Positions 1-64,000 of a DNA stretch of 64,000 nucleotides are shown in pieces (position 1 is the stretch's first letter; each line of letters starts with the position of its first letter). The notes beneath the pieces were generated by a model. The model saw only the letters and a program-made list of their open reading frames with translations. It was not told the origin of the DNA and did no database searches. The position numbers were made by a program, and so were the translations under genes. The stretch is from Rugalucina vietnamica (lineage: Eukaryota; Mollusca; Bivalvia; Lucinida; Lucinidae). The DNA lies in assembly GCA_964017185.1 (NCBI GenBank), contig OZ024880.1:44033071-44097070 (forward strand). Direction: 5' to 3'.

Positions 1-240
1 TATTTAGCCAGCAAGGTTCATTCTAGAGGCCTGATGAACAGTACCATCAGTGTATGTGTATTGAATTTAAACTGATAGATATAGCACCCTGGCATAGCAG
101 GAAAGCCATTCCTCTCATTCCGAGGCATGGAAACACAATTATATAAATGTAACTTAGTGGCAGTATAATCTGAGAAATGACAGTAATTTCTATATGTTGC
201 TGCTTTATTGGCTGTTGATTAAGCAGTAGGCAACTGTGTT
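1..240. other. Unannotated AT-rich sequence
   Basis: I see no exon with splice sites, no repeat shared with the rest of the window and no RNA gene here. Confidence 0.5.
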
Positions 241-470
241 TTAACCCTGTAATGAGGAATGGATTCACCCATCGTTATCATTTGGGTGAGTCCGCTTTCA
301 TTCTTAGGGGCTTCAGAAGTGATTTTGAATCTTGATTCCATTTTTTTATGAAATTCCTCCAAGCAAACAGATTCTAGCCCCAGATGGGACTCATTCTGCG
401 GCGTCACGTCTTGGGTTATACTGTTTGCCTATAAGTCCCATAAAAAGGACGCCAAGCTTATATGAGTTAA
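241..470 (+). mobile_element. Family D hairpin element, copy 1 (degenerate)
   Basis: It starts TTAACCC and ends GAGTTAA, so TTAA stands at both ends. The central palindrome (AGCCCCAGATGGGAC then GCGGCGTCACGTCTTGGG) has decayed more than in the other copies. The length of 230 bp matches the 229 bp of the intact copies. No coding capacity, so it is probably a non-autonomous DNA element. Confidence 0.75.
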
Positions 471-671
471 GGACAGTAGATAGGCACATCAATAGAAAGA
501 ACTAAAGGACTCTTGCTGCAGCTCAAGCAGCTGACTGGTTGACTGCATGTGTGAATGACTCCGTCTCTGTCACAAAATGTCTGCATGTCTTTAATTCTTT
601 AAATATTCACAATGGCTTGATGAGCAATGCCGATCTTGCTACCTGTTACTCTCCTTGTTTTTCTTGTGTAC

Positions 672-1660
672 TTTGTTGCCTTTGTCTGTTTGGTTGGCAC
701 TGTGTTTGGTTGACTAGTTGGCTTTGTCTGTTTGGTTGGCTCTGTGTTTGGTTGACTAGTTGCCTTTGTCTGTTTGGTTGGCTCTGTGTTTGGTTGACTA
801 GTTGCCTTTGTCTGTTTGGTTGGCTCTGTGTTTGGAAGACTAGTTGCCTTTGTATGTTTGGTTGGCTCTGTGTTTGGTTGACTAGTTGGCTTTGTCTCTT
901 TGGTTGGCTCTGTGTTTGGTAGACTAGTTGCCTTTGTCTGTTTGGTTGGCTCTTTGTTTGGAATACTAGTTGCCTTTGTATGTTTGGTTGGCGCTGTGTT
1001 TGGTTGACTAGTTGCCTTTGTCTGTTTTGTTGGCACTGTGTTTGGTTGACTAGTTGCCTTCGTCTGTTTGGTTGGCTCTATGTTTGGTTGACTAGTTGCC
1101 TTTGTCTGTTTGGTTAGCTCTCTGTTTGGTTGACTGGTTGCCTTTGTCTGTTTGGTTGGCTCAGTGTTTGGTTGACTAGTTGCCTTTGTCAGTCTGTTTG
1201 GTTGGCACTGTGTTTGGTTGACTAGTTGCCTTTGTCTGTTTGGTTGGCTCTGTGTTTGGTTGACTAGTTGCCTTTGTCTGTTTGGTTGGCTCTGTGTTTG
1301 GTTTACTAGTTTGCCTTTGTATATTTGGTTGGCTCTGTGTTTGGTTGACTAGTTGCCTTTGTCTGTTTTGTTGGTGCTGTGTTTGGTTGACTAGTTGACT
1401 TTGTCTCTTTGGTTGGCTCTGTGTTTGGTTGACTAGTTGCCTTTGTATGTTTGGTTGGCGCTGTGTTTGGTAGACTAGTTGACTTTGTCTCTTTGGTTGG
1501 CTCTGTGTTTGGTTGACTAGTTGCCTTTGTATGTTTGGTTGGCGCTGTGTTTGGTTGACTAATTGGCTTTGTCTGTTTGGTTGGCTCTGTGTTTGGTTGA
1601 CTAGTTGCCTTTGTCTGTTTTGTAGGCTCTGTCTGTGTTCGGTTGACTAGTGGATTCTGT
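672..1660 (+). repeat. 42-bp minisatellite
   Basis: About 23 head-to-tail units of 42 bp contain TTGTCTGTTTGGTTGGCTCT followed by GTGTTTGGTTGACTAGTTGC. Frequent variants are TGTATG for TGTCTG and GGAAGAC for GGTTGAC. The period is a multiple of three, so frames stay open on both strands for several units. On the - strand the frame reads a Thr/Pro/Lys-rich 14-residue repeat (TKQTKATSQPNTEP) from about 1190 down to 599. A 4-bp insertion near 1190 then brings a stop, and further indels follow. I treat the array as a minisatellite, not as a proven mucin-type gene. Confidence 0.85.
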
Positions 1661-2090
1661 CTTGCTGCCTCTGTGTTTGGTTTGCTTTGTCAGTGTTTGG
1701 GGTGCTGTGTTTTACAGACCCTTTGTCAAGTTGGCATAGATCTGGCTCTGTGTGTACCTGTTGGCAATTCTTAATTAACTTATGTGTGTTTTATTTTAAT
1801 TTTATTTTATAATATTACATGTAGTCTTTTATGGATTTTATTTATTACTGTTGTTTGTATGTGCAGCTTTGTTTGTCAGTCTCTCAGTGATTTGAGTTAA
1901 CTAGCTAGCTCAGTAGAATGATATTGCTGGATGGAAACATAAGTTATTGATAAACAGGTTGCATCACTGTTTGCATCCTTAAAAAAGGAAGAAGTGTGAT
2001 GCTGTGTTATGTGAATTGCTTCTTGAACAAATAGCTTATTATTATTATGAGTCTAATATGCTCTTGTTCTAGGGTAAATAACATACAAAA
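1661..2090. other. Unannotated sequence after the minisatellite
   Basis: The first 60 bp are decayed minisatellite units. The rest is AT-rich and I recognise nothing in it. Confidence 0.5.
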
Positions 2091-2165
2091 AAAAAATTGT
2101 TGATGCTTTACGTCCCAGTCAACAGCAATGGTCATGTCGGGGACGTTGCCTCCATTTTATGGGAC
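2090..2165 (-). mobile_element. SINE W tail fragment
   Basis: The + strand reads TTTACGTCCCAGTCAACAGC and then a GTCATGTCGG block. This is the reverse complement of the 3' tail of the SINE at 8821-9032 (GACATGA...TTGACTGGGA...TTAAACC). Only the tail is present, and it is diverged. Confidence 0.55.
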
Positions 2166-2630
2166 TTTTACCCAACATTAGGATGTCATGACACTCAAAA
2201 TGTGCTTCATAAATATAACCACTGAACTAAGCCAATAAGGCTTATGTGTGGATACTTTTACTTTTCCTGGGCAGGCTCAGACGTGAGCGGTTAACCAGAA
2301 ATCAGAATACAGAATACAAATTTATTTCATTTATAGTCGGACATTTAAACAAATAAACATTAGCTATGTATATGTATTAACCGACTTAATCAGATGGTCG
2401 GTCAGTAGATTAGAAGCTTTGCCTGGAGGCACAAGCAGCCCATCTATTTCTCCTAGGCCCCAGTGTGCTGGGGCCCCAAAAAATGGCTGAAATTATGATT
2501 ACAGAGATTGTAAAACAAGAATTAAGCAAAAATCAGCATGAAAGTTCAAATCCAAAATTTCAAGCCTGTAACAATTTTCTGTGACTTTGGTACCAATCTT
2601 GATCTTCCTGTGTCAGAGCTGGTTATTATA
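2166..2630. other. Unannotated sequence
   Basis: AT-rich, with weak A/T runs around 2300-2370. No gene or named repeat seen. Confidence 0.45.
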
Positions 2631-2837
2631 TGAGCCACGAGGCGAGAAAACTGGTCTTCGGCGTTTCCGACAAGGTCCGACACAAACCAATCTGTGCACT
2701 CACTAAAGAAGGCTAGACGCTTGAGATTTCCATGTAGCGAAACCAAAGGCGCTGATCAACTGTGCAGTTACTGCACAGCTGATCTGCGCCTTTGGTTTCG
2801 CATATGCAGAAATCCAGTTTTCTCATGATGCGGGTCA
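2631..2837 (-). mobile_element. Family A hairpin MITE, copy 1
   Basis: Starts TGAGCCACGAGG and ends ATGATGCGGGTCA. Inside is the CTGTGCAGT/ACTGCACAG-type hairpin flanked by CAAAGGCGC and GCGCCTTTG. The long arm (ACAAACC...GTGCACTCAC...AGGCTAGACGCTTGA) lies to the left. I call that orientation minus, taking 13664-13900 as the reference. Confidence 0.85.
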
Positions 2838-3371
2838 TTGTAAGGCTCCCCTTCATTTTTGACTCTGTTCAGACTTTCAAAGTTGGAGAGTAGAAAACAT
2901 TGTTCCTTTAATTTCGGCCAAAATATGAATCAACAGATTATTTCCACCTACATGTAGATTCACTGTTCCTGCAAGTATGCCCTGCTCACCTGTAGAAAGA
3001 TGATTGATGGCGAGTTTTATTGTTCTATTGGTGCCTGCAGAGTAATTTACATCAAAACAAGTCACTAACAAATATGACACAATTCCAAGAAAGAAAGAAG
3101 AGCAACATGTACAGTTACTTCTATTTCGAGTTTTCAACCTGATTTTGTACATTGGACACAAGATGGCTACACAGTAAAAGATGTCTTGAAAGTTCTGATC
3201 ACATTAGAGGTCAAATACTTTGACCATGCCGCTTGATACCACGCTATACATATTCATGCGAAGATTTCATGATGAGAAATAGGTAATGTCAACATTCACG
3301 TTTATGACTGCGTATTGCCATGCGACACTAACAGTTTATGACTATCACATACTCATGTGTCTGAATTATGA
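2838..3371. other. Unannotated sequence
   Basis: No splice-flanked frame or shared repeat is visible. The 94-residue - strand frame at 2877-3161 has no recognisable domain. Confidence 0.45.
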
Positions 3372-3585
3372 TACTGTAAATTCGGAAATTTTCGCGTGAC
3401 TTTTATTTCGCGAACTTTCTATTTCTGAGTTATTAGCGAGTTCTTAAATTCGCGAGTGAGTGTCCGTGTATTCTAAAAGAGTTTATAGTGACTCTTTATT
3501 AGCGAGAACTTTGAATTCGCGAGGCAACCAATTCGCGAATATTAGCGAAAATTAAGTTCTCGCGAATATTTCCGGACCTACAGTA
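3372..3585 (+). mobile_element. Family J TIR element, copy 1
   Basis: Begins TACTGTAAATTCGGAAATTT and ends AAATATTCGCG-complementary sequence through CCTACAGTA. The terminal inverted repeats are about 25 bp and both ends carry TA. The interior is rich in TTCGCGA and ATTAGCGA palindromes. It looks like a small non-autonomous TA-target element of mariner-like type. That class is inferred from the ends only. Confidence 0.8.
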
Positions 3586-3775
3586 ACTGCTCTACCTAAT
3601 AACAATATGCGCTAGATCCAGTCACAAGTTCAAGCGGCAGGGTCAAAGTTATTTTACCGAAAACAGTTACACCTTTGTTTTTGTTTTTGGTTAAACAATG
3701 TTACAGCACTTTAAATTCTATCAAACATGTCATTACATAAGTAATAACGCTCGATCACTGCTGCTCAATGCTGCG

Positions 3776-3960
3776 CAACTTTTATTTTGAGAAGTTTTTA
3801 TTTCTGAATTATTAGTGTGATCTAGAATTTGTGAGAGGGTACCTACTTGGGCTGTTTTAAATGAGCTTAAGGTGTTTTTATAAGTGATAAATTTGAATTT
3901 GTGAAGTTGTGAAAATTAGCAAAAAATTAAAAAAATAAGTCCACAATAAATTAATAGCAA
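3776..3960 (+). mobile_element. Possible third, decayed family J copy
   Basis: Shares the order TTTTATTT..AGTTTTTATTTCTGA.TTATTAG..GTG and a final TTTGTGAA..GTTGTGAAAATTAGC with family J. CpGs are lost and the right end is unclear. Confidence 0.45.
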
Positions 3961-4133
3961 GATTTTCATCCATTTTTTTAAAAAAAATGGGGAAGGGGGG
4001 TGAAATTTTATTTTTTATTTTTTATTTTCAGGTATGCACCCAGGGTGCCAAGAAAAGCAAAACATCTACTCTAACCATGTTTATTGTTTGTTGGTTTGCT
4101 GGTTTTGACATGTTTTGGATCAAACACACTAAT

Positions 4134-4367
4134 TGAGCATGTGCATGAGAAAACCAACAATTTGTATATGCCAAAACAAAGACGCAGATCAGCTGTGCAG
4201 TAACTGCACAGCTGATCAGCGCCCTTGTTTTCGCCACACATATAATACAATTCCTCTACATATATTCATAGTTTCAAACGTCTAGCTTTATTCTGTGACT
4301 GTACAGCATGGTTTGTGTATGACCTGGTCGGAAATCCAAATTGTTGGTTTTCTCATGCACAGGCTCA
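4134..4367 (+). mobile_element. Family A hairpin MITE, copy 2
   Basis: Starts TGAGCATGTGCATGAGAAAA and ends TTCTCATGCACAGGCTCA. Terminal subtype CCAACAAT/ATTGTTGG. The central hairpin is of the CTGTGCAGT/ACTGCACAG class and is perfectly paired. Confidence 0.85.
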
Positions 4368-4427
4368 TTATTGTTGTGCACAATAAAAACTTCAGAATTT
4401 AATTATTTCGTTTGGTCTTCTCTTTAC

Positions 4428-4564
4428 CTGCCATGCGCCCCCTCTTTTGGACAAAGGTTTTTTTGCCAAACACATGTCACAGACAGGATAATTATCCTCT
4501 GGAATCTGAAGATTGTAATCACTACCACAGTAATAACAAATAGGATCAACCCCTGCTAAATAAT
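4428..4564 (-). CDS. Candidate zinc-finger-like internal exon
   Basis: Read on the - strand, an acceptor-like TTTCACAG (or TTTAGCAG, giving a start at 4552) precedes an open frame that ends at CAG|GTAAAG, a good donor. The frame contains CYYCGSD and then, after about 11 residues, PVCDMCLAKKPLSKR. This is a CxxC..CxxC pattern typical of a small zinc-binding module. The entry phase is 1 and the exit phase is 0. No flanking exon was found and I do not recognise the protein. It may be a true exon of a gene on the - strand or a relic of a transposon protein. Confidence 0.4.
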
Positions 4565-4613
4565 CTGTGAAATTCATGTTAAAACTTAAACCATTCCTTT
4601 AAGGATAAAATTT

Positions 4614-5146
4614 TCAGATAACAAAAGTTGAATGTTGAAAAGCGAAAACGAAAGTAGATTTCTTGACTCTTTCAAAGTTATCGTTCCTGAGAATATTTAT
4701 TACGACTGTGTTAGAGTCAAGTAGATTTCCTGCTAATTTGGATTGGTTACCAGGAGTCGTACTATATACACACACGCATAGCGACACGCGGGGAGCCAGC
4801 ATGAATATCGGACCGCATCGGACAGAAACGAAAGTAGTCGATCGGTAACCCGTTGGCTTTTCATAAAAGCCAGGACTCGGGAAGAAGTACCGGCAGCATC
4901 GGGAAAAAAAGAAGAAATAAAATTGTGGAGGCGGGGGGTTTTGGGAGGGGGCGGGCGGGGATGAAAATCTGTTTATTATTTTATTATGGCCTAAAAAAAA
5001 AAAAAATAAAGAAATAAAAAAATGAAGTAAGATAAGTAAATAATAATAAGTTCTGGTGCTAATTTTTTTAAACTTACAGCTATTGTATCCAACAATTTCA
5101 CCATGTTTATTTATTCTTTGCTGTCTTGAATCTTTTCTAGCAGGGA
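4614..5146. other. Unannotated sequence with simple repeats
   Basis: Holds a G-rich run (4928-4962) and A-rich runs (4990-5040). Overlapping 60-residue frames on both strands show no domain. Confidence 0.45.
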
Positions 5147-5360
5147 TACTGTAAATTCAAAAATTTTGCATGACTTATCATTTCGCGAATTTTCTATTTC
5201 CGAATTATTAGCGAGTTCTTGATTTCACGAGCGAGAGTCCATGTATTCTATAAAGCTTATAGTGACTCTTTATTAGCGAGAACTTTGAATTCACCAGGCA
5301 ACCATTTGGCGGATATAAGCGAAAATTAAGTTCTCGAGAATATTTCTGAATTTGCAGTAT
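5147..5360 (+). mobile_element. Family J TIR element, copy 2
   Basis: About 213 bp from TACTGTAAATTCAAAAATTT to TTTGCAGTA. It aligns end to end with 3372-3585, including the GAGTCC.TGTATTCTA and ATAGTGACTCTTTATTAGCG blocks. Several CpGs have become TpG or CpA. Confidence 0.8.
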
Positions 5361-5567
5361 CAAACCAAGTCTGTATTGACATTATCATTTTGTCATTTTG
5401 TGATTGATTCTTTGTTATCAGATTTGTCTGCTAGTGTGCAACAAGATCTAGAGAAAACATAGATAAAGTAAATATGTTAAGATCAAGATTTATATAGAAA
5501 GTTATTGTCCGAGTATCGACCGCAAACACTGAGATGCCGCTAAACTGTGTTCAATATAGATTGCAAA

Positions 5568-5806
5568 TGAGCCACCGCATCAGAAAACCAACAATCTACA
5601 TATGCGAAAACAAAGACGCAGATCAGCTGTGCAGTAACTGCATTGCTGATGAGCGCCTTTGTTTTTGCTAAACGGAAAGTACTAATCCCTCTTCGTCTTA
5701 AATTTGAAATTCCAAGCCTCTATCTTTCTCCTGTGACTGTACAGGCCAGTTTTTGTCTAACCTGGTCGGAAACCCCTGAAGACCGTTTTTCTGGCGTCAA
5801 AGCTCA
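5568..5806 (+). mobile_element. Family A hairpin MITE, copy 3
   Basis: TGAGCCACCGCATCAGAAAA to GCGTCAAAGCTCA. The central stem CTGTGCAGT/ACTGCATTG is damaged in its right arm. The flanks AA/AA fit a short target duplication. Confidence 0.8.
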
Positions 5807-6519
5807 AATGTCTGTATCCTAGATTCATAGACAAACAATTGTTATCATGTCTCATCCTGACATTATGTCTTCAGAGTCTGAGTTAGCGCCAAACTTTGAC
5901 CTACAAATGTAAACAACTGTTAGACATTGCTAAATTGGGCCTTATTATAGTGCTTTTACTGAATATTGTCTCTAAGAACAAATTTCAAGTTAGTGATTTT
6001 CATTTTATTTTGTATAAATTCATGAGGGGGCACACTTTACTGTGGCATATTATCTTCACCAGGCACTTTTGGGTTTGGTCAAAACCCCCGATGTCAACAT
6101 AAAAATGTGTGGCAGAAAGCATGAATGTTTTGTGAATGAATGTACTCTAAACTTTTTAAAAAATGGTAGATATTAAATAAAAATGGTGAACAACATTTTA
6201 GTATCATCAAAACTGTTCGGTTTTGTCGTTAAAATTAGATCTGCCAAAATATACAGGAAGGGCCTTCAAGATTCTTAGACGTAAATTTATTTGCGGAGAT
6301 CAATTCAAGTTGTTTTCATGAAACATGGGCAGATTTAAAAGCTATACATCAAGCTAGTAGCTCCATTATTGCTTGTCTTTGGAGCCATTTTTCTGCGCAA
6401 AAGCGTAGTCGCTGATTCAAGAAGCAATATTCATAGAGCTTCTTAAAGCTTTATTAGTGTTCTCAGCTCATTGTATTAATTGTGTCGTCTTAGCTTTGCT
6501 AAATGCTGTACATCAATAT
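5807..6519. other. Unannotated sequence
   Basis: Single-copy-looking AT-rich sequence with no recognised element or exon. Confidence 0.45.
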
Positions 6520-6715
6520 TGAGAACCAGATTTTTGCCTAAGCAAAAACTGCGAAGCTGATCAGCGCCTTTGTTTTCGTTTAACGGATAGTACAATTCCT
6601 CTTCTTCTTAAGTCTGAATTTTCAAGCTTCTAGCCTGCTCTTGTGACTGTACAGACCAGTTTGTGCCGCACCTGGTCGGAAACCCTGTAGACCAGTTTTC
6701 CCGCCTCATGGCTCA
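6520..6715 (+). mobile_element. Family A hairpin MITE, copy 4 (left part deleted)
   Basis: The left arm of the central hairpin is lost: AAGCAAAAACTGCGAAGCTG joins the outer left arm directly to the right stem. The long right arm is intact and ends CCGCCTCATGGCTCA. Confidence 0.75.
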
Positions 6716-7469
6716 ATTTGTATTGAGAGAAGGTTAACAATAAGATATTTCAGCAGGGAGATAGAAGTAGGTTTAATGCTATATGTGAAAAGGAAAGAAG
6801 CAGAACAGCCTGCCCATGCACACAGTCTGAGCACTATGTAGACGCGCATACAGTTTTAAAAGATAGCTTTGCTGGCAGCAGCATTTGAGTACGGCATGTC
6901 CTCCGAACGTTTACGTTTTCAATCTTTTTTGTGACGTATTAATAGATCATATGAGTTGCCATGATTTGAGGCATTAAGTGTTACATGGTAACAACTTGGG
7001 TAATTTTTCATCACCGATGTTTTCTGATTAGAGAAGTCTTAGAAATGAGACAAATGATTGAGAAAGTTCCATTGTGTTAAGAGTCAATGGTCCTAATAGA
7101 ATGAATGACTTTCCTAAACTTTCTGACATCTTGTTAATCATTGGATGAAGACCCGATTTCTTGAATACTAATTCTAGAAAAAAGTGGACAATCATAGGCA
7201 TTTAATTTAACTGCCATTTATGTCCACTCCCGTTCTTCAATCATGTTTTGCAATTTTCTAATTACAACAGCATTATTTTTTAAGGTGAAACAAGCACAGG
7301 TTTTTGGTCAGTTGGGCGATCAAACTAATTTATTTGCTTTGGAATTCTGAGAAAATTTAGTAATTTTGTCATTTATTTTAAAATAAGTCATCCTGGACAG
7401 AAGGACTTGTATGATTCTCTCAGAGATCTAAAAATCCCCTACTTTATTTCACATTTCGGTATCTTTGTC
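6716..7469. other. Unannotated sequence
   Basis: No element, exon or RNA gene recognised. Confidence 0.45.
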
Positions 7470-8213
7470 TGTTACATCATGCAAACATATCCGTGCAATG
7501 AATACCCCCTGTCTGTTACATCATGCAAACATATCCATGCAATGAATACCCCCTGTCTGTTACATCATGCAAACATATCCATGCAATGAATACCCCTTGT
7601 CTGTTACATCATGCAAACATATCCGTGCAATGAATACCCTCTGTATGTTACATCATGCAAACATATCCGTGCAATGAATACCCCTTGTCTGTTACATCAT
7701 GCAAACATATCCGTGCAATGAATACCCCCTGTCTGTTACATCATGCAAACATATCCATGCAATGAATACCCCATGTCTGTTACATTATGCAAACATATCC
7801 GTGCAATGAATACCCCCTGTCTGTTACATCATGCAAACATATCCATGCAATGAATACCCCCTGTCTGTTACATCATGCAAACATGTCCATGCAATGAACA
7901 CCCCCTGTCTTACATCATGCAAACATGTCCATGCAATGAATACCCCCTGTCTGTTACATCATGCAAACATGTCCATGCAATGAATGCCCCCTGTCTGTTA
8001 CATCATGCAAACATGTCCATGCAATGAATACCCCCTGTCTGTTACATCATGCAAACATGTCCATGCAATGAATACCCCCTGTCTGTTACATCATGCAAAC
8101 ATATCCATGCAATGAATACCCCCTGTCTGTTACATCATGCAAACATATCCATGCAATGAATACCCCCTGTCTGTTACATCATGCAAACATATCCATGCAA
8201 TGAATACCCCCTT
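7470..8213 (+). repeat. 44-bp satellite derived from the family B terminus
   Basis: About 17 tandem units of 44 bp run CTGTCTGTTACATCATGCAA ACATATCC(A/G)TGCAATGAATACCCC. Within the array CATATCC and CATGTCC variants are grouped. The unit CATCATGCAAACATATCC..GAATACCCCC aligns with the outer end of family B elements (CATCAGGAAAACATGTCC..GTATACCCCC at 35738-35770). The array runs directly into a family B copy. It appears to be a tandem expansion of that element's end. Confidence 0.9.
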
Positions 8214-8457
8214 ATTCCCACTTTTATATAGAAAAACTGGGGTTTGCAGGGGTATACCTACTTTTCTTATTTTTGCTCCAAAACATAGATTGTGGGTACT
8301 CGTTAAAACCGCCTCGACGAGGCGGTTCTAACGTGTACCCACAATCAATGTTTTGAAGCAAAATGTTAAAGATATCAAAATTTTTCTACTGAAAATTTTT
8401 TAATTTTTACAATTTAGGAAAAATCAGTATATTACATGGATGTTTTTTTGTAATGTG
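8190..8457 (+). mobile_element. Family B hairpin element, copy 1
   Basis: Contains TTTTATATAGAAAAACTGGG, then a long palindrome centred near 8316: GTGGGTACTCGTTAAAACCG / CGGTTCTAACGTGTACCCAC with loop CCTCGACGAGG. The right end is ATTACATGGATGTTTTTTTG. The left end is shared with the 44-bp satellite. Confidence 0.85.
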
Positions 8458-8810
8458 CTAGCTTTTATTTCCATTTCCGTATATTTGTCCGTTAATTTTG
8501 GCTAGTGTTGGTTATTCTATTTGAATCCTGATTGATGCGTATGTCTAATAGCCGGCTATTGTCTGGCTACTTTGTCTATATTTGCTGCTGAGAAAAATCC
8601 CCCCTATTGATTATCACGTCTTACTTAACTTGTGATTTGACATTAAAAACAATATTGGACGGAATTGTATGACACTGATTGAGGTTAAAGCAGCAAGTCT
8701 AGGAGAAATGGCTCTATATCGGGCCGCGATAGGTAGTTCATTGCCCCGAGAAACTGGTTTGATACCCTGATTTGATAAGATTATAGACAGGTCTTGTTCT
8801 GTTTCATATA
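8458..8810. other. Unannotated sequence
   Basis: Nothing recognised. Confidence 0.45.
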
Positions 8811-8820
8811 AGAAATGCAG

Positions 8821-9032
8821 GATAGCGTGGTGGTATGGTTGTTCGAGCATCAGCTCCAGAATCGAGAGGTCCTGGGTTCGATCCCCACATGGGGCAGCGT
8901 TTTACTTCCTTGAGCAAGATGCATTAATTTCCCAAAGTACTGGTTAAAACCCAGGAAGTGTTGGCCTCGTCCCGACATGAGTCAGAATTGTTGACTGGGA
9001 TTTTAAACCTGAATACAAACAAACAAAATAAT
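8821..9032 (+). mobile_element. SINE W, complete copy with 10-bp target duplication
   Basis: tRNA-like head with an A-box region (AGCGTGGTGGTATGG) and a B box (GGGTTCGATCCCC) at 8874-8886. A conserved body follows (CTTGAGCAAGA..CATTAA, AGTACTGGTTAAAACCC, TTGACTGGGA), then a CAAACAAACAAA tail. It is flanked by AGAAATGCAG at 8811-8820 and 9033-9042, a hallmark of insertion by LINE machinery. Confidence 0.9.
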
Positions 9033-9249
9033 AGAAATGCAGTGTAGTAGTAACGAAACCTCTCACCTTCCCTTCTGGAGAATATTTTTTACTGTCTTGG
9101 TACACATACCACCCTTTAGAAACTGCAAATTATGACAGTTATGCTCATAGTTTGCTGTTTGATGCCTCCCTGCAGGAGATCACAGAAGCAATAGCTGTTT
9201 ACTTGGACATCGCTTTATTTTGTGGCGTAAAGTATTAACATTTACCAAA

Positions 9250-9439
9250 TGAGCCCCGAGGCGAGAAAAACGGTCTTCGGTGTTTTCGGCCAGGTGCGAC
9301 ACAAATCGGCTTGTACAGTCACAGAACCAGGCTAGAGGCTTGAAAAGAAGAGGAATTGTACTATCCATGTAACTGCGAAGCTGATTTACGCCTTTGTTTT
9401 CGCATAGGCAAAAATCCAGTTTTCACATGACGTGGCTCA
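9250..9439 (-). mobile_element. Family A hairpin MITE, copy 5 (hairpin arm deleted)
   Basis: Starts TGAGCCCCGAGGCGAGAAAA and ends CACATGACGTGGCTCA. One hairpin arm is missing: CCATGTAACTGCGAAGCTGA replaces the paired stem. Flanks TTTACCAAA and TTTACTAAA match at 8 of 9 positions, but the right flank overlaps the start of element K. Confidence 0.8.
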
Positions 9440-9445
9440 TTTACT

Positions 9446-10036
9446 AAAGGACTAGGGCATTTAACGCCTGATTTTGGCCTCAGATTTTGCTAAAAATAAA
9501 TTTTGGAATTTAGGTGAGAAAACTATTCATAAAAACAGTCGTATGTCTCCTCTTTTAAAAACAAGAACAAGTACTTCATTTATCCTACAAGCGTTACCAT
9601 GGCAACGCCCAGAAGAACCATAGATATATAGAGCACATTTTGCACTTTTTGGTCTATTTTTGACCATTTCTGAACACATTTTTTAATTTTTAAGTGCCAG
9701 CCCACACGACGAACAAAATGATACTTAGCATACAATATCTCTGGATGATACTTCATAATTATTTCATAATAAGAAATTGTTCGTCGCGTGGGCCGGTAGT
9801 TGAAAATGATGTTGAATGGTGAAAATATGACCCAAAATTGCAAAATGTGGTATTTCTATGCTTTTTGGAGCGTTGCCATGGCAACATGTGTAATTTGAAT
9901 GTGATAGTTGTGCTAGAAAATTAATAAGCAGGGACCTTTACCAGCTATTTGCAATACTTCTCTCCTCAAAATTCCAAAATTCATTTTTTTACCAACACGT
10001 GAGGCCGAAATCAGACCTTAAATTCCCCAGACCTTT
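9446..10036. mobile_element. Element K, long palindromic TIR element
   Basis: Outer inverted repeats of about 60 bp (AAAGGACTAGGGCATTTAA near 9446; TTAAATTCCCCAGACCTTT near 10018) both contain TGATTT.GGCCTCA. Nested inside are TACCATGGCAACGC / GCGTTGCCATGGCAAC and CCCACACGACGAACAA / TTGTTCGTCGCGTGGG. Three concentric inverted repeats make most of the element one interrupted palindrome. No protein is encoded. Confidence 0.8.
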
Positions 10037-10106
10037 CATTAATTTGCAAATATATAGATCTTTGCGCATTTTAGGACAATTCACTTGTATATTTCTGACC
10101 ATTAGG

Positions 10107-10295
10107 GGAGCACTGTGGCAGTGGTAGAGCATCAGACTCCGAAACAAGAGGTCCTTGGTTCAATCCCCACTGACAGCACTGTGTTGTGTCCTTGAGCAAG
10201 ACACATTAACTGCCCAGAGTACTGGTTAAAACCCCGGAAGCGGTGGCTCCATCTCAAACGAGATTGAAAAATCGTTGACTTGGACAAGCAAACAG
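10107..10295 (+). mobile_element. SINE W, complete copy with 15-bp target duplication
   Basis: Head GGGGAGCACTGTGGCAGTGG, B box GGTTCAATCCCC, body CCTTGAGCAAGACACATTAA and ACTGGTTAAAACCCCGGAAG. Flanked by TTTCTGACCATTAGG (10092-10106) and TTTCTGACCATAAGG (10296-10310), 14 of 15 identical. Confidence 0.9.
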
Positions 10296-10310
10296 TTTCT
10301 GACCATAAGG

Positions 10311-10586
10311 TGAAATTCAAACAGTTGGTTTCTGTATACAGTATGTGAGATTATGTATACAGTAACTATATCAGGACAAGAGTCAGACAAAATGGGTGTA
10401 CATTAGTGCATAAAGACTAGTTCTTTTACTGCGGACATGTCTGATAGAATCCATTATGTAATCTAACTTGTGTTTATGGTGATACAAAACTGTTTATTGT
10501 CACTCAATGCTATTTCATTTACATGGCCGTATTGGAAGATGTCGCAGGATTTAATGGAAAAAGGCTCTAAAACCCATGCTCATAAA
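10311..10586. other. Unannotated sequence
   Basis: Nothing recognised. Confidence 0.4.
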
Positions 10587-10824
10587 TGAGCCGCGTCATG
10601 AGAAAACTGGATTATTGCATATGCGAAAACAATGACGCAGATCAGCTTCGCTGTAACCGCGAAGCTGATCATCGCCTTTGTTTTCGCCACACGGATAGTA
10701 GAATTCCTCTACTTTCTAAATACAAAATTTCAAGCTTCTAACCATCTTTTGTGACCGTGTAGGTCGGTTTGTGTCGGACCAGGTCGGCAACCCCAAAGAC
10801 CGGTTTTCTTGCGTCGCGAGGTCA
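10587..10824 (+). mobile_element. Family A hairpin MITE, copy 6
   Basis: TGAGCCGCGTCATGAGAAAA to TTGCGTCGCGAGGTCA. Central hairpin CTTCGCTGTAACCGCGAAG has one unpaired change. Right arm carries CGGACCAGGTCGGCAACCCC and CCGG-type ends. Confidence 0.85.
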
Positions 10825-10955
10825 ATCATTGGGAAACCTGTCTTCAAGATATGGCGGGCGTAAGACAAAAAAGCTTGTAAAGAAATGCTTGAAAATCAGA
10901 TATATGTGAAGAAGAGATTTTATTCTTTTACTGAAGAAAACAAAAAGAAGATAAT

Positions 10956-11186
10956 TGAGCTGCTACTCGGTCTTCGGGGTGTCCAACCAGGTCTGACACA
11001 AACCAACCTGTACAGTCACAGAAGCAGGCTAGAAGCTTGAAATTTCTGAATTTAAGAAGAAGAGAAATTGTACTATCCGTGTTGCAAAAGCAAAGGCCCT
11101 GATCAGCTGTGCAGTGTAACTGCACAGCTGATCTGCGCCTTTGTTTTCGCATAGGCAAAAATCCGTTTTTCTCATGGCGCGGCTCA
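10956..11186 (-). mobile_element. Family A hairpin MITE, copy 7
   Basis: Long arm at left (GGTCTTCGGGGTGTCCAACC), central stem GCTGTGCAGTGTAACTGCAC, right end TCATGGCGCGGCTCA. A GT insertion enlarges the loop while the stem remains paired. Confidence 0.85.
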
Positions 11187-11321
11187 ATTCAACTACATAT
11201 GTTGATTTCATGTTTTTATGTCCCATTCAACAGTAAAGGTCATATGGAGACAGCATCTCAGTTTAAAGTCTCATCTGAAACTTGAAGACTGGAGGAGCCC
11301 AGGACCAAAAGCTACTACCCC

Positions 11322-11769
11322 TGGCCCCGAGGTTATAAAACTTTTTTCAAGCTCAGCTCAGCTGAGCATGAAATTTCAACTGCTTATAAATGAGCCGCCT
11401 CATGGGAAAGCCAACAATCTGCATAGGCAAAAACAAAGACTCAGATCGGCTTTGCGGTAAACGCAAAGCTGATCAGCGCCTTTGTTTTCGCTACTCGGAT
11501 AGTACAATTCCTCTTCTACTTAAATCTGAAATTTCAAGCTTCTAGCTCTTTTCTTTGCTTGTACAGGCCAGTTTGTGTTGGACCTGTTCAGAACCCACAT
11601 TGTTGGTTTTCCCACGAGGCGGCTCAAATGTTGAAATAGTCAAAAATTGTGGAAAATCAAAAGCTAGTACAAAACTGAAAGCTGTAATTCATCCTGCTGA
11701 TAAATGAGCAGGAAAATTTAAGTCTCTGCTGAGTTGAGCATGAAAAATGTTTTATAACCTCGGGCCCTG
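11322..11769 (+). mobile_element. Family P palindromic element, interrupted by family A
   Basis: Outer ends CCCCGAGGTTATAAAACTTT and AATGTTTTATAACCTCGGGC are inverted repeats, followed inward by GCTCAGCTGAGCATGAAA-type sequence. Family A copy 8 splits it at 11391-11626. Comparison with the uninterrupted copy at 34722-34974 gives a filled/empty site pair: CTGCTTATAAA//AATG against CTGCTCATTAATG. Confidence 0.8.
11391..11626 (+). mobile_element. Family A hairpin MITE, copy 8 (nested in family P)
   Basis: TGAGCCGCCTCATGGGAAAG to CCCACGAGGCGGCTCA, with CCAACAAT/ATTGTTGG inner ends. The hairpin is the rare class GCTTTGCGGTAAACGCAAAG, in which both arms have changed together. Confidence 0.9.
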
Positions 11770-12190
11770 GTTTACAAGGCTAGTGGCTTAATCACTGCAC
11801 CACAGACTGGTTTCTTAAAATTGGCTAAAAAGTAAGATTCCTCATCATGATTGACTTGTTTTGTTGTATCATCCGTTTTATTGTCTCATATAACTCTGTT
11901 GTGAAAATTTTATTAACAACTGTTATGGGCGTATTAAGTAGGAGCTATTTGTGTGCAACATTAACGGGCAATTACAAATCATTTAATTGGGTTAGCTAAT
12001 TTAACGTCATCAGACAAAATGCATCAGTGAGCCCACAAATAGAAAGCCTGCTTTTTGCTTGATTTTTGATGATAAGGATGCTGTTTGGCTGTGTCCAGTA
12101 ATGGCAATGCACTCAAATGTTAAAGCTCTGTAGATAGTATGATTCCATACTAAGCTCTGTTGTCAGCATTATTAGCATGTCTGTTTTATA
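11770..12190. other. Unannotated sequence
   Basis: Nothing recognised. Confidence 0.4.
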
Positions 12191-12444
12191 TGAGCCTCGT
12201 CATGAGCAGGGCGCCCGGTTCTCATGATGAGAAAACCAGACTTTGCCTATACGAAAACAAAGGCGCAGATCAGCTGTGCAGTAACTGCACAGCTGATCAG
12301 CGCCTTTGCTTTTGCTACACGGGTAGTACAGTTCTGCTAATATCCAAACTTTCAATCCTCTAGCTTTCTTCTGTGACTGTATAGGCCCATTTGTTTGGGA
12401 CCTGGTCGGTAACCCCGAAGACCAGTTTTCTCATGTCGCCGTTC
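12191..12444 (+). mobile_element. Family A hairpin MITE, copy 9
   Basis: TGAGCCTCGTCATGAGCAGG, with the left arm partly repeated (CATGAGCAGG.. then ATGATGAGAAAACC). Perfect stem CTGTGCAGTAACTGCACAG. Right end TCTCATGTCGCCGTTC is mutated. Confidence 0.8.
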
Positions 12445-12761
12445 GTATTGCAGTTAGACCTAAGATCAAGCACCATTTCTTTGGAGATTTATCTTATCAG
12501 TCATGAAGAATTTACTTCTACTGCCATTGAAGAAGAGCATTTAAATGGCAGTTATTGGTTAAGGAATGTGCACCAAGTACTGGTTATCTTCAGTTGGGCA
12601 GTGCACCTAGGAAGTCTTTCAATTTTAATGAAAATGGAATGTTTTTGAATCAAAGAGAGGGAAGTGGGGACTGAGCAAAGCCTCTAAATCTGCATATAAG
12701 GATAAAACGCATCATCTGAAGCAAACAAAATTCTGTTTCATACAGTCACAGAATCAAAGTA
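12445..12761. other. Unannotated sequence
   Basis: Nothing recognised beyond an 85-residue frame (12391-12648) that overlaps the family A right arm and has no domain. Confidence 0.4.
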
Positions 12762-12960
12762 CAGTCCAATTTAGATAATTCGAACGCCGATCTTTCGAAA
12801 GTACCGGATTTTTCGAAGACATCTGACGGTCCCGAAAGTTTCCGCAATTGTTTATTGTTAAAATATTACCGATTTTTCGAATTTCGATCTTTCGAAAAAT
12901 TCAGTTTTTCGAACAATTTCGCCGGTCCCGATCAAAGAAATTCCTATTAAAATACCCCTT
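12762..12960 (+). mobile_element. Possible pogo/Tigger-type element end
   Basis: Starts ACAGTCCAATTTAGATAATT and is followed by repeated TTCGAA and CGATCTTTCGAAA blocks. CAGT..ATAA.TCGAA is the usual look of pogo-like termini. No matching right end was found, so this is probably a solo fragment. Confidence 0.4.
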
Positions 12961-13663
12961 GAAATTCGAAGCCACAAACTGCCAATCAAAGTCACGCTAA
13001 ATGATCATGATTTCTTTGCAGAGCGAGATTAATTATTACACACTCTAGCGATTTCACAGGTATATTCGATGCAGGTAACAGACATCGGATTAACAGTCAC
13101 ACTATTAGGTGTTGATCCATAAATTGAGTAGATCTAATTGGTGTCTTTAATTGAGATCGTTGACTCTCCGCCAGCAAGGTATAGCCACGCCCACCCCTAT
13201 TTCCTTAGACAAACATTGTGTTTTTGCACCTATATTTACCTGTAAAAAGCATGTGTTGGTTTGTTTGTCTAATCCACGTTTTGTCTAACCGTCATTGACC
13301 GTTAGATAATGTGCAGTTTGAATGGTCAATATAAAATGAATATTAATGATGGGTGGTTTGACGGAGGACCCAACAGCCATGTCTGTCTTTTACTTGCTCT
13401 CCAATGAATATCCAGCTGTTATATTAATAACTTCGTAACAAAACATTTCCTAGCGATTCATTGCGTGCTAGCAATTAATTCAAGAATCTTTTTATTTTGT
13501 TATTCCTCGCACGACGGCTCATAAAATATAGAACTATTAAATCATCACAACTATAAAACATTACAATTGCAAATGTATTAGAAATGTATTGATTTGTATC
13601 AAAAAGCAAATTAACTTATTGTTGTTTGTCATATTAATTTGTTGCGTTTTTACAAACATTAAA
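12961..13663. other. Unannotated sequence
   Basis: No exon or shared repeat. The pair TAGACAAACA (13207) / TGTTTGTCTA.. and TTTTGTCTAACC (13262-13290) is only locally similar. Confidence 0.4.
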
Positions 13664-13900
13664 TGAGCCGCATCGTGAGAAAACCGGATTTTTGCCTAGG
13701 CGAAAACAAAGGCGCAGATCAGCTTCGCGGTAACCGCGAAGCTGATCAGCGCCTTTGTTTTCGCTACTCGGATAGTACAATTCCTCTTCTACTTAAATCC
13801 GAAATTTCAAGCTTCTAACTCTTTTCTGTGACTGTACATGCCGGTTTGTGTCGGACCTGGTCGGAAACCCCGAAGACCGGTTTTCTCGCGTCGCGGCTCA
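13664..13900 (+). mobile_element. Family A hairpin MITE, copy 10 (reference copy)
   Basis: The best-preserved copy of the CCGG subtype. TGAGCCGCATCGTGAGAAAA pairs with TTTTCTCGCGTCGCGGCTCA. The centre is GCGAAAACAAAGGCGCAGAT, CAGCTTCGCGGTAACCGCGA and AGCTGATCAGCGCCTTTGTT, a palindrome of about 65 bp. The unpaired long arm holds TACAATTCCTCTTC, CTGTGACTGTACA and TGTCGGACCTGGTCGG. The flanks read AA on each side. 237 bp, no coding. Confidence 0.93.
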
Positions 13901-14081
13901 AATAATAGAACAATGCCAATATCGCTGGCTGGCGATTACCGAGAAAACGTATCAGTCGCTGATCTAAGAGTTGAACATTAGCCTAGTAGGAGGTTAACTC
14001 GGTATTGATTTTGTAGCGACTCCTGCAGCTTCATTGGCAATCTATGTCGTGATAAAGAAAAAGTTTATTTGATTATTTTGT

Positions 14082-14130
14082 TGTTTAATGTCCAAGTCAA
14101 CAGCTATGGTCATGTTGGGATTGGTACTAC
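14082..14130 (-). mobile_element. SINE W tail fragment
   Basis: TTTAATGTCCAAGTCAACAG followed by GGTCATGTTGGGA is the reverse complement of the SINE W tail. The head is absent. Confidence 0.5.
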
Positions 14131-14340
14131 AGGGAAAATTTATCAGTCTCTGCTCTAAGTAGGAGACCAACTATGAATGATTTTGTAGCAACTCCAACAT
14201 GTTACATATTGGCATTCTGTTTCATGATAAGAAATTATATAGTCATTTTCATGATTTTACCAAAGACAAAGTGCATGTAGATCGATCAGACTGGTCTTAT
14301 CTGTGCCAAACCCACATTGTTAGACCTAACATGCACATTA

Positions 14341-14530
14341 AGAAAACACCCCCATGAAGTATAGAGAGATTTTTACAGCTATAAAAATTGAAAATTTTCA
14401 TTCATTCTTTTTATTGGTGCTCATTATAAAACAACAGATCATTGATACACGTCATAACCCCCTCAGTGAGCACCCTCAATGTATGTTTTGGAGGAAAAAT
14501 AGGAAAGAAAAAAAGTACATTCTAGCCATG
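14341..14530 (+). mobile_element. Family B hairpin element, copy 2 (decayed)
   Basis: GAAAACACCCCCATGAAGTA at the left, then AAAATTGAAAATTTTCATTC. The centre is eroded (GTCATAACCCCCTCAGTGAG), and TCAATGTATGTTTTGGAGG marks the right arm. Confidence 0.65.
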
Positions 14531-14549
14531 TTATCCTCTTGATCATCTT

Positions 14550-14723
14550 TGTGACACACAAACCGGCCTGTACAATCACAGAAGAAAGCTAGAAGCTTGA
14601 AACTTTGGATAAAAGTAGAAGAGGAATTGTACTATCCATGTGGCAAAAACAAAGGTAATGATCAACTGTGCAATTTCTTTGTGTTCGCATATGCATTTCT
14701 TGGTTTTATCATGCGGCGGCTCA
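14550..14723 (-). mobile_element. Family A hairpin MITE, copy 11, next to a splice acceptor
   Basis: Long arm at left (ACACAAACCGGCCTGTACAA..AGAAGCTTGAAACTTTGG), damaged hairpin (AATGATCAACTGTGCAATTT), right end TCATGCGGCGGCTCA at 14723. The Ig exon's acceptor AG lies at 14751-14752, so the element ends 29 bp before the exon. Confidence 0.85.
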
Positions 14724-14752
14724 TGTTATTTTCTATATGACTGTGTTTCCAG

Positions 14753-15097
14753 GTGTACTGTGTATCCAAGCCTCCAAATCGTCCAGCCTGGGCGGCCAAC
14801 AAGTTCTCGACTGTGAACTACATTATCCTAACAATCAACCTGTCAATTACATCATCGAGTGGAAGAAAGACGGTCTGGAGGATCCCGTGTTCCTACAGTA
14901 TGACGGCTACAAACCAAACATTCACCGACAGTTTCGGGACCGCGTGAGACTGGTGCGTGATATTTCGTTAGAGATCAGTCATATACAGGAGATAGATGAA
15001 GGATGGTACGAGTGCAAAGTTATATATTTAGACGGTATAGCCGACAACGAAAACAGCAGAAAAAGCAATGGAACTTGGATTTATCTCAATGTACACA
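14753..15097 (+). CDS. Ig-domain exon, IGSF9/Turtle-like
   Basis: An internal exon of 345 nt. The acceptor is TGACTGTGTTTCCAG| and the donor is CACA|GTAAGT. Both boundaries are phase 1, as is usual for exons holding one Ig domain. The frame reads one V/I-type Ig domain: first cysteine in VLDCEL, tryptophan in IIEWKKDG, the strand pattern RVRLVRDISLEISHI, then DEGWYECKV with the second cysteine, and GTWIYLNV as the last strand. NGT near the end is an N-glycosylation sequon. The order IEW..PVF.QY..Y.P.I....RVRL.....L.I......D.GWYEC.V..LD closely matches my knowledge of the first Ig domain of IGSF9/Dasm1 and fly Turtle, which are cell-surface proteins of neurite growth and synapses. No other exon of the gene was found, so the introns on both sides must be long. 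The ATG frame that begins upstream at 14668 starts inside the family A repeat and intron and is not the real start. Confidence 0.85.
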
Positions 15098-15141
15098 GTA
15101 AGTGCCCCTTAAATTTATTGTAAGGCTTAAACGAAATATAT

Positions 15142-15356
15142 ATGTGTGGTTCTTGTTTCATGCCCCCAAAAATTAGGGTAGGTAGGTAGGTAGGTAGGGA
15201 GTACTATTTAATTTAGTCAAAACATTTAACACAGAAAATGGCCACAAAATCGGAAAATATGGCTATTTTTAGTTGTTTATCTCTCCAAAGACCATTTTAA
15301 TGTTTAGGGTAGGGTGAAAAATTTAGGGTAGGTACTGGGAAACCGGAACCACACAT
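15142..15356 (+). mobile_element. Element N, short TIR element in the intron
   Basis: ATGTGTGGTTC at 15142 and GAACCACACAT at 15346-15356 are exact inverted ends. Further in, (TAGG)n at 15177-15197 and TTTAGGGTAGG repeats. It begins 45 bp after the Ig exon's donor site. Confidence 0.65.
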
Positions 15357-15775
15357 TTAAATCATTTAGTCCTAATTGCTGAAATTATGTATTGCTGCCA
15401 TAGTCAATGTGATAGTGCAATGCATACTAAGGCTAAATCGAACAAAAAAGACATAACCGATTCTGTATTTGCTTATCTAGAGACTGTCTGTCTAAAAATT
15501 CAGTATCATGTTTGTCAAAAGTTCAGTAAGCAAGAAAGCAAGGACTGTAGATTGCAATTCTGCTGTTGCTTCTTGCAGTGCATGTTTTAGGCAACATATT
15601 CTGCACACGAAAGTTCTCAATGGCCTAGACTAAGCATCTAAACAAAATATTTTTTCAATAGCTTGAGAACTGCAACAGAATGAAATTGACGCATTTGCGG
15701 TTCATTTCTTGTCTTTACTTGGAACAAAGTCTTTAGGAAAACTGCATGATCAGGAACTTGTAGGCGGAGATTAAA
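15357..15775. other. Intronic sequence, nothing recognised
   Basis: AT-rich. The frames at 15387-15590 (+) and 15638-15892 (-) carry no domain, and the second runs into a family A copy. Confidence 0.45.
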
Positions 15776-16011
15776 TGAGCGGCCTCGTGGGAAAACCAAC
15801 AATCTGCATAGGCGAAAACAAAGACGCAGATCAGCTTCGCGGTAACCGCGAAGCTGATCAGCGCCTTTGTTTTCGCTACTCGGATAGTACAATTTTTCTT
15901 CTACTTAAATCCGAAATTTCATGCTTCTAGCTTTTTTCTGTGCTTGTACAGGCCGGTTTGAGTCGGACCTGTTCGGAAACCACATTGTTGGTTTTCCCAC
16001 GAGGCGGCTCA
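15776..16011 (+). mobile_element. Family A hairpin MITE, copy 12
   Basis: TGAGCGGCCTCGTGGGAAAA to CCCACGAGGCGGCTCA. CCAACAAT/ATTGTTGG subtype, perfect hairpin CTTCGCGGTAACCGCGAAG. Confidence 0.92.
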
Positions 16012-16441
16012 TTGCCATAAATAGCAAGCTTATTTAGCTGTAAATTTCAATATAATTTATTGAGAAAGTATTTCTCATTAATATGTTCACTGCTCTTAAA
16101 GGATCTCTGTTTTATTTTTATTTGTCAATGTCGTTCATTTTAAAATTAATATCTTGGTGCAAAGCAGAAGCTGCAGCATTAATTCGGAGAATTTTCAGGA
16201 GAAAGATCAGAACTATATCTTATATCCTTTCTTGAACACGAAAGATGAACTATATTATAATGCACACCCAGGCTTATTTTGGTCAGAATCACTTGTGGTT
16301 TGTGGCTTATTTGAAACCAGTATCAACAGTCTTATCAGTGTTTGAGCAGGCTGGTCCAATTGAAAGACACAGATTTTATTGCAATAGAGCTCTCAAAATA
16401 TATTTAAATGGTTAATTGAAGCAGAACCTACATTATATAAT
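16012..16441. other. Unannotated sequence
   Basis: Nothing recognised. A 63-residue frame at 16154-16345 has no domain. Confidence 0.4.
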
Positions 16442-16670
16442 TTAACTCATTTAAGCCTGGCGTCCCTTTTGTGGGACATAGGCAAACAGAATAGCCCCAG
16501 ATGTGACGCCGCAGAGCGCGGCGTCCCATCTGGGGCTATTCTGTTTGCTTAAAGAATTTTCATTGAAAAATTTAATAAAATTCAAAAATTACTCCTGACA
16601 CCCCTAAAAATGAAAGTGGACTCTCCCAATTGATGATGATGGGAGAATCCATTAGTCAAATATGGGTTAA
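16442..16670 (-). mobile_element. Family D hairpin element, copy 2
   Basis: 229 bp from TTAACTCATTTAAGCCTGGC to AATATGGGTTAA. Central palindrome GCAAACAGAATAGCCCCAGA / TCTGGGGCTATTCTGTTTGC with core GACGCCGCAGAGCGCGGCGTC. TTAA at each end suggests a TTAA-target element (piggyBac type inferred). Confidence 0.88.
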
Positions 16671-17055
16671 AACCACCACAGGGGGTTAAAACCACCACAG
16701 GGGGTTATTTTTTTGACTTGATTGAAATGTTAATTGTTCTTGTGGTTTTTGGTGTTACAAGAATGGAATGAGACAGCCACAGTTACTGGACAAAAACTGG
16801 TCTTTATTCCAAAATAATGTCTCTTGTATGTTTTGCTGGTCAGATTCTTTGCTGTGCTATCTTGAAGAGAGGTTAAACACTTTAGTCAGATGCAGTTAAA
16901 AAAAAATCATTGTTAAGTGAAATACCATTTATAATACCTCTTATGAGAAATTAAACAGTATTTTCACATGAAAATCATGTCCAACATAAATTTTCATTCT
17001 GTCAGACAAATGTCCTGCAAAATTTACAAGATTACAATGTCCAGCAGCAGATAAA
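16671..17055. other. Unannotated sequence with a short tandem duplication
   Basis: GGGTTAAAACCACCACAGGG is repeated twice across 16665-16704, overlapping the end of family D. The rest shows nothing. Confidence 0.5.
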
Positions 17056-17937
17056 CACGGGGGTAATACAATAGGTACTACCTGTGTTGTTGACCGAGAC
17101 GATACTGCATATATGGTTGTCGACCGAGAATTCCGGCTTCCGACCGAGTAGTACGGTTGTCGATACACGACACAAACTCAGTGTGTAGTAAACAGGACAT
17201 CAAAAAGCAGAGAAAATAGATTTTTAATCATCGCCGATCGTCAAAGAGGTATTTAACTTAACTTCTAATACGCTGCTGTGCTTTGTTATACAGCGATAAC
17301 GACAAATATATGAAAGATACTAAAAACATCATTTTTCAAGGTATTTGTGAAACTTGCAGCTATCAAAAACCTCCAAGACCAATGAGACTGCTTCGGATAT
17401 TTCCTCTATAGCCGAGTTCTTGAAAACTAGTATAATGCACCCATTTCTTTACGCCATGTGCATTTTATGAACGTTTTTAAAAAGTCATGATACGGCTGTC
17501 GATAACCACCGATACGGTTGTCGATAGTTGAATCATGTGTACGGTACGGCTGTCGATGGTAATTGCTAAGGACATATTGCTGAATAAACTGCATTTTGAG
17601 AATTTGGCACGAGTCTGAATGTCAGCATTTGTCTGTACACACTGGCATTTGACATTATGAGCAGCTTTAAATAATCACGAGGGCGAGAAAATCATTAAAA
17701 TCCGATATTAGAGTTAATATGTATTTTTGCAACCTTTTCAAGACGTTAGTTGTTAAAAATTAGTCCTCTCAAATAGGAAAGTGCCATTAATAAACAAGTT
17801 TATGGATTTCTCCTCGGTGTAGAACACTATTCAGTGACCCTTAAAAGATATCCAATTTGCATATTCATGAATTTTAATGAAAACATTAAAAATGACAGAA
17901 AATCGTTAAAAATCCATAAATAAACTAGCATTAGCCT

Positions 17938-18076
17938 TGAGCCATTCGAAACCCGGTCATTCACATGTGCGAAAACAAATACATTGATCTTCTGCGCATG
18001 AACTGGTTGTACAGCCCGGTTTGTGCCTGTCCTGGTCGGATACGCCGAACACGGGTTTACTCGCGACCGTGCTTGA
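17938..18076 (+). mobile_element. Family A hairpin MITE, copy 13 (degenerate, inside H)
   Basis: TGAGCCATTCGAAACCCGGT, GTGCGAAAACAAATACATTG, then TGTACAGCCCGGTTTGTGCC, TCCTGGTCGGATACGCCGAA and a CGACCGTGCTTGA end. The central hairpin and part of the long arm are gone. Confidence 0.7.
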
Positions 18077-18329
18077 CCAAGATTAAGTAAGTAAGTAATA
18101 GTTTATTAAAGTGTCAAATATCAACTTTACAAGTTTATAACAATTTACACAATAAAACGGTTGATACTCAGCCAATAATTGGCTTACGAGACACTGTTTT
18201 TATCCATAAAATACAAATATAAACAAAGTTATATAAAACAATGCATAATATTTAAGTTACTACTTAAGAGCGTAAAAATTACTTTTAAATACTATACTTA
18301 TCAACATTTATATACATGTACACAGAATA

Positions 18330-18339
18330 TATATATATA

Positions 18340-18372
<33 letters not shown>
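18330..18372 (+). repeat. (AT)n and poly-A run
   Basis: ATATATATATAT followed by about 30 A residues inside element H. Confidence 0.95.
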
Positions 18373-18373
<1 letters not shown>

Positions 18374-20017
18374 AAACTAAGAATCTTACTAGATCTTACG
18401 CTTAATTATAACTGCAGTTAAAACAAAGTTAACTTTAGGAGCAAAATTAAAATTAAAGAAGGAGAAACATAGACAGAAATCACAGCAATTGAAAATAATT
18501 GACGAGGGTAAGCCGCAGGCACTGTGTGGCGGAAACCAATGTCCAGACAGCACAGCACCCGCCGCCTACCGTCGACCACCTAAAAACTGAATAGAAATGA
18601 TAATTAAAATAGCTTATCTTTGAAATTACATTCATAATTGTTGTGTTCGTTGCAACGTGTAAACACCAGTAGACCGAAGGAGTATAAACTAAGTTGAATT
18701 CAACATGAATCGCCCTTTGATTTGCGCTGCTTTGATACGTATGAGCAATACAATTTTTGGCTCAGTTGAGCACGAAAAAAGTTAAAAGATTTTGAAGTCA
18801 ATAAAACAACAACAACAAACAAACAAACACCAAACTCATTAACCTCACAATGTTTCATTTAAAATAAAAATGGCTTTTTAAGAAGCAAAATTAACAACAA
18901 AACTGCAGTCATCGTCTTGTACTGCTGTACAACTTAAAATCATTGACTAGATTACTATTAACTTAAAGTGAATAGATACCCTAAATTAAAGTGTCTGTCA
19001 ATGTACAGAGCTTTACGAAACATAAATTTTGATATAAAGTTTATTACAATCGGATGAAAAATAAGAAAGTTAGGGCCAACTGAATATGCAAACATTGGTG
19101 GAATGGATGGCCGCCATTTTGTTTATTTGCTTAAGGCTCATAACACAGTGCTTAAGGCTCATAACACAGCACGGTTACAAATCGGCCCGCAGCTAATTAA
19201 GATCCATGAGGCAAAATACGAGACTGGGTACATGTCCATTCTGGTCAGAGTATTTGTTGCATGCTTTACGTTTAATTAATCGAATTTACTTCCTTGCTTG
19301 CAACACATAGTCCTTGTTAAATGTCAAAATTGGTGATTAAATAGGCCTGTCTCTGTTGCATCATAATTGTGTTGTAGACGCCGTGGATGATTCAATTTCG
19401 ACACATGGCCCGAAATGTCTGGAATAAAGCTTTGAAAACTGAATTGATCGTGCTATTAATACATGTCCTAATCTTCGTAAATCGTCGTCATCCGTATCAG
19501 GCTACATCGACAACAGTATCGCATACATTTACATGTCATCGACAGCAGTAACAATAAAAAATAAACACCCTTACAACATAAACAAGCAATGCATTTTCTG
19601 ACGCATTCTGATGTCTTTGTCTTTGCAGTGATGCATACCACATCTTTCATCACTTCATAAGATATCGGATAGGCTAAAAAACAAAGAATCTGCATTTTTT
19701 CTGCATTCTGCTTTTTTATGATGAAATATCTTTTCATGAGAAATCTAGCGACGCAACAACTCGCTGGAACACTTTGTAGGCCAGGAAAATATCTAACAAC
19801 ATGTTCGGGCAGAAAAATTATAAAAATTACCTTTAGATTTTATCACCGTCCACTACACACTACACTTATGTCGTGTATCGACAACCGTACTACTCGGTCG
19901 GAAGCCGGAATTCTCGGTCGACAACCATATATGCAGTATCATCTCGGTCGACAACACAGGTAGTACCTATTGTATTACCCCCGTGATAAAAAGATTTCAT
20001 GAAGACCACAGTACTGG

Positions 20018-20246
20018 TTTACTCATATAAGCCTGGCGTCCTTTTTGTGGGACATAGGCAAACAGAATAGCCCCAGATGTGACGCCGCAGAACGCGGCGT
20101 CCCATCTGGGGCTATTCTGTTTGCTTAGAGAATTTTCATCGAAATATTGAACAAAATTTAAAAATCACTCCTGATGCCCCTCAAAATGAAAGTGGACTCA
20201 CCCAAATGATCACAATGGGAGAATCCATTCGTCAAATATGGGTTAA
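20018..20246 (-). mobile_element. Family D hairpin element, copy 3
   Basis: 229 bp. Left TTTACTCATATAAGCCTGGC, right AAATATGGGTTAA. Palindrome intact with core GACGCCGCAGAACGCGGCGTC. The left TTAA reads TTTA here. Confidence 0.88.
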
Positions 20247-20261
20247 TATTGAGGAAGCAGT

Positions 20262-20335
20262 GGCTCTGTCCATGACATGACTGAAAAATTGTTGACTGGG
20301 ACGTTAAACCTCAGTTGAAACAAATAAACAAAACT
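20262..20335 (+). mobile_element. SINE W tail fragment
   Basis: AGCAGTGGCTCTGTCCATGA, TTGTTGACTGGGACGTTAAA and a CAAATAAACAAA end. Only the 3' tail of SINE W. Confidence 0.65.
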
Positions 20336-20488
20336 TTTCAAGCTTTTATTTCTTTCATCATTCTGTTTCCCTGCAGTCCCAAGATAAGAAAACTAAGCCA
20401 TTACAAATAAGTTTTGAATAACAAAAAAGGGGAGACGGAGCCTTAAGCAGGTCTGAGCTTTTGTTAGGAATAGAGAAGTCTTAACAAG

Positions 20489-20724
20489 TGAGCTGCGTCA
20501 TTAGAAAACCAACCATGTGGTTTCCGAACAGGTCGGATATAAACCGAGCTGTACAAGCACAGAAGATGGCTAGAAGCTGGTAATGTTGGATTTAGACAAT
20601 TGAGGAATTGTACTATCCATGTAGCGAAAACAAAGGCGCTGATCAGCTTCGCAGTAACTGCGAAGCTGGTCTGCGTCTTTGTTTTCGCATATGCAGATTG
20701 TTGGTTTTCCCATGCGGCGGCTCA
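20489..20724 (-). mobile_element. Family A hairpin MITE, copy 14
   Basis: TGAGCTGCGTCATTAGAAAA to CCATGCGGCGGCTCA. CCAACCAT/ATTGTTGG subtype, stem CTTCGCAGTAACTGCGAAG perfectly paired. Confidence 0.9.
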
Positions 20725-21065
20725 AATCTTTGGATTGACATTTAGTGACAGACTAGTAAGTTACTAATGTGGCATTGTCGGCTAATTCTGATACAAGGTT
20801 TTTTATGCAAGAATCTGAGAGAATTTGGTTCCTTCTAAGTGAATTATTGCTTCAGGTTTGTCTGGTATTTATTCAAAACATGTTGTCTTTAGAAAAAATG
20901 TAACATCATCCTCTAGGAAAGGACTAAAAGCAAAACAATCATGAATGTTTTAGAGAGCATTAGATAGAATTACAGTTGACTGAAGTGTTTAGATTCAAGA
21001 AAGTAATGATACTGTGTGTTTCATTGTTGTCTGAATTTATTGTTGACTGCATAAGGGTTGACATA
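20725..21065. other. Unannotated sequence before the satellite
   Basis: Nothing recognised. Confidence 0.45.
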
Positions 21066-24000
21066 ATCTGAATGCAGCAGACTTGCTACAGCACTGACAT
21101 TTTTTTGTCATCAAATTCCTGTTAAGTGTTCTTCATATGAATTGGCTGCCAGATTCTTCAACTGTCCAAAATGCATGTTTTCAAATCTTGCCATATCCCT
21201 ATCTGTCTGGATTTTTAACAACACTGAAATAAGACTTAAAGCATCTATTCTTACTACAGCACTGACATCAAAAGCATTGTTATGGCATTGACATAGAAGT
21301 GCATCCAGTCTAGTAAAACCTTGGGATGAGTGAAAGCAGGCAGTCTTGTTACAGCACTGACATCAATAAAATCAATGCTTCTAGTAACAACACTGATATC
21401 ATATCAAATCAGTGGGTCTGGAAACAGCACTGACATCATATCAAATAAGTAGGTGTTGAAAAAGCACTGACATCATATCAAACCAGTGGGGCTGGAAACA
21501 GCACTGACATCATATCAAATCAATGGGTTTGGAAACAGCACTGACATCATATCAAATCAGTGGGTCTGAAACAGCACTGACATCATATCAACTAATCAGT
21601 GGGTCCATAAACAGCACTGACATCATATCAACTAATCAGTGGGTCCTGAAGCAACACTGACATCATATCAAATCAGTGGGCATTGAAACAACACTGACAT
21701 CATATCAAATCAGTGGGTCTGGAAAAGCACTGACATCATATCATATCAGTGGGTCTGAAACAGCACTGACATCATATCAAATAAGTGGGTTTGGAAACAG
21801 TGCTGACATCATATCAAATCAGTGGGCCTGAAAAAGCACTGACATCATATCAGTGGGTCTAGAAACAGCACTGACATCATATCAACAAATCAGTGGGTCT
21901 TGAAGCAGCACTGACAGCATAGCAAATCAGTGGGTCTTGAAGCAGCACTGACATCATATAAAATCAGCGAGTCTGGAAACAGCACTGACATCATATCAAA
22001 TAAGTTGGTATTGAAACAGCACTGACATCATATCAAATAAGTGGGTTTGGAAACAGCACTGACATCATACCAAATCAGTGGGTCTGAAAAAGCACTGACA
22101 TCATATCATATCAGTGGGTCTAGAAACAGCACTGACATCATATCAACAAATCAGTGGGTCTTGAAGCAGCATTGAAAGCATAGCGAATCAGTGGGTCTTA
22201 AACCAGCACTGACATCATATAAAATCAGTGAGTCTGGAAACAGCACTGACATCATATCAAATAAGTTGGTATTGAAACAGCACTGACATCATATCAAACC
22301 AGTGGGACTGGAAACAGCACTGACATCATAGCAAATCAGTGGATCTGAAAACAGCACTTACATCATATTAAATAAGTGGGTCTTGAAACAACACTGACAT
22401 CATATCAAATGAGTGGGTCTTGAAACAGAACTGACAATATATCAAATCAGTGGGTCTGAAATAGCACTGACAACATATCAAATCAGTGGGTCTGAAAACA
22501 CACTGACATCATATCATATCAGTGGGTCTTGAAAGATCACTGACATCATATCAAATCAGTGGGTCTTGAAACAACACTGACATCATATCAGGTCATTGGG
22601 TCTTAAAACAGCACTGACATCATATCAGTGGGTCTGAAACAGCACTGACATCATATCATATCAGTTGGTCTTGAAACAGCACTGACATCATATCATATTA
22701 GTGGGTCTGGAAACAACACTGACATCATATTAAAATAAGTCAGTCTTGAAACAACACTGACATCATATCAAATCAGTCAGTCTTGAAACAAAACTATTAC
22801 CATATCAACAAATCAGTGGGTCTTGAATCAACACTGACATCATAGCAAATCAGTGGGTCTTTAAACAGCATTGACATCATATCAAATCAGTGGGTCTGGA
22901 AACAGCTCTGACATCATATCAAATTAGTGGGTCTGGAAACAGCACTGACATCATATCAAATAAGTGGGCTTGGAAACAGCATTTACATCATATCAAATAA
23001 GTGGGTCTTGAAACAACACTGACATCATATCAAACCAGTGGGTCTGGAAACAGCACTGACATCATATCATATCAGTGGGTCAGAAACAACACTGACATCA
23101 TATCAAACCAGTGGGTCTAGAAACAGCACTGACATCATATCAAATCAGTGGGTCTTGAAGCAGCACTGAAAGCATAGCAAATCAGTGGGTCTTAAACCAG
23201 CACTGACATCATATAAAATCAGTGAGTCTGGAAACAGCACTGACATCATATCAAATAAGTTGGTATTGAAACAGCACTGACATCATATCAAACCAGTGGG
23301 ACTGGAAACAGCACTGACATCATAGCAAATCAGTGGATCTGAAAACAGCACTTACATCATATTAAATAAGTGGGTCTTGAAACAACACTGACATCATATC
23401 AAATGAGTGGGTCTTGAAACAGAACTGACAATATATCAAATCAGTGGGTCTGAAATAGCACTGACAACATATCAAATCAGTGGGTCTGAAAACACGCTGA
23501 CATCATATCATATCAGTGGGTCTTGAAAGATCACTGATATCATATCAAATCAGTGGGTCTTGAAACAACACTGACATCATATCAAGTCATTGGGTCTTAC
23601 AACAGCACTGACATCATATCAGTGGGTCTGAAACAGCACTGACATCATATTATATCAGTTGGTCCTGAAACAGCACTGACATCATATCATATTAGTGGGT
23701 CTGGAAATAACACTGACATCATATTAAAATAAGTCAGTCTTGAAACAACACTGACATCATATCAAATCAGTCAGTCTTTGAAACAAAACTATTACCATAT
23801 CAACAAATCAGTGGGTCTTGAAACAGCACTGACATCATAGCAAATCAGTGGGTCTTGAAACAGCTCTGACATCATATCAAATCAGTGGGTCTGAAAGAAC
23901 ACTGACATCATATCAAATCAGTGGGTCTTTAAACAGCATTGACATCATATCAAATCAGTGGGTCTGGAAACAGCACTGACATCATATCAAATTAGTGGGT

Positions 24001-25110
24001 CTGGAAACAGCACTGACATCATATCAAATAAGTGGGCTTGGAAACAGCATTTACATCATATCAAATAAGTGGGTCTTGAAACAACACTGACATCATATCA
24101 AACCAGTGGGTCTGGAAACAGCACTGACATCATATCATATCAGTGGGTCAGAAACAACACTGACATCATATCAAACCAGTGGGTCTGAAACAACACTGAC
24201 ATCATATCAAATCAGTGGGTCTTGAAACAGCACTGACAGCATAGCAAATCAGTGGGTCTTGAAGCAGCACTGACATCATATAAAATCAGTGAGTCTTGAA
24301 ACAACACTGACACCATATCATATCAGTGGGTCTGAAAACAGCACTGACATCATATCAAATCAGTGGGTCTGAAACAGCACTGACATCATATCATATCAGT
24401 GGGTCAGAAAGAACACTGACATCATATCTAATCAGTGGGTCTGAATCAACACTGACATCATATCAAATAAGTGGGTCTTGAAACAGCACTGACATCATAT
24501 CAAATAAGTGGGTCTTGAAATAACACTGACTTCATATCAAACCAGTGGGTCTGAAACAACACTGGTGCCAGTAAAATCAGTGGGTCTTGTTACAACCAAC
24601 AGTGACATCAGTAAAATCAAATTATTGTTACAGCACTGACATCAGTAAAATTGAGTTTTTGTTACAGCACTGACATAAGTAAAATCAGGTGGTATTGTTA
24701 CAGCACTGACATAAGTAAAATCAGGCAGTATTGTTACAGCACTGACATCAATAAAATCAAGCTGTATTGTTACAACACTGACATAAATAAAATCAGGCAG
24801 TTGTTACAGCACTGACATCAAGAAAGCCAGACTATTGTTATAGCACTGACATCAATAAAATCAGGTGGTCTTGTTACAGCACTGACATCAATAAAGTCAG
24901 GTTGTATGGTTACAGCACTGACATGAGTAAAAATTAGATGGTATTGTTACAGTACTGGCATAAGTAAAATCAGGCAGTATTGTTACAGCACTGACTTCAA
25001 TAAAGTAAGACTATTGTTACAGCACTGACATCAATAAAATCAGGTGGTCTTGTTACAGCACTGACATCAATAAAGTCTAGGCTTCGAGGACTTGTTACAG
25101 CACTGATGTT
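21066..25110 (+). repeat. Large satellite of about 37-bp units
   Basis: Roughly 100 units with the core CAGCACTGACATCATATCAA followed by ATCAGTGGGTCTTGAAA. Units in the last 550 bp change to TTGTTACAGCACTGACATCA ATAAAATCAGG, and the first 300 bp hold scattered early units. A block from about 22150 recurs from about 23147 with an offset of 994-995 bp, for example CTTAAACCAGCACTG at 22197 and 23191. Two extra units lie downstream. This is a higher-order repeat. No coding frame. Every typical unit holds TGACATCA. Confidence 0.93.
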
Positions 25111-25475
25111 AAAATTACCACCAATGACAAATGAAAGGACATGGTATGATACAGTTGCCAAGTTTTAGGAGTCATCTTGCAGCTTTTATACAACGGCTTA
25201 AGGTGTTGAATACTTGCAGAATTATTAATTTCTAATTATAAATGCACTTGCTAGCCTATATTGTTAAAAAAACTGAAGTACTCAAAATTGGCTCTGATGT
25301 GCATTTTCTTGAGAAGCAGACATTTAGTTAAGAAAAAATCAAAGATTAGATAGGAAATCAGTATGTTTTGGGTAATTGTTGGGAAGGTTTTTATTGGAAC
25401 TCAAACAGTTTGTTTATATTGGAATGTTGGTTGTATCACCTGAGGTGTCGGAGCTGTCCATCAAAGTCATAATTA
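25111..25475. other. Unannotated sequence
   Basis: Nothing recognised. Confidence 0.45.
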
Positions 25476-25716
25476 TTAGCTACGGCATGAGAAAAAGGGA
25501 ATTCAACATTATGCAAAAACAAAGATGAAGATCAGCTGTGCAGTAACTGCACAGCTGATCTGCATCTTTGTTTTTGCTTCACAGATAGTACAATCCCTCT
25601 TCTTCTTAAATTCAAAACTTCATGCTTTTGGTGATTTCCTGTTGCAGTACAGGCTCATTTGTGTCTGACCTGGTCAGAAACTCCAGAGACCAAAGAAACT
25701 TTTTCTGCCATGGTCA
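25476..25716 (+). mobile_element. Family A hairpin MITE, copy 15
   Basis: Ends are decayed (CTACGGCATGAGAAAAAGGG; TTTCTGCCATGGTCATG) but the centre is perfect: AAAACAAAGATGAAGATCAG, CTGTGCAGTAACTGCACAG, CTGATCTGCATCTTTGTTTT. The arms stay paired although GATGAAGATC / GATCTGCATC differ from the family consensus. Confidence 0.82.
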
Positions 25717-26396
25717 TGAAATAAACTGGCTCAGGGTATCACAGTTTGACCAAAGAGGGAACAACAGTTCCAGTCGTTTGTAACCACGTAACCACTGCCC
25801 CCCCCTCCCCCCCCCCCCTCCACACCCATGGGGAAGGATGGGGGATAGCCGGGCTTTAGTGCTAGGCAATTACTTTTTGAGTGTCCCCGCAGGTCATGAC
25901 GGGGTTTTTGACATTAGGATCCTTACCCCAGGGAGATTTTCTATTGCGCAGGGCTGGGCAGAGAGCAAGGTTTTGACCTCCATTTTGTCCCCTGGGGGTG
26001 GTGCATATAGCAGGTCAGTGAAACCTGAAAAGTCATAATCCCCGCCCTTCCTCGTAGGTGGGTGGGTGGCAGTGATTCAAATGACTGGTGCATGAAGCAT
26101 GTATATTCATGAAAAAAAAAGTGAAAATCTAGCAAAATTCCTGTTTTGTCTCGCAGACACATGATACAGTGATTCCAAGGAAAGGCTTCTAGTGCAGATT
26201 CAGTAATTTGATTCTGTATAATGCGTAAATTCAATTTTACACCATGTTTGTGTACAATCTATTGATGACACTCTGAAATGGTTCCTCTTTCGAAACCAGA
26301 CTGAAATTGAAATAGACAGGCTTCATTGAGCTATAAATTAATAAACGTAAGATTGATGATGGGCTTGGCTGACTGTGATTGCGTAAGAAATTCTTC
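25717..26396. repeat. C-rich run and a block shared with 50186-50276
   Basis: A C-rich run lies at 25797-25821. The segment 25966-26035 (AGAGCAAGGTTTTGACCTCC ..TTTGTCCCCTGGGGGTGGTG) recurs diverged at 50195-50260. The repeat is dispersed and unclassified. The rest shows nothing. Confidence 0.55.
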
Positions 26397-26625
26397 TTAA
26401 CTCATATAAGCCTGGCGTCCCTTTTGTGGGACATAGGCAAACAGTATAGCCCCAGATGTGACGCCGCAGAACGCGGCGTCCCATCTGGGGCTATTCTGTT
26501 TGCTTAGAGGAATTTTATCGAAAAATGGAATAAAATTTTGAAATCACACCTGGAGCCCCTAAAAATGAAAGTGGACTCACCCAATTGATAATGATGGGAG
26601 AATCCATTCGTCAAATATGGGTTAA
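26397..26625 (-). mobile_element. Family D hairpin element, copy 4
   Basis: 229 bp, TTAACTCATATAAGCCTGGC to AATATGGGTTAA, with perfect TTAA on both ends and an intact palindrome. Confidence 0.9.
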
Positions 26626-26745
26626 GTAAATCCATCAATCTTTACATTAAGTGAAAGCTCTTTATCTTTATTTAGCATATAGACATTAGCAGGAATATAA
26701 GCTCTACTGGTGGTTTAGTCTAAGTCATTATACCATGGTGCTAAA

Positions 26746-26981
26746 TGAGCCGCCTTGTGGGAAAACCAACAATGTGGTTTTCCAACAGGTCTGACACAAA
26801 CCGGCCTGTACAGCTACAGAAGTAGGCTAGAAGCTTGAAATTTTGGAGTTAAGTAGATGAGGAATTGTACTATCTGAGTAGCGAAAACAAAGGCGCTGAT
26901 CAGCTTCGCGGTTACCGCGAAGCTGATCTGCGTCTTTGTTTTCGCATAAGCAGATTGTTGGTTTTCTCATGAGGCGGCTCA
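26746..26981 (-). mobile_element. Family A hairpin MITE, copy 16
   Basis: TGAGCCGCCTTGTGGGAAAA to TCTCATGAGGCGGCTCA. CCAACAAT subtype with stem CTTCGCGGTTACCGCGAAG. Flanks AA/AA. Confidence 0.92.
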
Positions 26982-27326
26982 AATGATTTGATTTTACAGT
27001 AATGGCATTTTGGCTTTGACTGATATTACTTTGTTTAAACTCTGGGATCAAATTAACTCAGAATGTCTGATACTACATGTACCAATCTATCGTAGGTTGA
27101 TTCTTCCTTGGACTGGCACAAGAATATTCATACTGCACCAGCACTGGAACCTTGCTACCCAAAAGTCTTACAACTCAAAAGTCTTACAAAGTACTGCAAA
27201 AATTTTGAAAATTGATTCACGAAATAAAAATTCTGCCAAAAAATATTTTTGAATGGGCCTTTTGCATGTGCAAGAGAAGTAATCCAAACACCTTAAAATT
27301 GAAAATTTAGCAAATCTGTAGAATAA
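26982..27326. other. Unannotated sequence
   Basis: Nothing recognised. TACCCAAAAGTCTTACAACT / CAAAAGTCTTACAAAG near 27160 is a short direct repeat. Confidence 0.45.
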
Positions 27327-27567
27327 AGCCTAGTTTCCACAGACAATTTTTCTTTGACGAAGAATATTTGTCACAGAAACTTTGGCAATGAGTTTGAGTT
27401 TACACACAACAAAGATTACTTATAGTATACTACTTAGCTCGCTCACCTTTGTCACAGATACATGTATTTGGCAATGAAACTTTGCCACAGAGTTGAATTT
27501 ACACGAACATATTTTTCTCCGAAAACCTACTTTGTCAAAGAAAAATTGTCCGTGGAAACAAGGCCTA
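27327..27567. mobile_element. Element O, TIR element
   Basis: AGCCTAGTTTCCACAGACAA at the left and TTGTCCGTGGAAACAAGGCC at the right are inverted repeats extending about 36 bp through TTTTTCTTTGAC. The interior repeats CTTTGGCAATGA / CTTTGCCACAG motifs. No coding. Confidence 0.8.
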
Positions 27568-28091
27568 ATTCTAAGAGTTTTGCTCTCAGCTATGTATATA
27601 TGGTACTACACAATTTTGTTTTGGTTTGGTGCATTTTAAATGAAAAATAATCAATTTAGATTTTTTTTTTTCAGGAAAATAGTTGCTAACATTTTCAAAA
27701 TGGAAAAAGCTCTATCCAAAATCATTTTCTGGCATAAAATTTTTATATATTAACCGACTTCCAAAAATTTTGTGTTACTTTTTATGACTTTTGGAATGCA
27801 AAATGGTAACATGGACATATTTTTCATGAAGTGTTTCAGAAAAGAGGCAGTTTCTTGAAGATGATGTATGGACAGTAAGGTCTAAATTGGACCAGTCAAA
27901 ATTTTTGGAGCAAAAGAAATTTGATCGTGGAAACACTTGTAATGTTCAGTACTGGTCCTAGTTCAGGACAAATCTGTCATTTAAAAAGTTTACCATCTCC
28001 ATACGTTGTATGTTTTGCAAACTTAAAAATTCAGTGATTGATATACCTTGTCTTATACATCCCAGAACCTTTACCATTTAAAACGGCAGGA
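27568..28091. other. Unannotated sequence
   Basis: A T run at 27660-27672. No exon or family member seen. Confidence 0.45.
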
Positions 28092-30455
28092 TAATATGTC
28101 CGTGAAACGTATAACCCCTCATACCAAACGTTTATATAGTAAATCTAGGGATTACATGTACAGGTGTATACATATTTTTAGCTCACCTGAGCCGAAGGCT
28201 CACAAGGTGAGCTTATAGGATGGCCATGATCCGGCGTCCGTCCGTCGTCCGTCCGTCGTCGTCGTCGTCGTCGTCCACAATTTCAAAGATCTTCTCTGAA
28301 ACCGCTTGGCCGATCTAGTTGAAATTTTATGTGGAGCCTCCTTGGGTAGTGGCATTTCAAGTTTGATCGCGAAATCCAGGTCACATGACCAAGATGGCCG
28401 CCACGCCCATATATGGTAAAAACCCTTCAAAAATCTTCTCCAGAACCGGTGGGCCGATTTCCACGAAACTTGGTATGTAGCATCAGGGACTTCAGCCCAT
28501 CATAGTTTGATAAAATGATGACCCTTGGATGACCTTGACCTATTTTACGGCAAGGTCAAATTTGGAAACATAGGCTTTTACATGGGAAAAAGTGAAAACT
28601 ATGGATTTTTTGAAAACTATTGCAGCCTGAGGCCTGAAAAGTGGTAGATACAAACAACTAATGGAGTAGATGAAGGTATGTGATTAATTTAGGTCAAGGT
28701 CATCTTTTGACCTTGGCCAGTCTGTCGTCCATTCACACTTTTCAAAGATCTTCTTCTCTGAAACTGCTTGGCCAGTCAAAGTGAAATTTTATGTGGAGCA
28801 CCCATGGGTAGGGGAGACGAAAGTTTGATTGCAAAATCCAGGTCACATGACCAAGATGGCTGCCACGCCCATATATGGTAAAAACCACTCAAAAATCTTC
28901 TTCTCCAGAACCGGCAGGCCGATTTTCATGAAACTTGGTATGTAGCATTTGGGACTCCAGCCCATCATAGTTTGATAAAATGATGACCCTTGGATGACCT
29001 TGACCTAATTAACGGCAAGGTCAAATTTGGAAACATAGGCTTTTACATGGGAAAAAGTGAAAACTATGGATTTTTTGAAAACTATTGCAGCCTGATGCCT
29101 GAAAAGTGGTAGATGCAAACAACTAATGGAGTAGATGAAAGTATGTGATTAATGTAGGTCAAGGTCATCTCTTGACCTTGGCCAGTCTGTTGTCCATACA
29201 CACTTTTCAAAGATCTTCTTCTCTGAAACTGCTGGGCCAATCAAAGTGAAATTTTATGTGGAGCATCCATGGGTAGGGGAGACAAAAGTTTAATCGCGAA
29301 ATCCAGGTCACATGACCAAGATGGCTGCCACGCCCATATATGGTAAAAACCACTCAAAAATCTTCTTCTCCAGAACCCGTTGGCCGATTTCCATGGAACT
29401 TGGTATGTAGCATCAGGGACTTCAGCCCATCATAGTTTGATAAAATGATGACCCTTGGATGACCTTGACCTAATTTACGGCAAGGTCAAATTTGGAAACA
29501 TAGGCTTTTACATGGGAAAAAGTGAAAACTATGGATTTTTTGAAAACTATTGCAGCCTGATGCCTGAAAAGTGGTAGATGCAAACAACTAATGGAGTAGA
29601 TGAAGGTATGTGATTAATGTAGGTCAAGGTCATCTCTTGACCTTGGCCAGTCTGTTGTCCATACACACTTTTCAAAGATCTTCTTCTCTGAAACTGCTGG
29701 GCCAATCAAAGTGAAATTTTATGTGGAGCATCCATGGGTAGGGGAGACGAAAGTTTGATCGCGAAATCCAGGTCACATTACCAAGATGGCCGCCACGCCC
29801 ATATATGGTAAAAACCACTCAAAAATTTTCTTCTCTAGAACCGGCAGGCCAATTTTCGCGAAACTTGGTATGTAGCATTTGGGACTCCAGCCCATCCTAG
29901 TTTGATCAAATGATGACCATAGGATGACCTTGACCTATTTTACGGCAAGGTCAATTTTGGAAACATAGGCTTTTACATGGGAAAAGGCGGAAACAATGGA
30001 TATTTTGGAAACTGTTGCAGTCTGAGACCTGGAAGTTGCTAGATGCAGACGGAGTCAATGAAGGTAAGTAATTAATGAAGTCATTTAAATATCAAAATTA
30101 AAATTGTGGTTTTCTCATAAATCACTGGATTTGAAAACTATTGCAGCCTGAGACCTGAAACTTTGCAGATGCAGACAACTTATGAATTCAATAAAGGTGT
30201 GTGAGTATTCAAGGTCAAGGTCATTTCATGATGACTTTTAATACTGCAGGATCAGGCTTCAGGTGAGCGTTCTCAGGACCAATGGTCCTCTGGTTCTTAT
30301 TTTTGATTCAAAACATAGTTTGTGGTTACTGGTTAGAATCGCCTCATCGAGGCACTTCTAACATACCCACAATATATGTTTTGAGTAAATGTATTCAAAA
30401 TGTCAAAATTTTCAAATGAAATTTTCAATTTCACGGCTGAAAAACATCTCCATAT
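28092..30455 (+). mobile_element. Family B hairpin element, copy 3, split by a family C insertion
   Basis: Left piece 28092-28179 (ATATGTCCGTGAAACGTATA..GTATACATATTTTT). Right piece 30296-30455 (CTTATTTTTGATTCAAAACA..CACATCCCAATCT-type right arm ending AACATCTCCATATG). The two join across the family C element at its T-rich boundary. The palindrome TTAGAATCGCCTCATCGAGG is partly decayed. Confidence 0.75.
28180..30295 (+). mobile_element. Family C long element, copy 1
   Basis: Starts AGCTCACCTGAGCCGAAGGC (a hairpin with TCACAAGGTGAGCTTATAG), then a (GTC)n/CCGTCCGTC run at 28228-28276. Next come about four tandem units of about 465 bp (starts near 28280, 28742, 29208, 29670), each with AAGATCTTCTTCTCTGAAAC, GGTCACATGACCAAGATGGC, CCCATATATGGTAAAAACC, GATGACCTTGACCT and AGGTCAAGGTCATC. 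It ends GGTGAGCGTTCTCAGGACCA ATGGTCCTCTGGTT. No protein frame survives. The class of element is not known to me. Confidence 0.88.
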
Positions 30456-30460
30456 GTATA

Positions 30461-30648
30461 TGAGCCCCGTCATGAGAAGACCGTTTTTTTGCCTATAGAT
30501 GCGAAAACAGGCGCAGATCAGCTTCGCCGTAACTGAAGCTGAGCAGCGCCTTTGTTTTCGCTACTCCGATAGTACATTCTGTGTCTGGCCGGTTTATGTC
30601 AAACCTGGTCGGAAACCCCGAAGTCCTGTTTTCTCACGCCACGGCTCA
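30461..30648 (+). mobile_element. Family A hairpin MITE, copy 17
   Basis: TGAGCCCCGTCATGAGAAGA to TCACGCCACGGCTCA. Hairpin arm shortened (CTTCGCCGTAACTGAAGCTG) and the long arm deleted between GATAGTACA and TGTCTGGCCGG. Confidence 0.82.
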
Positions 30649-31041
30649 TGTATTGAATGGACAATTTTTTGTTATGACATTTTCTGTCATGGCAAGTCTC
30701 ACAACATAGACTGTCATCAGTTTTTAGCAGTCAACCAAGATAATGCCATATTTCCTTGAACTGTCTTTAGAGAAAGTGTAATGTTACACACAAAACACAT
30801 TAGCTGACTCCATTTGGAAGTAATTTGCTTTTAAACAATCCTTGAGGATTTCAAACTACTGGGTGACAACCAATCAATCTCCAGGATATGAGTCTATGTC
30901 TTAGGCGTGAAATACCAAAGATGAGATTGCTGGAAAAGATTGGTTCCGTTGAAGTTTCAGAGAGAAAGTGTTAAAGATAATGAGCCCTGGGGCAAAAGAA
31001 CAGATGAACTGCGATGGGTAAAAACCAGTCTTCAGCATTAT
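30649..31041. other. Unannotated sequence
   Basis: Nothing recognised. Confidence 0.4.
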
Positions 31042-31307
31042 GAAAACTTGCCCATGCAATATACAGAGATTTTGATAGCCTTGAAAATTGAAAATTTTCA
31101 GCTGAAAAAATTTGATATTTTTCTTATTTTTGCTCAAAACATAGATTGTGGGTACACGTTAGAACCGCCTCGCTGAGGCGGTTCTAACGAGTACCCACAA
31201 TCTATGTTTTGGAGCAAAAATAAGAAAATAGGTATACCCCTGCATACCCCGGTTTTGCTATATAAAAGTGGGGTTCAAAGGGGTATACATTACACGGACA
31301 TGTTTTC
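31042..31307 (-). mobile_element. Family B hairpin element, copy 4
   Basis: Complete copy. GAAAACTTGCCCATGCAATA at the left and CACGGACATGTTTTC at the right. Palindrome arms of about 50 bp from TTTTTGCTCAAAACATAGAT to ATCTATGTTTTGGAGCAAAA, loop CCTCGCTGAGG. Confidence 0.92.
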
Positions 31308-31308
31308 A

Positions 31309-31498
31309 TGATGAGGGTTTCCGACCAGGTCCAACACAAACCAGACTTAACTGTCACAGAAAAAGGCTAGAAGCTTGAAGTTTCGTGATGAAGAAGAGGG
31401 ATTGACTACTATCTGTATAGCAAAATAAAGATGCTGATCAGCTGTACAGTCACTGCACAGCTGATCTGCATCTTTGTTTTCGCATACGCAGAAATGTG
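31309..31498 (-). mobile_element. Family A hairpin MITE, copy 18 (truncated)
   Basis: Begins within the long arm (GGGTTTCCGACCAGGTCCAA). Stem CTGTACAGTCACTGCACAG, and it stops at CGCATACGCAGAAATG without the outer right end. Confidence 0.78.
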
Positions 31499-31612
31499 TA
31501 TGTGAATGAAAATAAGTTTGATAAAGGCATCTCCGGTTGGAAGAGTGCTGTGTGTCAGAGACTGAGAGTCAGATTCCAGAGATAAAGGTTGAGAGTTGTT
31601 TGTTTGCACTGA

Positions 31613-31810
31613 TGTTTAAAGTTCCAGACAACAATTTTTCAGTCATGTCAGGATGAAACAACATTTACTCTTCCTGGGTATTAATCGGTACTGTGGGAAG
31701 TAAATGTGTCTTGCTCAAGGAAACAATATGGGCTGTGCTCCATGTGAGGATCGAACTCAGGACCTCCGATTGGGCATCTGATGCCTACCATTGCTGTGTT
31801 GCGCAATAGA
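31613..31810 (-). mobile_element. SINE W copy, reverse orientation
   Basis: The - strand reads a head with B box complement GGATCGAACTCAGGACCTCC. The body is GTGTCTTGCTCAAGGAAACA in + orientation, and the tail is CAATTTTTCAGTCATGTCAG. Full length but diverged. Confidence 0.75.
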
Positions 31811-32264
31811 ACAAACACTCCAAGCTCTGCTCCTTAGGTAAGTACTGGTTCAGGTTGAGTAGCCAGGAATAATTGATGGCGCTGTCCCAACATGGCTGAT
31901 GTTTGAAATATCCCTATGTACGAGTTTAACCTTTTGTTGTTTTTGGATATAATAGTTTTGCAAATTTAAGCAAAATGCTAGAGACATTTCTTACCAAAAC
32001 ATTCGTGGGAGTACTCAACAGTGCCTAACCTTACATCATAATTCCCCTATGTGTAATTCACTTGTTTGAACTTTAAGAATCAAATCATTTGGGCAAGAAA
32101 ATTTCCTTACAAGTGGTAATTAATAAGGCCCAAAATTGAGGTTGACATTTGCAGGTCTCATTTTGTTCTGTAAATCTGATTACAAATTGTTTGAGACTTC
32201 CAGATTGATTTTCGGTGAAATCATTGTCATGGGCCAAGATGTGAGATTTCCATTCTGCTGATAG
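31811..32264. other. Unannotated sequence
   Basis: Nothing recognised. Confidence 0.4.
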
Positions 32265-32487
32265 TTAACCCATTTATGGCGAATGGACTTGCCCATCAGT
32301 AACAATTTGTAGAGTCCAAGTTCATTTTTAGGGGCATCTGGAGTGATTTTAAATTTTCATATAATTTTTTGATGAAAATCCTCTTAGCAAACAGAATAGC
32401 CCCAGATGGGACGCCGCATACTGCGGCGTCACATCTGGGGCTATTCTGTTTGCATATGTACCATAAAAAGGATGCAAGGCTATTTAA
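32265..32487 (+). mobile_element. Family D hairpin element, copy 5
   Basis: TTAACCCATTTATGGCGAAT to AGGCTATTTAA. Palindrome AGCAAACAGAATAGCCCCAG / CTGGGGCTATTCTGTTTGC intact with core GACGCCGCATACTGCGGCGTC. Confidence 0.88.
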
Positions 32488-32560
32488 TGCCACATATACC
32501 AGAGAAAATGAGTACACTGTACATCTACAGTCAATATCTAAGGTCATTTTGGGCGATGCA

Positions 32561-32753
32561 CGACATTTTGTCGAAAATGTGTTTTGTCGAAAATGTTGTA
32601 ACTTCAAAAATATTCACCGCAAAAGTTGGAGATTTATTCCTTAGAAGTCTACCATACAGGTCCACATTTTGAGCCACCAACCATTAGGGTTAGGGTAATT
32701 TAGGTCTGGGCATGGGGACATTTTCGACAAATGTAATTTTCGACGAAATGTCG
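32561..32753. mobile_element. Element T, TIR element
   Basis: CGACATTTTGTCGAAAATGT at 32561 and ACATTTTCGACAAATG..TTTTCGACGAAATGTCG ending 32753 form about 35-bp inverted ends. Each end itself repeats TTTGTCGAAAATG twice. The interior includes TTAGGGTTAGGG at 32684-32695, two telomere-type units. Confidence 0.8.
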
Positions 32754-33500
32754 CGGAGGCCATTTTGGGACGGTCTGTTAACCAAGCCATGCTGTTTCTG
32801 GGCAAGTTTCCCAGAGGCAGGCTACCAATACTAATTGCACATTTGTTCACCACTAACTGATAAATGCTCTTCTTGAATCAACGGAAGAGGAAGAATGGCC
32901 ATAGAAATTTTTTTGTGTAAGAAATGTGTGGGACTTGAGGATTAATTGTGGACATGCTAGCCTGAACCACCAAGCTTATGTGCCCGGTTCATATGAAATG
33001 CACGAAGTCTTGGGGGCATCCCATGGCTGCCTTGTGTCTTCCAAACATCGTCTGCGGATCACGAGGAAAATGAACAAGTTGAAAATTCACCCTATGGCGT
33101 TGTGGCAGCTTTGCGACGTTGCGATGGTTATACGGCAGCCACACAAAATCTCTAAAAGTTTTGATGGTAGATTTTGTATGGCTGCTGCAAGGCCGATGTG
33201 AACAAGGCTTAAGAATGTGCTTTTAATCTGCATACGTAGGAGGCAAAACGTGCAATAACATTGACTGCGTTGAAAACATGGATATGCATGATGATTAGAA
33301 TTTAACATTCTTAAGTCCATGTTGACATGAAATAGCTGATATTTGCATTTCAAAGACGGGAACCCAGCGAGACAGGAAATCAATCATAGATCTAATTCAA
33401 ATGAAACGTAATCAAATATTTAAACAAAAACACATTCTCTATTCTGCCCAGACCCATTGATCAAGAATTGTTCCAAGCTTCCAGAAATGTCTAAAGCATG
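32754..33500. other. Unannotated sequence
   Basis: No accepted gene. The + frame 32926-33201 and the - frame 33087-33383 overlap and have no domain. The stretch 33100-33210 contains GCTGCTGCAAGGCCGATGTG and AACAAGGCTTAAG, which resembles the ends of elements O and F, but no partner end was found. Confidence 0.4.
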
Positions 33501-33737
33501 TGAGCTGCGACACGAGAAAAATGGTCCTTGGGGTTTCCGACCAGGGCCGATGTAGACGGGCCTTTACAATCACAGATGCAGGCTAGAGTCTTGAAATTTT
33601 GGATTTAAGTAGAAAAGGAATTGTACTATCCGTGTAGCGAAAACAAAGGCGCAGATCAGCTTCGCAGTTACTGCGAAGCTGATCTGTGCCTTTTTTTTGG
33701 CATATGCAAAATGTTTGTTTTTTCATGACGTGGCTCA
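33501..33737 (-). mobile_element. Family A hairpin MITE, copy 19, with long flanking direct repeat
   Basis: TGAGCTGCGACACGAGAAAA to TCATGACGTGGCTCA. Stem CTTCGCAGTTACTGCGAAG. Flanked by TGTCTAAAGCATG at 33488-33500 and 33741-33753, identical over 13 bp. Confidence 0.9.
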
Positions 33738-33785
33738 AATTGTCTAAAGCATGTCTAATGATGGATGTCCTGAATGAGGTGCATC

Positions 33786-33999
33786 ACTTAAAAACCTGTC
33801 TTTGGGGTTTCAGACCAGGTCTGACTCAAACTAGCGTTACACAGAATAAAGCTAAAAGCTTGAAGTTTTTGATTAAGAAGAAAAAAGACTATTGTCTGGG
33901 AAGCAAAAACAAAGCCGCAGATCAGCTGTGCAGTTACTGCACAGCTGTACTGAGTCTTTGTTTTTGCATAGGCAAAATCCACTATTCTTATGATGTCCC
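33786..33999 (-). mobile_element. Family A hairpin MITE, copy 20
   Basis: Long arm CTTTGGGGTTTCAGACCAGG, stem CTGTGCAGTTACTGCACAG, end CTTATGATGTCCC. Outer ends eroded. Lies only about 50 bp from copy 19 in the same orientation. Confidence 0.8.
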
Positions 34000-34721
34000 G
34001 AATTGATAGAGATTTTTTAGCATTTGCTGATAAGTGAACACATATATCACTGTGACAGAATTGTCGAAAGTATATTGTCTTGGATTATTTTAGGTTCCAA
34101 ACTGTTGATTCAAACTAGTTTATATATGTCTAAAACAGTTGGAACGACTTTAAACGCTGTGACAGTTCTTGTTTTGCCTGGTAGTGCATTCAGCTTATAC
34201 TCACTAGTTTAAATTCCTGGGGGCATTTCTGTTACTGCTGAAATAAGTATAGATTTAGGGCATAGATTGACCAGGAAAATTACAGAAAGGACCTTTATTC
34301 AGACTTCATCATCTTAAAAGCAATAAATATACAAGAACTAATATAAGGTACATCACATACCTTGGACCGTTTTAAAATTTTGGAGTGAAACAAACGTGTT
34401 CATCTAAACACTTGCACACAACCAGTACTGGACCTGGTTTGGAACGAATTTGTCGTGTAAACAGCATATTAGTAAACGGTGGAAAATTTAAGTTGGTGTC
34501 CAGGGCCCAGAATTACAATCCTCCTTTAAAGTTAAGGAAGACCTTAGTTATGGTGACGAATTTCAGCATCTAAAAATGTACATCTAAAATCTACTGAAGT
34601 CAAATTTATTAGCTTTATTTTGAAAATGACCTCTTATTTTACACCATATGTGTATATTTTCATAAAAGCAGTTATTGATTGTCATGGTAAAATTTGCCAC
34701 CTTAACTGTAACTCTGGGTCC
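34000..34721. other. Unannotated sequence
   Basis: Nothing recognised. Confidence 0.4.
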
Positions 34722-34974
34722 AGACCAGGCCTTGAGGTTATAAAACTTTTTTCATGCTCAACTCAGCTGAGCATGAAACTTAAACTGCTCATTAATGACG
34801 AAATAGCCCAAATAAATTGAAATGTCAGGTTTAGATTGCCAAAGACTGTAAATTATCCTGCTAATAAATGTTAAAATGCCAACAATTATTGGCATTTTAC
34901 CATTTATGAGCAGGATAAATATTAGTCACAGTCGAGCTGAGCATGAAAAATGTTTTATAACCTTGGCACCAGGT
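34722..34974 (+). mobile_element. Family P palindromic element, uninterrupted copy
   Basis: CTTGAGGTTATAAAACTTTT to AATGTTTTATAACCTTGGC, with inner CTCAGCTGAGCATGAAA / GAGCTGAGCATGAAAAA. In the middle AATGCCAACAATTATTGGCATT is a separate short palindrome. It gives the empty site for copy A8 in 11322-11769. Confidence 0.82.
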
Positions 34975-35253
34975 AAATGTCCATGTAAGATGCCAACAAC
35001 AAAAGGGCTCCTTTCTGATGCACTACTTCTTGTGGTATTTAATGAAGTACCAAATACTCATATGTAATAAAACCACTGAAATTATCACCTCCAGTAAGTT
35101 AGAGCTGACCTATGAGGTATACATCATAGTTAATTCATAGCCTGGCACTGACACCTCAGCAAGATATGTCTATATTGGTCACTTTCTTCCGTTTCTGGCA
35201 ATACTGATGCCGTTTTCATATTTCTGTTATTGTCAGTATGAACTACGACGTGT
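34975..35253. other. Unannotated sequence
   Basis: Nothing recognised. Confidence 0.4.
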
Positions 35254-35425
35254 TATGACCAGGTCTGACACAAAACATTGTGCACAGTCAGAGAAGAAGG
35301 TCAGAAATGTGAAATTTCTGATTTATATACTACTTGTGTAGCGAAAACAAAGGCTCAGATCAGCTGTGCATTTACTGCACAGCTGATCTGTGTCTCTGTT
35401 TTCGCATATACGAAAATTCGGATTT
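35254..35425 (-). mobile_element. Family A hairpin MITE, copy 21 (both ends truncated)
   Basis: GACCAGGTCTGACACAAAAC, AGTCAGAGAAGAAGG, stem CTGTGCATTTACTGCACAG, CTGTGTCTCTGTTTTCGC. Confidence 0.75.
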
Positions 35426-35742
35426 CTGTTTTTGTCACATATCATTTTCAGGGCTGTTTTGTTCAGAATCATGGTCAGGTCGACTCATAATCAACAGCTG
35501 ACTTTGATATGATATGGGTGCTAATTATATGTTGCCTTGTGACGATGACACTTTTTCATTGCCGCTTAGGGATGCTACATTGGGATGAGGGATTTTCAAA
35601 ACCTGTTGATCAGTCGAGTGCTTTTAATGATTTGTTGGGCCCTTCTATGGAACCAGCAGTATGTGGTCTTTTGATGCTAAGCAATAAGAAACCTGTCTGG
35701 AAGTCTGCAGTTTTATTGGGCAAGCATGACACTTTTACATCA
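35426..35742. other. Unannotated sequence
   Basis: Nothing recognised. The frames at 35509-35793 (+) and 35610-35903 (-) run into a family B element. Confidence 0.4.
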
Positions 35743-35964
35743 GGAAAACATGTCCGTGAAATGTATACCCCCTCAAACCCCATTTTTATATAGAAAAACT
35801 GGGGGTATGCAGGGGTATAGCTATTTTTCTTATTTTTGCTCCAAAACATAGATTGTGGGTACTCGTTAGAACCGCCTTGAGCAAAAATAAGAAAAAATAT
35901 CAAAATAATTCTACTGAAAATTTTCGTTTTTTACAACTTTAAAACCCCTGTATATTGCATGGGG
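35743..35964 (+). mobile_element. Family B hairpin element, copy 5, lacking one palindrome arm
   Basis: GAAAACATGTCCGTGAAATG at the left. The left arm TAGATTGTGGGTACTCGTTA GAACCGCC is followed at once by TTGAGCAAAAATAAG, so the palindrome centre and most of the right arm are deleted. The right end TGTATATTGCATGGGGG is present. Confidence 0.85.
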
Positions 35965-36780
35965 GTAATTCTGTGTGTTGTACCATTTGTGAGCTTCAAC
36001 ATATTAAATCATTTGTGGTAAATATAAAACATACTGTGGTTGCACAAGCTGATGGGGCTGCCCATGTCTACTGGTTTTAATTAATTTCTATCTTGCAATG
36101 TCTCATATTCTTTAATTAAGGTTAAGTGTGTTTTATAATTCTAATAGTGCTTTTCAATTAATGAAACAGCATTAAGCAAACAAAACACTCTACAGACAAT
36201 GAAAGGCAATTGACAGAATAAATGACAAACAGCAGAATGACAATGTGGAAAAAAGTACTTTCTGTGAAGTCTGCTATAGACTAGTAGCTAGATCAATCTT
36301 TGCTTTAGAAATGAAAAATGTTCATTGTTGCCATTACAAAGTGCTGTATATTAGCAATAACATGGTGAATTCTGATCCTCAAGCCCGATGTAGTCTATGT
36401 TTGTACAAGGTTTTTTCCTGCCATGGCCAAAATGTCTCCAAATACTGTCATGTCATGTCATCCCAACAATACACTTGGGCTCTAGGGACATGCAAATTAC
36501 AGAAATATTGAGATGATATGGTCATTGATATGCTTTAACATTGTAGGTGGTCGGCTGGCAATAATGAAATACTGTGGCTTGATTTAACTAGCTTCTGTGA
36601 TCCTTATTTCAGTCACATGAAGCTGAGATGTAAGCTTATTTTTCTTGGTCAGTATAGCCAGTTATTGTAAATTTAACGTTCAAAGTTATGGTGAGTATAA
36701 CCATTTATGATGTTGTTTAGCATGGTTACGTACGGTAAAGTTAGACTGTAAATTTAAACATTCGCTTCAAACTTTACCTA
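35965..36780. other. Unannotated sequence
   Basis: AT-rich, nothing recognised. The 88-residue frame at 36245-36511 has no domain. Confidence 0.45.
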
Positions 36781-36908
36781 AAACAGCAGTCACACAGTAG
36801 CGTATAACCCAAACGCGCGCCGGGCGTATGAAAAATCTCAACACGCTGAAGATTTTGGACGTATAAAAATAATTTGTTCCTTTAACTCGCTTTAACTCGC
36901 TTTTGCAG

Positions 36909-37511
36909 TTATAAAAGAGTTTTTGCATAGTTCTTGTTTTTGTTGTTATTTTGTTGAGGTTGAATTGAGTAGCAAGTCTCTCTTCTGTTTTCATTTATTA
37001 TTTTTATACATGTGATAAAACTTTGGTTCATCTTAAAACATTTGAAACACATATCTGAATGTAGCTGTACATGCCCTGTTTCCACATATTTTCTAGGCAA
37101 GGGCCAAAGCCCTTGTACTTTCTGAATTATCTTTACTGTCACATTTTTTGTATTTATTATTTTTTCCACTTTGAAATAAGATGTTGTCTTTCCAAAATCT
37201 ATCCTAAGACTGATCTTTATGCAGAGAGTAAAACTTTCTTTACAAAGATTTCTTTTGTTTGGAGAATGGACATACTGCCCAGATTGTCACTTATGAATAA
37301 TTTAGTATTTTGTACATTTTCTTTTGTTAAATAGCTCAACACTTATATGTTATAAATTAGGTATCTTTAGAGTTAAACATAAACAATTATTGTACATCTG
37401 TTTGCTACTTCTGCTCATATTGGACAACTAGTACCACCATTTCTCTTCTGAAATGTATAGATGTACCAACTTTACATCAAAAGCATAGTTTACTATTTTT
37501 CCCTTGTCACA
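36909..37511. repeat. 603-bp direct repeat, copy 1
   Basis: TTATAAAAGAGTTTTTGCAT to TTTTTCCCTTGTCACA matches 38820-39422 at a constant offset of 1911 bp. I saw no mismatch in the stretches compared, and both contain identical 86- and 87-residue frames. It is a recent duplication or an assembly artefact. Confidence 0.9.
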
Positions 37512-37559
37512 AATTTCCCTCCCCTTTTGAAAATGTTTTGTCCTCAAAACAGCATTTGA
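37217..37559 (-). pseudogene. Coding-like fragments, unknown protein
   Basis: On the - strand, 37559-37428 reads an open frame containing CDKGKIVNYAFDVKLVHLY and SEEKWWY before TAG. The stretch 37342-37217 reads ENVQNTKLFISDNLGSMSI and IFVKKVLLSA before TAA. The composition resembles genuine protein more than random AT-rich translation, but the frames are short and broken. The second frame, and most of the first, recur in the copy at 38820-39422. Possibly remnants of a protein of element E. Not recognised. Confidence 0.3.
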
Positions 37560-38553
37560 CTAGATATATTTGTTTATATTTTTCACAAAACATACGTTTT
37601 ATGCAATTTGTTAGAAGGGATAGTCTTATCGTCTGTGATATAGTATCGTTGCAAGACATTCAGGGTAACTTCCAGTGATCCACATTATTTATTAATTATT
37701 TTTTTTTACATTAAAGGCATTTCTCGGCAGTGCCACCTTTAATCAACCCATGACTGCTCATCCTCTGCATTACAAACCATTACTTTTTATTTTTTATGTA
37801 ATATCTTTGGTCTAATGCATTAATGGCATCATCTTTAATTTTACTGTAAAGTTCACCCTTCATTGTTTTGAACATCACATTTCATAAAATATACAAAAAT
37901 TATGAGACAACTATCCAGTTCTTTAAATTACATATTAAAAAGATGTTTCTGCGATATATGTAATTATTGCGCATGATATGAAGGTGGACCGATTTTAGTT
38001 TATAGGCAGGATGATCAGTCCTCTACAAACCTAATTTCAGATAACAACATAATTATTTCACTCCGGTATGAAAAAATATGCTGAAATCACCTTATACCAC
38101 ATTCAAAACCTAAAACTACATATTATGAAGTTTATATATTGTCATTTCTTATTAATATATTCTGCATTTCACTAATTCATGTTAAAAATTTAGTTTTGTT
38201 AAGTTAGAATTACTTGATTTAAAAAGTTTGCATATTTATTTGGACTTCAAATATATTCAAATATGGCATTCAGCTAGGACATGTCCGACATGTACAACTA
38301 CAAATGAAAACATAGGCATAAGACATACATAAAATACAAGATATAAAGCATACATGTGTGGAAACGATAAAACATTGGCAAATGTAAGTCTTAAATATAG
38401 TAAGAATTATGAATGAAATGTTCCAGTGTAGGTATTTTACCAGTTTCTTAATTGTTTCTTGAAATTTTCTCATCAGTATCATCCAAGGAAATGTCACTTT
38501 AAACTAGAATTTCTTCTAAAAATAGCCAAATGTATTGTTTGTCCAAAGAATGT
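37560..38553. other. Unannotated sequence inside composite element E
   Basis: AT-rich. The 75-residue - frame at 38270-38497 has no domain. Nothing else recognised. Confidence 0.4.
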
Positions 38554-38816
38554 TTATAGATACTCCATCAATTTTAGATTTAAATGTCTCCAGTCCAAAG
38601 TGAATCCTTCATCGGCGAAATAACACTGCTTATCACCATCATTTAAAATTTCTGTCAAGTTCTCCATGTGAGTTAGTTCCGTTTGTTGAGTTCTATCATA
38701 ATACCATTTAAAATTTTGAGTCCTGGGGAATTAGAAATTTTGATTATCCTTTTGTAGAGCTGTCCCGGAATCACTGAAAGAGCTAAAAAGTCTTTCGACC
38801 ACGGTTCATCCACCAA
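38554..38816 (-). pseudogene. Coding-like segment with a frameshift
   Basis: From 38816 the - strand reads ILVDEPWSKDFLALSVIPGQ and LYKRIIKISNSPG in one frame. Around 38725 sense shifts to another frame: TQNFKWYYDRTQQTELTH, then DKQCYFADEGFTLDWRHL and LKLMEYL before TAA at 38554. A TTCCCCAG| acceptor-like site sits exactly at the shift, so the second part could be a terminal exon. Otherwise the whole is a frameshifted relic. Protein not recognised. Confidence 0.35.
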
Positions 38817-38819
38817 AAT

Positions 38820-39422
38820 TTATAAAAGAGTTTTTGCATAGTTCTTGTTTTTGTTGTTATTTTGTTGAGGTTGAATTGAGTAGCAAGTCTCTCTTCTGTT
38901 TTCATTTATTATTTTTATACATGTGATAAAACTTTGGTTCATCTTAAAACATTTGAAACACATATCTGAATGTAGCTGTACATGCCCTGTTTCCACATAT
39001 TTTCTAGGCAAGGGCCAAAGCCCTTGTACTTTCTGAATTATCTTTACTGTCACATTTTTTGTATTTATTATTTTTTCCACTTTGAAATAAGATGTTGTCT
39101 TTCCAAAATCTATCCTAAGACTGATCTTTATGCAGAGAGTAAAACTTTCTTTACAAAGATTTCTTTTGTTTGGAGAATGGACATACTGCCCAGATTGTCA
39201 CTTATGAATAATTTAGTATTTTGTACATTTTCTTTTGTTAAATAGCTCAACACTTATATGTTATAAATTAGGTATCTTTAGAGTTAAACATAAACAATTA
39301 TTGTACATCTGTTTGCTACTTCTGCTCATATTGGACAACTAGTACCACCATTTCTCTTCTGAAATGTATAGATGTACCAACTTTACATCAAAAGCATAGT
39401 TTACTATTTTTCCCTTGTCACA
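38820..39422. repeat. 603-bp direct repeat, copy 2
   Basis: Second copy of 36909-37511. It ends exactly where the extra E-type terminus (CACAGTCACACATTAGCG) begins. Confidence 0.9.
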
Positions 39423-39981
39423 CAGTCACACATTAGCGCGTGACAGAGGCGTGTGCCGGACGTATAAAAAATCTCAAAGTTTTGGAGTATGTTTGTCGTA
39501 CGTCTCAGACACGCTAGGCACGCGCTACAGACGTGCTGTATACGTTTCATGCGCGCTCCAAGCACGCTTGGCACACGTTACAGGCGCGTTCCACATTCGC
39601 CTAAACCAGCATCTGGTTAAAATCGAAACGCGCACGTAGCGTATACGACGTGCTTGAAACGTGTGCTTGGCGTGTGCTGGGTGTGTTTGAAAAGTATTCA
39701 ACGCGCCCGTAACGCGCGTGGAACGTACGTGTAGCGTGTAGGTCACACGCCCGACACACGCCCAACTTATAGAAAATTTTTAAGCATGTTTAAAATTTTA
39801 TTTTGCCCAAACGCGCGCAGACTTTTAGCGACGCGCGCCGGATGTACACCAAGCGTACCCAGCGCGCGCTTAACGCGCCTTGGACGTGTCTCCGACGTGC
39901 GTCTGGCGTATGTGGAAATTTGTATTTTTTCAACACGCCGGGCGCACGTTTCACTTATACGCTAATGTATGACTGCTGTTT
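39421..39981. mobile_element. Element E, CpG-rich repetitive part
   Basis: Dense ACGCGCG, CGTGTG, GACGTG and GGCGTGTG words occur in both orientations, unlike the AT-rich surroundings. Terminal inverted repeats are AGTCACACATTAGCG and CGCTAATGTATGACT. The interior reads as many diverged copies of a short word around GC(G/A)TACGT and TTGGCACACGT. No coding, although GC-rich frames appear by chance at 39415-40096. Confidence 0.75.
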
Positions 39982-40019
39982 AAGCACTGCAAAGAATAGC
40001 ATATTCAGTTTTGCCATTA

Positions 40020-40107
40020 ACTCCCCAGAGCACTGGTGGCTATGTCCAGACATGATTGAATTATTGTTGACTGTATGCAGGGATGTTAAACCTTAGTACA
40101 AACAAAT
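40020..40107 (+). mobile_element. SINE W tail fragment
   Basis: CCCCAGAGCACTGGTGGCTA, CATGATTGAATTATTGTTGA and GATGTTAAACC..ACAAACAAA. The 3' tail of SINE W only. Confidence 0.6.
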
Positions 40108-40116
40108 ATACATATG

Positions 40117-40215
40117 TACCATATTCGTTCTAGTTAGTGCACATGCTCCAATAAGTGCACACCCTTGTCATTTTTGAAAAACATGAGCGCAAGTGCACAC
40201 TTCTGGACTAGCATA
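40117..40215 (+). repeat. Element Q, copy 1
   Basis: TACCATATTCGTTCTAGTTA then CACATGCTCCAATAAGTGCA. A diverged copy in reverse orientation lies at 62455-62561. Only one conserved end is visible. Confidence 0.65.
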
Positions 40216-40317
40216 TTGGTATTTTACATATTTACCGCATTAAAACTTAACCTTAACCTTAACAATATTTTGCAATGCTTGGAACACATAAATTGGCATC
40301 ATCATTGATATCTTTAA

Positions 40318-40554
40318 ATCAGCCGCCCCATGGGAAAACCAACAATCTGCATATGCGAAAACAAAGACGCAGATCAGCTTCGCGGTAACCGCGAAGCTGA
40401 TCATCGCCTTTGTTTTCGCTACACGGATAGTACACTTCCTCTTCTTCTTACATCCGAAATTTCAAGCTTCTAGCCTGCTTCTGTGCTTGTGCAGCTCGGT
40501 TTATTACGGACCTGTTCAGAAACCACATTGTTGGTTTTCCCACGAGGTGGCTCA
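40318..40554 (+). mobile_element. Family A hairpin MITE, copy 22
   Basis: AGCCGCCCCATGGGAAAACC to CCCACGAGGTGGCTCA. CCAACAAT/ATTGTTGG subtype, perfect stem CTTCGCGGTAACCGCGAAG. Confidence 0.9.
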
Positions 40555-40626
40555 AATGTGGACTGGTGAATTCCGCAGTTTTTGTGTTGCTTTCGTGTGT
40601 AGGGTGCACTTGAATTTTCAGTTTTT

Positions 40627-42694
40627 AGCTCACCTGAGCCGAAGGCTCATAGGTGAGCTTATAGTATACCCATGCTCCGGCGTCCGTCCGTCATCCGTCC
40701 GTCCGTCGTCCGTCTGTCGTCCACAATTTCAAAGATCTTCTTCTCTGAAACCGCTGGGCCGATTGTTCTCATATTACACATACACCATCTACAGGTAGGG
40801 GGAAAGAATAATTGTGTTTTTTGATTTGATCGGATTAGAACTCTGGTTGCTATGGCAACTTATGCTTCCCATAGAGTTATAATGGAAAAAAGTGAAAATT
40901 GCCAGTTTTTGCTGTCTTGTTGGAGATATTTGAATTTTGTTTTTGCAGAAATGTTTAGTGAGTAGTCCTCTACGTTTCATGTGACTTTTGTCCTAATCCT
41001 TTATTTTGATTGGTTGCAGGGGCCCCATATAGGGCAAAATTTCGAAAAATATTCAAAAATCTTCTTCTCAGAAACTGTCAAGGGGATTAAGCCTGTACTT
41101 TGTATACATGTTCCTGACAGTGGCCTCTACATAATTTGTGTTTTTTATTCCAGGCGGATAAGAACTCTGGTTGCTATGGCAACTTAAAGTTTCCGTAGAC
41201 TTATAATGGGAAAAGTGGAAATCGGCTATTTTTCCGCTAAAATTGCAGACATTTGAATTTTGTTTTTGCAGAAATGTTTATTGAGTAGTGTTTGACGTTT
41301 CTTGTGAGTTTTGTCCTAATCCTTTATTTTGATTGGTTGCTGGGGCCCCATAAAGGGCAAAATTTTGAAAAAAAAAAAAACATTCAAAAATCTTCTCCTC
41401 AGAAACTGTCAAGTGGATGAATCCTGTACTTTGTATACATGTTCCTGACAGTAGCCTCTACATAATTTGTGTTTTTTATTTCAGTCGGATAAGAACTCTG
41501 GTTGCTATGGTAACTTAAAGTTTCCATAGACTTATAATGGGAAAAGTGGAAATTAGCTATTTTTTGAAAACTGTTGCAGAATGAGACCTGAAAAGTGGTA
41601 GATGCAAACAACTAATGGATAAGATGAAGGTATATGATTAATTTAGGTCAAGGTCATCTCTTGACCTTGGCCGGTCTGTTGTCCATACACACTTTTCAAA
41701 GATCTTTTTTTCTGAAATCACTTGGCCAATCAAATCAAATTCTATATGAAGCATCTATAGGAAAAGGGAACCAATGTATACATAAATAATACAGGTCACA
41801 TGACCAAGATGGCGGCCATGCCCATATATGATAAAAACCCTTAAAAAATCTTCTTCTCCAGAACCGGTGAACCGATTTCAACAAAACTTTGCATGAAGTA
41901 TGGATGACTCAAGTACTACAATGTGTATATATAAATCATGACCCTGTGATTACCTTGACCTATTTTACGGCAAGGTCAACATGGGTCACCAATGCATTTG
42001 AATAGGGAAAACTTTAAAAATATCATTTAAAGTGAAAGTCTTGCAGGAAATGGGCAGTAGGACTGAATATTAATGATTCTGAAAAAAATGGAGCCCAGGG
42101 GCTCATCTGCCCCCACCCCGGGGCATTATGCTTGTATATTACCATAATATTCAAACATCTTCTCCTCTGAAACCGCTTGGCCAATCAAAGCCAAATTTTA
42201 TGTGAAGCATCTATAGAATGGGGGAATCAGTGTGTATATAAATAATCTAGGTCACATGACCAAGATGGCTGCCATGCCCATATATGGTAAAAACACTTGA
42301 ATAATCTTCTTCTCCGGAACCGGTTGACCGATTTCAAAGAAACTTTGCATGAAGCATTGATGGCTAAAGTACTACAATGTATATACAAATCATGACCCTG
42401 TGATGACCTTGACCCAGTTTATGGCAACGTCAACATGGGTTGCCTATGCATTTGAATGGGGAAAACTGTTAAAATGCCATTTGAAGGGGGAAAACTGTTA
42501 AAATGCCATTTGAAGGGGGAAACTATCGGGAAATTGGCAAATGGACAGAATATTGATTATTCTGAAAAAAGAAAATGGCCCAAGGGCTTCATCTGTCCCT
42601 GCACTGGGGTTAAATACCATGATATTCCAACATGTTTATTGGTATATGCAGCAGATCTCAGGTGAGCGTTTACAGGACCATTGGTCCTCTGGTT
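40627..42694 (+). mobile_element. Family C long element, copy 2
   Basis: Starts AGCTCACCTGAGCCGAAGGC hairpin, CCGTCCGTC run, then divergent tandem units. The first part differs from copy 1 (GGTTGCTATGGCAACTTA and CTTATAATGGGAAAAGTGGA units of about 370 bp). From about 41580 it returns to the common units. A site CCAAGATGGCGGCC lies near 41803. It ends GGTGAGCGTTTACAGGACCA TTGGTCCTCTGGTT. Confidence 0.87.
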
Positions 42695-42769
42695 CTGAAT
42701 TGTTAAGCACACTGTGCACTAATTACAATGAATACAGTAATCTCACTTAACAGAGTATGTCATGTCACC

Positions 42770-42845
42770 GGTCCCGATAGCGTAATGGTTAGAGCGTTCG
42801 CTTCGGAAGCGGGAGGCGGGGGTTTTAATCCGGGCCGCATCATAC
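42770..42845 (+). mobile_element. SINE X, tRNA-like head
   Basis: A-box-like TAGCGTAATGGTTAGAGCG, an anticodon arm TTCGC-TTCGGAA-GCGGG (anticodon position CGG, proline-like) and a B box GGGGTTTTAATCC. The acceptor ends do not pair well and a non-tRNA body (ATGGTACCAGTGGCTACC) follows, so it is a tRNA-derived SINE, not a functional tRNA gene. Confidence 0.65.
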
Positions 42846-43369
42846 CATAGATGTTAAAAATGGTACCAGTGGCTACCTTGCTTGGCGCTCAGCATTAATA
42901 ATGCAAGCACTGGCTTCTCTTCTCTCAAAAAAGATAACTTCAATGATGGGAGCTACATGTAATACTCTGTTTATGAGGTGTTTGGAGTACTTGGCAGATT
43001 CAGAGAATGCCATATACAATGTCTTGAACATAGTAACCTATATTATCCTTATAAGGCTACGTTATTTTCAGTGGATTTTGAATAATTAATGTAGAGAGTG
43101 AATATAATGAACAGCATCTTCCTGTAATACAATCGGCCCTGTTGTTTAATCAACAGATCTATCTAAGATAAAAACACAACTAGTGGTACTCAAAGAACTT
43201 GTTTGTAAGAATTCTCTTCCATAATAATCATAATGGCCAGTTTTCAGATTGATAAGTGCTGATTGTGTTCCTATTGGAAGTCTTCTTAAAAGAATAGAAA
43301 GTCTGAGAATTACTATATTTAGGTTTAAAATCCTAACATAGACATCTGCCAGGAAGACCTTACAACATA
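42846..43369. other. Unannotated sequence
   Basis: SINE X body remnant at the start. Nothing else recognised. Confidence 0.4.
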
Positions 43370-43592
43370 TGAGCTGCGACGCGAGAAAACTGGGGTTTCC
43401 GACCAGGTTTGACACAAACGGACCTGTACAGTCACAGAAGTAGGCTAGAAGCTTGAAATTTCGGATTTAAGAAGAAGAGAACTTGTACTATCCGTGTAGC
43501 GAAAACAAAGGCGCTGATCAGTTTCGCAGTTACTGCGAAGCTGATCTGCGCCTTTGTTTTCGCATAGGCATAGGCAAAAACGATGCGGCTCA
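43370..43592 (-). mobile_element. Family A hairpin MITE, copy 23
   Basis: TGAGCTGCGACGCGAGAAAA to CGATGCGGCTCA. Stem TTTCGCAGTTACTGCGAAG. Flanks TA/TA. The right arm is short and carries a repeated CATAGG. Confidence 0.88.
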
Positions 43593-43645
43593 TACAATGT
43601 CACATATGCATGTAATAACATCCAATGTAATAACATCCACATCAG

Positions 43646-43912
43646 GAAAACATGTCCGTGTAATATATACCCCCTTGAACCCCACTTTTACATAGCAAAA
43701 CTGGGGTATGCAGAGGTATAACTATTTTGCTTATTTTTGGTCCAAAACATAGATTGTGGGTACACGTTAGAACCGCCTCACCGAGGCGGTTCTAACGTGT
43801 ACCCACAATCTATGTTTTGAGCAAAAATAAGAAAAATATAAAAAAAATTCAGCTGAAAATTTTCAGTTTTTAAAGCTTAAAGAATCTCTGTTTATTGCAT
43901 GGGCAAGTTTTC
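43646..43912 (+). mobile_element. Family B hairpin element, copy 6
   Basis: GAAAACATGTCCGTGTAATA to TGCATGGGCAAGTTTTC. Arms GTGGGTACACGTTAGAACCG / CGGTTCTAACGTGTACCCAC are perfect with loop CCTCACCGAGG. Confidence 0.92.
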
Positions 43913-43932
43913 GTAATGCATGAAAACATTAT

Positions 43933-44240
43933 GAAAACAATTACCCATGTTTAGACAGATTTTTCTTCAGTTGCAAAAAATGAAACTTTTCTTTAGATTT
44001 TTTTTATTTTCTTTCTTTTTGCTCAAAACATATGTCTTTGATTTTGACAAATGGAGACACTAATTCGCAATTGGCAATAAATAGTGGGTACATGTTAGAA
44101 CCGCTTTGCAGAGACAGTTTTGACGAGTACCCACAATCTATGTTTTGGAGCAAAACTAAGAATAAGAGGTACGTATACCCCTGCATACTCCAGTTTTTCT
44201 ATATAAAAGTGGGGTATAAAGGGGTATATATTTCATGTGT
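43933..44240 (-). mobile_element. Family B hairpin element, copy 7
   Basis: GAAAACAATTACCCATGTTT at the left, decayed palindrome (TACATGTTAGAACCGCTTTG / AGACAGTTTTGACGAGTACC) with a 45-bp insertion after CAAAACATA, right GTGGGGTATAAAGGGGTATA. It follows copy 6 by 20 bp in the opposite orientation. Confidence 0.8.
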
Positions 44241-45368
44241 TATCATGAAGAGTGAGATGACTAGCTCTTTCCCAGTAAGGTTAACAATTAAAACTTGCAG
44301 TTCTTATTGTTTTAGTCTTTCTTGAAAGTTTTCAGTATAAAATAGCTAGATTTTCATTCTCAGCTTCATTAGGTAGATTTGTCTCAAAGGATGGAACTAA
44401 AACGGAAAAATGGATATTCAATTGGAATTTTGAAATACAGAAATTGACATTTTTCAAGCAATTTTAACTATGGGAAATCAAAATTAGCTTACTGTCACTT
44501 TGATTACCCTACTTTGTCTTGAATTGAGTGGAATCGCAGGGATATGCTTGTGTAGGCAACTAAGACTAATTGATATTCAGATTCTCAGCAAAGAAAATCT
44601 TAATTGAATTATTCATTTTATTCTGAGACTGTTAATTGCTCATAATCTCTAGGTATCCATTAATAATCAATTAATTTTTGCACTGGATTTATTTTACACT
44701 TCAGGAATGCCATCAGAGTAAATCAATGTAAAATTTGATTATTATATTTTACTTTTGGTTGTCGACTGCACTGCCCAAACATTTTGAGTAAGCTCTTAAT
44801 TTACAAGTGGACTAGGCATGAAAGCTTCATAGGTAGCAATTCCAATACGTAACAAAGCAGGCCTACAATGGTCCTCACATCATGCACAATGATTTCTTTC
44901 ATCAAGATTTTTGAGGTGTTTGCAGCTGGATTTCCTCACTTGCACATGCAAAATGCCTGTTCAAAAAAAAAAAAAAAAAATTGGGCATGATTATTTTATT
45001 TATTTTGTGAACCGATTTTTGTGGCACTTTTTACAACTTTGGGTTGCAAAAAGATGACCTTGTGGTGTTTGAACAGTTTCACAAAAGTGAGAGTTTGAAA
45101 AATGCAGTGTCTGAAAGATGGTGTGCAGACAGTAATTCAAACAGACAAATAATTTACAATATTTTGAAACTTCTATTACAAAACCAGCGGCACCGGCTGA
45201 CACTAGAAAATATGACTGCAAAATATGTCATATTTTCCATTTTGATTATTAAATCTTTGGATCATAAGCAATTCTCAGAAATTTGAATTACAGACAGTTT
45301 GTCAATATTTTGGCAGACTTAACCATACATCACCTATATATAAAATAGTGCATTTATGTCATCATTAC
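44241..45368. other. Unannotated sequence
   Basis: AT-rich, with an A run at 44964-44982. No exon or repeat family recognised in more than 1 kb. Confidence 0.5.
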
Positions 45369-45630
45369 GAAAACATGCCCATGCAATATGTATACAGAAA
45401 ATGTTTTGGTTGTAAAAATGAAAATTTTCAACGGAAAAATTTTGATATTTTTCTTATTTTTGCTCAAAACATAGGTTGTGGGTACAAATTAGAACCGCCT
45501 CGCCGAGGCAGTTCTAACGAGTACCCACAATCTATGTTTTGGATCAAAAATAAGTTTTCCCCTGAATACCCCCATTTTACTGTATAAAAGTAGGGTTCAA
45601 GGGGGTATGCATTTCACGGAAATGTTATTC
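45369..45630 (-). mobile_element. Family B hairpin element, copy 8
   Basis: GAAAACATGCCCATGCAATA to TTCACGGAAATGTTATTC. Arms from TTTTTGCTCAAAACATAGGT to ATCTATGTTTTGGATCAAAA, loop CCTCGCCGAGG. Confidence 0.9.
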
Positions 45631-46212
45631 TGATTGGAGGCTACCTCCATTTTAATATTATGTTAAAGAAAAAAGAAATTCAAGATTATATCTCAATAGA
45701 AAGGACTGTAATAATATTTTAAGAATCTCTTTGATAGTACACCTCAACCTCTTTACAACACTATTGCTGGGGTTCAAGCCAATTTCCGTGTTAGCTATCC
45801 AATCCGTGTTATAACAATTGTTCCTGGGATAGCGGGGCATAGCAGGGCTTAAGTGTCAGGATTTAACATTCGATGAATCCAGCAGTGCACGAGATGTGCC
45901 GCGGCTTTAATTTATGGCCAATACACAAAATCAATTATAAGTTGTATTTTTCACATTTATTAAATTATTTTATGGTCTTATTTAATTTTTGCAAATGTAT
46001 GCACATTTACATGCAGAAACTCAAGCCCAATCCCATATAATTTTTTTTATCAGAACAACTCCCAGCAGCTGTTGTTCCTCATTGACAGCTTACGTGGGGC
46101 CGGGGGCTTTTAGCAGGGATTTTGACCCTGTAGTATTGGGCTTTTAGCAGGGCAAAAAGCCCTGTGATTCCCTTGCCACACATTGGCCATGGATACAAAT
46201 GACTGGTGTTAA
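45631..46212. other. Unannotated sequence
   Basis: Nothing recognised. GGGCTTTTAGCAGGG is repeated at 46104 and 46137. Confidence 0.4.
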
Positions 46213-46477
46213 GAAAACACGCCCATGCAATATATAACAGAGATTTTTTTAAGTTGTAACAATTGAACATTTTCAGTAGTAAATTTTTGATATTTTTCTT
46301 ATTTTTGCTCAAAACATAGATTGCGGGTACACGTTAGAACCGCCTCGGCGAGGCGGTTCTAACAAGTACCCACAATCTATGTTTTGGAGCAAAAATAAGA
46401 AAAATAGGTATACCCCTGCATACCCCAGTTTTACTATATAAAAGTGGGGTATAATGGGGTATTGATTTCACGGACTT
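46213..46477 (-). mobile_element. Family B hairpin element, copy 9
   Basis: GAAAACACGCCCATGCAATA to TTGATTTCACGGACTT. Arms CGGGTACACGTTAGAACCGC / GCGGTTCTAACAAGTACCCA, loop CTCGGCGAG. It abuts element M directly. Confidence 0.9.
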
Positions 46478-47750
46478 GGGCCATCCTTAAATGATTCATT
46501 GTTTGCTGTGCTCCTACCCATCAGTTTCAGATAGAGTAGGTACACTGAAACAAAGTTATAAAGAGGCCACTTTTCAAACTCATTTTTTGTTTCTAAGCCA
46601 AGTTCAAAATTGCACAATTTTTTGCCAAAAGACGTGTCTTTCAAGTAAGTAAAGTTCCAAAGTGTTAAGAAATAATTTTCTTTTAATAAAGGCGTTTTTG
46701 GAGTAAAAATGCAAAAATCAATGTTTTTAAATAAAGAATTGGATACAGCACAACCATTTATTGAAATTAGGAACGGGTGTCATCAAAGGGGTCGTTACGG
46801 CTCGGAAAAACATCAAACATTCGAATTTTCTCTACTGGTAGAATTTTTATGCATTTTTAAAAATCGCCAATTTTGAGATTTTTTGAAAAATTCATAAATG
46901 TGCCTCTTAAACATGTTGACCCCTATTAAATTCACTTGATGAGGCCTGGAAATGAGAGATATAATTCGACTGAACTGTTTTTGACCATTTTCGAGGACCA
47001 ACATGTCAAGGCTGCCGCACACTTCCGGTTTCAATGCCAATTTTTAACGAACAAAATAACAAAATTTATGGACGATTTTTTTAATTTTCAAAGTTTATCA
47101 GAGTCTAGTATTTGACCTAAATAATCGCTGAAAATTTCAATGCCGTGCTGCTGATAATAACGCAACTGGAGAAGAACAAAGTTGGTATGCAAATTGCATA
47201 CAAAAGCTGAATTCCTGTTATTCAGGTTGTTGTCTTCTTGCATGTGCAAAACAGAAACGAAGATTCTTATTGCAGCAACACTTTTGACTTAATTTTATCT
47301 TGCATCATGGCAGTCAGTAGCACTTTCAAATAAATTAAAATGTAAAAACACAACGTCATAATATGACATTTAATTTGATGTTAATAAAGTGTGACTTTTC
47401 GAAATAGGGTACCTTTACACATGCTTCGTCTGTGTGAGAAGTATCACGCATTTTGGAATGCAGAAACTCACAGAGCCACTGTTAGACATTGGTTTATTCA
47501 TATGATCATGAATTTTAATTGATCGTATTTTACTTTCTGAACTAGAAGACAAAATATGAGGTGGCCTCTTATAACTTTTTTTCAGTGTAGATAGTGTTTT
47601 TTTTTTTTTTGGTTTAATAGAGTTTTTGTTGTTGTTTTTTTAAACCAAAAAAAAAACACTAACAAATCATTTCGCCAGAGTGGCGATAAAAGTTTTTGGG
47701 TAGGGTAGGTTAGGAGCACAGCAAACCAACATTTTTTTATGGTCTGCCTT
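46478..47750. mobile_element. Element M, copy 1, split by element L
   Basis: Left end GGGCCATCCTTAAATGATTC ATTGTTTGCTGTGCTCCTACC (46478-46519). Right end GGTTAGGAGCACAGCAAACC AACATTTTTTTATGGTCTGCC (47709-47749). The two are inverted repeats. Element L occupies 46541-47589. Remaining M sequence is rich in A/T runs. Confidence 0.75.
46541..47589. mobile_element. Element L, 1.05-kb TIR element nested in M
   Basis: TACACTGAAACAAAGTTATA AAGAGGCCAC at the left and GTGGCCTCTTATAACTTTTT TTCAGTGTA at the right are inverted repeats of about 28 bp. The - frame 46813-47040 has no recognisable domain and there is no transposase. Confidence 0.8.
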
Positions 47751-47753
47751 GTT

Positions 47754-49288
47754 AGCTCACCTGAGCCGTCAGGCTCACAAGGTGAGCTTATAGTATACCC
47801 ATGCTCCGTCGTCCGTCCGTCCGTCCGTCGTCCGTCGTCCGTCCGTCCGTCGTCCACAATTTTCAAAGATCTTCTTCTCTGAAACCGCTTGGCCAATCAA
47901 AGCCAAATTTTACATGAAGCATCTATGGGAAGGGGGAACCAATGTGTATATAAATAATCCAGGTCACATGACCAAGATGGCCGCCATGCCCATATATGGT
48001 AAAAACCCTTCAAAAATCTTCTTCTCCGGAACCACTGGACAGATTTCAACCAAACTTGGCATGAAGCATCGATGACTCAAGCACTACAATGTATATATAA
48101 ATCATGACCTTGCGGTGACCTTGACCTATTTTACGGCAAGGTCAACATAGGTCGCCTTTGCATTTGAATGGGAAAAATTGTTAAATTGTCATTTAAAGGA
48201 AAAATCTTGCAGAAAATGAGCAGTAGGACTGAATATTAATGATTCTGAAAAAAATTGGGCACCAGGGGCTCATCCGCCCCCACCCCGGGGCAATATACAT
48301 GTATATTATCATAATATTCAAACATCTTCTTCTCTGAAACCGCTTGGCCAATCAAAGCCAAATTTTACATGAAGCATCTATGGGAAGGGGGAACCAATGT
48401 GTATATAAATAATCCAGGTCACATGACCAAGATGGCCGCCATGCCCATATATGGTAAAAACCCTTCAAAAATCTTCTTCTCCAGAACCGGTGGACCGATT
48501 TCAACGAACCTTGGCATGAAGCATTGATGGCTCAAGCACTACAATGTGTATATAAATCATGACCCTGTGATGACCTTGACCTATTTTACGGCAAGGTCAA
48601 CATAGGTCACCAATGCATTGGAATGGGGAAAACTTTTAAAATGTAATTTAAAGTGAAAGTCTTGCAGGAAATGGGAAGTAGGACTGAATATTAATGATTC
48701 TGAAAAAAATTGGACCCCAGGGGCTCATGTGCCCCCACCCCGCGGCAATATACATGTATATTTCCATAATATTCAAACGTCTTCTCCTCTGAAACCGCTT
48801 GGCCAATCAAAGCCAATTTTTTTTGTGAAGCATCTATAGAATGGGTGAATCAATGTGTATATAAATAATCTAGGTCACATGACAAAGATGGCCGCCATGC
48901 CCATATATGGTAAAAACCCATCAAAAACCTTCTTCTCTGAAACCAATTGACTGATTTCAAGGAAACTTGGCATGAAGCATCGATGGCTAAAATACTTTAA
49001 TGTATATATAAATCAGGACCCTGTGATGACCTTGACCAAGTTTATGGCAAGGTCAACATGGGTTGCCTATGCATTTGAATTTGGAAAACTGTTAAAATGT
49101 CATTTGAAGGGAAAAGCCAGCAGGAAATTGGCAAATGGACAGAATATTGAAGATTCAGAAAAAAGAAAATGGCCCAAGGGCTTCATCTGCCCCTGCACTG
49201 GAATAAAATACCATAATATTCATACATGTTTATTGGTATATGCAGCAGATCTCAGGTGAGCGTTTACAGGACCATTGGTCCTCTGGTT
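47754..49288 (+). mobile_element. Family C long element, copy 3
   Basis: AGCTCACCTGAGCCGTCAGG hairpin, (CCGT)n at 47808-47852, then three tandem units of about 450 bp starting near 47865, 48315 and 48775 (TTCTCTGAAACCGCTTGGCC). Each unit holds GGTCACATGAC(C/A)AAGATGGC, CCATATATGGTAAAAACCC and TGACCTTGACC. It ends CAGGTGAGCGTTTACAGGAC CATTGGTCCTCTGGTTTT. Confidence 0.9.
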
Positions 49289-49501
49289 TTTCTGATGGCA
49301 TAGCTGTCATGGAGCAGCTCAGAATGATCAAGCCTGTTGTCAACAGGAATTTATTGTATTTGAACAAGAAATGTCTTTGTCAATATTCTGCACAATTATT
49401 TTTCTGGAGGCAATTATTATATACAACAAACCATGCATGATGTTTTAATGGTGTGGGCATGCATAGGCATGATGCAGGCAGCAATTTTGCTGGAGGTTAT
49501 A

Positions 49502-49746
49502 TGAGCCTTGGCATGAGAAAACTGGTCTTCTGGATTTCTGAATAGGTTTGACACGAATCGGCCTGTACAGTCTCAGAAGAATGCTACAGTAGAAGGTTGA
49601 AATTTCAGATTTAAGAAGAAGAGGAATTTTTCTATCCATGTGACAAAAACAAAATGCTGATCAGCAGCTGTGCAGTTACTACACAGCTGATCTGCTTCTT
49701 TGTGTTTCGTATATGCATAAAGCTTGTTTTCTCATGATGTGGCTCA
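49502..49746 (-). mobile_element. Family A hairpin MITE, copy 24
   Basis: TGAGCCTTGGCATGAGAAAA to TCTCATGATGTGGCTCA. Stem AGCTGTGCAGTTACTACACAG with one unpaired base. Flanks TATA/TATA. Confidence 0.85.
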
Positions 49747-49850
49747 TATAGCTGCATACTCTGATTCTTGGAATAAAGACTTGTTATAATAGCAAAAGGA
49801 GTTCTTGAATTCTTGTGGGGACTGTTCATGCAGTTATAATTCCTCAGATT

Positions 49851-50085
49851 TGAGCAGCCCCATGGGAAAACCAACAATCTGCATAGGTGAAAACAAAGGC
49901 GCAGATCAGCTTCGCAGTAACTGCGAAGCTGATCAGCGCCTTTGTTTTCGCTACATGGATAGTACAATTCCTCTCCCTTCTAAATCCAAAATTTCCCGTC
50001 TCCAGCCATCTTCTGTGCTTGTACAGCTCGGTTTGTGTCAGACCTGATCGGAAAGCACATTGTGGGTTTTCCACGAGGTGGCTCA
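49851..50085 (+). mobile_element. Family A hairpin MITE, copy 25
   Basis: TGAGCAGCCCCATGGGAAAA to CCACGAGGTGGCTCA. CCAACAAT subtype, stem CTTCGCAGTAACTGCGAAG. Lies 104 bp from copy 24 in inverted orientation. Confidence 0.9.
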
Positions 50086-50185
50086 TTTTATTGTCCAGGC
50101 AGGACAGGAAAAATGACAGGCTTCTCAGAGTCTGCTCGCATTAGGATCCTAAACATTCCCTGTAACCCCATTTAGAGGGCAGTGG

Positions 50186-50276
50186 GTAAAAGAGCAAGGT
50201 TTTGACCTCCAGTTTGTTCTTTTGGGGTGGTGCTAAATATATAGCATGGCATTAAAAACTGAGAAGTCAGAATGTA
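50186..50276 (+). repeat. Dispersed repeat shared with 25966-26035
   Basis: AGAGCAAGGTTTTGACCTCC AGTTTGTTCTTTTGGGGTGG corresponds to the earlier block with scattered changes. Nature unknown. Confidence 0.55.
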
Positions 50277-50332
50277 CATGTATTTAGTGGTGTCATGTGG
50301 TTAAAATAGATCGATGTCATTACGAAAACTTG

Positions 50333-50576
50333 CGCTTGCAATATACAAAGATTTTTTTAGCCGTAAAAATTTGTTTGCACAAAATAATGATTGTGGGTAC
50401 ATGTTAGAACCGCCATGAGATGGTTAGAACTGCCTCTTCGAGGCGGGTCTAACGGGTACCCGCAATCAATGTTTTGGATCAAAAATAAGAAAAAGAGGTA
50501 TATCCCTGTTAACTCCATTTATATATATATATAAAAGTGGGGTATAAGGGGGTATAGATTTCACGGACATGTTTTC
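50333..50576 (-). mobile_element. Family B hairpin element, copy 10
   Basis: GAAAACTTGCGCTTGCAATA to TTTCACGGACATGTTTTC. The palindrome is rearranged: TTAGAACCGCCATGAGATGG TTAGAACTGCCTCTTCGAGG shows a partial duplication of the left arm. Confidence 0.85.
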
Positions 50577-51307
50577 CTGAAGTGTTAGATGTACCGACAA
50601 ATTTGCTTTTGTAAGAAATGTTACTGGCTGTCACAAACTGAATTTGTGAATTGTTCAGACTGACCCTTAAGCGTGTAGGTTTGACATGATTCATATTCTT
50701 AGTGGTCTGTCTTGGGGATAATCTGCAAATCCCTTAAACGGTTATTGGCTGTTCATGCAATTTAGCAGATTCGTAAATTTTATTAAGTTGTCATTTGTGG
50801 ATGAGACGTCGAGTGGCAAGATTTTGTTACAATTGGCTGCATGTGTATGACATTTAGCACATCAGCTAGCCTTAGTTCATGTTTAATGTAGTTCATCGCC
50901 ACTTTATATCTGATCCACTCGTACTTGCTCCACCACACATATCTTTAATATGAATTTAATAGGTGGTACCTATACTCGGTCGTTCTAGAGTAAACATCCA
51001 CTGCCATATATAATGCTATTGACCGTGGTTAGACTAAATGCTTTTGTAATTAAGTTGCATGTCATGGCTTTGACTGATCAAGTAATCTCATAGAAAAACT
51101 TTAAAGTTTGATTTTTGAAGGTTGACTTACGCCAGAGCATGGTATGTAATAAGTTTATCGGTCAGGTCAAGGCTTGTAAAAATTCACTTATGAAAACATA
51201 TAAATACTTGTCAAACAACTCAAGTGTAAACCTAAGCTGAGTCAGGTGTGGACGCAGGTGGAAGCCTGGAAGCCTAGGCTTCAACATAACTTTTTTTCAA
51301 GTATGGT
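50577..51307. other. Unannotated sequence
   Basis: Nothing recognised in about 730 bp. Confidence 0.45.
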
Positions 51308-51483
51308 CATGCGCGGATCCAGAGGGGGGGACCGGGGGTCCGGACCCCCCCTGGAATTTGAAAATTTTACCTAAAAAAAGGTAATTTCGGGATTTTTTGG
51401 GGGTTGGACCCCCCCTCGTCTGTGACCAAGAATTACCATTTTCGTTGGACCCCCTCTCATGAAAATTTCTGGATCCGCGCATG
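51308..51483. mobile_element. Element R, GGATCC-ended MITE with 5-bp target duplication
   Basis: CATGCGCGGATCCAGA at the left and TCTGGATCCGCGCATG at the right are perfect 16-bp inverted ends. Flanked by ATGGT at 51303-51307 and 51484-51488. Short C/G-rich runs inside (GGACCCCCCCT, inverted). Non-coding. MITEs with CGGATCCAG ends occur in many animals. Confidence 0.9.
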
Positions 51484-51785
51484 ATGGTCTTTCTGAGAAA
51501 AATCCATGAAAAAGAAAAGAAATTTAAACTAAAAAAGAAAGAAAATATAGAAAATGAAAAGAAAATTAAGAAAATATAGAAAATGAAAAGAAAATGAAAA
51601 GAAAATTAATAAATATCTTTAATCTGGTCTGATTTTTTTTCTTTTCACATTTTGATTCCACTGTAGGTAGAAGTCTGATGAAACTGAGTATTTACCGGCT
51701 GATCCATGATCAATTTTAAACTGAAAATGAACAATGGCCATTGTTTCTTAATACATGCATCCAAGTATTTATGGGCTTGATTGTT
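51484..51785. repeat. A-rich (AAAGAAAA)n sequence
   Basis: 51505-51610 is an imperfect run of GAAAATGAAAAGAAAAT words. The rest is unremarkable. Confidence 0.7.
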
Positions 51786-52068
51786 TCTCCTCAGTGGTAG
51801 AGTATTTTACTCCTGATTCAGGGGTCTAAGATTCGAGACCTACTGCTGCCGTGATGTGTCAATGAGCAAAGACTTTTTGACTTCCCACAGTAAAGGTTAA
51901 ATACCTATGAAGTGGTGGCTCCGCCCAGAAGAACTGTTGACTGGAATCAAATCAAATTCAAAAATTTCTCCTCCAGTTTTCACTAAATAATTATCTAAAG
52001 CGGTGGTTCTGTCCAACATGACTGGAAAATTGTTGACTGGCACACTAAGCCTTAAATCAAATCAGTTA
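51786..52068 (+). mobile_element. SINE W copy and an extra tail
   Basis: Diverged SINE W: CTCAGTGGTAGAGTATTTTA head, TCGAGACCTACTGC, AATGAGCAAAGAC, GTGGTGGCTCCGCCC, TTGACTGGAATCAAATCAAA tail. A second tail (GCGGTGGTTCTGTCCAACAT..TTGTTGACTGGCAC) follows at 52000-52068. Confidence 0.7.
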
Positions 52069-52092
52069 AAAAAATCTACCCCAGCTTTCACC

Positions 52093-52542
52093 AAACCAGA
52101 GGACCAATGGTCCTGTAAACGCTCACCTGAGATCAGCTGTATATACGAATGTTATAGAAAATATTCCCAGTATAGGGGCAGATGAATCCCTTTTTTTTTC
52201 AGAATAATCAATATACTGTCCATACAAGTTTTTCCCTTCAAATGACATTTTAACAGTTTACCCATTCAAATACATAGGCAACCCATGATGACCTTGCCTT
52301 AAAATAGGTCAAGGTCATCACAGGGTCATGATTTATATATACATTGTAGTACTTGTAGTCATCAATGCTTCATGCCAAGTTTCTTCGAAATTGGTCCACC
52401 GGTTCCGGAGAAGATTTTTGAAGGGTTTATACCATATATGGGCATGGCAGCCATCTTGGTCATGTGACCTTGATTATTTATATATACATTGATTCCCCCA
52501 TTCTATAGATGCTTCACATGAAATTTGGCTTTGATTGGCCAT
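52093..52542 (-). mobile_element. Family C long element, copy 4 (truncated)
   Basis: Reverse orientation. AAACCAGAGGACCAATGGTC CTGTAAACGCTCACCTGAGA, then GGTCAAGGTCATCACAGGGT, CCATATATGGGCATGGCAGC and CATCTTGGTCATGTGACC. It stops at TTGATTGGCC, so the CCGTCC run and the outer hairpin are missing. Confidence 0.85.
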
Positions 52543-52754
52543 ATTCTGAACCTCAGTTATTCAAAAATTTTCAACTTGAACTGGATGTTAAAATTTTACA
52601 AACCATGTAACAACCCTATCCCCTAACTTGAAAAAGTTGTAAAGTCAGAATTTGTAAATTTGTCAAATCCATATTTGTAGATTCAAACTTTTTAAATATA
52701 TTTTCACATAAAATAATACTAATTATAAAGCTTGTCCATATTGTTCGAATAAAG
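52543..52754. other. Spacer between two family C copies
   Basis: Unique-looking sequence. Nothing recognised. Confidence 0.5.
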
Positions 52755-52873
52755 AAACCAGAGGACCAATGGTCCTGTAAACACTCACCTGACATCTGCT
52801 GTATATACCAATAAATATGTTTGAATATTATAGAAAACAGTTCCAGTATAGGGGCAGATGAAACCCTTGGGAA

Positions 52874-53133
52874 GGCGGCCCCCGTGGCCGAGTGGTTAAG
52901 GTCGCTGACTTCAGTGCTCTTGATCATTCGATCATCTCACCGATGTGGGTTCGCGCCTCGCACGGGGCACGAATTCATATGTGAGACAAGCCATGTTCTG
53001 CTTGCGGGTGTGTCAGGTGGTTTTTCCCCGGGTACTCCGGTTTTCGCCCCACCTACCGATTGATTCGTCTCGATATGAGTGAAAAAGCTTAAAAGGGACG
53101 TAAAACTGAATAAAAAAAAAAAAAAAAAAAAAA
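52874..53133 (+). mobile_element. SINE V, leucine/serine tRNA-like, with 12-bp target duplication
   Basis: Head GGCGGCCCCCGTGGCCGAGT GGTTAAGG (A box), long variable-arm-like region TGATCATTCGATCATCTCACC, B box GGGTTCGCGCCTC. Body GTCAGGTGGTTTTTCCCCGG, then an A-rich tail of about 26 A. Flanks GAAACCCTTGGG (52860-52871) and GAAACCCTGGGG (53134-53145) match at 11 of 12. Confidence 0.92.
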
Positions 53134-53144
53134 GAAACCCTGGG

Positions 53145-53522
53145 GCCGACCATAAAAAATTGTTGGTTTGCTGTGCTCCTACCTACCCGCCAAAATTGGC
53201 CCTACCCAAAAAATTTTATGGCCATTTTGAGGATTTTTTTTTTTTTTTTTTTTTTTTTCAAAAATCTAAAAACAAGGATTCATTTTCACAAAATTATTCT
53301 TTCCAAAACCTTTTTTATGTTCTGACAATGTTTAATTATACTGTTTTAACTTCAATATATCCTATTTTGAACCATATACATCAACGAACACATGTATAGC
53401 AAATTATAAAGATATTTTTCTGGTTCCAAAAAAAAAAAAAAAAAAAAAAAAAATGACCTACCTACCTACCCACACTAAAATTGATGGGTAGGAGCACAGC
53501 AAACAAAGAATCATTTAAGGAT
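53145..53522. mobile_element. Element M, copy 2
   Basis: GGCCGACCATAAAAAATTGT TGGTTTGCTGTGCTCCTACC at the left, inverted as GGGTAGGAGCACAGCAAACA AAGAATCATTTAAGGATGGC at the right. Each arm carries (CCTA)n and an inverted poly-T/poly-A pair (53226-53257; 53430-53453). Short flanks TGG/TGG. Confidence 0.8.
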
Positions 53523-53708
53523 GGCCTGGGACCATTTTTTTTTCTCTCAGGATAATCAATATCCTGTCCATTTGCCAATATCCTACAAGTTTCTCCCTTC
53601 AAATGACATTTTAACAGATCAACCCATTCAAATACATAGGCAACCCATGTTGACCTTGCCTTAAAATAGGTCAAGGTCATCACAGGGTCATGATTTATAT
53701 ATATACAT

Positions 53709-53797
53709 AAGGAGCGTAGTAGCGCAGTCGGTAGAGGGGATGGCCCTGTATAGCTAGGCGCCGAAGCCGAAGTCTGCGGGTTCGAAACCTACCTTCG
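53709..53797 (+). mobile_element. tRNA-like module beside the Penelope fragment
   Basis: GTAGTAGCGCAGTCGGTAGA is a good A box and GCGGGTTCGAAACCTACC a perfect B box. About 45 nt lie between them, longer than a normal tRNA, and the acceptor strands do not pair. It is a tRNA-derived pol III promoter module or SINE head, facing the opposite way to the Penelope fragment that follows. Confidence 0.6.
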
Positions 53798-53823
53798 CCA
53801 ATTTAGTACATCTTTATTTCTCT

Positions 53824-53828
<5 letters not shown>

Positions 53829-53864
<36 letters not shown>
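53829..53864 (+). repeat. (TA)n microsatellite
   Basis: About 18 TA units between the tRNA-like module and the Penelope 3' end. Confidence 0.95.
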
Positions 53865-53868
<4 letters not shown>

Positions 53869-53905
53869 AAAATAATGACATCTGGATTTTTACGTTATTT
53901 TATTA

Positions 53906-53937
53906 CCGCGACCGGTTTCGTTATACTCATCAGGCGG
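53906..53937 (-). ncRNA. Hammerhead ribozyme (minimal type I, Penelope-associated)
   Basis: Read 5' to 3' on the - strand: CCGC (helix I), CTGATGA (core), GTATAAC (helix II of G-C and T-A pairs with loop ATA), GAA (core), ACCGGT (helix III strands A-C-C and G-G-T with no loop), C17, then GCGG (helix I partner of CCGC). All conserved hammerhead core positions are present. Predicted cleavage follows the C of GTC, between 53910 and 53909. The helix III is a bare palindrome, as known for Penelope ribozymes that act as dimers. It lies about 70 bp downstream of the GIY-YIG stop codon, as expected for such elements. Confidence 0.87.
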
Positions 53938-54007
53938 ATTTAACATAGTAACATAGCAACGTAAGTAACGTAACGCGACGTTAAACGTCGCAACGTTCGT
54001 GACATCA

Positions 54008-54304
54008 TCAAATTTTGTTAAGTTTAGGGCTGAATATATTCAAAAAATATTTTTCTTTCGACAACCTAGCTGAAACATCATTGACATGAAATTTAAAGAA
54101 AGGAAAAATAGAATACTTAGGATTAGTAACACAGCAACGGTCTAAATGAGCAGAGACAGGTAGTTGTCTTGTCGATGGATCTCTTATTTGCTGGTCGTGA
54201 ACAGTCCGTCTATTTCGTAGTTTGTCCCCTGTCTGTCCGATGTAAAATTCTTGACAACCGTTGCAGATTAAAACATAAAGGACGTTTTGCACTGTACAGT
54301 CCAT
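54008..54304 (-). CDS. GIY-YIG endonuclease domain, Penelope C-terminus (partial)
   Basis: A 98-residue frame on the - strand. NVLYVLICNGCQEFYIGQTG carries the two signature strands (here LYV and YIG). LRNRRTVHDQQI follows with the conserved arginine and histidine, and then PVSAHLDRC. This is the endonuclease that nicks target DNA for reverse transcription in Penelope-like elements. The frame has its own stop (KLNKI then TGA/TAA region at 54007). The N-terminal reverse transcriptase is absent, so the frame is a fragment of a longer protein and its ATG is only the first in-frame methionine. Confidence 0.85.
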   Translation of the reverse strand: MDCTVQNVLYVLICNGCQEFYIGQTGDKLRNRRTVHDQQIRDPSTRQLPVSAHLDRCCVTNPKYSIFPFFKFHVNDVSARLSKEKYFLNIFSPKLNKI

Positions 54305-55173
54305 GTTTTCCTTTACATGAAATATATATATTGTAGTACTTGAGTCATTGGTGCTTCATGCCAAGTTTCTTTGAAATCGGTAAACCAATTCAGGAGAAAA
54401 GGATTTTTGAAGGGTTTTACCATATATGGGCATGATGGCCATCTTGGTCATGTGACCTGAATTATTTAAATATACACTGGTTCCCCTTTCCTATAGTTGC
54501 TTCATATAAAATTTGGCTTTGATTGTTTGATTTGATTATTTATAAACACATTGATTCACCCTTCCCATAGATGCTTCCTATAAAATTTGGCTTTGATTGG
54601 CCAAGTGGTTTCAGAGAAGAAGATCTTTGAATATTATTGTAATATGCATGTATATTGCCCCCGTGTGAGGGCAGACCAACCCCTGGGGTCAATTCTTTTT
54701 TCAGAATCACATATCTTCAGTCCACTTGCCCATTATCTGCAACTTTATCCTTTCAAATGACATTTTAACAATTTTCCCCATTCAAATGCATGGGCGACCT
54801 ATGTTGAACTTGCGATAAAATAGGTCAATGTCATCCAAAGGTAATAATTTATAAACACATTGTAGTACTCTAGTCCCAATGCTTCATGCCAAGTTTCCTT
54901 GAAATCGGTCCAGTGGTTCCGGAGAAGAAGAATTTTGAAGTTTTTTACCATATATGGGCGTGGTGGCCATCTTGGTCATGTGACCTGGATTATTTATAAA
55001 CACATTGGTTCCGGGCCCCTTCCCACAGATGCTTCATATAAAATTTGGCTTTGATCGGCCAAACGGTTTCAGAGAAGAAGATCTTTGAAAATGGTGGAAG
55101 ACGACGGATGACGCGGGATCATGGCCATCCTATTAGCTCACCTTGTGAGCCTAACGGCTCAGGTGAGCTAATA

Positions 55174-56436
55174 AAACCAGAGGACTAATGGTCTTGTAAA
55201 TGCTCAACTTCGATTTGACTATAATGGTCATATACATGTATAGCCACAAGGCAGTGTCAATTTCCTTTTCAAGAACAAACTCATAAATATTCTACTAATT
55301 CTAGCCATTTGCCCATTTCCTGAAGTTTTTCCCTTCAATGGCATTTTGACAGCTTTCTGCATATTTATGTAACCGAAGTTGACCTTGACTTTAAATTTGT
55401 CATGGTCATCACAGGGTAATGATCTTTTTTTTTTTATTCAATTTAATGTCCCTTACAAGATTATTTCAGCTCATATGAGACGGGCCAATCAGTAGCTGGA
55501 GCGAAAATGAAGAACCCCGAGAAAAAAAGACACTTGGAAGAAAAGCAGAACTTGGCTTTTCTCACATGTGGCCAGAGCGGGGCTTGAACCCACACCAGAC
55601 ACAGTGGTGAGATGATCGAATGGTTTAGTGCGGTAATAAAATATCAGCGCTCTTAACCACTCGGCCACGGGGGCAGCCAAGGGTAATGATTTAAAAACAC
55701 ATCGTACATGTTCTACACTAGTTCCAATTAATACATATGTATACCAAGTTTTATTGCAATAGGTTCATCAGTTCCGAAGAATATTTTTGAAGGATTTTTA
55801 CCATATATGGCCATGGTGGCCATTTTGCTCATGTAAACACATTGGTTCCACCTTCATATACAGAAGTTTCCTTGAAAATTTGACTTTGATCAGCCAAGGG
55901 GTTTGGGAGAAGAAGACTTTTGAATATTATGATTATATACATGAAAACACCTCTGTGATCCAGTTTTTTTTTTTTTTTTTTTTTTTTTTCAGAATCTTAA
56001 ATCTTAAGCATATTTGCACATTTCCTGCAAGATTTGCCCTTCAAATGACATTTCAACATTTTTCCCCATTCAAATGCATGGGCAACCTAAGTTGACCCTG
56101 TCATAAAATAGGTCAAGGTCATCACGGGGTCATGATTTATACAAACTTTGTAGAGCTCCATTCCCTGATGCTTCATGCCAACTTTCAAAATCAAAGGCCT
56201 TTTGCTTCTGAAGAAGATAAAGGTTTATGCTATTTATAGTCATGGGTGCCTTCTTGGCCATGTGACCTGGACCATTTCTATAAACTTTCGTTCCCTCTTC
56301 CTAAGGATGCTCCACATGATGTTTGGCTTTGATTAGCCTAGCTGTTTCAGAGAAGATCTTTGAAATTGTGAACGACGGATGACAGAGCATGGGTATACTA
56401 TAAGCTCACCTGTGAGCCTTTGCCTCAGGTGAGCTT
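55174..56436 (-). mobile_element. Family C long element, copy 6
   Basis: AAACCAGAGGACTAATGGTC TTGTAAATGCTCAACTT to TAAGCTCACCTGTGAGCCTT TGCCTCAGGTGAGCTTA. More diverged than the other copies; TGACCT and CATATATGG blocks persist. It begins 3 bp after copy 5 ends and is interrupted by SINE V at 55434-55679. Confidence 0.85.
55434..55679 (-). mobile_element. SINE V, with exact 11-bp target duplication
   Basis: The + strand shows a T-rich tail first, then GAGATGATCGAATGGTTTAG, AATATCAGCGCTCTTAACCA CTCGGCCACGGGGGCAGCC, the reverse complement of the tRNA-like head. B box complement GGGCTTGAACCCACACC. Flanked by AGGGTAATGAT at 55423-55433 and 55680-55690. Confidence 0.93.
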
Positions 56437-56556
56437 AAAATGGTTTGGTGCTCACTATTTTTGATCCCTGAAAAAAATGTTTCAAAAGTTTGTGTTTCTT
56501 TTTGTACTGACTGTATTTAACACTTTCACTTCTCCAATAGTTCTGACTTTTCCACA

Positions 56557-56755
56557 TTTTTTTTTTTTTTTTTTGGTACCAAGTTTAAAACAATATTTCA
56601 GTTATGTTGTGACAGAGCCACCTCTTCCTGGGTACTGACCACTTCATGTGTCTTGCTCAAGGACACAACATGTTGGCTGGAGGTGTTCGAACCCAGGACC
56701 TCTCAATTTTAAGTCTGATGTTCAACCACCAGGCCACCGACTCCCCTTTCCATGT
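56557..56755 (-). mobile_element. SINE W copy, reverse orientation
   Basis: T-rich tail at 56557-56574, TTCAGTTATGTTGTGACAGA, CATGTGTCTTGCTCAAGGAC, B box complement GTTCGAACCCAGGACCTC, head ACCACCAGGCCACCGACTCC. Confidence 0.8.
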
Positions 56756-57019
56756 TCTGATTTCATATTGCTCAATCAGTTTGTAGTGAGTATTTCCTTG
56801 TGCTCTTAAGTTTCATTTCCAGCACTAGCTTCCACTTTTATCACTGGCTTAGCACATAAGAGTCACATACAGAATGTTCAATTTCACTGTCGTTTCTTCA
56901 GCATGCTTCCTCAGAGGGATCACCATTCTGAAACGAAAAATACCACATCGAATAAAGAGAAAACTAGTGGTACCAGATGTAGCCTACCACATTGTAAATC
57001 TTTACTCTGTTCAAAATCC
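56756..57019. other. Unannotated sequence
   Basis: Nothing recognised. Confidence 0.4.
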
Positions 57020-57175
57020 AACCACAGGACCAATGGTGCTGTAAACGCTCACCTGAGATAAATACTGATAAACTTGTTATAAAGCTTGTTTGATTATAAC
57101 GGTCAAATACATGAATATTATAGCCCCAGGGTGGGCGCAAATGAACTGCTTTGATCATTTTTTTCAGAATCATAC
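57020..57175 (-). mobile_element. Family C long element, copy 7 (terminal fragment)
   Basis: AACCACAGGACCAATGGTGC TGTAAACGCTCACCTGAGAT, then TAGCCCCAGGGTGGGCGCAA. Only the GGTCCTCTGG end remains. Confidence 0.75.
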
Positions 57176-57199
57176 ATGAATCTTGGAAGCTTTGTTCTT

Positions 57200-57449
57200 C
57201 TTTCTTTTTCTTTGATTTAGTTCAAAGTCCCTGTCAAGATTATTTCAACTCATATGAGATGGGCCAATTGGTAGTTGGGGAAGAACCCCCTAGAAAAACC
57301 ACCTGGTACACCCACAAACAGAACTTGTGTGTCTCACATGTGCCCTGGGTGGGGTTTGAACCCATATCAGACATCGGTGAAATGATCGAATAATTAAGTG
57401 TGGTAATGAAATATCAGCGCTCTTAACCACTCAGCCATGGGGCTGCCCA
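57200..57449 (-). mobile_element. SINE V, third copy
   Basis: TTTAGTTCAAAGTCCCTGTC, ACTCATATGAGATGGGCCAA, GTGGGGTTTGAACCCATATC (B box complement), ATATCAGCGCTCTTAACCAC TCAGCCATGGGGCTGCC. More diverged than the other two copies. No clear target duplication. Confidence 0.82.
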
Positions 57450-57550
57450 CACAATATTTCAAAATGTAAAAGATGATGCTCTAGTAAACCTCTCTATAGT
57501 CTAGAAACTAGAAAAAATGCCTTGAGAGGCACGTATACCCCCCGGCTGGT

Positions 57551-57728
57551 AGCCACCAAGCCCCTTCCCTACCCCATACCTAAACAACCCGGCACATGCT
57601 CACCCCTGACATTGAACATCACATCACCAAGGAAAAACAGTACCCTTATCAAGTACCTTTTAGAAACCACCAAGCCCCCTTCCCCACCCCCTACCTAAAC
57701 AACCCGGCACATGCTCACCCCTGCATGA
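57551..57728 (+). repeat. Tandem duplication, two units of about 112 bp
   Basis: ACCAAGCCCCTTCCCTACCC ..CCGGCACATGCTCACCCCTG at 57556 recurs at 57668 with few changes. Confidence 0.8.
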
Positions 57729-57770
57729 ATACCCATTACCGTGTTTTAATAAAACCATTACTATTCATAT

Positions 57771-57999
57771 TTAACCCATATTTGATGAATGGATTTTCCC
57801 ATCATTACCATTTGGGTCAGTCCACTTTCATTTTTAGGGGCGTCAGGAGTAATTTTGAAATTTTATTCGATTTTTTGATGAAAATTTTCTATGCAAACAG
57901 AATAGCCCCAGATGGGACGCCGCGTTCTGCGGCGTCACATCTGGGGCTATTCTGTTTGCCTATGTCCCATAAAAGGGAAGCCAGGCTTAAATGAGTTAA
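57771..57999 (+). mobile_element. Family D hairpin element, copy 6
   Basis: 229 bp, TTAACCCATATTTGATGAAT to AAATGAGTTAA. Palindrome intact with core GACGCCGCGTTCTGCGGCGTC. TTAA at both ends. Confidence 0.9.
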
Positions 58000-59282
58000 A
58001 TAGTATCGCATGAACATATAAGTTCTGCATATTTACTCGTTTGTGTCTTCGTGTACAAAAATATTTTTATGATACACTACGAATTTGAGAAACGTGTAAC
58101 TGAAACGTGTGCGCGCAATCCCACGCCACAAGGTAAGAGCGTATTGTAGTAGATTATAGGCATTACAGATCAGTATAGGCCGTCGAAAAATATTAACCCA
58201 AGGTATAGGGTGAAAGTAAATATCATTTCTTGATAAAAAGACCATCAAATCTTGAGAACAAAATCGGGCGTCGTGTTGGTCTTATCTCTTCGTCTGCAGT
58301 CGAATCTTACTCCGGCGTTAACGTTACCCTCATTTCCTCATGAAAGAGGGTCTGTTAATCAAATGCTTGAAAATGTTCAATATATACCAAATACAAGCGT
58401 GCTTCGGTTCTGTTAATATCAGATAAACATTGTTTCTTCCATATACACAATTTCATAAGCCAATCATTTATAAGCTTGTCTACATATACCTCGTGAAGTG
58501 CAAATCAATGGAAAACGGAAAACAGGCCAGGAGTTGACCGTACGTACTATATGCACATTCTTACATTCTTTTCTTTGTTTTTCTATACAGATTATAAATT
58601 ACATGCCGTATTAGCGGTAAAATTAAACTTTAATTTCTTCGTACAATGGACGCCAAAGCTTTTAAACACAAATATGCCTCATCGTTGGTCGTACCCATTC
58701 AATCCATTCCTCCGGCGGCGATCGTATCATACTCCGGCGTAGACGTTACCCTCATTTTCTCACTTAAAACAGTGCCCCGTTTAAATGATGCAAAATGACC
58801 AGAGAATACTATATAGGGGTGTGTTTTTGTTTTAGTTTGGACTGTCAGTGGTTGTTGCTTTTATATGTGCATGGTCGATCATACATCTGCTCACAGAAAC
58901 ACGCAAATTGACTGGTTTATGTTGATTGTTGTGTAAAGCACATTGTGCTTACTTTAATCAAGTATACGGATATGTTTTCACATGAAACTAATGTGGAACA
59001 CTTGTTAAACATGAAATAAAGCTATACAAATAAGCGAAACTCGAGTAAAGGCACATTTCTACTTAATTTTTACAAATTGTCAAGAAACACACTCACCACA
59101 TTCCTCAGCCGTTGGCTATTGCCTCGGAATTAGCTATTTCACTCCGGCGTTGGTCAAATATCGATATTTGGCATGCAGAGTGTGGTCATTCTTAAAAAAA
59201 AAAAAATAAATAAAATAAAAAATGAAAGTAGAATGTCATTCAAAAAAAAAAAAAAATTAAAACAATGTTTTCTGAGGAAAAC
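58000..59282. other. Unannotated sequence with a small repeated block
   Basis: ACTCCGGCGT(T/A)(A/G)ACGTTACCCTCATTT occurs at 58309 and 58730, and CACTCCGGCGTTGG at 59140. A-rich runs lie at 59190-59220 and 59240-59255. No exon seen. Confidence 0.5.
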
Positions 59283-61133
59283 TATGTCCCCCCAACCGTT
59301 TAGTAATTGAAGTGTAGTTACCTTGTGATATGAAGTTTTTCTAGGGAAGACACCATGTAAGGTGTGATAGTTTAAACTTGTTTTGGACCCTGTCTAAAAT
59401 TGGGTCACAATCACCAAATTCTTATAAACTCTGAACCTCCTCACAACAATGCTTCTGAGCAAGTTTGGTCAAAATCCATCAATTAGTTTACAAGATATCG
59501 TATCGGAAAAACTAATTTCAACAGTTTTTATGGACCCGTGACCTTGGAAATTAGGTCAAGGTCATCAAAATCTAATCAACTTTGAGCCTCCTCCAAACAA
59601 TGCTTCTGTGCAAGTTTGGTCAAAATCCATCAACTGGTTTACAAGATATTGCAGTGAAAAGACTAATTTCAACATTTTTTTATGGACTCGTGACCATGAA
59701 AATTAGGTCAAGGTCACCGAAATCTAATCAACTCTGAGCCTTCTCGCAACAATGCTTCTGTGCAAGTTTGGTCAAAATCCATCAATTGGTTTACAAGTTA
59801 TCGAGTTGGAAAGATTAATTTCAACATTTTTTATGGACTCGTGACCTTGAAAATTAGGTCAAGATCACCAAAATCTAATCAACTCTGAGCCTCCTCCCAA
59901 CAATGCTTCTGTGCAAGTTTGGTCAAAATCCGTCAATTGATTTACAAGATACTGCGTTGGAAAGACTAATTTCAACATTTTTTATGGACTTGTGACCTTG
60001 AAAATTAGGTCAAGGTCACCAAAATCTAGCCGACTCTGCGCCTTCTCGCAACAATGCTTCTGTACAAGTTTGGTCAAAATCCATCCATTCGTTTACAAGT
60101 TATCGCGTTGGAAAGACTAATTTTAACATTTTTTATGGACTTGTGACCTTGATTATTAGGTCAAGGTCACCAAAATATAATCAACTCTGAGCCTCCTCCC
60201 AACAATGCTTCTGTGCAAGTTTGGTCAAAATCCATTGATTGGTTTACAAGATACTGCATTGGAAAGACTAATTTCAACATTTTTTATGGACTCGTGACCT
60301 TGAAAATTAGATCAAGGTCACCAAAATCTAATCAACTCTGAGCCTTCTTGCAACAATGCTTCTGTGCAAGTTTGGTCAAAATCCATCTATTGGTTTACAA
60401 GTTATCGCGTTGGAAAGACTAATTTCAACATTTTTTATGGACTCGTGACCTTGAAAATTCGGTCAAGGTCACCAAAATCTAATCAACTCTGAGCCTCCTC
60501 CCAACAATGCTTCTGTGCAAGTTTGGTCAAAATCCATCAATAGGTTTACAAGATATTGCATTGGAAAGACTAATTTCAACAGTTTTTATGGACTCGTGAC
60601 CTTGAAAATTAGGTCAAGGTCACCGAAATCTAATCAACTCTGAGCCTCCTCCCAACAATGCCCTTGTGCAAGTTTAGTCAAAATCCATTCATTTGTTCAG
60701 AAGATATCGCGTCGGAAAACCTAATTTGATCAGTTTTCATAGGCTGGTGACCTTGAAAATTAGGTCAAGGTCACCAAAATCTAATCAACTCTGAGCCTCC
60801 TCCCAACAATGCTCTTGTGCAAGTTTGCTCAAAATCCATTCATTTGTTCAGAAGATATCGCGTCAGAAAACCTAATTTGATCAGTTTTCATGGGCTGGTG
60901 ACCTTGAAAATGAGGTCAAGGTCACCAAAATCTAATCAACTCTTTCCCCCCTCCCAACCATGTATCTATGCAAGTTTGGTCAAAATCCATCCACTGGTTC
61001 AAAAGATATCGCGTAAGAAAGAAGCTACGCGGACGCGGACGCCGACGCGGACGCCGACGCTGACGCCGACGCCGACGCCGACGGGAACCGCACCAAAAAC
61101 AATATGTCCCCCACCTTCGGTTGGGGGGACATA
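59283..61133. mobile_element. Element G, tandem-unit element with GGGGGGACATA ends
   Basis: Ends TATGTCCCCCCAACC (59283-59297) and GGTTGGGGGGACATA (61119-61133) are exact 15-bp inverted repeats. The right end also folds on itself (TATGTCCCCCACCTTCGGTT). Between them run about eleven units of about 151 bp: ACTCTGAGCCTCCTCCCAAC, AATGCTTCTGTGCAAGTTTG, GTCAAAATCCATC, TTTACAAGATATCGCG, TTATGGACTCGTGACCTTGA and AAATTAGGTCAAGGTCACC. Then a (GACGCC)n run (61027-61082). The + frame 60817-61134 is translation of repeat. Non-coding. Confidence 0.88.
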
Positions 61134-61136
61134 AAA

Positions 61137-61935
61137 AGTCCTAGATCTTGACCTCAGGTCCCACCCCCACCCCATGCATGGACCAGTGGGCCTAGCCCTT
61201 ATGTGGTACCTATGCTGTGTTGTAAGCATGAACGCTTTCTAATACATGGTTGTCAAGATATAGACACACAGAATATTAATCTTGGTAACTACTGTATTTT
61301 ATGTGTCCTAGATTTTGACCTCGAGCCCCACCCCGAGAGTTTGGTGCCATGTAATTTAATTCAACCCTAAAGGGTATCTATGATCCAAACAGGAATACAT
61401 TCCTATAAGTATTTGTTAAGATATGAACTTAGAGATGAAAAAACACTATGTAAATAGCACATTTTCAAGGTGACCTAGATTTTGACCTCTAGCCCCACCC
61501 CCTGGCATGGACCCAAGGTCCGAACTAACAGAAACAAAGCAAACCCTATAGGGTACCTATATTTAAAATATGAATGGTTTCTGATCATTGGTTCATGAGA
61601 TATACACCACCAGTGAAACTTAAACCAAAACTTTGACCCAAAGTAAAGGTGACCTAGATTTTGACCTCTAGCCCCACCCCCAGGCATGGACCCAGGGTCC
61701 AAACTCACAGAAACAATGCAAACCCTATAGGGTACCTATGGTCCAAATATGAATAGTTTCTGACCATTGATTCATGAGATATACACCTCTAGAGAAACTT
61801 TAACCAAAACTTTGACATACATTCTACGAACGTTCCGGAATTACGAACGAAGAAACGAACTAACGAACGAACGAACGAACATACGAACGGAAAAGCAAAA
61901 ACTATATACCCGTCGGCATAAATGCCCGGGGTATA
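61137..61935. mobile_element. Element G2, second tandem-unit element
   Basis: About four units of about 172 bp with CCTAGATTTTGACCTCTAGC, CCCACCCCCAGGCATGGACC, CAAACCCTATAGGGTACCTA and TTCATGAGATATACACC. Then (CGAA)n at 61843-61886. It ends with the hairpin TATACCCGTCGGCATAAATG / CCCGGGGTATA. No matching left terminus was found next to element G. Confidence 0.75.
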
Positions 61936-62454
61936 ATAATTGCATCATATATCTGTTGATTCAAGTAGTAACATTTTTTTTTATATTTCTGTTTTTGAGA
62001 ACATTGCTGAAGCATTTGTACCTCAAATGACAGATCAAATGTCATTCACGCTTGAAGAATTTCTACTAGTAATGAAGATCTTGTCATCTAGAAATTAACC
62101 TCAACTAGCTGGAGGATCTTCAAGCCACCCTAGGACACACTCTACCATGTCTGTCATTGTCCTCTCCCGACTCCACCCGATCTATCAGCGAAATTCAACA
62201 CAAATGAAGTTGAAAGGTCAAGCACCACCACAAACCATATCTGAAATAGAACATCAGTTGATAACAGACCTAGATATTGTACAAATGGTTTCCTCTCAAC
62301 TCAGTTGTGTATGAAATTTATTCTGCTCACAATTTACAGCAAACTGATACAAGCATACAACTTGAACATATTTCATCACCAGGTAAAAAGAATGCATGTT
62401 TGTGAGGTTAACATAAATACACTTTAAATGTTGAAGTTTGAATAAAAATATCAA
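61936..62454. other. Unannotated sequence
   Basis: Nothing recognised. The motif CTCAACTCAGTTGTGTATGAAA near 62293 faintly resembles family P ends. Confidence 0.4.
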
Positions 62455-62561
62455 TATGTTAGTCACGCAGGGTGCGCTTATGCATGTGTAGGGTGTTTCG
62501 GAAATGACCAGGGCGTGCACTTATTGGAGCATGTGTGCTAATTAGAACAAATATTATGGTA
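62455..62561 (-). repeat. Element Q, copy 2
   Basis: GTGCACTTATTGGAGCATGT GTGCTAATTAGAACAAATAT is the reverse complement of the block at 40117-40160. Confidence 0.65.
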
Positions 62562-62617
62562 TATCTAGCTACCAACCTAATTACTGCGTAGTTCTACAGG
62601 TTTTTTTTCTATTGTAG

Positions 62618-63110
62618 GCGTCATACCTAGCCGATGTTAACACGCGATGGACACACGATTATGAAAATTTTCAAATTCGGCGGGGATCGTGAAGACATCG
62701 GGCTATTCGTGAGTGCGTCGTTACCCATCGTATGTCCATCGGGAGATTTTTTAAGCCTTCGGCAGTACCATCGCGAGCGGCATCAAAATCTTTGACATGC
62801 CAAAAAATTACAGGAAGGACACACGATGGTTCAATTTCGTGTTGAGTTCGCGAGTACATCTTGGCCATCGTAAAGCCATCGTGAGGCCATCTTCTCACAT
62901 CGGGACTACATCGTACTTGTGTCGCGTGGTCATCGGCACCATCGGCTAGGTTTTGCTACACGATGACACTACTAGGGACACACGATGCTGCCCGATAGTG
63001 TTACGAAGGCAACACGACATCGGGTAGCCTTCGCAACGCCATCGTATAAGCATCGTATTTGAAAAATCTAGAACACGATGGCACTAAGATGGAAACACGA
63101 TATTAACCAA
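62618..63110. mobile_element. Element F, CATCG/CGATG-rich repetitive element
   Basis: ACCTAGCCGATG at 62626-62637 and CATCGGCTAGGT at 62940-62951 are exact 12-bp inverted repeats. Between them and on to about 63108 the words CACGATGG, CATCGTG, CATCGGG and ACACGAT recur more than 25 times in both orientations. CpG-rich against an AT-rich background, like element E. Non-coding. Confidence 0.7.
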
Positions 63111-63213
63111 AACTGTTATAATACTTCCCCGGATAACGTGGACATACAAAACAAAAACAATTAGCACCCACACAACATTTTCTCAGAAGCCTCAAGTGGA
63201 ATACTTTTAAATC
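63111..63213. other. Unannotated sequence
   Basis: Nothing recognised. Confidence 0.4.
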
Positions 63214-63333
63214 ATGGCGTATTTCGATGAAAAAATTAGGAAAAAGAAGGTACAAGTAGGCAAAGACCAGGAAAAGGCGCAATCAGAAAAAGATTCCTAC
63301 TCCAAAAACCGCGGTGGGAAAAAACCAAACTAA
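63214..63333 (+). CDS. Short 39-codon frame, possible retroelement leader
   Basis: ATG to TAA reads a very basic peptide: MAYFDEKIRKKKVQVGKDQ ..SEKDSYSKNRGGKKPN. Codon-like order and charge pattern look non-random. I have an uncertain recollection of similar SKNRGGKKPN peptides predicted next to dispersed retroelements in animal genomes. The region downstream (63334-63660, with CGCCTTGGAACGATCAGTAA and CAGGCGCCTAACCTCACCCT) may belong to the same element. No enzyme domain is visible in the window. Confidence 0.3.
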   Translation: MAYFDEKIRKKKVQVGKDQEKAQSEKDSYSKNRGGKKPN

Positions 63334-64000
63334 CAATCGGGTACTTATACCATGAAACATATCGTAAGCCGAATGAGCAGCTATTTTCCCAATAGGTGGC
63401 CATTCAGTTACATTAACTTAACTAAAACTATGAAGACACACATAAGGCGCCAACAGCACAAAAAAAAAAATTTAAACACCAAGACATAAAACAAAAAGAA
63501 CCACCACAGAAGTATCGCCTTGGAACGATCAGTAACACAAAGTTACTGGCGGGCTTAACCCGGTTTCACAGGCGCCTAACCTCACCCTCAGCTTCTGCAG
63601 TGGTTCATAACATTTAATAGTTAGTTCTTCGGTCCTCGTGGTGAATCTCTAACTAGTCAATGAATCATCAAGAACAAACAAATAAATCATGATAAACATC
63701 CCGATAGCACTGCTGCTATACATCAAGCTGGTGCATGACAAAAAAAAACTCCTGCAGGAGCAACATCATCTCTTACAGGTACATGTATTTGGCTTGTTCA
63801 TTACTCTGTCTTTAAAGCAGCACCCGTTTTTCTTCTAACAGACAAACCCATTGCAGAGTTCGACAAACGAGCGTTTAAACAAGAACAGTTTTGTGCCAGT
63901 TTCATGTGAAAGATGGATTTAAAGTACTAGAAAACTGTCACCATGAAGCTTGAACAGTGTTGTAAAGTTATTGATATTAATTAACTTATTACTATATGGA
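63334..64000. other. Unannotated sequence, possibly part of a retroelement
   Basis: Contains A-rich stretches (63460-63500). No reverse transcriptase, integrase or recombinase motif is visible before the window ends. Confidence 0.4.

Follow-up and report, generated by a model that had tools for sequence, protein, structure and literature searches.

The presence of hammerhead ribozymes in Penelope-like retrotransposons is already known from other animals. The reviews that treat these ribozymes, as far as their accessible text goes, describe them as being without helix III and as possibly dimeric in action (PMC6155905, PMC7761336). For the anole Penelope element, the available part of the source reports two adjacent start sites of reverse transcription, an optional tail of 30–40 bp, AT-rich targets and extension on both strands, with the hammerhead cut located upstream of the start of reverse transcription (PMC11167929). 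Rotifer Penelope-like elements are described, in the portion of the paper available to us, as having inverted pseudo-LTRs (pLTRs) and a 31-bp tail (PMC3846280).

Here we analyse a hammerhead motif from the bivalve Rugalucina vietnamica, found in a DNA stretch of 64,000 nucleotides that is called the window in the following. The feature is very probably the 3' end of a recent, 5'-truncated and non-autonomous copy of a Penelope-like retrotransposon, with a predicted hammerhead in the pseudo-LTR of the family, and this judgement extends to the cycle proposed below. The coordinates of the features are collected in Table 1.

Table 1. Features of the insert and its immediate surroundings (positions in the window).
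Feature	Position	Strand	Remarks
Predicted minimal type I hammerhead	53906..53937	-	helix I CCGC/GCGG, helix II GT(ATA)AC, palindromic helix III ACCGGT
Whole Penelope-like insert: ORF2 end and non-coding end with hammerhead	53866..54323	-	ends by eye from alignments
C-terminal end of Penelope ORF2 (GIY-YIG endonuclease), 5'-truncated	54014..54322	-	
Predicted cut to 3' end of insert, 44 nt	53866..53909	-	commonest end class, optional tail absent
(TA)n target holding the insert	53828..53865	.	
tRNA-like SINE	53711..53827	+	its 3' tail is the (TA)n

The hammerhead motif in the window

Read from 53937 to 53906 on the minus strand, the sequence is CCGC CTGATGA GTATAAC GAAACCGGTC GCGG, a minimal type I hammerhead core of 32 bases. 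Its segments are CCGC, CTGATGA, GT-ATA-AC, GAA, ACCGGT, C and GCGG, which give a helix I of four pairs, a helix II of two pairs with the loop ATA, and a C17 at 53910, with the predicted cut between 53910 and 53909. All core parts named in the original prediction (CTGATGA, helix II, GAA, ACCGGT, C17 and CCGC/GCGG) are thus found on this strand. The motif contains the CUGANGA, GAAA and H17 elements of a type I hammerhead together with the three helices, the 6-bp helix III being available only as a dimer.

A strict structural scan of the 64 kb window, which demands the core, at least 2 bp in each of helices II and III and at least 3 bp in helix I, gives this site as the single one. The same scan yields 28 chance sites in 400 second-order Markov windows (51.2 million strand-bases), i.e. 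ca 0.07 per window, and 8 if helix I is to have at least 4 bp, i.e. ca 0.02 per window. The loose pattern CTGANGA..GAAA..TC is uninformative, with 6 matches in the window against 4.6 expected. The hammerhead models of Rfam 15 have no match anywhere in the window at gathering score, and none even at E≤10 for 321 bases around the motif. The score against hammerhead models, which had been suggested as a check, is therefore missing; this minimal form probably falls outside the Rfam models.

The absence of an Rfam match would fit with a chance resemblance, where there is no ribozyme and a conserved end piece has been kept for some other reason, for example the binding of a protein or of the reverse transcriptase (RT). 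The poor monomer fold (see below) points in the same direction, and sequence likeness within the family is due to descent. The helix pairs are also nearly invariant among the family copies, and since they hardly differ, covariation support is absent. However, the full core and three helix-compatible arms come together here, with only ca 0.02–0.07 such sites expected per window, and the divergent copy L010 preserves helix I through a G–U pair (by eye). Furthermore, the motif sits where Penelope elements reportedly carry hammerheads, according to the accessible parts of three sources (PMC11167929, PMC7761336, PMC6155905). Chance resemblance is thus a very unlikely explanation. The observation of the hammerhead motif is confirmed, as a self-cleaving RNA predicted from its letters.

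The insert and its surroundings

The GIY-YIG frame at 54008–54355 on the minus strand (Pfam E 1.4e-4) ends 70 bp upstream of the motif, in line with the predicted distance of about 70 bp. Both this order and the assignment to Penelope are borne out by relatives in which the same arrangement recurs. The 3' end of the insert is TTATTTTTTC, 44 nt past the predicted cut, and the (TA)n run starts directly after it. That a (TA)n would follow the ribozyme had also been predicted, and the repeat is indeed present here and recurrent among the copies, but it is not part of the element, being instead its insertion target and the 3' tail of a SINE.

The coding part differs from the ORF2 of the tandem array described below at 4 of 309 nt, while all 103 of 103 residues are identical, which indicates that the window copy is recent. 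It has no RT, ORF1 or 5' part and is hence immobile by itself.

In the SINE there are stretches that we take to resemble an A-box and a B-box; ARAGORN called no tRNA at this SINE. The same SINE tail is found near 3 of the 70 Penelope contexts considered below, namely the window, L007 and L013. Elsewhere in the window, a second tRNA-like stretch with a serine/leucine look (by eye) and ca 40 inserted bases inside lies at 55570–55680 on the minus strand, and a palindrome-like repeat end, ATTAGCTCACCTTGTGAGCC..GGCTCAGGTGAGCTAAT, at 55130–55180.

Copies in the genome

Recurrence in the genome is the decisive check on whether the motif is real. The pattern CTGATGA-N7-GAAACCGGTC has 118 exact matches in the assembly of the species itself (1.09 Gb, 47 contigs), 100 of which were listed, compared with 0 for the reversed pattern. 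The further copies that the original prediction called for do thus exist. Related elements lacking the motif at this position had been named as a ground for doubt; the motif does recur there.

Five of the motifs form a tandem array with a period of ca 3.7 kb (C4:31416105-31430948), in which the order of the unit is ribozyme, ORF1, ORF2. The place of the hammerhead in the family is accordingly the pseudo-LTR, between the stop of ORF2 and the start of ORF1 in the next tandem unit. In the second complete unit, ORF1 (420 aa) and ORF2 (773 aa) are both open; the remaining units differ and some of their frames are broken. ORF1 has a Q-rich stretch and no match in Pfam, and its end is overlapped by ORF2 in another frame. 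In the two-frame Penelope unit at L031:5395-8933, the overlap between the Q-rich ORF1, which has no Pfam match, and the RT/GIY-YIG ORF2 in another frame amounts to ca 45 bases, which raises the question of the translation of ORF2.

ORF2 contains what we take to be the Penelope RT motifs. Its Pfam matches in the array are GIY-YIG (E 0.0022) and RVT_1 (E 0.0034), both under the Pfam cut-offs, and the PDB sequence searches gave no match. The order typical of Penelope, i.e. RT and then GIY-YIG within a single frame, is thus found on the array unit, with these sub-cut-off matches, while the window has the GIY-YIG end alone. A protein search of the genome, in which 58 of 5626 candidates were scored, gave at least 62 matches, including families that are ca 48–57% identical, with many frames open. 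Some of the other copies listed have stop codons. Another Penelope family, 57% identical to the ORF2 of the array, has four tandem ORF2 matches, the fourth being partial, at C7:23508156-23521154 of the same genome (G000; minus strand), with a period of ca 3.8 kb.

Three other helix II/III hammerhead patterns were searched for genome-wide, and their counts of 6 (control 2), 1 (control 0) and 6 (control 1) are at about chance level. The single match of the second pattern is an enlarged version of the window-copy family. These counts give no support for a hammerhead in the ca 50%-identical Penelope families. The closeness of hammerhead versus flank among the subfamilies was discounted as evidence, because the copies had been preselected for an exact core.

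Another option considered was that the owner of the motif is an animal retrozyme, which is non-autonomous and forms tandem circles of 170–400 nt, and not an autonomous Penelope element. Solo copies of the motif with a length of about 100–110 bp do occur, and animal retrozymes likewise have a type I hammerhead and co-exist with Penelope elements, as stated in the available text on them (PMC7229834). However, Penelope coding sequence adjoins the motif both in the window and in many copies, and the tandem period is 3.7 kb and includes ORFs. Among the 100 listed of the 118 exact copies, there is no period of 170–400 bp, and thus no non-coding tandem unit of the retrozyme kind; the nearest pairs on the same strand are 544 bp (C14:40411261/40411805) and 1.9 kb (C5:3263038/3264932) apart. 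We consider ownership by a retrozyme to be extremely unlikely.

Folding of the motif

For a single strand, the optimum is a competing fold of −7.4 kcal/mol, and the energy is ordinary (z −0.46). The monomer hammerhead is calculated to be at +3.3 kcal/mol with one helix III pair and at −2.2 kcal/mol without helix III. Helix III is unable to close inside one motif, and the 6-bp ACCGGU/ACCGGU helix can be formed only in a dimer. The palindrome ACCGGT, which had been assigned to helix III, is thus there in the sequence, but it does not close within a single motif and needs a second one.

In the dimer, the double hammerhead has an energy of −13.7 kcal/mol, compared with −16.7 kcal/mol for the dimer optimum, which is a different structure, yet one that pairs both palindromes too. 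The optima of two separate monomers add up to −14.8 kcal/mol, so that the model does not clearly favour the double hammerhead. As modelled, the hammerhead is poor as a monomer and better as a dimer, and this agrees with the reviews, to the extent of their accessible text (PMC6155905, PMC7761336).

3' ends and insertion targets

The 3' ends were determined for 70 distinct contexts, all with the exact core, by alignment to the array unit. It is important to point out that the exact-core pattern stops at C17 and therefore introduces no bias against copies that end at the cut. The aligned 3' end is at +38..+64 past the predicted cut in 46 of the 70 contexts; the element itself ends near +44, and the alignments in this class extend some bases into the (TA)n. 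Nine contexts end at +80..+95, four at +65..+79 and nine at +6..+37, while two (L031 and L045) continue into the following unit. No end is found within 5 nt of the cut in any of the 70. In the +6..+37 class, L087–L089 all end at +10 in a shared foreign sequence and are probably one event that was copied. The tail sequence is present in 11 of the 70 contexts, namely the nine at +80..+95 and L031 and L045.

A (TA)≥5 repeat is located 20–120 nt past the cut in 52 of the 70 contexts; for 100-bp stretches taken at random from the window, the share is 0.8%. In 6 contexts there is (CT)≥5, in 5 of them alongside (TA), and 17 have neither repeat. Head-to-head inverted ends are seen in L033, L035, L036 and L038. 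The family copies thus display the pseudo-LTRs, the tandem or head-to-head inverted arrangement and the optional tail that characterise Penelope elements, and the copy ends, tail, targets and inverted pairs match the published Penelope anatomy as given in the available parts of the anole and rotifer papers (PMC11167929, PMC3846280).

The solo copies of ca 100–110 bp, with little beyond the hammerhead, are L005, L007, L015, L021, L030, L036 and L083. Several of the solo copies have their 5' end 50–60 nt upstream of the cut.

As both main end classes are located 3' of the cut, a copy that contains the hammerhead needs a template that is either uncut or re-closed into a circle. The ends inspected so far favour RNA that is uncut, or re-closed across the cut site, as what would mostly have been the usual template.

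The proposed cycle is then as follows. The tandem units would be transcribed, and the protein of the element would nick AT-rich targets, chiefly (TA)n. Reverse transcription would have two alternative internal start sites on the RNA, located about 44 and 80–90 nt past the cut site, and the cDNA would proceed back through the hammerhead into ORF2, often halting early. Extension from both target strands could give the head-to-head inverted ends. Two hammerheads of one tandem RNA may pair via ACCGGU to form a double hammerhead that cuts the RNA into units, with most of the inspected copies presumably made from RNA that is intact or re-closed at this site.

Copies starting at the cut

More than 100 copies of the motif, together with recent tandem units, make it possible to ask, from the insert ends, whether the template RNA was cut or uncut. 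A search for sequence starting right after the cut gave 100 places, of which 98 were inspected, leaving out C16:8399744 and C16:32187063. The inspection drew on the exact-core list, the copy sequences and other genome searches, in one of which 40 of 189 candidates were scored, with at least 42 matches. From a set of 97 places, 11 were left out of the reading, being in neither the exact-core nor the post-cut list.

In two of the 98 inspected copies, L092 and L105, the 5' start coincides precisely with the first base past the cut. The other 5' ends near the cut are at −18, −21, −21 and −24, and none was found at −1 to −13 among the copies read. The end of L100 at −14 seems to reflect an internal deletion; L100 was not counted with the six ends in −24..0, but is included in the 23 on which the Poisson figure is based. 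The probability of two of the six ends falling at one given base is about 0.02, and the broader Poisson figure is 0.04, for a test picked after the cases had been seen and with positions +1..+15 outside the reading. In L092, the RT would then seem to have switched to a second template. L092 and L105 are a weak hint that cut RNA may sometimes be copied.

These two copies are what speaks for a ribozyme that is on the transposition path, where the 3' fragments of the cut RNA are reverse-transcribed to a new 5' end or their circles are copied. The numbers are tiny, however, and the test was chosen post hoc. Most of the inspected copies traverse the cut, and 0 of the 70 end there. In addition, the anole element uses hammerhead-dead RNA normally in vitro and has no RNA reads at its cut site, as reported in the accessible part of that study (PMC11167929). 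Such a role is therefore doubtful, with copying mainly from uncut or re-closed RNA being preferred. One can also speculate that in-vivo cleavage is recorded in the genome, as a small class of inserts starting at the first post-cut nucleotide through run-off of the RT from ribozyme-cut RNA. We regard this as unlikely; if true, the in-vivo activity of Penelope hammerheads would be readable from the genome sequence alone.

Comparison with known systems

The animal non-LTR retrozymes resemble the present family in having a type I hammerhead and many copies. According to the available text, they are about 170–400 nt long and non-autonomous (PMC7229834), whereas the motif of Rugalucina vietnamica is part of a 3.7 kb coding element. 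Retrozymes of invertebrates are moreover described, in the accessible part of the review, as forming a stable helix III (PMC7761336), unlike the Rugalucina vietnamica monomer motif.

The anole element PAc, of the Poseidon type, is closer. In the parts of the source available to us, it likewise has a minimal hammerhead next to the pLTR that precedes the starts of reverse transcription, two such adjacent starts that lead to an optional tail, AT-rich targets and tandem copies (PMC11167929). The same text places the start of the PAc ORF at stem II and the starts of reverse transcription 111–118 bp into the ORF (PMC11167929), while in the Rugalucina vietnamica element the distance from the cut to the first ATG of ORF1 is 112 nt, and this ATG is preceded by both end classes. 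Another difference concerns the target, since the start of reverse transcription in PAc is stated to be not homologous to the cut DNA (PMC11167929), while the Rugalucina vietnamica RNA at the first end site is UUUUUUCUAUAUUA, which could pair with (TA)n (by eye). Unlike PAc, the element also has a separate ORF1 before ORF2, in another frame.

Finally, the family is like the type I hammerheads of Penelope-like elements and Terminons, which the available text of the reviews describes as minimal cores without a proper helix III, located in pseudo-LTRs and in tandem, with dimeric cleavage proposed and many dispersed copies in animal genomes (PMC6155905, PMC7761336). Compared with these, as far as they are described there, we see no essential difference, the Rugalucina vietnamica family showing the palindrome ACCGGU and the loop AUA.
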